IMG/VR virus record: IMGVR_UViG_3300037516_000511
Span: 1 to 36,864 of that record
From: a virus
DNA length: 36,864 nt
Direction: 5' to 3' (one strand)
In this document: one piece after another, positions 1 to 36,864 of the stretch
How the letters are laid out: the number at the start of each line of letters is the position of its first letter
Position numbering within the stretch: position 1 is the first letter of the stretch
Notes under the pieces: model-generated
What the model was told of the DNA's origin: nothing
The model's input: only the letters and a program-made list of their open reading frames with translations
The model's database searches: none
Program-made: the position numbers and the translations under genes

Positions 1-18
1 ATCATCGGCTAACACTTC

Positions 19-66
19 GCGGGAGGGGAGTAACCTTTAGTAAAGGGTGTAACTCCCTTCCCCCGC
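19..66 (+). other. Long stem-loop just after the capsid gene
   Basis: GCGGG (19-23) pairs with CCCGC (62-66), and AGGGGAGT (24-31) pairs with ACTCCCTT (52-59) with one G-T wobble. Bases C60-C61 form a bulge. The loop contains a second small stem (ACCTTT with AAAGGGT). No T tract follows. It stands directly before the terminator at 77-114, so the capsid mRNA ends in two consecutive hairpins. It may stabilise the capsid transcript or serve as an RNase processing site; that role is inferred. Confidence 0.6.
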
Positions 67-76
67 ACCAATCGCC

Positions 77-114
77 GCCCCGGCTCGGACTTACCGGGCC
101 GGGGCTTTCTTGTT
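77..114 (+). terminator. Rho-independent terminator after the capsid gene
   Basis: GCCCCGGC (77-84) pairs perfectly with GCCGGGGC (98-105) and is followed by TTTCTTGTT. The gene at 118 begins three bases after this T tract on the same strand. The terminator therefore probably works partially, lowering transcription of connector and tail genes relative to capsid. A second copy lies at 36814-36851 because of the end overlap. Confidence 0.85.
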
Positions 115-117
115 ACC

Positions 118-480
118 ATGGACCTACTCAAAAGAGCAATTGCCAGTCGTTTTGCCGGAACCTTGGCAATCGCGGCGGGGACGTTCACGGCTTGGTTTCC
201 GTCCGGCTCGGTTGAAGTCGCGGTAAATTGCATCGGCAGCACTGCAACTAAAGACGATACCCAGATGCCAATGGGAGGGTTCCTACACCGGCCTAAAGAA
301 GAAGTAACGATCCATGTAAAACTGACCGATATGCCTGGTGGAATTGCCCCAACTATCGCCAGCCGGTTCTTTGCCGGGACGAGCGCAACCAGAAACGCCG
401 CAATCTCATATCAGGTCGAATCCGTCAAGAACATGAGCCATCTTGCCAACTGGATTGAGATCAAAGGAAGCCGTTCTTAA
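118..480 (+). CDS. Unknown virion protein after the capsid gene, possible head-tail completion protein
   Basis: A 120-residue protein directly downstream of the capsid gene and its terminator. The composition is beta-like, rich in A, T, G and V, with no signal peptide or clear membrane segment. The ATG at 118 follows the terminator T tract with no Shine-Dalgarno sequence. In lambda- and HK97-like genomes this slot holds head decoration or head-completion proteins, so a head-tail joining role is inferred from position alone. I do not recognise the family. Confidence 0.75.
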   Translation: MDLLKRAIASRFAGTLAIAAGTFTAWFPSGSVEVAVNCIGSTATKDDTQMPMGGFLHRPKEEVTIHVKLTDMPGGIAPTIASRFFAGTSATRNAAISYQVESVKNMSHLANWIEIKGSRS

Positions 481-502
481 ACCCTGGCCCAAACCCTGGC
501 CT
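479..502 (+). repeat. Twin AAACCCTGGCC motif
   Basis: AAACCCTGGCC occurs at 479-489 and again at 491-501 in the gap between two virion genes. A matching pair is found at 34165-34188, just after the portal gene. See the finding on this motif. Confidence 0.6.
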
Positions 503-517
503 GACATATAAAAGAAA

Positions 518-1189
518 ATGGAAAATCTTCTAGTCGTTCAGGAAAACTTCTCTGAGACCGTTGCCCGTTACGTGTCGCGGGAGATGTCTCTTGGGAAAGA
601 TCCTCGCCGGACGATGGAGCGATTGATGGGTAACTGGGTGGTGAATGCGTTGGTTGCGACTCCAAGGGCAAGCAAAGACGCAATCCGCGCCCACTGGATG
701 GGTCCGTTCAGCAAACCGGGATCACGCCTTGCCAGAACGCGCAAAGCCAGGTCAAAAGCAGCACAGGAAATGGCTGAAACTGCGGCGTTGGTATACATCC
801 GGTTTATCAACTACAAGGAATCTAAGGGATCTCTTGGGGCAAAAAGCCTGCCATTTGCTCAACTGCTTAAACTGGCTAGAAAGTTCGTGTCTCGCCGCGT
901 CTTCTCAGGCGGCATCCACCGGGCAGGCTATATGCCCGCCATCCGCGTCCTGCGCCAGAAAGCAGGAGATCGCCCTCCGCGCTACAAGAACGAACCCGGC
1001 ACAGAGCCGCAATGGACAATGACCCCGGATCAACTCTCCGTCGAGGTTACCAACTTCGCCAAAATCATTGAGCAGATCGCGCCAAATGCCTTTGAAAATG
1101 GAGCAACCAAGCTGCAAGGGTATCTCGCATCATACCTCACCAACGACATTATCAACGGTATGCAAAAAGCTGGACTGAACGCCAAATAG
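518..1189 (+). CDS. Putative head-tail connector / minor tail protein (gp10-like position)
   Basis: A 223-residue basic protein with helical stretches (residues 45-75 and 190-220) and many R and K residues. It lies between the capsid-proximal gene and the tail-terminator candidate, and its stop (TAG) is one base before the next ATG. HK97 gp10-like or lambda gpZ-like tail completion proteins occupy this slot and are similar in size. No diagnostic motif was recognised, so the role rests on synteny. Upstream sequence is A-rich without a good Shine-Dalgarno. Confidence 0.75.
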   Translation: MENLLVVQENFSETVARYVSREMSLGKDPRRTMERLMGNWVVNALVATPRASKDAIRAHWMGPFSKPGSRLARTRKARSKAAQEMAETAALVYIRFINYKESKGSLGAKSLPFAQLLKLARKFVSRRVFSGGIHRAGYMPAIRVLRQKAGDRPPRYKNEPGTEPQWTMTPDQLSVEVTNFAKIIEQIAPNAFENGATKLQGYLASYLTNDIINGMQKAGLNAK

Positions 1190-1190
1190 T

Positions 1191-1709
1191 ATGACCTCTC
1201 CCGTCGATCAGTTACTCTCAGCAATGGAAACCTTGCTGCTTAATGGGAGCGCAACCTACAATCTCCCGGCTACATTCCCGGCGAATAGCGCCATCCAAGT
1301 CTTCCGCAGTGATGCCCCTGTTTCCGCTGCATTGCCCCTTCTGGCGCTTTGCCAAGACGGTCCCTGCAAGGAGAGGCACCTGCAAGGCTCCGGTCTCTGG
1401 GAGATACCCGTATCGGCCCGATTAGTGCTGGATCGCAACGGAACCCTCGGCAATACCGCAGATCAGATCGAGGCATCCATCCGCTCCTTCTCTGACGACA
1501 TGGAAGCAATCCTGACCATGCCGCTTAGGATCAATGTAAACAATGAAGCCGCCGGATTTTCGACGCCAGAACAACGCCTGACGACCGCGACAATCCAGGT
1601 CTGGGAGATTTACGACGTATCGGTTGAAGCCGACACTGAACTGGAAGGCGACCCAGTCTGTGAAGTGAAGTTCACCGCCTTCTGCTGCCACAAAGGAAAA
1701 GTAATCTGA
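1191..1709 (+). CDS. Putative tail terminator protein (gpU-like position)
   Basis: A 172-residue protein translated from a TAGTATG stop-start junction with the preceding gene. The sequence looks like an alternating alpha/beta fold: an N-terminal helix (SPVDQLLSAMETLLL), a central strand-rich part and a C-terminal segment with three Cys residues. Tail terminator proteins of siphophages lie immediately before the tail-tube gene and are of this size, so the call is based on order and length. A one-base gap to the next ATG suggests translational coupling. Confidence 0.7.
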   Translation: MTSPVDQLLSAMETLLLNGSATYNLPATFPANSAIQVFRSDAPVSAALPLLALCQDGPCKERHLQGSGLWEIPVSARLVLDRNGTLGNTADQIEASIRSFSDDMEAILTMPLRINVNNEAAGFSTPEQRLTTATIQVWEIYDVSVEADTELEGDPVCEVKFTAFCCHKGKVI

Positions 1710-1710
1710 T

Positions 1711-2739
1711 ATGCCTGCAATTTCTCCATTCCTTGTTCATGCTTCTGGTGACGGCGTTCGTATGTCCGACGTTGGATTAAAAGGAGATGAGGACTTCCTG
1801 CTTGTTCATAGCGTTGAGGATACCGCAGAATACGGCAACGAGATTACCCGGTTCGGCATTACCGGCGAGAAGGTTTATCACTGCCTGCAAGATCCGAAGC
1901 TGACGTTCTCTTTCGATGCGGACTGCCTTGCTTTTGAAGGGCTGGCGAATTGCCACCCAGGCCGAACCGTAACTGCCGCAAGCATAAACAACTTAATCCC
2001 GAATGCATTTGGCTGGGACGGTCCAAATCGGATTTATGTCTATCGTCGTCCTCGTCGTCGGCGGTCTGCTGCTGCGTTGGCTACCATCCAGTTTGAGATT
2101 GAGGTGATGAATGCGGTGTTCCAGCATACCTATGACAATCCAAGCGGCTTTGGGACTAGTGGAGATCCACTTAGTTCGCTTACTTACCCTGATCCAGATA
2201 CCGTGCTTACGTCCTCGACTGAAGGATTCCAGCCTGTAACCAGTTTGTTCGGGGCTACGATCTTCTGGCGCAGGCGCGGAACGATTGACCGCAGAGGATT
2301 CTTTGATCCAAGCGGATTGCTCGGAAACGACACGAAGGAGTATTGCCAATCTTTGCCAGTTGGATCTCCTCAACCCGCTAATCTTACTGAATTTTTGGCA
2401 ACGGTTGATACTCAAGGAAATGAAACTGGAAGCTCAATTGTTGAGGTCTTTGATGTAAGGACCGGAACCCATATGCTGGAGGATACAGCCGTAGGAAATG
2501 TACTCCCAACCCTGCTTGGAAACGCAATAAATCCAATCGATACCCAAGTCCTTCCAAATCCCGCCTGCCGTTGGGCTGCGGTATGGCGAGCAACCGGCGG
2601 GACTGAGCACGTTGGAGCAGACTACTTTGGTTCTGAGGCTAATCTCGCCGCTTTCCGCGTATCTCATCCAGACGACGCATACCTGACCCTGGCGGGCCTC
2701 TACGATATGAAGAACTCAATGACCGCTTTGGCTCCTTGA
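1711..2739 (+). CDS. Tail-tube-like protein, long paralogue
   Basis: A 342-residue protein. Its first ~95 residues resemble those of the next gene: MPAISPFLV versus MAAISPYYV at the start, and PK-T---F-A---LA...HPG near residues 61-85 in both. The C-terminal ~240 residues have no counterpart in the short copy and include an Arg-rich stretch (YRRPRRRRSA, ~110-120). The pair sits between the tail-terminator candidate and the chaperones, where the tail tube gene is expected. The long copy may be a decorated tube subunit or a specialised tube-end ring. Function is inferred. Confidence 0.75.
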   Translation: MPAISPFLVHASGDGVRMSDVGLKGDEDFLLVHSVEDTAEYGNEITRFGITGEKVYHCLQDPKLTFSFDADCLAFEGLANCHPGRTVTAASINNLIPNAFGWDGPNRIYVYRRPRRRRSAAALATIQFEIEVMNAVFQHTYDNPSGFGTSGDPLSSLTYPDPDTVLTSSTEGFQPVTSLFGATIFWRRRGTIDRRGFFDPSGLLGNDTKEYCQSLPVGSPQPANLTEFLATVDTQGNETGSSIVEVFDVRTGTHMLEDTAVGNVLPTLLGNAINPIDTQVLPNPACRWAAVWRATGGTEHVGADYFGSEANLAAFRVSHPDDAYLTLAGLYDMKNSMTALAP

Positions 2740-2757
2740 CATCTTCGCCATGGGAAC

Positions 2758-3201
2758 ATGGCCGCTATTTCTCCATACTACGTCCAATCGGTAAGCACCG
2801 TTGACGCCCAAATCGGTCTTTCTGCCGACCTTACCGGAATGCTGATTGATTCCTGTTCCGCTTCTGCCGAACGCGATGAAGTCGAACATCAAAACTTCGC
2901 CGCAGTTCCAACCGTCCATATTGCCCGCAGTCCTAAGTATACGCTGACATTCGGCGCAAAAGTGCTGGCTCGAAACAGCGGCAGCACCAACGTCCACCCC
3001 GGCACTGCCATCTCCCGCGCCACCCTTGTGCAATTCCGCGCCGGAACGAATCACGGCTTTGATATTACAGAAGGTTGGTGGATGGTCGGCAACGTCACCC
3101 ATACCCAGCCGCGTGGAGATCTGGACGAGATCAATTTCCCTTGCCGCATCATTGGTTTCGCCACCAACGCCACTGGCACTTTGGTTGCGACCAATCCTTA
3201 A
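2758..3201 (+). CDS. Major tail (tube) protein candidate, short paralogue
   Basis: A 147-residue, strand-rich protein with the AISP start and the HPG motif (about residues 82-84) shared with the longer upstream gene. Length and position, just before a strong terminator and the chaperone genes, fit a siphophage major tail protein, which is normally the second most abundant virion protein. The perfect hairpin that follows at 3233-3258 would allow high expression of this gene relative to those downstream. The start is the ATG at 2758; no Shine-Dalgarno is visible. Confidence 0.78.
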   Translation: MAAISPYYVQSVSTVDAQIGLSADLTGMLIDSCSASAERDEVEHQNFAAVPTVHIARSPKYTLTFGAKVLARNSGSTNVHPGTAISRATLVQFRAGTNHGFDITEGWWMVGNVTHTQPRGDLDEINFPCRIIGFATNATGTLVATNP

Positions 3202-3232
3202 TTTGTCTCAGTTGGTTTGGTGTTCATAGTCG

Positions 3233-3258
3233 GGGGCAGGTCATACGTGACCTGCCCC
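3233..3258 (+). terminator. Strong hairpin terminator/attenuator after the tail-tube gene
   Basis: GGGGCAGGTCA (3233-3243) and TGACCTGCCCC (3248-3258) form a perfect 11-bp stem with a TACG tetraloop. The downstream tract (TAGTCGTTTCTTG) is only moderately T-rich. The next genes lie on the same strand with no obvious promoter, so it is probably a partial terminator or a stabilising 3' hairpin that sets tail-tube dosage. Confidence 0.8.
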
Positions 3259-3287
3259 TAGTCGTTTCTTGACGCATCCGCATTTAG

Positions 3288-4094
3288 ATGATCGCTGAGA
3301 CTTGGATTCCAATCGATAACGACCCGCTTTTACCTGCCGCCCTTGCCTCGCTTGGGTTTGCGGTAAAGCCAAACGTCCACCTCCACCCGGATGCGCCAAC
3401 AATGGCCGCGCATAAGGTTGTGACTTGGATGATCGCTCCTGCGTCTCAGGATGGCTTGCACGACGGCAAGCAGCTTGTTCCGGCATGGACAGGAGGGCAT
3501 CTGATCAAAGCCTCGCCAGCGCATCCCCTGATTGCTGGAATGCTTGCTTTGAAAACTAGGCAAGTCCTCGCGGATTGGAAAAAGGGAATCCATGGGATGC
3601 CGCATATCGTGATCGTCACCGGCACTAAGTTCGCCCGCGCAATGCCTCCATCCGGTCGGTCCCAGAACGCCGACATCTCGCATCATCTTATCGGAGCGGT
3701 TGAGCAGATGACCCTCGACCATGCCGCCGCTGCAATCACTTGCGGACACGGCATCACCGCCATTGCCAACCAGGGATGCTTCATTACTTCTCGCGGGGCA
3801 TTTAGCATGATTGTTCCTGCCGCAACCCTTGCTGCCGCTGCTGCATCTGTTGAGCGAAATCCATCCGTATCCGCAACTGCCAAAATCGGGGATTACGGAC
3901 CCGGAGACCATCCATTCCTTTACGGTCTTGCCGCAATCCAGCAAGCCAGAGCGCTTGGTATCGTTGCCGCTCAGAAAGATCCAACCATGCACCTGAATAG
4001 TCGCAGCGGAGGCAAGGTGGCGCTTGTCTCGCAGTCTATTATGGAAGGCAACACCACCTTCAAAGAACACGTTCACAAACACCTAAGACAATGA
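3288..4094 (+). CDS. Unknown protein between tail tube and tail chaperones
   Basis: A 268-residue protein I do not recognise. It has an alpha/beta pattern with several His-rich segments (LHPDAP near 32, GHGITAI near 174, EHVHKHL at the C-terminus) and an Ala-rich helix around residues 178-190. Its end overlaps the next start by four bases (ATGA at 4091). The position between tail tube and chaperones suggests a tail assembly or tube-associated role, but nothing in the sequence proves it. The long open frame on the opposite strand is a codon-bias shadow. Confidence 0.78.
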   Translation: MIAETWIPIDNDPLLPAALASLGFAVKPNVHLHPDAPTMAAHKVVTWMIAPASQDGLHDGKQLVPAWTGGHLIKASPAHPLIAGMLALKTRQVLADWKKGIHGMPHIVIVTGTKFARAMPPSGRSQNADISHHLIGAVEQMTLDHAAAAITCGHGITAIANQGCFITSRGAFSMIVPAATLAAAAASVERNPSVSATAKIGDYGPGDHPFLYGLAAIQQARALGIVAAQKDPTMHLNSRSGGKVALVSQSIMEGNTTFKEHVHKHLRQ

Positions 4095-4594
4095 CCGAAT
4101 TACCAACACTCCCTACTCTCGACTTCAGCAACGAAGAAGCCCTTCAAGCCTCCGCCGATACTCGTGCGGCAGTTGCATTGCAGGCGGCGGATAGCCCGAT
4201 GTATTTCAAGGGCATGGCATTGAAGCTGACGATTAGCATCAAGAGCTTGTTCTTTATGCTGCAACGGCTTGACGGGATTGCCGACAACGCAGGAGACCGT
4301 CACGAACGGGATGCAGTGATTTTGCTTTATCTTGCCAGCCAGCCCGCTTCTAGTTGGTCTGAGCCGCAGAAAGTCGGAAAACATCTACTGCAACCATTGC
4401 GTTCGCGTCCGTCTGACTGGCTTGCGGCTATCGACGAATGGGCCGACAAGACTCTGTCCTGCTCCGATATCTTCGATGCCTGCATGGTCGTCGATCAACT
4501 CTGGGATCTGCATCATGCGACCCGGCCCGCCATCGATAACCCGGAGTCAGAAACGGCAGTGGGAAACGGAATGCCGATCCAGCCTGGGAAATAA
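4091..4594 (+). CDS. Tail assembly chaperone G (N-terminal, unshifted product)
   Basis: A 167-residue, mostly helical acidic protein directly upstream of a short ORF and the tape measure gene, the standard place of the siphophage tail assembly chaperones. A G_GGA_AAC slippery heptamer lies in the correct phase at 4561-4567, eight codons before the stop codon (TAA at 4592-4594). Most ribosomes would stop at 4594 to give G; those slipping -1 would make the GT fusion. G-type proteins coat the tape measure during tail assembly and are absent from virions. Confidence 0.85.
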   Translation: MTELPTLPTLDFSNEEALQASADTRAAVALQAADSPMYFKGMALKLTISIKSLFFMLQRLDGIADNAGDRHERDAVILLYLASQPASSWSEPQKVGKHLLQPLRSRPSDWLAAIDEWADKTLSCSDIFDACMVVDQLWDLHHATRPAIDNPESETAVGNGMPIQPGK

Positions 4595-4827
4595 GGATGG
4601 TGGCGGCAATCCTCCCGATTAGCGGAGGAACAGAGAAGGAGATCCGCGAAGAGATGCCCCTTGCTCGGGCTTATGCCCATTTCCATTTATCCCTGACTAA
4701 GCTGGGTCATGATGTACAGTGGCCCGCCGTGATTGCCGCCCGCCGGAGCCTGTCCGCAACATGGATGCAGGACATGATCAAGACCGCGACGGAAGCGCCA
4801 ATGACCGGCGTTTGCCACCTTGACTGA
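4091..4827 (+). CDS. Tail assembly chaperone GT fusion made by -1 frameshift
   Basis: A -1 slip at GGGAAAC (4561-4567) joins residue 159 of G to the -1 frame at CGG (4567), giving about 245 residues. The shifted frame reads RNADPAWEIRMVAAILPISGG before and through the ATG at 4597, so the T domain is open upstream of that ATG. The T part contains the KEIREEMPLARAYAHFH segment that I consider typical of these domains. The site has the same form as lambda's G GGA AAG. Frameshift frequency cannot be judged from sequence. Confidence 0.72.
4561..4567 (+). promoter_or_regulatory. Slippery heptamer GGGAAAC for -1 ribosomal frameshift
   Basis: In the G frame the codons read GTG GGA AAC, so the heptamer is phased as X XXY YYZ (G GGA AAC). 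Slipping back one base lets the tRNAs re-pair on GGG and AAA. The target frame is open without a stop from here to 4827. A small CCTCC/GGAGG hairpin lies at 4611-4628, about 43 bases downstream, possibly too far to act as the stimulator. Confidence 0.78.
4597..4827 (+). CDS. T domain of the tail chaperone, possible separate start
   Basis: A 76-residue ORF with an ATG two bases after the G stop (TAAGGATG). It corresponds to the C-terminal T part of the GT fusion that recruits the tape measure/tube proteins in related phages. It could be reinitiated by itself, but the open upstream frame and the slippery heptamer make expression as GT more likely. Listed so that the ATG-initiated alternative is on record. 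Confidence 0.4.
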   Translation: MVAAILPISGGTEKEIREEMPLARAYAHFHLSLTKLGHDVQWPAVIAARRSLSATWMQDMIKTATEAPMTGVCHLD

Positions 4828-4842
4828 CCTGCCTTAAAACCG

Positions 4843-6618
4843 ATGGCAACCCGCAAGTCCAGTATTACCGCCCAACTCACACTGGCGGGGCAAGCTCAGT
4901 TCAAATCTGGCCTGAGCCAGATCGGAATGGAGGCGAATAAGCTTGGCAAAACGCTGCGGGAAATGAAGCCCATCACGTTTGATGGCGGGGCGAATCAGGC
5001 AAAAAAGGCATGGGCACTGACTGAAGAGCATCAGAGGGCGCATCATCGCGTTTTGGAGCGGCAGGCTAAGATAAATAAAGGCCGCATGGATGCTCTTGGG
5101 CTGGGCGGCATGGGAGGAACCGGAAGCACTCGCGCAAAGGGGGGCGGGGGCGGTAGTTCGTATGGGCTTGGGGTTGGCTATAATGCCATTCAGGATTTGG
5201 TTCAAGGTGGTCCTGCTGCTATTGCAAACAACATCCCGCAGATTGTTGATATGGTCTCCAAGTCGCCAAAGCTGCAAAAAGGGCTTGCTGGCGCAGCGGC
5301 ATTTACGGCTATTGCTTGGGGCGTGAAGAGCGTAATGGACGCTTACGAGACCCACGGAAGCGTTACCGCTGAAAGCAGGCGCATGGATGAAGGGCGAGCA
5401 AAGGTCAGGTATCAATTCCAAGCAGTAGAGCAATCCAATAGAGTCGCGGAAGGTCAAATTACAGGGGTTTCGCAGGCTAAAAGAATCGCCGAAATAGATG
5501 CCCATTCCCGCAAAGTCCGCAACGCAGACGACCAAGAGCATCAAGCCTCCCTTCGTAAAATGGGAATGCTGGAGACTCTTAGGCTTGAAAAGATCTCGAC
5601 CGGGACCGATGAGGTTAAAGTCATCAAAGAGACAGCGGCAAGCCAAATTGCCTTCATAGACAATCAGACCAAAATTGAGGAAAGTTACTCAAATACGGCA
5701 ATGCGCTTGGCGGAAGAGCGCAAGACGCAAGCTATCCAATTGGCAAAAGAAGCAGAAGCCGAACTATTTGCCATTCAGCAAGGTAATCGCAGAGCAGGAA
5801 CATCAGCATCTGATGAAGAGCTTGTTCGTCAGGCTGAATTGGAGAAAACTGCGCCAGCAATGCAAGCGAGGGCAGATGCCGCAAAGCAAGAGTATGACGC
5901 GGCGGTTGCCCGTGTGACTGCGGCAAAGGAAGAACGAGAAACGGCCAAGATCACCAAGGATTTAATCAAGCTCAAAGAGGAAGTAGACCTCAAGAGCGCA
6001 AGAGCAGCAGAAACCGCCGCAAACAACCAACGCGAACTCACTCGTTACCAAACCCGCGTAAATTCCATCCAAGAAGAAGGGCGCAAGCAATACGACCGGG
6101 AGCAGGAAGAAAAGACCCGCACTGAAACCACAAAGGATTTAACTGAGCGGGAGAAGATGTCCAAGATGTCTCCTCGCGCTTTGTCCAAGTATCAGGAGGG
6201 AAAGCAAATCAAGGCAAGTGAGGAGGAATTTATTAAGCAAGGGTTTTCGCCTGTTGAAGCGGAAAAGATGGCAAACCGGGAAAATCAACTCTCTAAGGAC
6301 ACTGATCCGTCTCGTCCAAAGCGCATTCGTGGCGCAGGATACGCTGGCGGAAAGGGAGAGGCAATGGGTGGGCTTGGTAGCGCAACCTATGGAGGACTGG
6401 AGGGGCTTGAGTCAATGCAGCCACCATCAGGCAGGGAACGCAAGACAATTTCCGGCGCAGGCAATAAAGACAAAGAGAAGAAATCCGGGGTTAATGACAA
6501 GCCGGATAATCTTTATCAAGTCATGGTCAAGGGGTTTGCTGATGTGGTAAAGTCTATCCGCGACACCGGGCCAAACGCAGCGGAAAGAGCAAAACCAACC
6601 AGCAGCATAAAAGGATAA
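4843..6618 (+). CDS. Tail tape measure protein
   Basis: A 591-residue protein directly after the chaperones. The N-terminal ~45 residues are typical of tape measures, a Gly-rich stretch follows (~87-105), then one hydrophobic segment (about residues 145-165, LAGAAAFTAIAWGVKSVM), and from ~180 to 470 an almost continuous coiled coil rich in A, E, K, R and Q. At about 1.5 angstrom per residue the tail would be short to medium, near 90 nm, assuming the whole chain measures. No lysin or peptidase domain was seen. There is no Shine-Dalgarno before the ATG. Confidence 0.92.
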   Translation: MATRKSSITAQLTLAGQAQFKSGLSQIGMEANKLGKTLREMKPITFDGGANQAKKAWALTEEHQRAHHRVLERQAKINKGRMDALGLGGMGGTGSTRAKGGGGGSSYGLGVGYNAIQDLVQGGPAAIANNIPQIVDMVSKSPKLQKGLAGAAAFTAIAWGVKSVMDAYETHGSVTAESRRMDEGRAKVRYQFQAVEQSNRVAEGQITGVSQAKRIAEIDAHSRKVRNADDQEHQASLRKMGMLETLRLEKISTGTDEVKVIKETAASQIAFIDNQTKIEESYSNTAMRLAEERKTQAIQLAKEAEAELFAIQQGNRRAGTSASDEELVRQAELEKTAPAMQARADAAKQEYDAAVARVTAAKEERETAKITKDLIKLKEEVDLKSARAAETAANNQRELTRYQTRVNSIQEEGRKQYDREQEEKTRTETTKDLTEREKMSKMSPRALSKYQEGKQIKASEEEFIKQGFSPVEAEKMANRENQLSKDTDPSRPKRIRGAGYAGGKGEAMGGLGSATYGGLEGLESMQPPSGRERKTISGAGNKDKEKKSGVNDKPDNLYQVMVKGFADVVKSIRDTGPNAAERAKPTSSIKG

Positions 6619-6624
6619 ACCACA

Positions 6625-7287
6625 ATGGCTGGCGCTAATAATACCATAATACTGAAAAAACCAAATAGCCAACAGCTAATGTCTCCGGGCATTGTGTCTG
6701 TATTAGATCCTTCTGGATTCGACACGGTTACGGCTCGATATATTGAGCAAATTACAGCAGAAGCGGTGACGAAGAAATACGCCCCCGCATCAACGGCACC
6801 CGGATTGGCTTGCCCTGTAACCGGAGGAACAATGATTTTAATGGGCGCAAGTGATACCGCCGATCTTCCTGGCGGCTGCTGTGAATACACAATTACTTGG
6901 CGCGGATTATTGACTACGATAACGGGAAGAAATACTCAGGTTACAAAAACCAGAAGCGTAAGAGAAAGGCTTTTCGATGCCATTACAGGAATTCCAAATG
7001 TGAGCGGGCCGGCCAGAGCCAGACTTCTTGAATTACAAAGCGGAATGACTGTTCGCCAAATCGTTACGGTAGAACCAAACCCGCCAAACACCAGTGACCA
7101 AAATCAAACCGCTCCCGTTACAGGTGTAACTAACCCGGCAAAAGGATACACCGTAGTTAATACAGTAGTAACCCATTGCTACCCGCACGGCTGGATCTGC
7201 TACTCTTGGCAATCAGAGCAACCCATTCCCGGCATCTGGTTTGTGACCGCCGAATACAAGTTTGAACATCCAACCTCTTCAGGCTAA
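6625..7287 (+). CDS. Post-tape-measure tail protein, unknown (distal tail candidate)
   Basis: A 220-residue protein beginning six bases after the tape measure stop. It is strand-rich, with Cys residues at CCEY, HCYPHGWICY and LACP, and a C-terminal WFVTAEYKFEHP segment. The first gene after a tape measure commonly encodes a distal tail protein or hub component; that is inferred from order only. I found no recognisable motif. Confidence 0.78.
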   Translation: MAGANNTIILKKPNSQQLMSPGIVSVLDPSGFDTVTARYIEQITAEAVTKKYAPASTAPGLACPVTGGTMILMGASDTADLPGGCCEYTITWRGLLTTITGRNTQVTKTRSVRERLFDAITGIPNVSGPARARLLELQSGMTVRQIVTVEPNPPNTSDQNQTAPVTGVTNPAKGYTVVNTVVTHCYPHGWICYSWQSEQPIPGIWFVTAEYKFEHPTSSG

Positions 7288-7290
7288 ACC

Positions 7291-8253
7291 ATGACATCTA
7301 AATTTACAACCAGCACGGCAATTGCAATTACGCCGACTTCAGACGTATCCAGTTCCGCCACATTCGGCCTGGCCGGAAACCTTTCCGTCGAGACAAGCGC
7401 AGAGGGAGACGAGGCATTCTTCGTGCGGACGTTTTATCCTGAGTTTACCAACTTTAGTTCCGGCGGGTCTGGCACAGACGACTCTTTTACGTTCGGAGAC
7501 TTCCCGGCATTTTCCGATAATGCGCCTGGAGGAACTGCCGAAAAAGACTGGAATGGGGAGCCTTTGTCGATGGATGCGCTCAAGGCAATCATGATCAAGG
7601 TTGAGCCGATTCAAGCATTTCAAGGGACTGCCGCAACTGGAACGCTGACTTTTGCTGGAACCCGTCCCGATAATACAAACACCGTAGTAATCGGAACCAG
7701 AACTTACACCTTTAAGACAACTCTTGCTGCGGCAGATGATGTGCTGATTGGAGCAAACTCTACTGAAAGCCGATTAAACTTGCTTAGGGCTGTAAGTCGA
7801 ACCGGAACAGAAGGAACCCACTGGGGGACAGGAACTGCGCTTAATACTAGCGTCCTTATCCCGGTCATCTCAGGAGCCCATGATCTTGTATTTACCGCAG
7901 CAAGAACCGGAGCCGCAGGCAATTTAATCGCCACCACCGAAACCTCGCCACATCTAAGCTGGGGAGCAACAACGCTGACCGGCGGGGAAGACGTAACCCA
8001 GCCAGCGGTAGAGCGGCCCTTGGGCGGATCGGTCAAAATCACGCTTGGAGGATTCCTGCTTCCCGGCGCTTCATCGACCATGATCTACGAGGTAAGCACC
8101 CCATCACTCCTGACCTTTGCCGTTCCAGCCGGATGGGCGCCTGGAGCATCTGGCTCCATCACAGTCACCTTCAACTCGACCGGCCCCGCCCCACTCACCG
8201 ACAAAGACGTAAACGCAGTTGTCACCGTAGCCCTTATTGGCTCATCCACATAA
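7291..8253 (+). CDS. Virion protein with inserted TYTFKTTL...LTGGED module
   Basis: A 320-residue strand-rich tail protein. Residues ~110-234 (from TGTLTFAG through NTVVIGTRTYTFKTTL, GNLIATTETS and LSWGATTLTGGED) form a module that I recognise from many phage structural proteins, where it appears as a mobile insertion. It splits an otherwise continuous host fold (residues 1-109 and 235-320, resuming with VERPLGGSVKITLGGFLL). It belongs to the compact post-tape cluster and is probably a tail-tip or surface-exposed component. Confidence 0.8.
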   Translation: MTSKFTTSTAIAITPTSDVSSSATFGLAGNLSVETSAEGDEAFFVRTFYPEFTNFSSGGSGTDDSFTFGDFPAFSDNAPGGTAEKDWNGEPLSMDALKAIMIKVEPIQAFQGTAATGTLTFAGTRPDNTNTVVIGTRTYTFKTTLAAADDVLIGANSTESRLNLLRAVSRTGTEGTHWGTGTALNTSVLIPVISGAHDLVFTAARTGAAGNLIATTETSPHLSWGATTLTGGEDVTQPAVERPLGGSVKITLGGFLLPGASSTMIYEVSTPSLLTFAVPAGWAPGASGSITVTFNSTGPAPLTDKDVNAVVTVALIGSST

Positions 8254-8257
8254 TTTT

Positions 8258-8767
8258 ATGGACACAGAAACCGTAATTGAATCAAACCTTTCCATCTCCG
8301 TAAATTACAACGGAGTAAGTCCCATCGGAGGCGGGCGGATGTCATTCTCACCGAACCATCTGACCCGGATCGCGCCAACCAACGACAACACGTTTGTAAA
8401 GCGCATCGTCTTTGCTGACCTTGTCACAAGTGGGATCTACAAGGTGTTTCAGATCGTTTATGGCGATGGGTTTTATCAGGACCACAGCGGCAATCTATTC
8501 AGGAACCCAGCAGGCGAAGTAATTGCTTATTCGGAAAACGGCAGGTTTCTTTACATTAAGCCCAACACCACCGCTTACCCTATCGCAGTATCAATTCCAG
8601 TGCCTGGGTCCATCACTGCAAACGGAGCGCTTTTACTGGATTCGACCTTTAGCGTTGAGGGTCCAGACAATGGGGATTCGGTGCTTACGCTTAGATTTCT
8701 GACCGCTGATCTTACTGCCATCGGAAACGCCAACTTCTATTGTGATCTAATCTTTGCCGTCTCCTAA
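8258..8767 (+). CDS. Unknown tail-tip protein
   Basis: A 169-residue, beta-rich protein. I chose the ATG at 8258, four bases after the preceding stop, over an in-frame TTG at 8237 that would overlap the previous gene. Sequence features include ESNLSISVNYNGVSPIGGGRMSF near the start and aromatic-rich strands (YGDGFYQDHSGNLF). No family is recognised. It is coupled to the next gene by a TAATATG junction. Confidence 0.75.
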   Translation: MDTETVIESNLSISVNYNGVSPIGGGRMSFSPNHLTRIAPTNDNTFVKRIVFADLVTSGIYKVFQIVYGDGFYQDHSGNLFRNPAGEVIAYSENGRFLYIKPNTTAYPIAVSIPVPGSITANGALLLDSTFSVEGPDNGDSVLTLRFLTADLTAIGNANFYCDLIFAVS

Positions 8768-8768
8768 T

Positions 8769-9311
8769 ATGTTCGTAAACAAAATCACCGCATCAGTTTC
8801 AGTTGGATCATCACTCAACAGCACGGACGCAGGGGTGCAGGGAGCTATTGATACCTTGATTGATCAAGACCTGACCTACTTGCCTCTGGATGAGTTTTAC
8901 TCGTTTGTTGTAACCGGCGAGGCTCTAGTTTCCACAACTCTTGCCGCATTCCCCAACGTGACCCGTAATGGCGTTGCGCTTAAAGGAGACGATAAAAACA
9001 ACCTCCTGCTCAACTCCATCCACGGCTACATCCTCAAGGTAATCCCAATACCGGGACTGACCGCAACCGGCCATGTCCGTATCAACATCACCGAAATGGG
9101 AACTCTGGCGGATGGCGGGGCAAGCAATCACTTCCTCACTTCCGGTGATTCCCTTGTAGTCATGACCAACAAAGGCTGGCCTGCTCGCAACAATACCTCC
9201 ATCGTCATTACCGAAGTGGACACGCTCACAAACTGCAAAGTAGCGTTTGCCATCTTTGGCGCATCAACCGCAACCGCAACCGGATACGGAAGCGGCATCA
9301 GTGACGGCTAA
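8769..9311 (+). CDS. Unknown tail-tip protein
   Basis: A 180-residue protein beginning one base after the previous stop (TAATATG). It has an N-terminal MFVNKITASVSVG segment, strand-rich middle, and a Gly/Thr/Ala-rich end (TATATGYGSGISDG). Nothing diagnostic is visible. Position suggests a small tail-tip or baseplate protein made in the same transcript as the tape measure. Confidence 0.75.
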   Translation: MFVNKITASVSVGSSLNSTDAGVQGAIDTLIDQDLTYLPLDEFYSFVVTGEALVSTTLAAFPNVTRNGVALKGDDKNNLLLNSIHGYILKVIPIPGLTATGHVRINITEMGTLADGGASNHFLTSGDSLVVMTNKGWPARNNTSIVITEVDTLTNCKVAFAIFGASTATATGYGSGISDG

Positions 9312-9323
9312 TAAATAACTACC

Positions 9324-9884
9324 ATGCCAGCCAAACCAAAACCAACCGCATCCACGACGGCAATCATCGACCGCCCAGATCCATGCCCGCCGGAGTTCGT
9401 TCAGTCCGCAATCAATGCGCTTCCTATTGAGATCACCAAGGTCATCGTAGTGGATTACGGAGTAAAGCATCCCGCCCCGGATCTAATCACCCAGATCGAA
9501 GAGATGCTGGAGACGCATACCATTTGCCAGCCATTCAGCCGGATTACCTATCTCGACAAAGACAACAACGAACTAGGCTGTATGTCATCCGCCGCACAGG
9601 GTCATGTTCTGGGTGATCACAGACGCCGCAACCCGCAGCATTACTGCCAGCAAGGGATCGTGGCGCTTGTCCGCAATCCCGGCGAGATTACGGCATGGGG
9701 CATGATTCCCGGCTATATCACAAGCCCAGTCCCCACTCCTTACGTCCCGCCAGTTATTGAGCCAGTCGCATATGTCCCGCCTGAGCCGGTCTATGCTTAT
9801 CAGGAACCGTCTGACGTTTATACCGATCCGATTCGAATCCTGCCGGAGGATCTCGCTAAACTTGACACTCAGCAAAAACCATGA
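9324..9884 (+). CDS. Unknown protein with Pro/Tyr-rich C-terminus
   Basis: A 186-residue protein. Residues 1-125 look globular with Cys and His (DPCPPEF, HTICQPF, NELGCMSS, HYCQQG). Residues ~130-170 are a Pro/Tyr/Val-rich extension (PVPTPYVPPVIEPVAYVPPEPVYAYQEP is split by charged residues). It ends KP at a CCATGA overlap with the lipoprotein gene. It could be the last tail-tip protein or a cell-contact protein. I do not recognise it. Confidence 0.75.
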   Translation: MPAKPKPTASTTAIIDRPDPCPPEFVQSAINALPIEITKVIVVDYGVKHPAPDLITQIEEMLETHTICQPFSRITYLDKDNNELGCMSSAAQGHVLGDHRRRNPQHYCQQGIVALVRNPGEITAWGMIPGYITSPVPTPYVPPVIEPVAYVPPEPVYAYQEPSDVYTDPIRILPEDLAKLDTQQKP

Positions 9885-10270
9885 AGCCGATCTTACTGCT
9901 CTGCCTCGCGCTCCCGGCCTGCACGGTCAGGCCGGTAATGAAATCAGGAGACTCTTACGTCAGCTTGGGCGGCTCAGTCTTCAGTAAGTCAACCAGTGAG
10001 ACCGCGAGTTATTCCGGCCCGCTTGGCAATCTGAGCTATGCCGATGCCAGTAAAGACGAGACGGTCATACCGGCTAAAGTAGCTAATTACTACGGAATCA
10101 AAGCAGTGACAGAAGCCGCAACTTCAATGTTCCGAACATCCGAAAGCACTACTCGTATTTTGGCCAAGGAAGAAACCAGCAGGGCCGCAACTTCATCCGC
10201 CGCAGAAGTAGAGTCCTTGAAGATTCTTAACCCAGTCGAAGAAGTCGCACCCGTCATCACCAATCCTTGA
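9881..10270 (+). CDS. Small lipoprotein
   Basis: A 129-residue protein with a short lipoprotein signal: MKPILLLCLALPAC, lipobox LPAC with the lipidated Cys at residue 14. The mature part is Ser/Thr/Ala/Glu-rich without a clear fold. It overlaps the previous gene by four bases (ATGA) and precedes the lysis genes. It may belong to lysis, act in superinfection exclusion, or be a host-envelope protein; none of these can be decided from sequence. Confidence 0.75.
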   Translation: MKPILLLCLALPACTVRPVMKSGDSYVSLGGSVFSKSTSETASYSGPLGNLSYADASKDETVIPAKVANYYGIKAVTEAATSMFRTSESTTRILAKEETSRAATSSAAEVESLKILNPVEEVAPVITNP

Positions 10271-10273
10271 CAT

Positions 10274-10552
10274 ATGAGTTATACAATGTCTGGCGACCAA
10301 CTGGAGGAACTAGAGAAGCGATTGGATTCGCTGAATGGCTTGGCCGGTCTGATGAAGATCGTTGTCGGCGGGGCGGTTGGCGTTGGAATCTGGGTTGGGG
10401 CGATACAATTCCAAGTAAATGCCTCAACAAAGACCAATGATGATAATCAAGAAAGATTAAGGACATTGGAGATCCGGGGAGCAACGGTCGATCAAAGGCT
10501 GGAGAATATTTACGAACTGGTCCGCAAAATTGACACCAAGCTAAATCCATGA
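10274..10552 (+). CDS. Single-TM coiled-coil protein of the lysis cassette
   Basis: A 92-residue protein: an N-terminal amphipathic helix (residues 6-24), one transmembrane segment (about 26-46, LMKIVVGGAVGVGIWVGAIQF), then a coiled coil (about 55-90). This layout resembles XhlA-type holin accessory proteins and also inner-membrane spanin subunits. The stop overlaps the next start (CCATGA), which links it to the holin-like gene. Confidence 0.78.
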   Translation: MSYTMSGDQLEELEKRLDSLNGLAGLMKIVVGGAVGVGIWVGAIQFQVNASTKTNDDNQERLRTLEIRGATVDQRLENIYELVRKIDTKLNP

Positions 10553-10767
10553 ATGAAATCACCAAAACCAAATCTATCTTTAAGTCCAAGTCCGTCTTTG
10601 CCGGGTTCTTGGTTGCCCTGGCCGGTGCGCTTGGATCATTCGCCCCAAACCTCGCTCCTTGGCTGGCTGCTCATGCCGATGTCGTCCTCATGGGTGCGGG
10701 GATTCTTCAGGTCGGCTTGCGAATGGTCACAAAGGGTAGCGTTACTCTTTTTGGCGACTCTGAGTAG
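10549..10767 (+). CDS. Holin-like protein with two TM segments
   Basis: A 72-residue protein with a basic start (TKTKSIFKSK), two hydrophobic segments (about residues 16-35 and 45-63) separated by a short polar turn with Pro, and a charged tail. Size, topology and the endolysin gene 0.5 kb downstream support a small class II-like holin that permeabilises the inner membrane and triggers lysis. A lipoprotein gene is nested in another frame over its 3' third. Confidence 0.75.
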   Translation: MNEITKTKSIFKSKSVFAGFLVALAGALGSFAPNLAPWLAAHADVVLMGAGILQVGLRMVTKGSVTLFGDSE

Positions 10768-10954
10768 TTGCGCTCACGATTACAAGGAGGCGAGACAAAC
10801 GCTTAAGGCTATTCCGATTTCTTTACCTGCCGCTCCGATTAACCCAGAGCCTTTGCAATACGTTCCGATAGTCCCTCGAACCAAGCACGAACTAGAAAGG
10901 CAAGCCGATGACGACCAGCAAGCCCTCGAGACCCTTCAAGCCCTTAGATTCTGA
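10673..10954 (+). CDS. Spanin-like lipoprotein overlapping the holin gene
   Basis: This +1-frame ORF starts inside the holin gene; ATG at 10673 or 10679, or GTG at 10694, could be used. From 10673 it has 93 residues with a hydrophobic stretch VALLFLATL followed by the lipobox LSSC (Cys 33). The mature part has a Pro-rich run (ISLPAAPINPEPLQYVPIVP) and a charged helical end. Lipobox, proline-rich spacer and nested arrangement recall Rz1-type outer-membrane spanins, although the usual host gene would be Rz, not a holin. Confidence 0.6.
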   Translation: MPMSSSWVRGFFRSACEWSQRVALLFLATLSSCAHDYKEARQTLKAIPISLPAAPINPEPLQYVPIVPRTKHELERQADDDQQALETLQALRF

Positions 10955-11057
10955 CGAGGAACGCAGCATCCCAGTTGGATGCTTCCTGTCCTTTGCCTGC
11001 GGAATTGCCGCTGTCGTCTGCATCCTTGCCCGAATCATTTACTATTACATCCCATGA
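10908..11057 (+). CDS. 49-residue membrane peptide
   Basis: ATG at 10908 to TGA at 11055-11057 encodes a small protein: a polar N-terminus (MTTSKPSRPFKPLDSDEE), one transmembrane segment (about residues 24-46, CFLSFACGIAAVVCILARIIYY) and end YIP. It overlaps the 3' end of the spanin-like gene and the next start (CCATGA), filling what would otherwise be an empty 100-base gap. A lysis accessory (second holin, antiholin or inner-membrane spanin subunit) is plausible. Confidence 0.6.
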   Translation: MTTSKPSRPFKPLDSDEERSIPVGCFLSFACGIAAVVCILARIIYYYIP

Positions 11058-11281
11058 AAGTTTACCTGCTCAAATACCTCGCCACTTGGCTGGCCGACAA
11101 CAACAAAGACATCATCAACTTGATTGTCTCTGCAATCAAATCCGCTGACAACCGCTTTGAAAAAGGACCGGAAAAGCTGCAATTCGTTCGGACTGCTGCT
11201 GTTTCGTATCTGACCGGGAAAGCCGGATGGGTTGTCGATACCGTTATCCACCTGCTCTTGGCTTGGGTCCGTAAAGCATGA
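11054..11281 (+). CDS. Unknown lysis-cassette protein
   Basis: A 75-residue helical protein starting at the ATGA overlap at 11054; the ATGA overlaps on both sides support this start over the upstream in-frame TTG. The end (GWVVDTVIHLLLAWVRKA) is amphipathic or weakly membrane-seeking. The middle (EKGPEKLQFVRTAAVSYLTGKAG) resembles the cytoplasmic part of some LLH-type holins. Its role is not certain; location between holin and endolysin suggests a lysis function. Confidence 0.7.
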   Translation: MKVYLLKYLATWLADNNKDIINLIVSAIKSADNRFEKGPEKLQFVRTAAVSYLTGKAGWVVDTVIHLLLAWVRKA

Positions 11282-11790
11282 GCACTCTCGCAGTCCGACA
11301 GAAGCTGATCGACATTGCCCGCCGCGAGGTGGGGGTAAAAGAGGTTGGGCGCAATACCGGCAAACGAGTCAGGGAGTATCAGGCCGCGACCAATCTGGAA
11401 GGCACTGGCTGGCCCTGGTGCGCTGCGTTTGTCTGCTGGTGCGTCCGTGAGTGGGGCAAGGATAAGGACGTTCTAACCGCGCTTAAAATGACTCCGGCGC
11501 AATTTGATAAATGGAGACCCAAGACCGCTGCTGCTTTTGGGTTGGAGGATTGGGCGAGAAAAAAAGGATTGGAAGTCCTTGATGCTGATGACAAGCCGAA
11601 TCTTCGCACTGGCGATATATTAACATTTGACACAAGTCACACGGGATTTGTTGCCGACGACGCAAAGGGAGTCATTAAGACCATTGAAGGCAATACAGGC
11701 GCATCCGGCGGCAGGGATGGAGATGGCGTCTGGGACAAATCCCGCAACTTCAAGGAATCCCGCCGTTTCATTCGTTTGCTCCAGCCTTAA
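11278..11790 (+). CDS. Endolysin, CHAP/NlpC-P60-like amidase or peptidase
   Basis: A 170-residue single-domain lysin. The GWPWCAAFVCWC segment carries the presumed nucleophile Cys48, SHTGFV carries His121, and IEGNTG (Glu137, Asn139) supplies the third polar residue, in the order expected for CHAP-type cysteine peptidases. No separate cell-wall-binding domain and no signal peptide are present, so release would need the holin. It overlaps the preceding gene by four bases. Confidence 0.87.
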   Translation: MSTLAVRQKLIDIARREVGVKEVGRNTGKRVREYQAATNLEGTGWPWCAAFVCWCVREWGKDKDVLTALKMTPAQFDKWRPKTAAAFGLEDWARKKGLEVLDADDKPNLRTGDILTFDTSHTGFVADDAKGVIKTIEGNTGASGGRDGDGVWDKSRNFKESRRFIRLLQP

Positions 11791-11814
11791 AGCAAATCAA
11801 ACCGACTTACAATA

Positions 11815-12462
11815 ATGGGTATTGATCCGACTCCAGAGCAAATCGAACAGCGCAAGAAGTCGGCGGTGGAATCAAGCCGTAAATGGAAACAAAAGAATCC
11901 CGATGCGGCAAAGAAGCATACGATGGCATTCAAGGAAAGGAACCCGGATTACGCAAAGCAATGGGCTGATAAGAATCGTGCATACTTAAACGCAAGAGGG
12001 GCGGAATGGAGGGCGGCAAATCCAGACAAAGCCAAAGAATCGTGCAGGAAATACAGGCTTAAGAACAAAGCGGCACGGGCTACTTATATGCGCGAGAAGC
12101 GCCGAACTTGCTGGTTTACGAAGATTTCCGGCAGGGTCAGATCCCGCCTGAATGAAGCCTTACGAGCAGTAATGGCAAGAAAGACATCATCAACCACGAT
12201 CCTTTTAGGTTGCTCTATACCAGAACTCAAAGCGCATCTGGAAAGTCAGTTCCGCGAGGGGATGACATGGGATAATCACGGCAAGTGGCATATTGATCAT
12301 ATTATACCTTGTTCGTCATTTAATTTAGTAGATCCTGCTGAACAGTATAAGTGCTTTCATTACACCAATCTCCAGCCACTATGGGCGCATGACAATCTCA
12401 GTAAAAGCGGTCCTCGCCGGATTGCGCCCGCCTTGACACAACCACCCAATCAACTCCCTTAA
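11815..12462 (+). CDS. HNH homing-type endonuclease with basic N-terminal repeats
   Basis: A 215-residue protein. Residues ~1-95 hold repeated basic NPD-AK--W/Y units (KNPDAAKKH, RNPDYAKQW, ANPDKAKES) likely to contact DNA. Residues ~130-195 hold the nuclease: GCSIPELKAHLESQF, then WHIDHIIPCSSF (His159, Asp161, His162) and YTNLQPLWAHDN (Asn185, Asn194). Such free-standing HNH genes are mobile; here it separates the endolysin from the fibre genes. AT content appears higher than in the flanking virion genes. Confidence 0.87.
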   Translation: MGIDPTPEQIEQRKKSAVESSRKWKQKNPDAAKKHTMAFKERNPDYAKQWADKNRAYLNARGAEWRAANPDKAKESCRKYRLKNKAARATYMREKRRTCWFTKISGRVRSRLNEALRAVMARKTSSTTILLGCSIPELKAHLESQFREGMTWDNHGKWHIDHIIPCSSFNLVDPAEQYKCFHYTNLQPLWAHDNLSKSGPRRIAPALTQPPNQLP

Positions 12463-12465
12463 ATT

Positions 12466-12735
12466 ATGGCTTCCGCAACTCTCACTGCCGCATCTCCCAG
12501 TAACACCTTTACCACCACGACCGGCACCATCTATTCCTTGGGAGCTACCGGCAACCTTGGGGGCGGTCAGATCCTTCTGGAATCTTCCCTTCCGACCAGT
12601 GCGACCGTGTTTGGTGCGCTGAATCAGCCGATTTCCGCCAACTTCTTTAGCGAATATCGTGCGCCGGGAACGAGCTTGCGGGTAACGCTCCAGAACGCAT
12701 CTGCTGCCGCTTCGGTAAACGTCGAGATCACCTAG
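12466..12735 (+). CDS. Small beta-rich virion protein
   Basis: An 89-residue Ser/Thr/Ala-rich protein that looks like a single beta sandwich (alternating polar/hydrophobic strands, LRVTLQNASAAASVNVEIT at the end). It is in the late transcript immediately before the fibre genes. It may be a capsid decoration or fibre accessory protein; I cannot tell which. Confidence 0.65.
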   Translation: MASATLTAASPSNTFTTTTGTIYSLGATGNLGGGQILLESSLPTSATVFGALNQPISANFFSEYRAPGTSLRVTLQNASAAASVNVEIT

Positions 12736-12744
12736 TCCGATCCA

Positions 12745-12930
12745 ATGGCTATCCTTAAACCAATCCTCAAGCCTGTCTTTGGGCCGACGATTACGTTCAT
12801 CCTGTTTCGGCAAAGATCCGGTTCTACTGGAGGTGGTCCTCCGCCTCCGCCTGAGTCCTTCACTTACATCCAGTCTGACGGCACCAACTTCTACCAGCCT
12901 GACGGCTTATCCCGTTACCTAATCCCATAA
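12745..12930 (+). CDS. Small Pro-linker protein, fibre accessory candidate
   Basis: A 61-residue protein: hydrophobic N-terminal part (MAILKPILKPVFGPTITFILF), a flexible STGGGPPPPPES linker, and a short Tyr/Asp/Gly end (YIQSDGTNFYQPDG). The linker plus small domain recalls adaptor pieces at the base of fibres. It is five bases upstream of the fibre gene. Family unknown. Confidence 0.6.
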   Translation: MAILKPILKPVFGPTITFILFRQRSGSTGGGPPPPPESFTYIQSDGTNFYQPDGLSRYLIP

Positions 12931-12934
12931 TTTT

Positions 12935-14095
12935 ATGCCTGACTACACCGTAAAAGCCGATGTCGATTCGATGCTCCGTGCCGACAACGACGCAGGAATC
13001 AGATCCGCCATCGGCCTCGGCCAAACGGACGCGCCGACGTTCCTGGCCCAATCCCTGACCGGCCAATCGCTGACCGGGACGCAGGCGACGAGTTTGCTGG
13101 ACTTGTCGACTACTTGGTTAAGCACGACCGGGACTCCGACTGCCATCAAACTGAACGTCACGGACACGGCAAATGTACCTGCTGCGTCTCTGCTGATAGA
13201 TTTGCAGGTTGGCGGGACAAGTAAGTTCAGCGTGGCTAAAGGGGGGGCATTCTCTTTTAGGTCTGGTGCTACCCTTGCATCCATTTCTACCGATGGCACT
13301 GGACGGATTCTTCTTAACGGATCGACATCTGCTGGAGCTAGAGTTGCCGGTGATCTGCATATTGGCAGCAATGATGTAGTCTTAGTCCGAGACTCCACCG
13401 GAGGAATCCTCGCCCAGCGGGACGGGACCAACGCGCAGGCGTTTCGGGTTTATAATACTTTTCCCGGAACGACTGCAAACGAGTGGGCTGAACTCGACTG
13501 GAAAACTGACGGCACATTAAGGTTTGGAACTAACCATGCGGGGACTGGAGCGGCAAAAACTATTAATATTGTGGTGGGTGGTACTTCTAAAGTATCCATT
13601 AGTTCGTCCCAGTTTGTCGTTGGTTCCAACTTTGTCTTTGGCTCAGACAATTCCCACGACATCGGCGCGAGTGGGGCGAATAGGCCGAGGAATGTTTATG
13701 TGGCTGGAACGGTTGAAGCGGCCTCATTTACTGCCGCAAGTCGGCTTGGATTAACCGCATCTGCTGGGAACGCAGTCGTGACCACATATAATAGTTCTCC
13801 GCTGTTAATTTGTTATAATAACGGCACAGAACTGGTAAAGATTGCATCGGCGACATCGTGGATGTTTACATCTACCGTTCTTGTTCAATTTGGCGGCACC
13901 ACCTCCGCATTCCCCGCGATTAAGCGCAACGGAACCGGGATTGATATCGTGCTGGCGAATGATTCGGGGTTTGCTCCGATCAAGGGCAAGCTGACCACAG
14001 ACACCGCCTACACTGCCACTGTAGTCGTCCCAACCGGATTCCTGACGCTCTACGATTCGACCGGCCAAGCCTACAGAGTGCCTTGCGTCGTCTAA
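12935..14095 (+). CDS. Tail fibre / receptor-binding protein
   Basis: A 386-residue Gly/Thr/Ser-rich fibre. The N-terminal ~45 residues (ADVDSMLRADNDAGIRSAIGLG) are likely the attachment end, followed by repeating beta strands with VGGTSK-S motifs at ~92 and ~213. HDIGASGANRPRNVYVAGTVEAASF (split here for length: HDIGASGANRPRNVYV, then AGTVEAASF, ~240-265) is a motif seen in many phage fibres. The C-terminal domain (~270-386) would contact the host. It is the largest candidate adhesin in the genome. Confidence 0.85.
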   Translation: MPDYTVKADVDSMLRADNDAGIRSAIGLGQTDAPTFLAQSLTGQSLTGTQATSLLDLSTTWLSTTGTPTAIKLNVTDTANVPAASLLIDLQVGGTSKFSVAKGGAFSFRSGATLASISTDGTGRILLNGSTSAGARVAGDLHIGSNDVVLVRDSTGGILAQRDGTNAQAFRVYNTFPGTTANEWAELDWKTDGTLRFGTNHAGTGAAKTINIVVGGTSKVSISSSQFVVGSNFVFGSDNSHDIGASGANRPRNVYVAGTVEAASFTAASRLGLTASAGNAVVTTYNSSPLLICYNNGTELVKIASATSWMFTSTVLVQFGGTTSAFPAIKRNGTGIDIVLANDSGFAPIKGKLTTDTAYTATVVVPTGFLTLYDSTGQAYRVPCVV

Positions 14096-14109
14096 TAACA
14101 ATTTCACAC

Positions 14110-14301
14110 ATGACCCCAACCTACAAACAAAACCTAGTCACCAGTCGCAACGCCAACCTCGCCGAGCAGCATGATCTGCGGGAGAGGTTGAAACAACTGG
14201 AGAGCGAAGAAACCCAGTTGAAGGGCGCAATCGCCATCCTGACTCAAATCGAATCTGCCGAAGCCGACAAGGCCAAGGCTGAATCACAACCCACTACCTA
14301 A
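14110..14301 (+). CDS. Small coiled-coil protein
   Basis: A 63-residue helical protein (MTPTYKQNLVTSR...), with heptad-like L/I spacing between residues 20 and 52. The ATG at 14110 lies 15 bases after the fibre stop and gives a better start than the in-frame TTG at 14083, which overlaps the fibre gene. It could be a fibre chaperone or trimerisation partner; this is inferred from position. Confidence 0.62.
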   Translation: MTPTYKQNLVTSRNANLAEQHDLRERLKQLESEETQLKGAIAILTQIESAEADKAKAESQPTT

Positions 14302-14307
14302 TAACAC

Positions 14308-14643
14308 ATGGCCACCATTACCATCCCACTTGATACTCCGGCGGAACGTCCAGAAGTTCCTGCGAAAGTTTACAACGAAATCTACATCATGGACCTTGCT
14401 ATTTCGGCGCGGTCTATGGGCGAACAAGACAGCATTTACGTCGAGTATGTCCCGTTCGACCAGGCTACTGGCGACCGGCTTCTTTCGGATCGGCGGGAAG
14501 TGAGGCTTCCGTTTTGGGAGGCTGTGAATTTGATTCCTAGTGCTGCTGATGCCTTTGCTGCGGTGGCGCTTTGTTTGCCTGATTTGATTGCTTATCAGGC
14601 TGAGAAGAATAAGCCGGTCGAGTTGGTTGTTCCTGCTGAGTAA
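14308..14643 (+). CDS. Unknown last gene of the late operon
   Basis: A 111-residue acidic alpha/beta protein (MATITIPLDTPAERPEVPAKVYN...). No motif is recognised. It lies right before the strong terminator that closes the late transcript. A fibre-associated or packaging-unrelated accessory role is possible. Confidence 0.7.
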   Translation: MATITIPLDTPAERPEVPAKVYNEIYIMDLAISARSMGEQDSIYVEYVPFDQATGDRLLSDRREVRLPFWEAVNLIPSAADAFAAVALCLPDLIAYQAEKNKPVELVVPAE

Positions 14644-14655
14644 GTTTATCGTCCC

Positions 14656-14694
14656 AGCCCTTGAGTGGTTCCGACTGCTCAAGGGCTTTCTTTT
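14656..14694 (+). terminator. Strong rho-independent terminator ending the late operon
   Basis: AGCCCTTGAG (14656-14665) and CTCAAGGGCT (14678-14687) form a perfect 10-bp stem with a 12-base loop, followed by TTCTTTT. It separates the late genes from the first early block. Confidence 0.93.
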
Positions 14695-14725
14695 GGGGTC
14701 ATGCAAAAAACATTTCAATTATTCG

Positions 14726-14754
14726 TTGACGATCCGCCAAACCTGTAATAATCC
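14726..14754 (+). promoter_or_regulatory. Candidate early promoter
   Basis: TTGACG at 14726-14731 is followed 17 bases later by TAATCC (14749-14754); an overlapping AT-rich TAATAAT (14746-14752 region) gives shorter spacings. It lies between the late terminator and the first early gene, where a promoter is needed. The match to a sigma70 consensus is moderate. Confidence 0.5.
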
Positions 14755-14761
14755 TCTCCAC

Positions 14762-14962
14762 ATGGAAATCAAATCAACCAAACCAAGCGTCCACGTTGGA
14801 TTCGCGCTGCTGCCGATGGAGTATCTCCGGCTGGGAGTAATCGCGGCCAAGGAAGGCACATCCCGGTCGGCTCTGGCCAAGCAGGCTACGGTCCAGTTTA
14901 TCACGGGTTATTCCGGCGTAACTGGAGCCGCCAAACCAACAACCAAGAAAGCAAAAGCATGA
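14762..14962 (+). CDS. Small basic protein, ribbon-helix-helix-like
   Basis: A 66-residue protein, first gene of early block A. VHVGFALLPMEYLRLGVIAAKEGTSRSALAKQATVQFI resembles a ribbon-helix-helix DNA-binding domain (one strand, then two helices with a GTSRSALA turn), with a Lys-rich tail (KPTTKKAKA). An early transcription regulator would fit the position. It overlaps the next gene at ATGA. Confidence 0.65.
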   Translation: MEIKSTKPSVHVGFALLPMEYLRLGVIAAKEGTSRSALAKQATVQFITGYSGVTGAAKPTTKKAKA

Positions 14963-15156
14963 AAGACAAAGCATTTACCATCTGGGGACAGCAGGCCATG
15001 GACGGCATTACGCTGGCCAAGTCTACTGAGTTTAGCCTGATGTTCGGAGTCGCCTACTTCGGCGAGATCTGGTTCCGGTATTGCGGCAAGTATCTCTACT
15101 GCCATCTGGACTGGGATAAAAGCGCATCGGCTTTGATGGAACGGAGGGGCGACTGA
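14959..15156 (+). CDS. Unknown small early protein
   Basis: A 65-residue protein rich in aromatic residues (FGEIWFRYCGKYLYCHLDW) with two Cys. No known family was recognised. ATGA overlaps on both sides tie it to the early operon. Confidence 0.65.
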   Translation: MKDKAFTIWGQQAMDGITLAKSTEFSLMFGVAYFGEIWFRYCGKYLYCHLDWDKSASALMERRGD

Positions 15157-15389
15157 TGAGCGCTCCAATCGACGACGGAGGTCCAGCCTTCCCAAACAAC
15201 GACGCGCATGGGTGCGCTTTTCCCGGTATGAATCTGTTCGATTATTTTGCTGGTCAGGCGCTGACTGGCATTTTAGCCGCATCAGGAGACGGAGGCGGTT
15301 ATGTTGATTACGATGACCGATGCGTTGCAAGGAGCGCGTGGAAAATGGCAGACGCCATGCTCGCCGCCCGGAAGGAGGTGCAATCATGA
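15156..15389 (+). CDS. Conserved small phage protein (GGPAFP...DYFAGQAL...ADAMLAAR)
   Basis: A 77-residue protein of a widespread phage type: DDGGPAFP near the N-terminus, GMNLFDYFAGQALTGILA in the middle and AWKMADAMLAARKE at the end. The family is common in phage early regions and has no established function. GGAGGGG upstream of the ATG is a good Shine-Dalgarno sequence. Confidence 0.82.
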   Translation: MSAPIDDGGPAFPNNDAHGCAFPGMNLFDYFAGQALTGILAASGDGGGYVDYDDRCVARSAWKMADAMLAARKEVQS

Positions 15390-15583
15390 GTCTTTTTCAG
15401 ATCCAGCTTCTCAAGGAAACCGCGCAAGTGGACCTTATCGTCGGAGCCATTTACATCATATTGGCAAGCTTTTTCCTGCTCTGCATCTGGCATTCCCAGA
15501 AAGTCCGCAAGCAACTGGACAAGCAGAACCGGCAACTGATTCGTCGGCATTGGCGCAAACTCAACCTGAGGGGCTTGAACTAA
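15386..15583 (+). CDS. Small membrane protein
   Basis: A 65-residue protein with one transmembrane helix (about residues 15-35, VDLIVGAIYIILASFFLLCIW) followed by a strongly basic cytoplasmic tail (VRKQLDKQNRQLIRRHWRKLNLR). GAAGGAGGTG five bases before the ATG is one of the strongest Shine-Dalgarno sequences in the genome. The role is unknown; possibilities include host membrane takeover or exclusion. Confidence 0.72.
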   Translation: MSLFQIQLLKETAQVDLIVGAIYIILASFFLLCIWHSQKVRKQLDKQNRQLIRRHWRKLNLRGLN

Positions 15584-15960
15584 TGCAGCCTGACGCAATC
15601 GACATTGCCATTGCTGAATATCTGGGATGGTCTCAGATCACCCCGCAAGACACCAGTGACAGGCGGTATGGAATCCGCTCAAACTCAGCCGGGGAGAAAT
15701 ACCCAATTGCGATGATTCCTCAGTATCACAAGGATCTAAACGCAATGCATGATGCCGAAATGGGCTTGGCAAAAAACCTGAGAATTGCTTACTCTAACTT
15801 GCTTACATCGTCCGGCAAATACCGAGAGTTCCATCGGATGTCGTCAGTGGCGATGAGTCGCGCTCATGCATTTGTTCGGGTCACTGGAAAATGGGAAGAT
15901 CCTGATCTGGACGAAGAGGACGAGCGGGACGGGGAGCTTTTGACTTATGTAAGTGTTTAA
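15583..15960 (+). CDS. Phage ABA-sandwich-like protein
   Basis: A 125-residue protein. AIDIAIAEYLGW at the start and IPQYHKDLNAMHDAEMGL around residues 45-62 match the pattern of a common phage ABA-sandwich family (IAE--GW ... P-Y--DLNAMHEAE). The C-terminus is very acidic (DPDLDEEDERDGE). The start is the ATG in TAATG, sharing one base with the preceding stop. Function of the family is not established. Confidence 0.72.
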   Translation: MQPDAIDIAIAEYLGWSQITPQDTSDRRYGIRSNSAGEKYPIAMIPQYHKDLNAMHDAEMGLAKNLRIAYSNLLTSSGKYREFHRMSSVAMSRAHAFVRVTGKWEDPDLDEEDERDGELLTYVSV

Positions 15961-15973
15961 ACCCTGTGCTGGT

Positions 15974-16297
15974 ATGGCTTATAAAGATCCAGAAAAGGAG
16001 AAAGCTTATTATGCATTATATCGCAAACTTAATGCAGAAAAACTACGCTCCCAAAAAGCCGCTTATCGTAAGGCTAATGCAGAAAAGCTTAAGGCAGAAT
16101 GCGCGAGATATAAAAAAGACAATCCAAAAAAACAGACTGCCTACAGAAAGAAATGGGTCGCAAATAATCCAATGAGGGAAGCTATCTACCAAGCCAAAAG
16201 AAATAATCCCGGACTACCCGAAGAATTACTTGCCGTCATCGTCATGAAAAACATGATCCGCAAGGAAATCAGAAACCAAACCAAACAAACAACATGA
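15974..16297 (+). CDS. Basic repeat protein related to HNH endonuclease N-termini, nuclease missing
   Basis: A 107-residue, very basic protein built of repeated N-EKL-----AYRK units (LNAEKLRSQKAAYRK, ANAEKLKAECARYKK). The same kind of repeat precedes the HNH domain in the endonuclease at 11815, but here no H-N-H residues follow. It may be a truncated mobile endonuclease or a stand-alone DNA-binding protein. The ATG at 15974 is preferred to the GTG at 15953, which overlaps the preceding stop. It is more AT-rich than its neighbours. Confidence 0.7.
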   Translation: MAYKDPEKEKAYYALYRKLNAEKLRSQKAAYRKANAEKLKAECARYKKDNPKKQTAYRKKWVANNPMREAIYQAKRNNPGLPEELLAVIVMKNMIRKEIRNQTKQTT

Positions 16298-16503
16298 ACG
16301 CCAACCAACTACAAAAAGAACTCGCCGAACTGTATCAGAACCTTAAGACCGGAGCCATTAAACCTCCAGTCGCCTGCGAGATGAACAACGCCGCAGGTAA
16401 GATGATCGGACTCGCCAAGCTGCAACTTGAATATATGCGCCTTGGTAAAGCCGCACCATCCGACAGCAACCGGATCGGACTGCTGGAATCCACTGGGATC
16501 TAA
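16294..16503 (+). CDS. Conserved small phage protein (NNAAGKMIG...QLEY)
   Basis: A 69-residue helical protein: ELAELYQNLKTGAI, then ACEMNNAAGKMIGLAKLQLEYMRLGK. This pattern is shared by small proteins found in many phage early regions, often near recombination genes; function unknown. Its leader is a 21-base run of only A and C (16273-16293) that lies within the 3' end of the previous gene. Confidence 0.75.
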   Translation: MNANQLQKELAELYQNLKTGAIKPPVACEMNNAAGKMIGLAKLQLEYMRLGKAAPSDSNRIGLLESTGI

Positions 16504-16515
16504 ACCAATTTCCGA

Positions 16516-16573
16516 CCAGTCGCCTGATTAATAACAACCAAACTCTTGGAGGAGGGCGGCGTCAGGCGGCTGG
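16516..16573 (+). other. Stem-loop in the leader of the triple-HTH gene
   Basis: CCAGTCGCCTGA (16516-16527) pairs with TCAGGCGGCTGG (16562-16573): 12 bp with one G-T wobble and a 34-base loop. An A/C-only tract (16590-16608) then leads to the ATG at 16610. It could be an attenuator, an operator (inverted repeat) for the HTH protein that follows, or an RNA processing site. Confidence 0.55.
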
Positions 16574-16609
16574 AAGGACTCATTCGACTAAACCAAACCA
16601 AACCAAACT

Positions 16610-16996
16610 ATGAACGACTGGACACAAACAATTGATTGGACCCGAACTGATGCAGACATCGGACGCGAAGTAAAACTGACCCGGTTCCGCATTAGTCAGA
16701 TCCGCGTGATGGAGACCGGCCTTACCAGCAGAGGCCGCGAGATCAAACCGCCCGAGGACTTTGCTCCTGAACGATCCGTTGAGAAGACCGCCAAAAAGTA
16801 TGGGGTTTGCAATCACATCGCCCGTCGCTGGCATAAATCATTGGATCTGATCAAATCGATTGGAAGGATGCCGGAAGACTTCGCCCCGGTCTACAAGATC
16901 CATCAGAACGCGACCGCTGCTAAATACGGCGTAAGTGCTCCAACCGCTAACCGCTGGATCCAGCAATACCAATCCCAACTGACCGAGCAACCATGA
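16610..16996 (+). CDS. DNA-binding protein with three HTH-like repeats
   Basis: A 128-residue protein with three consecutive helix-turn-helix-like units: residues ~12-35 (TDADIGREVKLTRFRISQIR), ~57-76 (VEKTAKKYGVCNHIARRWHK) and ~99-118 (NATAAKYGVSAPTANRWIQQ). Units two and three are each preceded by the same PEDFAP linker (48-53, 88-93), showing internal duplication. It begins the recombination gene group and overlaps the next gene at CCATGA. Regulator or origin-binding protein is plausible. Confidence 0.8.
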   Translation: MNDWTQTIDWTRTDADIGREVKLTRFRISQIRVMETGLTSRGREIKPPEDFAPERSVEKTAKKYGVCNHIARRWHKSLDLIKSIGRMPEDFAPVYKIHQNATAAKYGVSAPTANRWIQQYQSQLTEQP

Positions 16997-17397
16997 GCCA
17001 AACAGCCTTCACCGGGAAAGTATCCCAAATGAAGCCAGATGCCCGCTGGCTTGCTTCCGAGGATTTTATTGGGCTTGGAGAAGTCGAGTTTGAGATTGCC
17101 CAAATCTTCCAGAACTCCGGCGAGATTATGCAGGACGGAAGGAAAAAGGACTTCTTTTCAATTGGATTTGTGAAGACCAACAAGCAACTGGTCTTAAATG
17201 CCACAAACCGCAAGACGCTCTCCAATGCATTCGGGGCGAAGGTCGAGAAATGGATTGGTCAAAAAGTGCGCCTGTTTGCTCAGGACGGGGTTAAAGCAGT
17301 CAGCGGTGGAGTTACTACCGGCCTGCGGATCAAAGCCGACAGGATAGCCCGTGATGCGCCAATTGACCCCTTTGCCAGAATGGAGGTGGCTAAGTGA
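16993..17397 (+). CDS. OB-like recombination-associated protein
   Basis: A 134-residue protein. Residues ~13-105 (DARWLASEDFIGLGEVEFEIAQI ... KQLVLNATNRKTLSNAFG ... KWIGQKVRLFAQ) follow a pattern of small OB-fold-like proteins that commonly sit next to phage exonucleases. The exact biochemical role of that group is not known to me; ssDNA binding or annealing support is possible. It overlaps the exonuclease gene at GTGA. Confidence 0.68.
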   Translation: MSQTAFTGKVSQMKPDARWLASEDFIGLGEVEFEIAQIFQNSGEIMQDGRKKDFFSIGFVKTNKQLVLNATNRKTLSNAFGAKVEKWIGQKVRLFAQDGVKAVSGGVTTGLRIKADRIARDAPIDPFARMEVAK

Positions 17398-18032
17398 TTA
17401 TCCATGAATGCGCTCAAGGGAGCGACGAATGGCTTACCCTTAGATCCGGCAAGCTCACGGCGAGTTCGGCAAAGAAAGTTTTCACTCCAACCAAGGGAGA
17501 CCTCAAGGAAGGCGCAATCGAACACATCTACCAACTTATTGGGGAATGCTACGATCCTGATTACATTTACTTCGCCGGGAACAAATTTACCGAGCGAGGC
17601 AACGAAATGGAGCCAGCCGCCCGCAAGCAATTCACGGAATTGATCGGGATTGAAGTCCATGAGGTCGGATTTATTACGCAGGACAACGGCGTGATTGGAG
17701 CGTCACCGGATGGATTAATTAAAGGCCCAGATGGCGCTTGGCTGGAAGGGTTGGAACTTAAAGCGCACAACCCAGGCAAGCACGTTGAGTTCGTTCACAA
17801 GGGAGTCCTTCCGCCAGAACATCGCTTGCAGGTTCATCTCAGTATGGTTGTAACCGGCTTTAATACTTGGCATTTTTTCTCTTTCCATCCAGATATGGCT
17901 CCGTTGCACATCATCACCGAACGGGACGCATTCACTGAAAAACTGGAGAAATCCTGCAAGGAATTTCTTGCTCTGTATCAGACCGTCCGTAATGAGGTCG
18001 TCAATAAACTCACCCCAAACAAAACCAAATAG
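17394..18032 (+). CDS. YqaJ/lambda-exonuclease family 5'-3' exonuclease
   Basis: A 212-residue alkaline exonuclease. Motifs in order: QGSDEWLTLRSGKLTAS (8-24), ERGNEMEPAAR (67-77, Glu71/Glu73), GASPDGLI (102-109, Asp106), LELKAHNPGKH (120-130, Glu121-x-Lys123) and QVHLSMVVTG (146-155, Gln146). This is the catalytic order of the lambda Exo/YqaJ recombinases that resect DNA for strand annealing. The GTG start has a strong Shine-Dalgarno (GGAGGTGG, 17382-17389) and overlaps the previous stop. Confidence 0.92.
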   Translation: MIIHECAQGSDEWLTLRSGKLTASSAKKVFTPTKGDLKEGAIEHIYQLIGECYDPDYIYFAGNKFTERGNEMEPAARKQFTELIGIEVHEVGFITQDNGVIGASPDGLIKGPDGAWLEGLELKAHNPGKHVEFVHKGVLPPEHRLQVHLSMVVTGFNTWHFFSFHPDMAPLHIITERDAFTEKLEKSCKEFLALYQTVRNEVVNKLTPNKTK

Positions 18033-18033
18033 T

Positions 18034-18402
18034 ATGAACAACCAAAACCCACAAAAAGGCGGCATGATTGTCGCCCTCAAGATCGATGTCATGAAGATCA
18101 CCCGTGAAAAGCTCTTTACTGGCAAGAACGGAGCCAAATACCTTGATTGCGTCGTCTTTATCGACAACGAGAAGGGCCAATACGGAGACAACGGCATGAT
18201 CGTCGAGGATGTATCCAAGGAGGACAAAGCCAATGGCGTTAAGGGCGTGATCTTGGGCAACTGCCGCATCATCCGGGGAGAGGTCGCTGGTCAGTCTCAC
18301 GGGGCTGGAATTGCCAATCAGATGCGTCCGCCGATGACGCAGGCTACTCCGGTCAATCGCGGGGCAAGTAACCTCCAAGACGATTCGGATATCCCATTTT
18401 GA
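18034..18402 (+). CDS. Single-stranded DNA-binding protein-like, with DDSDIPF tail
   Basis: A 122-residue protein. The N-terminal part (ALKIDVMKITREKLFTGKNGAKYLDCVVFIDN ... QYGDNGMIVEDVSKEDKANGVKGVILGNCRI) is strand-rich and OB-like. A flexible Gln/Pro/Asn linker follows, ending in DDSDIPF, the acidic tip typical of bacterial SSB proteins that recruits partner enzymes. It follows the exonuclease through a TAGTATG junction, so it likely protects and hands over resected strands. Confidence 0.83.
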   Translation: MNNQNPQKGGMIVALKIDVMKITREKLFTGKNGAKYLDCVVFIDNEKGQYGDNGMIVEDVSKEDKANGVKGVILGNCRIIRGEVAGQSHGAGIANQMRPPMTQATPVNRGASNLQDDSDIPF

Positions 18403-18440
18403 TCCAAACCATTTCCGTCCGGTAATTCTGCCAACGGACC

Positions 18441-18486
18441 GCCCGGCTCTTGCGATCTTTTGGAAAATCTATCGCAGGGGCCGGGC
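18441..18486 (+). other. Perfect 16-bp mRNA hairpin after the SSB-like gene
   Basis: GCCCGGCTCTTGCGAT (18441-18456) pairs along its whole length with ATCGCAGGGGCCGGGC (18471-18486), with two G-T wobbles and a 14-base loop. There is no T tract, so it is not a classical terminator. The two wobbles are on the RNA strand drawn here, favouring function as RNA over a DNA operator. Likely roles are transcript stabilisation or RNase III-type processing between SSB-like and downstream genes. Confidence 0.8.
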
Positions 18487-18502
18487 AACGCTCTAAATCA
18501 CC

Positions 18503-18787
18503 ATGACCCCACCAACATTCAGCAAACAAAAGATGCCGGTGCAAAAGCACTCTTGGTATAACAATAAGAAGCGGGACTACGCTACTCTAGGGACGATCAA
18601 ACTTGGAAGAGGCCGGGACGAACCGCCCGTTGAGCCTAGAACCATTGATCCGGTTGCGGGCCTTAAACCAGCGGACGCTTGGAATGGCGGCAATGAAGAC
18701 AAAGCCGAATTGCTACGCTGGCTTTCAGTCAATAACCTTCACGACAGACAGCCGGTTCAAAAGAGCCGACATTACTCAAATAAATAA
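18503..18787 (+). CDS. Unknown early protein
   Basis: A 94-residue basic protein with Trp/Tyr/Asn-rich N-terminus (KHSWYNNKKRDYATLGTIKLGRGRDEPP) and AELLRWLSVNNL near the C-terminus. Family unknown. It follows the long hairpin and is not overlapped with its neighbours. Confidence 0.62.
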   Translation: MTPPTFSKQKMPVQKHSWYNNKKRDYATLGTIKLGRGRDEPPVEPRTIDPVAGLKPADAWNGGNEDKAELLRWLSVNNLHDRQPVQKSRHYSNK

Positions 18788-18791
18788 CACC

Positions 18792-19139
18792 ATGATTACT
18801 GCAACCGAACTCGCCAACGCACTGAATAGCGTCCTACCCTATGTCGTCACCCGTGTAATCAATTGCGGAGAGGAGGGATGCCAAGAGCCGAATTGCTGGA
18901 GTTGCTGGGGATCAGAAATGGCGGAGGCGGAAGCAACCATCGCTGAAGCCATATTCCAAGCATCCGGCAAAGTCCTCAAGGCGTGGAAGGCAGACCAGAA
19001 ATGCCAATGTGATGCTGGTGATTTCCGGCACCGGGTGATTCCTCCGATCTGTCCCGAATATTTTGGGGACGATGAGTTTTGCGGCGTTTGCTGGCATGAC
19101 AAGGAATGTCATCAACTTAAACCAAAGACCACAATATGA
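18792..19139 (+). CDS. Cys-rich, probable zinc-binding protein
   Basis: A 115-residue protein from the ATG at 18792. Ten Cys residues occur in three groups: 25, 30, 35, 38 (NCGEEGCQEPNCWSCW), 71 and 73 (KCQC), and 87, 97, 100, 106 with His107 (CPEYFGDDEFCGVCWHDKECH). The spacing suggests two zinc sites. I do not recognise the family. It overlaps the next gene at ATGA. Confidence 0.72.
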   Translation: MITATELANALNSVLPYVVTRVINCGEEGCQEPNCWSCWGSEMAEAEATIAEAIFQASGKVLKAWKADQKCQCDAGDFRHRVIPPICPEYFGDDEFCGVCWHDKECHQLKPKTTI

Positions 19140-19342
19140 CCCCGGAACAACGAGAAAAAATAAGGGCCGACATCCACAGGGTCGCTTCAGTTCTGCCTGT
19201 TGAGGTGCTGGCGCTTGGATACCTCAGATACGAGAAATTGCGTCTGCTTAACGCCTCACAATATGCGGACTTGAACCGGAAAACCTTAACAGGGCAGGGT
19301 CATTTTGACGACTTGGTCGATCAACTGGAGGAGCCGAAATGA
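19136..19342 (+). CDS. Unknown small early protein
   Basis: A 68-residue helical, charged protein (MTPEQREKIRADIHRVASVLPVEVLALGYLRYEKLRLL...). No motif is recognised. It is held in the operon by ATGA overlaps at both ends; GGAGGAG before the next ATG lies in its 3' end. Confidence 0.62.
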   Translation: MTPEQREKIRADIHRVASVLPVEVLALGYLRYEKLRLLNASQYADLNRKTLTGQGHFDDLVDQLEEPK

Positions 19343-19542
19343 AACGCGCCATCTATGTAGGAGACGATACTGGACTCCTGCGGTACGGCATGACCGGGAC
19401 CATAACGCTGTTTGAGTCGCCCGATTCTTCTTTTGTCTGGTTTGCCCCTGACGGTCAAAGGCATGGAGCATGGATGACCTACCGTTGCGATGCTTACGTT
19501 GCCGCCGAAGACCAACAAAGACACTGCCCAAAACACCCATGA
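19339..19542 (+). CDS. Unknown small protein, SH3-like barrel candidate
   Basis: A 67-residue strand-rich protein: AIYVGDDTGLLRYGMTGTITLFESPDSSFVWFAPDG. The pattern of short strands with a G-x-x-G turn resembles small KOW/SH3-like barrels in phage early genes, but this is only a visual likeness. GGAGGAG upstream is a good Shine-Dalgarno. The end (KHP) comes from the CCATGA junction. Confidence 0.62.
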   Translation: MKRAIYVGDDTGLLRYGMTGTITLFESPDSSFVWFAPDGQRHGAWMTYRCDAYVAAEDQQRHCPKHP

Positions 19543-19763
19543 GCGACACCCCAGAAACCCAATGCGAAACTCCGCACTACTACGGATGCGCCTGCCACGA
19601 AAAAGAATGGCAGAATAAATGGCAGTGCGCTGTCGAGCTGGCCGCGCAGGCCGAGGCAAAACTAGACGCACTCGTCGAGCACCACACCAGAATGATCATC
19701 GCTCACGAAAAGGAAATGGATGCGCTCAAAGCCGAGCTTGAATCAAAAACACCCCACCCATGA
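19539..19763 (+). CDS. Small MSDTPET-start helical protein
   Basis: A 74-residue protein with an N-terminal MSDTPETQCET segment, Cys/His residues (GCACHEKE) and a long helix (AVELAAQAEAKLDALVEHHTRMIIAHEKEMDALKAEL). The first 20 coding bases and flanking leader are duplicated exactly at the next gene. It belongs to a group of phage early proteins that start (S)DTPET; function unknown. Confidence 0.7.
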   Translation: MSDTPETQCETPHYYGCACHEKEWQNKWQCAVELAAQAEAKLDALVEHHTRMIIAHEKEMDALKAELESKTPHP

Positions 19764-20098
19764 GCGACACCCCAGAAACAGACAGTCTTCTCGAAGGAGA
19801 GGGCACGCAGTGCAGCGTAAACATAGTCAAGCTCCTCGATCTCTGCCGCAAGTTTGAGCGCGAGCGCAACGACGCCCGTAATACCAAGTGGGCACGCGAA
19901 ATTCACTCATGCCACAATGCCTGCGTCAGGCCCATGTGCGTTCTGAGGCGCGAGCGGGACGAAGCCGTCGCCGCAATAAACGACTGCGTGAATTGGGCTA
20001 ACGGAAAAGAAGACGAATGGGGGACTCGCGCTGAAAACTCCTTTAACTTCCTGCATCGTTTCTTGGCCAAATGCAAAACCGACCAGCCAAAACCATGA
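19760..20098 (+). CDS. Second MSDTPET-start protein, Cys-containing
   Basis: A 112-residue protein: MSDTPETDSLL, then LLDLCRKFERERNDARNTKW (the LxRxFERERDxA pattern common in phage early proteins), Cys residues at SCHNACVRPMC and a C-terminal helix. Possible metal site, unproven. It starts from the second copy of a 25-bp repeat (19755-19779). Ends PKP at a CCATGA overlap. Confidence 0.72.
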   Translation: MSDTPETDSLLEGEGTQCSVNIVKLLDLCRKFERERNDARNTKWAREIHSCHNACVRPMCVLRRERDEAVAAINDCVNWANGKEDEWGTRAENSFNFLHRFLAKCKTDQPKP

Positions 20099-20415
20099 CC
20101 CCAGTCCAAGACCGTCTCTTCCTCGCCGCACTAAATCAAGCTGGAATCCCGGCCCCGGTTGCTGAGTATAAGTTCCATCCAATCCGCAAATGGCGCATGG
20201 ACTTCGCTTGGTTGGATCAGCGGGTATTCTTAGAGATTGATGGCGGTCTGTGGATAGGCGGAAGGCATACGAGACCGGGTGCAATGCTTAAATCATGGGA
20301 GAAGGAGAACGCCGCAGCAGTCCAAGGCTGGCGAGTATTAAGATGCCAGCCGAGGGACTGCACAAAACCAGCAACGATCAACGCCATTAAGGCCGCACTA
20401 AACCAAACAATATGA
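20095..20415 (+). CDS. Small PD-(D/E)XK-like endonuclease (DUF559/VSR-like)
   Basis: A 106-residue protein. KWRMDFAWLDQRVFLEIDGG places Asp36, Glu47 and Asp49 as in small restriction-like nucleases, followed by GGRHTRPGAMLKSWEKENAAAVQGWRVLRC, a typical continuation of DUF559/very-short-patch-repair-like proteins. It could resolve DNA structures or degrade host DNA. The ATG at 20095 overlaps the preceding stop; an in-frame ATG at 20071 is an alternative start. Confidence 0.78.
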   Translation: MTPVQDRLFLAALNQAGIPAPVAEYKFHPIRKWRMDFAWLDQRVFLEIDGGLWIGGRHTRPGAMLKSWEKENAAAVQGWRVLRCQPRDCTKPATINAIKAALNQTI

Positions 20416-20597
20416 CCGACAATCACCTCGACCCGCCAGACGAACCCGAACCGCCGGAATGGTATTACCGGCTTTGGGTATACCTAGAGGAAGAGCAACC
20501 GCCTAAGACAGTCGCTATTGCTATTCAGCAAGCAATGAGGGCATGGGTTGATTGCATGAATCAGGAATATGACGCAGCAAGGGAAGGAGGAAGGTAA
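20412..20597 (+). CDS. Unknown small acidic protein
   Basis: A 61-residue acidic protein (MTDNHLDPPDEPEPPEWYYRLWVYLEEEQPP then a helix VAIAIQQAMRAWVDCM). No family is recognised. Starts at an ATGA overlap after an A/C-rich tract. Confidence 0.62.
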   Translation: MTDNHLDPPDEPEPPEWYYRLWVYLEEEQPPKTVAIAIQQAMRAWVDCMNQEYDAAREGGR

Positions 20598-20599
20598 CC

Positions 20600-20884
20600 A
20601 TGACAGACGAAGAGAAAGCCCGCGCCAAAGAGCAAGCCAAGCGGTTCCTGTCGGCTCCATTGCCAGAGCCAACACCTGAAACCAAGCCAGAGCGTAAAAA
20701 GCGCAAAGTCGGCTGGACTAAATCCAGGGCGCTTCCGATCGGAGTCTATCTCGCCCAAGCCCGATGCATCAAGCCATATCGGGTCCAAATGCGAAAAGGA
20801 GGAAAAGCGTTTACTTTTGGTCGCTTTGATACTGTCGAGGAGGCGGATCAAGCGGTTAAGAAATGGCTTGAGGAGAACGGATGA
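20600..20884 (+). CDS. Orphan AP2-like DNA-binding protein
   Basis: A 94-residue protein. The N-terminal half is charged (Lys/Arg/Pro-rich); residues ~44-92 (LPIGVYLAQARCIKPYRVQMRKGGKAFTFGRFDTVEEADQAVKKW) fit the three-strand-plus-helix AP2 pattern. AP2 domains in phages usually sit behind HNH nucleases, as at 29857; here the domain stands alone. GGAAGGAGGAAGG upstream is a strong Shine-Dalgarno. It is the last gene of block A. Confidence 0.78.
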   Translation: MTDEEKARAKEQAKRFLSAPLPEPTPETKPERKKRKVGWTKSRALPIGVYLAQARCIKPYRVQMRKGGKAFTFGRFDTVEEADQAVKKWLEENG

Positions 20885-20975
20885 AAATGGTTGCGATATG
20901 ATGGGGATCTGCTTAGATGCAGTTATCCCGATGGGATGCGGAATTGAACCCCCGCCATTAGAACATGAAAACTTT

Positions 20976-21048
20976 GCCGCCCCTCCAAGAATTGTCTGCG
21001 TTTGTTCCGCAGGGTTCAACTTTTCTGGAGTGGGCGGCTTTTTATTTT
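20976..21048 (+). terminator. Terminator at the end of early block A
   Basis: GCCGCCC (20976-20982) pairs with GGGCGGC (21032-21038); the adjoining CTCCA and TCTGGAG extend the stem, and an inner hairpin CTGCG/CGCAG lies in the loop. TTTTTATTTT follows directly. The multi-part stem plus T tract is a good rho-independent terminator. Confidence 0.85.
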
Positions 21049-21063
21049 CCATACGGCAGGGGC

Positions 21064-21069
21064 TATAAT
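21064..21069 (+). promoter_or_regulatory. Candidate -10 box TATAAT for early block B
   Basis: A perfect TATAAT lies 16 bases after the block A terminator, in AGGGGCTATAATGG. No good -35 is seen; at a 17-base spacing the hexamer is TTTATT, within the terminator T tract. The start of transcription would be near 21076, giving a leader of about 110 bases before the ATG at 21187. Confidence 0.55.
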
Positions 21070-21089
21070 GGAATCGTAAACCGTGAGAG

Positions 21090-21166
21090 CGATGGGAGGG
21101 CTAATCATTCCCGCATATGCCGATCCAGCTACGTCGGACCCAATCCACGGAGTAGCTAAACTTTTT
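21090..21166 (+). ncRNA. Structured leader or small RNA candidate
   Basis: GGGA...TTCCC (about 21093-21111) forms one hairpin. CCGA (21120-21123) and TCGG (21134-21137) form another whose loop contains AGCTAC (21127-21132); this can pair with GTAGCT (21152-21157), as in an H-type pseudoknot. TTTTT follows at 21162-21166. It may be a regulatory leader of the replication operon or a short terminated RNA. I match no known riboswitch class. Confidence 0.35.
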
Positions 21167-21186
21167 AATCTCACTTAAGTAAACAC

Positions 21187-21660
21187 ATGAATAAGCAACA
21201 AAATAATCAAAACCCACAAGAAATTCCACTGTGCCGTATTATGTCCTCCGACGAGTGGCTTCATGAATATTACAGCAATCCAGAAAGCCTCATGCCCATT
21301 CAGAGGAAGGACGACAGGCGGCTTCCTGGGATAGTTACAGGATGGGCTACCGATTTCTCCGAAAAGTATTTCTCATGGCGCGTCTGGGACGGCACCGTGC
21401 AGAGGGAGAATCACCACACCAAGGATCGTATTTGGGGATACTGGGAAGCAAGCCAAGAGATTGCTCACATTGAAAATAATTGCGGTGTCTGCATTATTTA
21501 CCCAGAAGGCAAGCCGGAGTCGGAATTTGTCGAGTGGGCAAACGCGCAGGCGGCTTTGTTTATGGAGGAATACCACAGGCATGAGTTTGGTGATCCTGTT
21601 CCTAATGCGTGCGGAGATATGGATCAGCCTCAAAATAAGATCAGGGAGGTGAAGTCATGA
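21187..21660 (+). CDS. Unknown protein opening the replication operon
   Basis: A 157-residue protein. It has a Gln/Asn-rich start (MNKQQNNQNPQEIP), SSDEWLHEYYSNPES, and several Trp-containing segments (SWRVWDG, RIWGYWEASQE). No family is recognised. It is the first gene behind the TATAAT leader. Its 3' end carries the strong Shine-Dalgarno GGGAGGTGAAG for the initiator gene, and the genes overlap at ATGA. Confidence 0.72.
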   Translation: MNKQQNNQNPQEIPLCRIMSSDEWLHEYYSNPESLMPIQRKDDRRLPGIVTGWATDFSEKYFSWRVWDGTVQRENHHTKDRIWGYWEASQEIAHIENNCGVCIIYPEGKPESEFVEWANAQAALFMEEYHRHEFGDPVPNACGDMDQPQNKIREVKS

Positions 21661-22451
21661 GAATCCGAACTGTAAAGCCTGAATTTTGGCTGCATGAAGG
21701 CTTGTGCGGATGCTCTGATTTCACCCGCTTAATGGCGATTGCCCTGCTTAATTGGGCAGACGATCACGGCTATTTTATGGCGCATCCATCCCTGCTTCGT
21801 GGAGGCTTGTTTCCATTCTTGGATGATTCCAAGAAGATTCCCGGAACGCTCCAAGACCTTTCCCGCGTGGGGTGGATTCAGCTTGGAACTGATAATCAGG
21901 GACGACCAGTGGGCAGAATCCTGAATTTCACGAAACATCAGCGAGTAGACAAGCCGCAATCCAGCAGGATCAAGGACTTATGCATATTCCAAGATGATTC
22001 CGGGAATGATCTTGGATCGTTCCAAGAGCCTTCCAGGGAGGAAGGGAATGGAATGGAACAGGGAACAGGGAAAGGAAGGGATACCCCCAAAGCCCCCAAG
22101 GGGGCAGGAAAGAAGGAATCAACTATTCCAAGCTCACCGGAAGCCATAGCCCTCGCTGAGATCGTCCACCGGAAAAGCACAACCCCATGGACAGAGGTCG
22201 AGATCAATAGCTTCAAGAAATTACTGCCAATCGATCCTGATGACTTGGCATCACTCAAGGAATACTACGACTTCCATTGGCCCCCGGAAAGGGATGTCAA
22301 TGTGCTCCGGCATGATCTTAAAACGCTACTCAACAATTTTCCCGGAGAAGTAGACCGCGCAAAAGTCTGGGAATCCAAACCTTCCCCAACAAACCCCTAT
22401 TCCGCCGCCCCCCTTTTCCCAACCAACCGTAACGGAAGCCTATTCTCATGA
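21657..22451 (+). CDS. Replication initiator-like protein (lambda O / replisome organiser type)
   Basis: A 264-residue protein. Residues ~1-105 (MRIRTVKPEFWLHE ... TRLMAIALLNWADDHGYFMAHP ... LFPFLDD ... DLSRVGWIQLG ... GRPVGRILNFTKHQRVDKPQSSRIK) match a winged-helix N-terminal domain widely seen in phage replication initiators. A Gly/Lys/Glu linker (~130-155) is followed by a helical C-terminal part. The DnaB-like helicase gene follows at an ATGA overlap, so this protein would bind the origin and load the helicase. Confidence 0.85.
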   Translation: MRIRTVKPEFWLHEGLCGCSDFTRLMAIALLNWADDHGYFMAHPSLLRGGLFPFLDDSKKIPGTLQDLSRVGWIQLGTDNQGRPVGRILNFTKHQRVDKPQSSRIKDLCIFQDDSGNDLGSFQEPSREEGNGMEQGTGKGRDTPKAPKGAGKKESTIPSSPEAIALAEIVHRKSTTPWTEVEINSFKKLLPIDPDDLASLKEYYDFHWPPERDVNVLRHDLKTLLNNFPGEVDRAKVWESKPSPTNPYSAAPLFPTNRNGSLFS

Positions 22452-23728
22452 CCGAAGACCAATTTTACGCACCACTCCCAGACCGACTGCAATCCGAGCG
22501 GTTTCTGATGTCCGTCATCATGGACGATGGAAAGCGATTCCTTGAGGTATTCGATACCGTCAGTGCCGATGACTTTAGCCAAGAGGCATTCAGTCACGCT
22601 TGGGGATGGTTCCGGGAAATGACGGACAAGAACAAACGGATCACGATGTATGCGCTTAACCAAGCCTACGGGACACATCACTCATGGGAGCCATTCCGGT
22701 CTCTGGTCATGGGCCTAAACGAAGGCGTCATGCCGATGTTCCTGCGGGATTACGCCAGAGACGTTAAAGCCCATGCCGACCGAGCAAATGCCCAAAGAGC
22801 CATCTCCAGACTGCATACCGCCGCAATGGCCTCTACTGGCTTTGATGAGATCGCAGACGGTATACGAGACCTCTTTGAGCTTACGTGCGCTGAGAGGGCA
22901 TCGAATGGCGCAAGAAAGGCCAACCTGATCGTAAAGGACATTGAGGATATGCTGGCAAACCCAATTACGACCCCAAGATACCGAACTGGACTGCCTTCCT
23001 TGGACGTAATGCTTAAGGGCGGGATGCGGCAGGGTCAGCTTGCAATTATTGCCGGAAGGACCGGAGGAGGGAAGACGGTATTGGCTATGAATATTGCGGT
23101 CCAGATCGCAGGGGATGGAGTGCCGGTTGTCGCGTTCTCGCTGGAGATGAGCGACAAGGATCTGATTATCCGATGCATTCTGTCCGAAACCGCTACGATG
23201 TCCGAGGATGCCGCCAAAGAAAAGGTCCGCAATCTTCCGCTTTATGTGGATGAGACGAGTAATATCACGGCCCGAGGCATTATCGCCAAGATCAAGCTCC
23301 TGAAGAGCCGATACGGGGCGAAGGTCTTTGTCGTCGATTACCTTCAATTACTGGGGACCGAGGCAAACAGCCGGGAAAACCGGGAACGGATCGTTGCCGA
23401 TATGAGCCGCCGGTTGAAGATCTGCGCCAAGGAGGAATCGGTTCTGGTCATTGCCTTGAGTCAGGTAAATGCCGATGGGGAGTTGCGGGAGTCCAAAGCG
23501 GTCGAGCAGGATGCGGATATCGTCCTTCATGTCGTCGATGTGCCTGAAACCACCTTTGACCCTCGTGGGCGCAAGGGAGAGCGCATTGAGACTGGGGAGT
23601 ATGACTTCTTTCTGCGGGTCACGAAGCACCGGGGAGGAGAAGCCCATGGCCCGATTGGCAGAGCCAAAGCCGGGAACCCTGGAATCCCGATCAATTTCCA
23701 CAAGGAGATCTCCCGCTTCTTGGAATGA
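22448..23728 (+). CDS. DnaB-like replicative helicase
   Basis: A 426-residue helicase, close to the usual DnaB length. An N-terminal helical domain (1-~110) precedes the RecA-like motor: GLPSLDVMLKGGMRQGQL (181-198), Walker A GRTGGGKT (203-210), SLEM (231-234, Glu233), Walker B VFVVDYLQLL (293-302, Asp297), SQVN (338-341), EQDADIVLHV (353-362) and KHRGGEAHG (393-401) with the arginine finger region. It unwinds the phage fork with host polymerase; no phage DNA polymerase or primase gene was seen. Confidence 0.94.
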   Translation: MTEDQFYAPLPDRLQSERFLMSVIMDDGKRFLEVFDTVSADDFSQEAFSHAWGWFREMTDKNKRITMYALNQAYGTHHSWEPFRSLVMGLNEGVMPMFLRDYARDVKAHADRANAQRAISRLHTAAMASTGFDEIADGIRDLFELTCAERASNGARKANLIVKDIEDMLANPITTPRYRTGLPSLDVMLKGGMRQGQLAIIAGRTGGGKTVLAMNIAVQIAGDGVPVVAFSLEMSDKDLIIRCILSETATMSEDAAKEKVRNLPLYVDETSNITARGIIAKIKLLKSRYGAKVFVVDYLQLLGTEANSRENRERIVADMSRRLKICAKEESVLVIALSQVNADGELRESKAVEQDADIVLHVVDVPETTFDPRGRKGERIETGEYDFFLRVTKHRGGEAHGPIGRAKAGNPGIPINFHKEISRFLE

Positions 23729-24030
23729 TCCTTTTGCCGACAGATGCAGAGCTTACGTGGAGTGATGTTGAAGCATCACTGGACGATGACGCACGTATGG
23801 CCGAGGGCATCTGGTTTGAGGCCGGGATCATTATGCCGGATGGAACCGCAGACGAAATGAAACTGGACGCAATGGAGGCATTACTGACTGATACCGCCAA
23901 TGCGCTTGGGATTGCCTTGCTGGAGGTATTCCCGGCAAGGAGCAGAATACGCTGGATGACTTGGACCGACTCAGCGGGGGATTGGCCTATTTTTGCCAGT
24001 TTAGATCAAGGTCCACCAATTAAGATTTAA
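23725..24030 (+). CDS. Unknown acidic protein after the helicase
   Basis: A 101-residue acidic protein (MILLPTDAELTWSDVEASLDDDARMAEGIWFEAG ... ALGIALLEVFPARSRIRWMTW). No motif is recognised. ATGA overlap with the helicase gene suggests coupled translation and a replication-related role. Confidence 0.68.
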   Translation: MILLPTDAELTWSDVEASLDDDARMAEGIWFEAGIIMPDGTADEMKLDAMEALLTDTANALGIALLEVFPARSRIRWMTWTDSAGDWPIFASLDQGPPIKI

Positions 24031-24051
24031 CCAACCAAACACAAACCAAAC

Positions 24052-24297
24052 ATGAACAAACAATACAACAGACAAGAATTAATCGCAGTCACATCCGCCT
24101 TACTCGCCACCGGCCATTACTCAAGAGTTTTGGTCTGCGAAGACGGCGACGAGGAGCCGAGAGTGCGGAGGACAAGGATCGGCAAAAATTGGAAGGAGGA
24201 AGGCGCGTGGGGATTCTTTCAAGCCTGCGCGGTAGAAGATGCCTTGGATATTTTGGATGAGATTACGAAGGCTATTGAGGCGAATCCTTTTGACTAA
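24052..24297 (+). CDS. Unknown small protein
   Basis: An 81-residue protein (RQELIAVTSALLATGHYSRVLVCEDG ... FFQACAVEDALDILDEITKAIEANP). Mixed alpha/beta; family unknown. The 21-base leader 24031-24051 contains only A and C. Confidence 0.66.
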   Translation: MNKQYNRQELIAVTSALLATGHYSRVLVCEDGDEEPRVRRTRIGKNWKEEGAWGFFQACAVEDALDILDEITKAIEANPFD

Positions 24298-24318
24298 ATA
24301 CCAAACCACCAAACCAAC

Positions 24319-24531
24319 ATGATTAAACCAACCGGAATCGAAGCGATTGTCTGTAACGACATTGCAATAAGGCAAGAGATGGGCAGAAACAAATACGGCA
24401 CAACCGTTGCGGAGAACCCCGAACAACTGCGCTTCTGGCTCAGGAATCTATACGAGGAGATGCTGGATGGCGCAATATATGCCAAACGCGCATTGATTGA
24501 ACTTGATAATACCAACCCGCCAAAACCATGA
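24319..24531 (+). CDS. Conserved phage protein (RQEMGRNKYGTTVAENP...YEEMLDGAIYAKRA)
   Basis: A 70-residue helical protein whose RQEMGRNKYGTTVAENPEQLRFWLRNLYEEMLDGAIYAKRALIELD matches a short conserved phage module, sometimes found as the C-terminal part of larger proteins. Its function is unknown. The leader 24301-24318 is A/C-only. Ends PKP at a CCATGA overlap. Confidence 0.78.
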   Translation: MIKPTGIEAIVCNDIAIRQEMGRNKYGTTVAENPEQLRFWLRNLYEEMLDGAIYAKRALIELDNTNPPKP

Positions 24532-24902
24532 ACCACTCCACCTACTTAGAAGCAAATGGCTGGGTCAAAAGCCAAAGCACATACGGCAGGACTGGGCCGC
24601 GATTCTACAAGCGCTTCAGCACTCCAACCCGATGCGCCTGTAACCACAAAAAAGAAGGGATGCAGGTTTGCGTAGCGTTATCCAGTTACCCGGAATGCTC
24701 TGGCTACGAGATAGAACTTCACGGAGAACTCCCAGACGGCACTTGGATCAAGCTGCACAACCACGGGATGCCTGACGGTATTGAAGCCGGACTGGCAACG
24801 ATCCCGCGCCTGCTGGCTACCTGGGAATTTATTGCAAACCACAACCAACCAACGCCATGGACGAACTATTTGACATACCCGAAATTAAAAGTCCTCGCCT
24901 GA
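24528..24902 (+). CDS. Conserved small phage protein (IELHGELPDGTWIK...IPRLLATWE)
   Basis: A 124-residue protein. YGRTGPRFYKRF near the start, CACNHKKEGMQVCV in the middle and GYEIELHGELPDGTWIKLHNHGMPDGIEAGLATIPRLLATWEFI in the second half follow a pattern I have seen in phage early proteins of unknown function. Its last 46 bases overlap the next gene in another frame. Confidence 0.72.
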   Translation: MNHSTYLEANGWVKSQSTYGRTGPRFYKRFSTPTRCACNHKKEGMQVCVALSSYPECSGYEIELHGELPDGTWIKLHNHGMPDGIEAGLATIPRLLATWEFIANHNQPTPWTNYLTYPKLKVLA

Positions 24903-25087
24903 TCTGGCTGGACCGGCACGGGATCAAGGTAATCGCACTAAGAACCCGCAACGAGTCACACAACCGCTGGATGGCGTATAGGCATGATGGAGACTTTATA
25001 TCCGCCAGTGCTTACGGACCAATGCAGGACGATGCAATTACTTCCCTTGCGGTTAAGCTGGGTCTCCGGCTCTGGAACGAGGAGTAA
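24857..25087 (+). CDS. Small conserved phage protein (PRLIWLDRHGIK...W)
   Basis: A 76-residue protein: MDELFDIPEIKSPRLIWLDRHGIKVIALRTRN ... RWMAYRHDG, strand-rich. Its start overlaps the previous gene by 46 bases; the ATG at 24857 follows an A/C-rich tract (ACCACAACCAACCAACGCC), supporting this start. Function unknown. Confidence 0.68.
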   Translation: MDELFDIPEIKSPRLIWLDRHGIKVIALRTRNESHNRWMAYRHDGDFISASAYGPMQDDAITSLAVKLGLRLWNEE

Positions 25088-25107
25088 GACCATCCGCTTG
25101 CTTGGGG

Positions 25108-25134
25108 CCTGATCCGGCGCTATACCGGGTCAGG
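25108..25134 (+). other. 10-bp hairpin between early genes
   Basis: CCTGATCCGG (25108-25117) pairs with CCGGGTCAGG (25125-25134), with one wobble and a 7-base loop (CGCTATA). No T tract follows. It lies 20 bases before the HTH gene at 25154 and could be a processing site or a dyad operator. Confidence 0.6.
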
Positions 25135-25153
25135 TCACCAACCACAGCAATCT

Positions 25154-25876
25154 ATGGAGCAACGCACCAGTCAGCTTGAGGACATTATCCTGCACAACGC
25201 GATGCAGGAATCGCACAGACATTACGGCGGGCCTGCTCCGGCTCTGAATCCACTGGAAGCGCTGATCAAAGCTGAGACCGGAGGAGATGAGGCTAAAACT
25301 GCGGAGGCGGCAGAGATCCTGCTGCGTCTTCTTACGTTTGCGACTGACGGGATTAACTTGGGTGGATTCGACTGCAAATGGAAACGGATCGAGAAAGTAA
25401 TCAAGCCGGGTAACTCCATTCATTATCAGAAAGAAGATCCTAAGCACGGCATATATCTGCCGTCAGTTGAGCTTAAAGATCGAACAGGTAAGGTCATCCA
25501 GCGTTGGGAACCGGCGCGGCTTAAATCAATCTATAAGACGCGGAACCGGACGCGATTTAACGAGAAAGGACTGGGCGTAAAAGTAGGCAATAAAAATCAG
25601 GCCGCTGAGATTAAGACCCTCGTCATTACGCCGCAAAGTGCCGCGATCCGGGTTGGGACTAGAGTCATCAGTATGGCTACCCTTGCTGGCGTGACGAGTC
25701 TCCGGGAATTGTCTGGGGCAGGTGTAGCGAAAAAGCTGGGCGTAACGCGACAGGCAGTAAGTCTGACGAATCGGGCGACAGACGAAAAGATCCGCGAGGC
25801 TACGGGAGGCAAGAGCGGGGCTTATGGGCTTCGTCACACGGTTGATCCGAGGAAAGGAAAGGCCCGAGCGGTTTAG
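25154..25876 (+). CDS. DNA-binding protein with C-terminal HTH, late regulator candidate
   Basis: A 240-residue basic protein. Residues ~60-130 are a globular domain (GINLGGFDCKWKRIEKVIKPG). Residues ~182-207 (SLRELSGAGVAKKLGVTRQAVSLTNR) form a sigma-type HTH, and the tail is basic (DPRKGKARAV). It is the last gene of block B, directly before the iteron region, so it is a natural candidate to bind those repeats and to control replication or the switch to late genes. The family was not recognised. Confidence 0.75.
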   Translation: MEQRTSQLEDIILHNAMQESHRHYGGPAPALNPLEALIKAETGGDEAKTAEAAEILLRLLTFATDGINLGGFDCKWKRIEKVIKPGNSIHYQKEDPKHGIYLPSVELKDRTGKVIQRWEPARLKSIYKTRNRTRFNEKGLGVKVGNKNQAAEIKTLVITPQSAAIRVGTRVISMATLAGVTSLRELSGAGVAKKLGVTRQAVSLTNRATDEKIREATGGKSGAYGLRHTVDPRKGKARAV

Positions 25877-25933
25877 GGCGGGAATGAATTATTTCTGCCG
25901 GGAACGATTGGCTGGAAATTGATTTGGCTGGAT

Positions 25934-25979
25934 GTTGAAAGAAATGGTCGTTTTTTTCAACAAGCAATTTTTTTTTCAA
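25934..25979. repeat. AT-rich inverted repeat and duplicated T tracts
   Basis: GTTGAAAGAAA (25934-25944) pairs with TTTTTTTCAAC (25951-25961) with one G-T pair. TTTTTTTCAA occurs at 25951-25960 and again at 25970-25979 (within a T9 run). It could be a weak terminator for the gene ending at 25876 or a DNA-unwinding element. Confidence 0.6.
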
Positions 25980-26037
25980 GCTTCTGGGCGACCCCTTATT
26001 TTTGACCTCCGCTGGCCTTGCGTCCTAACTGATCGTC

Positions 26038-26227
26038 TTATTGGGTCTCAATATCACTGTTTTATTGAGATTAGCAAAAATGCGTCGCAAATATGCCTTT
26101 TTTATCAGAAATGAGGCACTTTTTAGGGGTCAGTCTCAATAAAGGCGTTTTAGTCTCAATAAGGAATGAGATTGGGTCTCAATATCGTGTCCTATTGGGT
26201 CTCAATATCAGGGGTCTTATTGAGACT
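26038..26227. repeat. Iteron/operator array with TCTCAATA core
   Basis: ATTGGGTCTCAATATC occurs three times in direct orientation (26040-26055, 26171-26186, 26194-26209). A shorter AGTCTCAATAA occurs at 26132-26142 and 26152-26162 and inverted at 26217-26227 (TTATTGAGACT). An inverted, weaker TATTGAGA lies at 26063-26070. Each long copy is itself a partial dyad, ATTG-N5-CAAT. A binding site for the initiator, the HTH protein upstream or the XRE protein downstream is inferred. Confidence 0.85.
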
Positions 26228-26361
26228 GAAAAATGGGTGAATGGGCGCGGTGGTGGTGGATTTGCTCTTTTTTTGGCGCGGCTGGAATTGATCGGTTTCA
26301 GCCGGTCGGGAATTGATCCAGCCCCGCAGTATATAAGGGGCAGTGGAAAAAGAAAATAAAA

Positions 26362-26577
26362 ATGATGAAACTAGTTGACTTGTACGCTGGATTGAGCGTA
26401 GATGGGGAACGGAAGGCAATTCAGCCGACCGGAACCAAACAAAACACCGTGAAAGTCATTAAATTCATCAAACGCAATTGGGACGACATTAATCTTATCG
26501 TTCAAGTCACCCCCGCCGTGATTGCGATGGGACTTGTTGTTAAATTTGTCATTTTCGCCTATTCTTATACCCCTTAA
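26362..26577 (+). CDS. Small protein with C-terminal membrane segment
   Basis: A 71-residue protein (ATG at 26362; the adjacent ATG at 26365 is possible). Residues ~28-40 are basic (VKVIKFIKRNW); residues ~45-66 (LIVQVTPAVIAMGLVVKFVIFAY) form one transmembrane helix. First gene after the iteron region. Function unknown. Confidence 0.62.
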   Translation: MMKLVDLYAGLSVDGERKAIQPTGTKQNTVKVIKFIKRNWDDINLIVQVTPAVIAMGLVVKFVIFAYSYTP

Positions 26578-26596
26578 TTCAACCACCACCACCGCT

Positions 26597-26851
26597 ATGA
26601 CCACCACCGAAGAAATCCAAACTATCGCAAACTCATTTGCCCGTAAAAACGGCCATGGTCGTGCCACTAAAGTGACCATGTCAGCCACCGCTACGGTCCC
26701 GATGATCGGGGAGACAACCCGCTACGGGTATCGCAAGAAATCAACTGGGGAATATGTCCCGAACAAATACCGCTCCAATTACGGTTGGAAAAACACCTAT
26801 TATCAAGCTGCGGAATGTGAAGTCATCCTTCCGGCTTTAATTTTCGCTTAA
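26597..26851 (+). CDS. Unknown small basic protein
   Basis: An 84-residue protein from the ATG at 26597 (MTTTEEIQTIANSFARKNGHGRATKVTM...). Tyr/Lys/Arg-rich middle (RYGYRKKSTGEYVPNKYRSNYGWKN). Family unknown. It follows an ACC-repeat leader and precedes the CCAAACAC repeat. Confidence 0.65.
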   Translation: MTTTEEIQTIANSFARKNGHGRATKVTMSATATVPMIGETTRYGYRKKSTGEYVPNKYRSNYGWKNTYYQAAECEVILPALIFA

Positions 26852-26852
26852 T

Positions 26853-26884
26853 CCAAACACCCAAACACCCAAACACCCAAACAC
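26853..26884 (+). repeat. Four tandem CCAAACAC repeats in a leader
   Basis: CCAAACAC is repeated four times without interruption, ending two bases before the ATG at 26886. It is the most regular of the A/C-only leaders and likely acts as an unstructured ribosome-entry tract. Confidence 0.85.
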
Positions 26885-26885
26885 T

Positions 26886-27245
26886 ATGAAAATGACCCTT
26901 TCCACCAATCAAGTCGCTGACGCTCTTAAGTCAGATCAATATGCAGCCTGGTCTTATTACGGAGCATCGGCGCTTGCAACTTATTTCCAGGAATTAGAGG
27001 AATGCATTTGGCCAGAAGAGGAATTAGAGCTAGACCTTGTCGCCATTCGTTCCGATTATTCCGAATACGAGAGCGCCAAACTGTGGGCAGTTGACTATTT
27101 CCGTGACGATATTTTCGTCTCTATGGGAATCGACTTGGACGGAGAGGAAACAGAAGACGAGCGGGAAAAATTGATCCGGGGCTATATCCGCGATCATGGG
27201 CAATTAATCGAATTTACCGGGGGAATCATTGTTTCCAACTTTTGA
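26886..27245 (+). CDS. Conserved acidic phage protein (STNQVADAL...AIRSDYSEYESA)
   Basis: A 119-residue strongly acidic protein: LSTNQVADALKSDQYAAWSYYGASALATYFQELEE, then ELDLVAIRSDYSEYESAKLWAVDYF, and QLIEFTGGIIVSNF at the end. The pattern occurs in a family of phage and plasmid proteins of unknown function; the acidity would allow DNA mimicry, but this is a guess. It follows the CCAAACAC repeat leader, implying strong expression. Confidence 0.78.
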   Translation: MKMTLSTNQVADALKSDQYAAWSYYGASALATYFQELEECIWPEEELELDLVAIRSDYSEYESAKLWAVDYFRDDIFVSMGIDLDGEETEDEREKLIRGYIRDHGQLIEFTGGIIVSNF

Positions 27246-27249
27246 ACCT

Positions 27250-27366
27250 ATGAAAAACGACCATTCTTTCCTTGATACGATCATGTCCGCTCTTTTCCGG
27301 GCGGTTGTCGGTTGTCTCTGCTTATTTGCTTATATTGAGCTTTGCCGCTTTACGGCTCCGGTCTGA
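27250..27366 (+). CDS. 38-residue membrane peptide
   Basis: ATG at 27250 (five bases after the preceding stop) to TGA at 27364-27366. MKNDHSFLDTIMSALFRAVV is followed by a hydrophobic stretch (GCLCLFAYIELC) and RFTAPV. One transmembrane helix is likely. It fills a gap between two genes; an alternative long frame here shows no coding sense. Confidence 0.5.
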   Translation: MKNDHSFLDTIMSALFRAVVGCLCLFAYIELCRFTAPV

Positions 27367-27389
27367 ATTAAATTCAACTCCACTATACT

Positions 27390-28115
27390 ATGAAACTAAG
27401 AAAACCAAAAAAACCGACCGGCTACGTTTTGCACCGTGGCGAAACCGATGGCCACCCTTTTGTGGTCATCGCTACAATGGAAACCGATAACCCAAAAACT
27501 GGCAATATGGTCCAAGTGTGGATTATGCTGGAAAATGAGAACCCCGTGTCTTCCGTTAAAACCGGAAGTGACGCCATTACGGTGTGTCGGGAATGTCCGT
27601 TCGCGTCCGGGAATGGATGTTATGTCAGGGTAACCAACGCACCGCTTGCAATCTGGCGCGCTTTTCACCGGGGAAATTACCCTATGGCCTATCCTGCCAT
27701 GTATGCGGAACTATTCTCCGGGCGGAAAATTAGGTTCGGGGCTTATGGCAATCCAACGTTGATTCCGTTGGCGAAAGTAAAGGCAATCGCGGAAATCAGC
27801 GCCGGGTGGACGGGATATTTTTACGACTGGAAAACGAACCCGCTTGCCCATAGTTACGCCCGTTACTTTATGGCGAGTACTGAAACGGAAGATTCCCGCA
27901 GGATTGCGACCGGTCTTGGTTACCGCACTTTCCACGTAAGCCCGAACAAGCCGGAAGGGGCGCTGGAATGCTTGGCAGATTCCAAGGGGATGGATTGTGC
28001 GACCTGCCGCTTGTGCGCTGGCCTGTCTAAAGCAAGACAGCCGTCAATTTGGATTAATCCACATGGAAACAAAAAGGGAAGGGCGATCGCTGTTGCCACT
28101 AATTCAACCAACTAA
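27390..28115 (+). CDS. Conserved phage protein with two Cys clusters
   Basis: A 241-residue protein. Cys cluster 1: VCRECPFASGNGC (66, 69, 77); cluster 2: ECLADSKGMDCATCRLC (194, 203, 206, 209). Between them lie GAYGNPTLIPLAKV, the aromatic YFYDW near 143-147 and MASTETEDSRRIATGLGYRTFHV. The arrangement is that of a recurrent phage protein of unknown function; the Cys groups suggest a zinc or iron-sulfur site. It ends in an A/C-rich leader for the next gene. Confidence 0.8.
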   Translation: MKLRKPKKPTGYVLHRGETDGHPFVVIATMETDNPKTGNMVQVWIMLENENPVSSVKTGSDAITVCRECPFASGNGCYVRVTNAPLAIWRAFHRGNYPMAYPAMYAELFSGRKIRFGAYGNPTLIPLAKVKAIAEISAGWTGYFYDWKTNPLAHSYARYFMASTETEDSRRIATGLGYRTFHVSPNKPEGALECLADSKGMDCATCRLCAGLSKARQPSIWINPHGNKKGRAIAVATNSTN

Positions 28116-28120
28116 ACAAA

Positions 28121-28414
28121 ATGGACCTTGAAACACTAAACAAAACACAAGCGGCATGGATGGCGTTGGATTGCCACGACCCGGAAGAGGAAAAGCAGCG
28201 TGTTTATTCTCTTATGCGACAACAGCCAGGTTATCATTTGGTAATTCCATCGGGTGCGCCAGATACCGCAAATATCAACTGGGGTGGCCCCGTATGGTCC
28301 GAACCTCAGCCTATGCGATACGCCTTGGATTATGCGGAAAAACACGGTATACAAACGGAATTTGCATGGAGAACCGATGGGCAATGGGTGGCAGTACGAA
28401 AGGAGGGCGTATGA
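28121..28414 (+). CDS. Unknown small protein
   Basis: A 97-residue protein (MDLETLNKTQAAWMALDCHDPEEEKQRVYSLMRQQPGYHLVIPSG...). Mixed alpha/beta, no known motif. ATGA overlap with the XRE regulator, whose Shine-Dalgarno (AAAGGAGGGCG) lies in this gene's 3' end. Confidence 0.66.
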   Translation: MDLETLNKTQAAWMALDCHDPEEEKQRVYSLMRQQPGYHLVIPSGAPDTANINWGGPVWSEPQPMRYALDYAEKHGIQTEFAWRTDGQWVAVRKEGV

Positions 28415-28653
28415 AGGTTACTATTCAACATCCGGCTTCATCCTATGGTGTTCCGGTCATCCTGGACGATTTTGGCCTCCCTTTGGACTATTCCGATGGA
28501 TTGCGTCGTTGTCGGTATAGGCTGAAACTTTCCACGGTCGAACTGGGTCGTCACTTTGGATGTTCCGGTCGCACTATAGAGGGATATGAACAAGGCAGGA
28601 TTATTCCGGTCGCCGCTCTTAATGTCCTTTCTGTCTTAATGGCAGCGCTCTAA
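28411..28653 (+). CDS. XRE-family HTH regulator
   Basis: An 80-residue protein. The N-terminal ~28 residues (MKVTIQHPASSYGVPVILDDFGLPLDY) form a strand-rich cap; residues ~33-78 (CRYRLKLSTVELGRHFGCSGRTIEGYEQGRIIPVAALNVL) are an XRE-type helix-turn-helix. It has a strong Shine-Dalgarno and is the last gene before a terminator. It is the only classical single-domain regulator seen; no divergent partner or integrase accompanies it, so it is more likely an early/late switch than a lysogeny repressor. Confidence 0.82.
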   Translation: MKVTIQHPASSYGVPVILDDFGLPLDYSDGLRRCRYRLKLSTVELGRHFGCSGRTIEGYEQGRIIPVAALNVLSVLMAAL

Positions 28654-28671
28654 TCAGCCCCGCTTTATTCA

Positions 28672-28701
28672 AGCCCGCACCGTAATTGGTGCGGGCTTTT
28701 T
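28672..28701 (+). terminator. Strong rho-independent terminator ending block C
   Basis: AGCCCGCACC (28672-28681) and GGTGCGGGCT (28688-28697) form a perfect 10-bp stem with a 6-base loop (GTAATT) and TTTTT. It closes the early region. Confidence 0.95.
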
Positions 28702-28710
28702 CGTGCCCGG

Positions 28711-28869
28711 ATGGCAAGGGGCAAGGCCAAGGCAAGGGGCAAGGCCAAGGCAAGGGGCAAGGCCAAGGCAAGGGGCAAGGCCAAGGCAAGGGGCAAGGCC
28801 AAGGCAAGGGGCAAGGCCAAGGCGCGGACTGATACAATTAAAGCGTTCGGATTGGGGCTGGTGCGGTGA
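28711..28869 (+). CDS. Candidate 52-residue basic repeat peptide (ARGKAK)6
   Basis: ATG at 28711 opens a frame through all six 18-bp repeats: M, six ARGKAK units, then ARTDTIKAFGLGLVR and TGA at 28867-28869. The peptide would be extremely basic, like a histone tail or protamine, and could bind DNA. Against it: it begins ten bases after a strong terminator, has no Shine-Dalgarno, and a repeat unit of 18 bases is free of stops in all frames on both strands. Treat as a candidate only. Confidence 0.3.
   Translation: MARGKAKARGKAKARGKAKARGKAKARGKAKARGKAKARTDTIKAFGLGLVR
28713..28820. repeat. Six perfect 18-bp tandem repeats
   Basis: GGCAAGGGGCAAGGCCAA is repeated six times without a mismatch (28713-28730, then every 18 bases to 28820). 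The + strand is nearly all purine and C-poor. Perfect identity suggests recent expansion or active maintenance. Read as protein it gives ARGKAK on the + strand or LPWPCP-type units on the - strand. Confidence 0.97.
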
Positions 28870-28906
28870 ATCGTAGCGGGAAAGTATTATTTCGCCCGTT
28901 TTTATC

Positions 28907-28969
28907 GCAAGCAGCTTGCATTAAGGAATCTTTTGGTTAGGGTGCTAGCAATTGCAAGTTCCCGGGGAC
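28907..28969. other. Candidate cos region
   Basis: GCAAG-CAG-CTTGC (28907-28919), TTGCAAG (28952-28958) and the 12-base near-palindrome GTTCCCGGGGAC (28958-28969) lie 100-165 bases upstream of terS. Lambda-type terminases cut at a dyad-symmetric cosN flanked by small-subunit sites upstream of the small terminase gene. Position and symmetry fit, but no overhang can be proven from sequence and headful packaging remains possible. Confidence 0.3.
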
Positions 28970-28988
28970 CGATAAGTCTGCGTTTCCA

Positions 28989-29005
28989 ATATTTGAGACC
29001 CCAAT
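28989..29005. promoter_or_regulatory. Diverged iteron-like site upstream of terS
   Basis: ATATTTGAGACCCCAAT resembles the reverse complement of the early iteron (GATATTGAGACCCAAT) with two single-base insertions. It lies 68 bases before the first late gene, so the same protein could act at both places. Confidence 0.4.
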
Positions 29006-29072
29006 GATATTATGAATCCGTTTATTATGCCCACTACAATTACTTCTCGTTGACCGACCGCGCAAAGAACCT

Positions 29073-29756
29073 ATGAACAACGCCAAAACCGCCCAAGTCT
29101 ACGGAGTATCAGTCCCAACCATTTCCCGATGGAACCGGGTTGGAGTTGAATCCGGCCAAGCTCCCCCATACGGAGATCCAGAGCATATGATCGCATGGTA
29201 TGAGGAGATGCTGGCTTTAGGGCATTTTGAGAAGGGCGTTCCGGCTACACTCCATGCCGCAGCCAATCGCGTTCGGGCCGCAATGCCGCGAGACCAAGAC
29301 GATCCCGATCAATCGACTGACGATATGCAGGTAATGCTGGCCCGCATCCAGTCCGGCGAGTCCACATTCGATTATGCTGACGGCGTGAAGATCGCGGAAC
29401 GGAACATCCAAGTGCTGGACTTCCTGCTGATCGACGCAATCAAGAAAAACAACATTACCAATATCGGACTCATCAGAAAGCAACTCAGTGAAGCCGGGGA
29501 CAGTTACCGCTCCTTAATGAAGGACCGGGGAAGAATCCAAGCGGATGCCGGTGAGACGCTTCCGAAGCATGAAGTTCGGGCCGCAATGCTGGAGATCCAT
29601 GGAAACATCGTCAAAAGGTTCCGGCAAGGGATCAAGGCTGCATTCCCGTCTATTGAGGAACACGGCAAGTCGCAAGAGGAGTGGAATTTGTTCTCTGAGA
29701 AACTTGTAGATTCCATTTGCGCTGGGCTAAACTCAACAGACTTCGCGGCAATGTAG
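29073..29756 (+). CDS. terS: Terminase small subunit
   Basis: A 227-residue protein. An N-terminal HTH (AKTAQVYGVSVPTISRWNRVG, residues 4-24) is followed by a linker and a helical domain (~85-165) and a C-terminal domain (EVRAAMLEIHGNIVKRFRQGIKAAFPSIEE). HTH plus helical oligomerisation region, two genes upstream of the large subunit, fits a Nu1-like packaging recognition protein. It would bind the packaging site in the preceding gap. Confidence 0.8.
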   Translation: MNNAKTAQVYGVSVPTISRWNRVGVESGQAPPYGDPEHMIAWYEEMLALGHFEKGVPATLHAAANRVRAAMPRDQDDPDQSTDDMQVMLARIQSGESTFDYADGVKIAERNIQVLDFLLIDAIKKNNITNIGLIRKQLSEAGDSYRSLMKDRGRIQADAGETLPKHEVRAAMLEIHGNIVKRFRQGIKAAFPSIEEHGKSQEEWNLFSEKLVDSICAGLNSTDFAAM

Positions 29757-29797
29757 AATCCATTTGCGAAGAAGTAAGCTAAAGGTTAAAATAAACA

Positions 29798-29828
29798 AGC
29801 CGCACGATGTATTCAGCAACGTGCGGCT
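29798..29828 (+). other. Stem-loop between terS and the homing endonuclease
   Basis: AGCCGCACG (29798-29806) pairs with CGTGCGGCT (29820-29828), loop 13 bases, no T tract. It could be brought in with the endonuclease gene, or reduce its expression within the packaging operon. Confidence 0.7.
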
Positions 29829-29856
29829 CTAATCCTCAAAACGAAAGTGACTCGAC

Positions 29857-30387
29857 ATGAAGACTGCAACGCGCATACTTCCAACTCAGGAGCAACTCAA
29901 GGCCATTTTAGACTACTCGCCAGACACTGGTATTTTCTACTGGAAAGACAGGGTAAGGAAGCGCAAAATAAAAGGGGGGCGGGAGGCTGGGACAACTAGA
30001 AAGGCTGGATACGTCCTGATTAATATCAACGGAATGCCAATGTTGGCACACAGAATCGCGTGGGTGATTACTTATGGAACTTGGCCGGAAATTATTATTG
30101 ACCATGTCAACGGAATTGCTGGAGATAACCGGATTTGCAATTTAAGGCTGGCAACACCAGAGCAAAACTCGCGCAACCAGAAGGTCAGGATAGACAATAC
30201 GTCCGGTCACAAAGGCGTCTACTGGCATCGAACCATGAAGCAATGGATGGCATACATTAATCACGGAGGAAAAATGAGGATTATTGGTTACTCCAAAGAC
30301 ATTAATGAAGCAGGAAGAATGAGGAGATCCGCTGAGATGAATGTGTTTAAGGAGTTTGCCCGCAAAATTGACCCGCAAACAATTTAA
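29857..30387 (+). CDS. HNH homing endonuclease with C-terminal AP2-like domain
   Basis: A 176-residue protein inserted between the two terminase genes. Nuclease residues: LAHRIAWVITYGTW (His65), IIDHVNGIAGDNRICNLRLATPEQN (Asp82, His83, Asn86, Asn91, Asn95). Residues ~113-160 (DNTSGHKGVYWHRTMKQWMAYINHGGKMRIIGYSKDINEAGR, shown in parts) form an AP2-like DNA-binding domain. Free-standing genes of this type spread by cutting near their own site; terminase genes are common targets. Its stop shares one base with the terL start. Confidence 0.92.
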   Translation: MKTATRILPTQEQLKAILDYSPDTGIFYWKDRVRKRKIKGGREAGTTRKAGYVLININGMPMLAHRIAWVITYGTWPEIIIDHVNGIAGDNRICNLRLATPEQNSRNQKVRIDNTSGHKGVYWHRTMKQWMAYINHGGKMRIIGYSKDINEAGRMRRSAEMNVFKEFARKIDPQTI

Positions 30388-32321
30388 TGTGCGCCAAAGA
30401 TTTCCTAATCGACTGCCTCCGCGCACCATACAGCCCGCGAGAAACCAGACCAATCGCAACTTGGGCGCGTGAAAACATCGTCATTGATGCCGGAGAAAAC
30501 CGACTGATGGCGGGGACTCCATACGACATCAAGCTAACCCCCTACAACGAGACGGTTTTTGATTTCTTGCAATGCCCATGGACCCGTGAACTAATCATTG
30601 CCAAGTCATCGCAGATTGGACTGACGCTTGCGGTGTATGTTGGAATGGCATGGTTGATTAAGCACCGGCCCGGTCCCATGCTGTATTGCGCCCGCGATAT
30701 TCAGGCGGTGCGTGAACTCGGCAAAAGGCGACTGGTGCCGGTGCTGCGGCAGATCGATAAAACGACGGAAGGGGAACTGGATGAGCGAGATCAAACCTGT
30801 GTGACCAAGTCGGTAAACGGCGTAATCTTGCGGCTTGTAGGGGCGCAGTCCGCAGCAGGGATGGTTTCTTGGCCTGCCAGTTATGTGTTTGGTGATGAAT
30901 TTGAAACTCATCCAGTTTTGCCGGAAGGCACTACTGGCGACCTGATGAGGGCGCGGTGTAAGGGGGACCCGGAAAGCAAGGTTCTCTACTTTTCGAAGCT
31001 TCAGGACGAACCGAAATACGAGACAGACAAGATCACTAAGAAGCCAAAGATCACGACAGCAGACGGCACCCGGTGTTGCGATGAATACTACAGCGGGACG
31101 CAAGAGAAGTATCACGTTCCCTGTCCGCATTGTGACTACAGGCAAGAGTTGGTTTGGGATCAGATGAAACTAGATCCGTCTGCGATTGTATCGGAGCCGG
31201 GCAAGCTCCCGCTGGAATATGATTCCCATAAAGTGCTGGAATCCACCTACTACGAATGCAAAGCCTGCAAGGGCCGCATAGTGGACAAGCACAAGCACAA
31301 GATGGTGCCGCAAGGGGAATGGATTCCGACGCCAACAGAACAACGGAAAGGACCATACAAGACCGCTTACCCGTATCGCCGATCTGTTCACATCTCAGAC
31401 TTGTATTGCTTCCTGTTCTCCTCAGTCAAATGGGGCAATTTGATGCTGAAATGGATTGAAGCGCAGGGAGACGACGAGAAACTAGGCGCATTCTACAACG
31501 ACCACCTTGGACTGCCCCGGCCAGAACGTAAATCAGCAGGCCGCGTAGAGCTTGCCGCTATCGACCGTCTCATATCAGATTACCCCCGGCTGCAATGCTA
31601 CGATGAGGGCCGGAGATGGCAAGGCGCACAAGTCCCGCTCACGTTCGATCCGCTCTTTATTGGCATCACCATCGACAAGCAAGACGGTTACTTAAAATAT
31701 GTAATCAGTGCTTTCATGGCGAATGGTGAGCCACACATTCTGGATTACGGGGTGCTGGCAAACGAGGACGACATCACATTCCTGCTCCAGAATTTCATCG
31801 TTAAGTCAAAATCGGGCGATGATTATCGGATCTACTGCGGACTATTCGACTCTGGTTTCCGCCGGTCGAAGGTCATCGAATACTGCTGGGAGATTCGCGG
31901 ACTGATCCCTTACTTCGCCCCAGCCCGTGGAGTTCAGCGGGTGCAGTCGAGGGCATCGATCTGGGTAACGGAGGATAAGAGTATTCCGAACGCGGCAGTC
32001 AGCATCGTAAACTTTGACTCTCAAGCTTGGGAAGATGACCTTTACCGGCGCAGAATCATTGAGTTTGATCCGAAGAAGCCTAAGAGGCGTTATCCTCGGA
32101 TTCATTTACCTCTGGACGTTTGTGATGATTTTAAGTCTGAGTTATCTAATGCGCATCAGGTCGAGGAGACCATGAAAGGGCGGCAACTTGGGACATGGAT
32201 CTGGACTAAGGCAAAGCATCATGAGCCGAACGATTACGGGGATTGTGTAAAAATGGCTTTACTTTTGTGGGTTCTGCACGCTCCAGATGATGCGCCGGAA
32301 GAGGTGCCCGCAGAGGATTGA
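30387..32321 (+). CDS. terL: Terminase large subunit, GpA-like
   Basis: A 644-residue packaging ATPase/nuclease of lambda gpA length. Walker A-like AKSSQIGLT (72-80), Walker B YVFGDEFE (166-173, Asp170/Glu171), a Cys4 knuckle (CPHC 246-249, CKAC 291-294), nuclease IGITIDKQDG (425-434, Asp430) and GLFDSGF (485-491, Asp488), and HHEPNDYGDCVKMALLLW near the C-terminus. It pumps DNA through the portal and cuts concatemers. The ATG overlaps the preceding stop (TAATG). Confidence 0.95.
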   Translation: MCAKDFLIDCLRAPYSPRETRPIATWARENIVIDAGENRLMAGTPYDIKLTPYNETVFDFLQCPWTRELIIAKSSQIGLTLAVYVGMAWLIKHRPGPMLYCARDIQAVRELGKRRLVPVLRQIDKTTEGELDERDQTCVTKSVNGVILRLVGAQSAAGMVSWPASYVFGDEFETHPVLPEGTTGDLMRARCKGDPESKVLYFSKLQDEPKYETDKITKKPKITTADGTRCCDEYYSGTQEKYHVPCPHCDYRQELVWDQMKLDPSAIVSEPGKLPLEYDSHKVLESTYYECKACKGRIVDKHKHKMVPQGEWIPTPTEQRKGPYKTAYPYRRSVHISDLYCFLFSSVKWGNLMLKWIEAQGDDEKLGAFYNDHLGLPRPERKSAGRVELAAIDRLISDYPRLQCYDEGRRWQGAQVPLTFDPLFIGITIDKQDGYLKYVISAFMANGEPHILDYGVLANEDDITFLLQNFIVKSKSGDDYRIYCGLFDSGFRRSKVIEYCWEIRGLIPYFAPARGVQRVQSRASIWVTEDKSIPNAAVSIVNFDSQAWEDDLYRRRIIEFDPKKPKRRYPRIHLPLDVCDDFKSELSNAHQVEETMKGRQLGTWIWTKAKHHEPNDYGDCVKMALLLWVLHAPDDAPEEVPAED

Positions 32322-32336
32322 CTGCACTCATAAGTG

Positions 32337-32648
32337 ATGCGAGAAAGTATCATTCCAGCAATCGTTGCGTCATTTTCGCGGCGTCACACACTCGCGGAAC
32401 TAGATACCGCCATTGCCCAGCTTGCAGAGGCTTTCCTGACCTCGCAATACTCCAATATTTCCGTCCTTGGAATGTCTACCGGGCAGAATGGCGACCGGGC
32501 AGATACAATCCTCCAGACGCTTGAAGCCGCCCGCCAAATGAAGATTGAGTCAGATCCAACCACGGGAGAAACCGCCGCAAACATTGCATTGGATGCAAGG
32601 ACTCCACTCGGTGTCGCCTTCGACTTTTCCTACCGCCAAATCGAATAA
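32337..32648 (+). CDS. Small protein between terL and portal (gpW-like position)
   Basis: A 103-residue protein from the ATG at 32337 (a GTG at 32334 adjoins it). It is helical at the N-terminus (TLAELDTAIAQLAEAFLTS) with a strand-rich end (LDARTPLGVAFDFSYRQIE). In lambda the small head-tail joining protein W sits between terminase and portal; the assignment is by position and size only. Confidence 0.68.
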   Translation: MRESIIPAIVASFSRRHTLAELDTAIAQLAEAFLTSQYSNISVLGMSTGQNGDRADTILQTLEAARQMKIESDPTTGETAANIALDARTPLGVAFDFSYRQIE

Positions 32649-32651
32649 AGT

Positions 32652-34178
32652 ATGTCCAAGCGCAAACGCCCCAAGTCACTCCCGTCCCAATCCGGCGGCA
32701 TCGATGCGCCAATGTCCTACGGCTACGGAAGCGGAGGAAGTTCCGGCTCCGGCTACACGGCTGCGGACCAATCAACAGGTAGGGGCTATTGCTACTTTCC
32801 TAACGTAGACAGCAAGACCAACATTTCTCAATACGTCCGCACTGAAGTGGCGCGTAAAGCAAGATGGCTTGAGGCAAACGTCGGTCTCGCCCGTCATTTC
32901 GCCAACACCCTGCCGCGCATGGCGGGACCGCTTATCCCGCAACCAGCCACATCGGACACAGAGTGGAACAAGATCGCCCTAGAGTATTTTAACCGCACCC
33001 AAGGTAGCCGACTCGTCCACGATCAAGGCGGAATGGAGAACTTCAGCACCCGGCAGAAGACCATCCTTAAACGCGGCCTAGTCGATGGTGATTGCTTCAT
33101 CGGACTGACCACCACCACAACCGGAACGGCCCGGACGGTATTCTACGAAGCTCCGCAAGTCGGAAGCGGAACCAAGCAACTTGCTCAGGACGGATGGTTT
33201 GACGGAGTCCAGACCGACCGATACGGAAAAAAGCAAGCCTACAGCATCCTTGAGCCGGGTAACTACAGCCGGGAAGCGCAGGTCATCCGCGCCGACAAGA
33301 TTCTGCATTGTGGAAGGTTTGAATCCCCTCAGTCCCCTCGCGGCCTGACCGGATTTATCCACGCCATCAACAATATGCTGGATCTGCGGGAGATCGATAA
33401 CGATACGAAGCGAGGCATCAAGGCCGGGAACATCGTTGGCTTCTACGTGACCAATCAGATTCTGAACAACATCGATGCCGCCCCTGCTGCTGGGAAATAC
33501 AACACGAAGCCAGACTATCGAGCCATCAACACCGCGACCGTAGCGGACCCCAAGCCAATCAAGTTTGAGGCACTTACGGAGGGAGGGGGCGCAATGCTCA
33601 CGCTCAATCAAGGGCAGGATCTTAAGACGGTCAATGATTCCCGTCCGCACCAGAACCAGATGGACTTTAAGTCCTATCTTGTTCACGATATTGCCGCCGG
33701 GTTCTCCATGCCGGTGGAATCGATGTGGTCGATCAGCGGGATCTCTGGTCCTGCCGTCCGGTTTATCATGAGAATGGCAGAGAAGACCCTTAAAGAAATG
33801 CGGTCCAATTTGATTGAGCAGTTCTGCCAACCTTACTGGGTTTATGCCATTGCCCTCGCGCAGAAATCCGGCGCAATCCCATACTGCAAAGATATCAACT
33901 GGTGGAAATGCTCATGGATCGCCCCAAGCGCCCTGACCATTGATGCCGGTCGGGATTCTCTCTCCGGCATGAAGGAACTGCGCGAAGGCGGCACAACTTA
34001 TCAAGACTGGTATGGCGAGGACGGGGACGACTGGCGCAAGCAGTTTGAGCAAAGAGGTCTTGAATTGGCTTACGGACAAGAAATTGAAGCCCGTCTTGGA
34101 CTTCGTGAGGGGTCATTCTTCGGCAAGGAAGACAAGATCCCACAGCCCATTCCGGGTAAGGTAGAAACCCTGGCCTGA
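32652..34178 (+). CDS. Portal protein, lambda family
   Basis: A 508-residue protein. After a flexible Ser/Gly-rich N-terminus it shows VRTEVARKARWLEANVGLARHFANTLPRMAGP, LKRGLVDGDCFIGL, ADKILHCGRFESPQSPRGLTGFIHAINNMLDLREIDNDTKRGIKAGNIVGF (given here in order, not contiguous in one motif) and the C-terminal clip and wing helices. These are typical of lambda gpB-like portals, which form the dodecameric DNA channel. It ends in the AAACCCTGGCC motif, whose TGA is the stop codon. Confidence 0.92.
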   Translation: MSKRKRPKSLPSQSGGIDAPMSYGYGSGGSSGSGYTAADQSTGRGYCYFPNVDSKTNISQYVRTEVARKARWLEANVGLARHFANTLPRMAGPLIPQPATSDTEWNKIALEYFNRTQGSRLVHDQGGMENFSTRQKTILKRGLVDGDCFIGLTTTTTGTARTVFYEAPQVGSGTKQLAQDGWFDGVQTDRYGKKQAYSILEPGNYSREAQVIRADKILHCGRFESPQSPRGLTGFIHAINNMLDLREIDNDTKRGIKAGNIVGFYVTNQILNNIDAAPAAGKYNTKPDYRAINTATVADPKPIKFEALTEGGGAMLTLNQGQDLKTVNDSRPHQNQMDFKSYLVHDIAAGFSMPVESMWSISGISGPAVRFIMRMAEKTLKEMRSNLIEQFCQPYWVYAIALAQKSGAIPYCKDINWWKCSWIAPSALTIDAGRDSLSGMKELREGGTTYQDWYGEDGDDWRKQFEQRGLELAYGQEIEARLGLREGSFFGKEDKIPQPIPGKVETLA

Positions 34179-34188
34179 ACCCTGGCCC
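34165..34188 (+). repeat. Second AAACCCTGGCC motif pair
   Basis: AAACCCTGGCC at 34165-34175 encodes the last residues of the portal and is followed by TGA; GAACCCTGGCCC follows at 34177-34188. The same pair in swapped order lies at 479-501. Confidence 0.6.
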
Positions 34189-34211
34189 GCCCCTAAAACA
34201 TTCTGTAAAAT

Positions 34212-35078
34212 ATGATTCTTTCCTCCGCAATTCACGCACGCGCACCTTGGGCAATCATGCCGGATATGCTTACGGAGTCGCTGGCCGCACTATCTGCCGC
34301 CCGTCCTCCCAAGCGCCCGATTTATAAGAGCAATGATGACGGCGAATACGATATGTCGGAGGATTGGAGTCTTGCTGACCGGCATAATTCCGCCCGCCTG
34401 ATGATCCAGCAGGTTGGAGGCACGACCGCAGTGCTTCAGATCCGGGGCATGATCGTAAAAGACTGCCCATTCTATTACTGGATGTGCGGATATGCCACTC
34501 CCCTGATCCTATTGGATGCCGCTCTGGATATGGTTGCTGAAGGAGGGTTCACTTCCCTTATTCTGGATTTCAATTCCCCCGGCGGTTCCGTCCTCGGCCT
34601 GCAAGAGACCGCTTCCCGAATTAAGGCACTCCAAACGCAAGGGGTCCATACGACTGCCTACGCATCAATCATGTGCGCCAGTGCTGCCTATTATATAGCG
34701 TCGGCCTGCCAAGAGATCTTTGCCTCCCCTTCCGCCATCGTTGGCAGCATCGGGACTTACTCGGTTTTCATGGACTGGTCGAAGGCGGCTGAGATGTCCG
34801 GGTTGAGCTACCGGGTATTTGTTGCCCGTGATGCCCCGCTCAAAGCCGCCGGAGCAGACGGAACACTGACCCAAGCCCAAGCCGACGATATGCAACGTCA
34901 CGTGGATGAAGCGGATTCCCTGTTCCAAGCGCAATTAAAAGGATCAAGGAAAAAGCTCAATCTGGAACAAGCATCAACCGGCGCTTGGTGGAATGCCAGT
35001 TCTGCTCCTCGCGGAATGGTTGATGACGCCAGCCTTTTCCATAGTCTGGATGATCTTTTGGCGGTTCTTGCTGCTTGA
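34212..35078 (+). CDS. S49-family head maturation protease (gpC-like)
   Basis: A 288-residue SppA-like serine protease. LILDFNSPGGSVLG (118-129) forms the oxyanion loop; MCASAAYYIAS (154-164) carries the nucleophile Ser157; GSIGTYSVFMDWSKA follows; APLKAAGADG (209-217) supplies the general base Lys211. In lambda-like phages this enzyme cleaves scaffold and portal during prohead maturation, and a scaffold is encoded next to or inside its C-terminus, as here. Confidence 0.92.
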   Translation: MILSSAIHARAPWAIMPDMLTESLAALSAARPPKRPIYKSNDDGEYDMSEDWSLADRHNSARLMIQQVGGTTAVLQIRGMIVKDCPFYYWMCGYATPLILLDAALDMVAEGGFTSLILDFNSPGGSVLGLQETASRIKALQTQGVHTTAYASIMCASAAYYIASACQEIFASPSAIVGSIGTYSVFMDWSKAAEMSGLSYRVFVARDAPLKAAGADGTLTQAQADDMQRHVDEADSLFQAQLKGSRKKLNLEQASTGAWWNASSAPRGMVDDASLFHSLDDLLAVLAA

Positions 35079-35094
35079 CAGTAAGGCAAAGGGC

Positions 35095-35583
35095 ATGGCA
35101 ACCGCCCAAGAAACCCCTGTTCCCGCCCCATCCGCTGGCCTTGTTGCCCGGATTGCCGCCCATCTCGGTCTGACCGCGCCCGTTGAAGCCGCGCCGGTCG
35201 ATGCGTCTGCTGAACTCGCGGATCTCCAGTCCAAGTTCGATTCCCTTCAAGCTGGATTTGATGCTGCTACTCTTAATGCGTTGGATCTCGGCAACAAGGT
35301 AACCGCTCTGACCGGAGAACTGGAAGCCGCCAACGCAACCCTCGCCGCCATCGAGGCATTGGTTCCGAACTGCACTACTTCCGATCCAGCCGCCGCCATT
35401 CAAGCCGCAGTCGTCCGTCAGTCGGTCGAGACTGTTGCCGCCAGCGGATTCAAAGTTGATGAAGCCCCCGCCGTCGATGCAACCGCCGCAGATAACAAAA
35501 GCCTTTCCCGCGCAGATTTCGCTAAACTCACCCCGCAACAACAATCCGATTTCTCAAAGTTGGGCGGAAAGCTGACCGAATAA
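35095..35583 (+). CDS. Scaffold-like protein
   Basis: A 162-residue protein between protease and capsid. It is Ala-rich with a coiled coil (residues ~38-95, AELADLQSKFDSLQAGFDAATLNALDLGNKVTALTGELEAANATLAAIEAL) and a conserved-looking end (LSRADFAKLTPQQQSDFSKLGGKLTE) that would bind the coat protein. The ATG at 35095 is preferred; an in-frame ATG at 34993 lies inside the protease gene in another frame and would add 34 hydrophobic residues, an overlap reminiscent of lambda C/Nu3. Confidence 0.8.
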   Translation: MATAQETPVPAPSAGLVARIAAHLGLTAPVEAAPVDASAELADLQSKFDSLQAGFDAATLNALDLGNKVTALTGELEAANATLAAIEALVPNCTTSDPAAAIQAAVVRQSVETVAASGFKVDEAPAVDATAADNKSLSRADFAKLTPQQQSDFSKLGGKLTE

Positions 35584-35603
35584 ACCCTCTCACATAAAAA
35601 ATT

Positions 35604-36749
35604 ATGGCTAACTCGCTTACCAATCTGATCCCAATCGCTTATCGCGCTTTGGATGTCGTCTCCCGTGAACTGACCGGATTGATTTCCGCCGTCAACGTGG
35701 ATGCTGCCGCTGATACCATTGCCCAGGGCCAGACGATCTATTCGCCTGTTGTTCCTTCCGGCAACGCCATCGGAAACATCGCTCCGGCAATGACCGTGAC
35801 CGCCGCGACCGACATCACCTACGGGACCAAATCCCTTGTGGTTGATAACTTCAAGGTCTCCGGTTTCAATTGGACTGGTGAAGAAGAGTTCGGCATCAAC
35901 TCCGGCGTTCGCATGGAAAACCTGATGCGCGACCAACTCGCCCAGGAGTTCCGCAAGCACATCAATGCCATGGAATTGGCCCTCTGCACTGCTGCTAAAA
36001 ACGGTGCTTCCCGCGCCATCGGAACCACTGCCGGAACCGCCCCTATCCTCGCCGACATTGCCGGTGCCAAGAAGATCCTCGACGACAACGGTGCGCCAAT
36101 GTCCGACCGTTCCGTGATCCTTGATACCACTGCTGGTGTTGCTTTCCGGGGTATCTCCAACCTGTTCAAAGTAAATGAAGCCGGTGAGTCCGGTCTGCTC
36201 CGCAATGGCGTTCTCGGTAGCCTCTACGGGTTTGATGTCCGCGAGTCTGCTGGCATCCAGCCCGTCACCAAAGGCGGCATGACCGGCGCTTTGATCAACA
36301 ACGGAAACATTGCGGTCGGATCTACCGTCCTGACCTACGATGGCGGAACCGTCAACACCACTGGTTTTGCTGCCGGAGACATTATCACGATTGGAACTGA
36401 CGCCAACAAATATGTGGTTGAAGTCGGCTCCACCTCCACCACCGGAACCATCACGATTGCCGCTCCCGGTTTGCGAGTGGCTACCGCTAATGATACCGCA
36501 ATCACGGTCTTTGGAACCAGCACCCGCAACATTGCCTTGAGCCGGAACGCGATTACCCTCGCCACCCGTCTGCCTAAGTTCCAAGCCAACGACATGGCCG
36601 CAGACCGCATGGTCATCACTGACCCGAACACCGGCATCAGCTTTGAGCTTTGTATGTGGCCTGGTCAACGCATGGTGAAATACGAAGTCGCCATTGCTTA
36701 CGGGATGACGGTTATCAAGCCGGAACATCTTGCGGTCATCATCGGCTAA
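35604..36749 (+). CDS. Major capsid protein with insertion domain (P22-coat-like)
   Basis: A 381-residue coat protein. The N-terminal part (LTGLISAVNVDAAADTIAQGQTIYSPVVP, IAPAMTVTAATDITYGTKSLVVDNFKVSGFNWTGEE) and the spine-helix region (MRDQLAQEFRKHINAMELALC) fit HK97-fold, P22-coat-like proteins. An insertion domain occupies ~242-305 (GGTVNTTGFAAGDIITIGTDANKYVVEV ... TITIAAPGLRVATANDTAITVFG). The C-terminus (PGQRMVKYEVAIAYGMTVIKPEHLAVIIG) completes the P domain. The leader is CATAAAAAATT with no Shine-Dalgarno despite the need for high expression. Confidence 0.92.
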   Translation: MANSLTNLIPIAYRALDVVSRELTGLISAVNVDAAADTIAQGQTIYSPVVPSGNAIGNIAPAMTVTAATDITYGTKSLVVDNFKVSGFNWTGEEEFGINSGVRMENLMRDQLAQEFRKHINAMELALCTAAKNGASRAIGTTAGTAPILADIAGAKKILDDNGAPMSDRSVILDTTAGVAFRGISNLFKVNEAGESGLLRNGVLGSLYGFDVRESAGIQPVTKGGMTGALINNGNIAVGSTVLTYDGGTVNTTGFAAGDIITIGTDANKYVVEVGSTSTTGTITIAAPGLRVATANDTAITVFGTSTRNIALSRNAITLATRLPKFQANDMAADRMVITDPNTGISFELCMWPGQRMVKYEVAIAYGMTVIKPEHLAVIIG

Positions 36750-36864
36750 CACTTCGCGGGAGGGGAGTAACCTTTAGTAAAGGGTGTAACTCCCTTCCCC
36801 CGCACCAATCGCCGCCCCGGCTCGGACTTACCGGGCCGGGGCTTTCTTGTTACCATGGACCTAC
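36738..36864. repeat. Terminal direct repeat, right copy
   Basis: Identical to 1-127. It contains the capsid stop codon, a second copy of the hairpin and terminator (36814-36851), and the first ten coding bases (36855-36864) of the gene at 118, which is complete only at the left end. Confidence 0.93.

Follow-up and report, generated by a model that had tools for sequence, protein, structure and literature searches.

How the T-like open reading frame (ORF) at this locus is expressed, as a separate protein or as an extension of the G-like ORF that it overlaps, is the question addressed here. The window, by which we mean the whole stretch of DNA analysed (36,864 nucleotides, positions 1 to 36,864 of IMG/VR virus record IMGVR_UViG_3300037516_000511, a phage known from environmental sequencing), carries the two ORFs between a putative tail tube gene and a putative tape measure gene, and where they overlap there is a slippery heptamer, GGGAAAC. 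With high confidence, we assign the site to the programmed -1 ribosomal frameshifts of the lambda G/GT type. An earlier note on this DNA had read it in the same way, and that reading is supported by the conserved heptamer and frame together with a switch in selective constraint, the chaperone and tape measure identities being taken from gene order, size and precedent. The features discussed are as follows.

2758 to 3201, + strand: putative tail tube protein, 147 aa, named from its position; it resembles the N-terminal part of the product of gene 1711-2739.
4091 to 4594, + strand: G-like ORF, 167 codons (167 aa), candidate for the shorter tail assembly chaperone; its ATG shares bases with the preceding gene's stop and its own stop is TAA 4592-4594; under purifying selection, with a distant relative in locus L080.
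4561 to 4567, + strand: slippery heptamer GGGAAAC in phase G_GGA_AAC, invariant across the nine genomes of the clade.
4561 to 4827, + strand: T-like ORF, read in the -1 frame and 88 codons long when counted from the GGG of the heptamer, with similarity to T in L082, L084 and Akkermansia phage Moulinsart.
4568 to 4594, + strand: dual-coded overlap, GMPIQPGK* in the G frame and RNADPAWEIR in the -1 frame; of its five variable columns none is silent in the G frame and four are in the -1 frame.
4572 to 4608, + strand: possible weak hairpin UGCCG...CGGCA, a candidate stimulator 4 nt past the heptamer (z -1.8 in the window).
4597 to 4599, + strand: ATG two bases past the G stop, the T start for an ATG-based gene caller; among other lineages only L082/L083 have a counterpart near the G stop.
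4843 to 6618, + strand: putative tape measure gene, 591 aa, named from position, length and composition only.

Counting codons from the ATG at 4091 places GTG (4559-4561), GGA and AAC at the heptamer, which confirms the phase G_GGA_AAC that had been claimed for it and which is the classic tandem-slip pattern. The -1 frame is without a stop from 4540 to 4824 and closes at TGA 4825-4827, so that the earlier statement that it stays open to 4827 is also correct. Onward from the heptamer its translation is GKRNADPAWEIRM..., and the -1 reading from GGGAAAC is also written as GKRNADPAWEIRMVAAILPISGG... The end of the G stop lies 27 nt from the heptamer, and the first ATG, GTG or TTG downstream of the heptamer in the -1 frame is ATG 4597. 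The description of this codon as the only ATG of the downstream ORF goes too far, as a GTG and more ATGs follow it, but it is indeed the first start codon, with none between the -1 frame stop and ATG 4597. It is also the start that an ATG-based caller picks for T, and such a caller would miss the fusion as the note had warned. GGGAAAC occurs once in the window, against 7.0 expected from dinucleotide shuffles. The 35 window genes hold nine in-phase XXXYYYZ heptamers in 8578 in-phase positions, and that at 4561-4567 is alone among the nine in having a -1 frame that runs well beyond the end of its gene (233 nt; the next best runs 5 nt).

For a programmed frameshift, the majority of ribosomes would translate ORF 4091-4594 to TAA 4592-4594 and release G, of 167 aa, and a minority would slip one base back on G_GGA_AAC, re-pair on GGG AAA and read the -1 frame as far as 4827, giving a G-T fusion of ~245 residues. 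We infer the occurrence of slippage and its rate. By analogy with lambda, the tape measure protein, whose putative gene comes next (4843-6618), would be bound by G and GT and would receive its tail tube subunits by way of the T part.

Close relatives demonstrate that the site and its phase are conserved and that, ahead of the ATG, selection acts on the -1 frame. This clade comprises nine genomes, namely the window and eight other IMG/VR genomes encoding G at 78-99% identity, and the heptamer, its phase and both ORFs are kept in all nine, down to 78% G identity, as is the ATG two bases past the G stop. We tallied the variable columns on each side of the heptamer. Within 4540-4560, where the -1 frame is already open, six columns vary, of which four are silent in the G frame and none in the -1 frame; within 4568-4594 none of the variable columns is silent in the G frame and four are silent in the -1 frame, from a total of five columns only. 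At least four of five changes would fall at that codon position with a probability of 0.0009 if the upstream G-frame pattern applied, and of 0.045 in the absence of any frame. Selective constraint changes frame at the heptamer, from the G frame before it to the -1 frame after it, and does so upstream of the ATG; given the pattern of silent changes in 4568-4594, the codons between the heptamer and ATG 4597 are kept as -1 frame codons. Over T as a whole, 51 of 73 variable columns lie at the third codon position of the -1 frame, indicating purifying selection.

We also considered more distant loci, of which 80 were gathered by a major capsid protein search, scanned for ORFs that contain a heptamer in phase and extend in the -1 frame, and then searched with profiles of each G and T. 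Most of the 80 have no detectable relatives of the window's tail genes. The scan found the same architecture in several lineages, where the G ORF spans 131-203 codons and T, counted from the heptamer, 77-88 codons, and by profile both G and T were detected in 32 loci, among which 22 distinct overlap sequences are represented. Every one of the 32 carries GGGAAAC, GGGAAAA or CCCAAAC ([G/C]3AAA[A/C]) in phase, with 6-27 nt separating it from the end of the G stop; the count of 32 is partly ascertained because distant lineages were first found via their heptamers. Three short loci that the heptamer scan had skipped (L036, L057 and L070) were found by the G and T profiles, and the heptamer is present in these too. 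The check that the earlier note proposed, conservation of heptamer and frame in relatives, therefore came out in its favor in 9/9 clade genomes and 32/32 two-ORF loci, and among the relatives examined there was no case of its proposed refutation, a heptamer lost with both ORFs retained.

The T start codon behaves differently. It adjoins the G stop only in the window clade and in L082/L083, where an ATGA is found at the G stop; in other lineages the first start codon is 24-81 nt past the G stop, or there is none within the stretch examined. For instance, L080 uses GGGAAAC and has no start codon until 75 nt past its G stop. As the heptamer is present in all two-ORF loci and the adjacent start codon in two lineages, the heptamer is the shared feature and the ATG is not. 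In L028-L034, L037-L054, L066, L076-L079 and L085, which have a similar capsid protein, a G-plus-T pair was not detected; these capsid-sharing phages would have either a different tail module or a contig ending too early.

At the protein level the window G is related to that of L080 (BLASTP E 3e-5 in one comparison, with a link by profile as well). The window T is similar to T of L084 (profile comparison E 2e-4 versus 0.41 for an unrelated control; z 4.9, 0/1000 shuffles), L082 (z 6.3, 0/1000 shuffles) and Moulinsart (z 5.7, 0/1000 shuffles, ~72 residues). Clear single-sequence matches to T are limited to L082, L084/L096 and Moulinsart, and single-sequence alignments to T of L055, L072, L080 and L035 were weak or not significant. 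The similarity with L082 and Moulinsart starts directly after the heptamer, upstream of ATG 4597, which along with the -1-frame constraint upstream of 4597 bears out the earlier claim that T-like sequence begins before the ATG.

Akkermansia phage Moulinsart (L018, ON453896.1) is the nearest named phage by portal, at 30%. It has an in-phase A_AAA_AAC at 11081, directly before the stop of ORF 10632-11090, and this ORF and 11120-11332 have been deposited as separate hypothetical proteins, with T taken from an internal ATG. We therefore regard Moulinsart 10632-11332 as a candidate for an unannotated G-T frameshift. Between the G proteins of Moulinsart and the window there is no detectable similarity. 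Searches of genome contigs with T and portal found no prophage relative, and a further profile, g518, gathered many distant genes on iteration, likely through profile drift, and was set aside.

The alternative that survives best is compatible with frameshifting and adds to it: GT might be made by frameshifting and some minor amount of free T by coupled re-initiation at ATG 4597. This codon is conserved within the clade and adjoins the stop, but it is missing in most other lineages, it may simply be a conserved methionine codon, and the described products of lambda are G and GT (PMC5009743). On balance we consider such a double route unlikely.

Far less probable, in our judgement, is that G and T are made only as separate proteins, ribosomes terminating at TAA 4592-4594 and re-initiating at ATG 4597, with the heptamer incidental. 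The ATG two bases past the stop in all nine clade genomes and the ATGA of L082/L083 would suit this scheme, as would anti-Shine-Dalgarno pairing upstream of ATG 4597 which, if modest (-4.2 kcal/mol), is no weaker than that of most genes of the phage. Re-initiation does not explain, however, why the codons between heptamer and ATG evolve in the -1 frame; moreover the similarity of T reaches upstream of the ATG, the heptamer is invariant, and lineages whose first start codon comes only 24-81 nt beyond the G stop, or that have none in the stretch examined, keep it nonetheless.

Transcriptional slippage at GGGAAAC would give an identical product from the identical place as ribosomal frameshifting. 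Polymerase slippage favors long homopolymer runs, but the runs at GGGAAAC are just three bases, and the variants GGGAAAA and CCCAAAC retain the X_XXY_YYZ tandem-slip pattern rather than a single long run, which leaves this explanation highly improbable. The A AAA AAC of Moulinsart, a run of six, is compatible with either transcriptional or ribosomal slippage. Finally, an ordinary two-gene overlap with a coincidental heptamer can be practically dismissed, since in-phase slippery heptamers do arise at ~0.001 per codon (238 in-phase X_XXY_YYZ heptamers in 243,292 codons of the related loci) but at that rate ~0.02 would be expected in the 18-codon overlap, yet the heptamer recurs in every lineage with both ORFs and the selective frame changes at it.

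With regard to stimulators of the frameshift, we see no convincing candidate in the sequences of the window clade. The hairpin after the heptamer is weak there (z -1.8 in the window and z +0.6 in L009, where it is unsupported), and no covariation was found in it across the clade. Strong hairpins 4-7 nt past the heptamer, lacking in the window clade, are present in L084 (14329-14398, z -3.8), L080 (12906-12975, z -2.4) and L072 (7634-7703, z -2.3). Two other candidates were rejected. A match of 4561-4605 to Rfam RF01097 (Gag/pro frameshift site) is below the cut-off and four of its six pairs are non-standard, so that its score comes mostly from the heptamer and unpaired letters. A Shine-Dalgarno-like GGAG 14 nt upstream of the heptamer is found in 8/9 clade genomes and lost in L009, and the gene starts are mostly without Shine-Dalgarno sequences.

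The chaperone function of G and GT is inferred from their surroundings. Gene order and sizes fit a G/T pair between a putative tail tube and a putative tape measure gene. Pfam and PHROGs gave no match above chance level for G, T, the putative tape measure or the putative tail tube, and a PDB sequence search for similarity to known tail assembly chaperones gave no match; with no family model matching, the names tail chaperone and tape measure are given on the strength of gene order, size and precedent. AlphaFold models were too poor for a fold search (mean pLDDT 49 for G and 34 for the putative tail tube). The adjacent genes 1711-2739 and 2758-3201 have a similar N-terminal domain, at 26% identity, the first being ~190 residues longer, and they may be tail tube proteins that arose by duplication. 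A 268-aa gene of unknown family (3288-4094) separates the putative tail tube gene from G, a place where lambda has no gene.

Some observations concern the genome as a whole. An exact 127-base direct repeat is present at the window ends (1-127 and 36738-36864), which probably means that the record represents a closed circle (36,737 bases) opened immediately downstream of the capsid gene; the relative L021 runs across the window's end-to-end junction. Most of the 35 gene starts tested have little or no anti-Shine-Dalgarno pairing, weaker than at random positions, which suggests initiation independent of Shine-Dalgarno pairing in the host.

The slip site of lambda is GGGAAAG. The window differs from lambda gpG/gpGT in its GGGAAAC and in that its G and T have no Pfam or PHROGs match, and resembles it in having two ORFs before the tape measure gene, a -1 slip near the 3' end of G and T in the -1 frame (PMC5009743). 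According to PMC5009743, the G/GT frameshift is a conserved trait of long-tailed phages, the lambda tape measure is bound by both G and GT, with T recruiting the subunits of the tail tube, and tail chaperone ORFs show low similarity to one another; similarity to known chaperones is accordingly not a requirement for this type. GGGAAAC itself has been reported as the G/GT site in Caulobacter phage CcrColossus (PMC3556154), Burkholderia phage KL1 (PMC3483164) and haloarchaeal virus HCTV-1 (PMC5009743). In KL1 (gp18/gp19) it was predicted from sequence and is just before the G stop, with a gene between GT and the tape measure, whereas in the window 27 nt separate the heptamer from the end of the G stop and the putative tape measure gene is directly after T. 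CcrColossus likewise has its chaperone pair ahead of the tape measure, but it belongs to the large phiCbK-like siphophages and its tape measure, of 2,155 aa, is far longer; HCTV-1 g-t has the same G_GGA_AAC and an archaeal host. Moulinsart shares with the window an in-phase heptamer near the G stop, a similar T part and a related portal (30%), and differs in its A_AAA_AAC heptamer, in the several genes between T and tape measure, and in that its frameshift is unannotated.

The mechanism is thus a known one in tailed phages, and what is new is its very probable use in protein families that have no annotation and are invisible to the databases. The frameshift could be recognised from selection on the overlap even where homology to known chaperones is lacking, and this is of use for annotation, as gene callers split or mis-start T both here and in Akkermansia phage Moulinsart. 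We tentatively propose that the G-T frameshift is ancestral in a large unannotated group of phages that have this major capsid protein in common and for which the nearest named relative is a phage of Akkermansia, with the slip heptamer, T start codon and downstream hairpin gained and lost separately. If this proposal were true, the group would allow frameshift signals to be set against the length of the tape measure.
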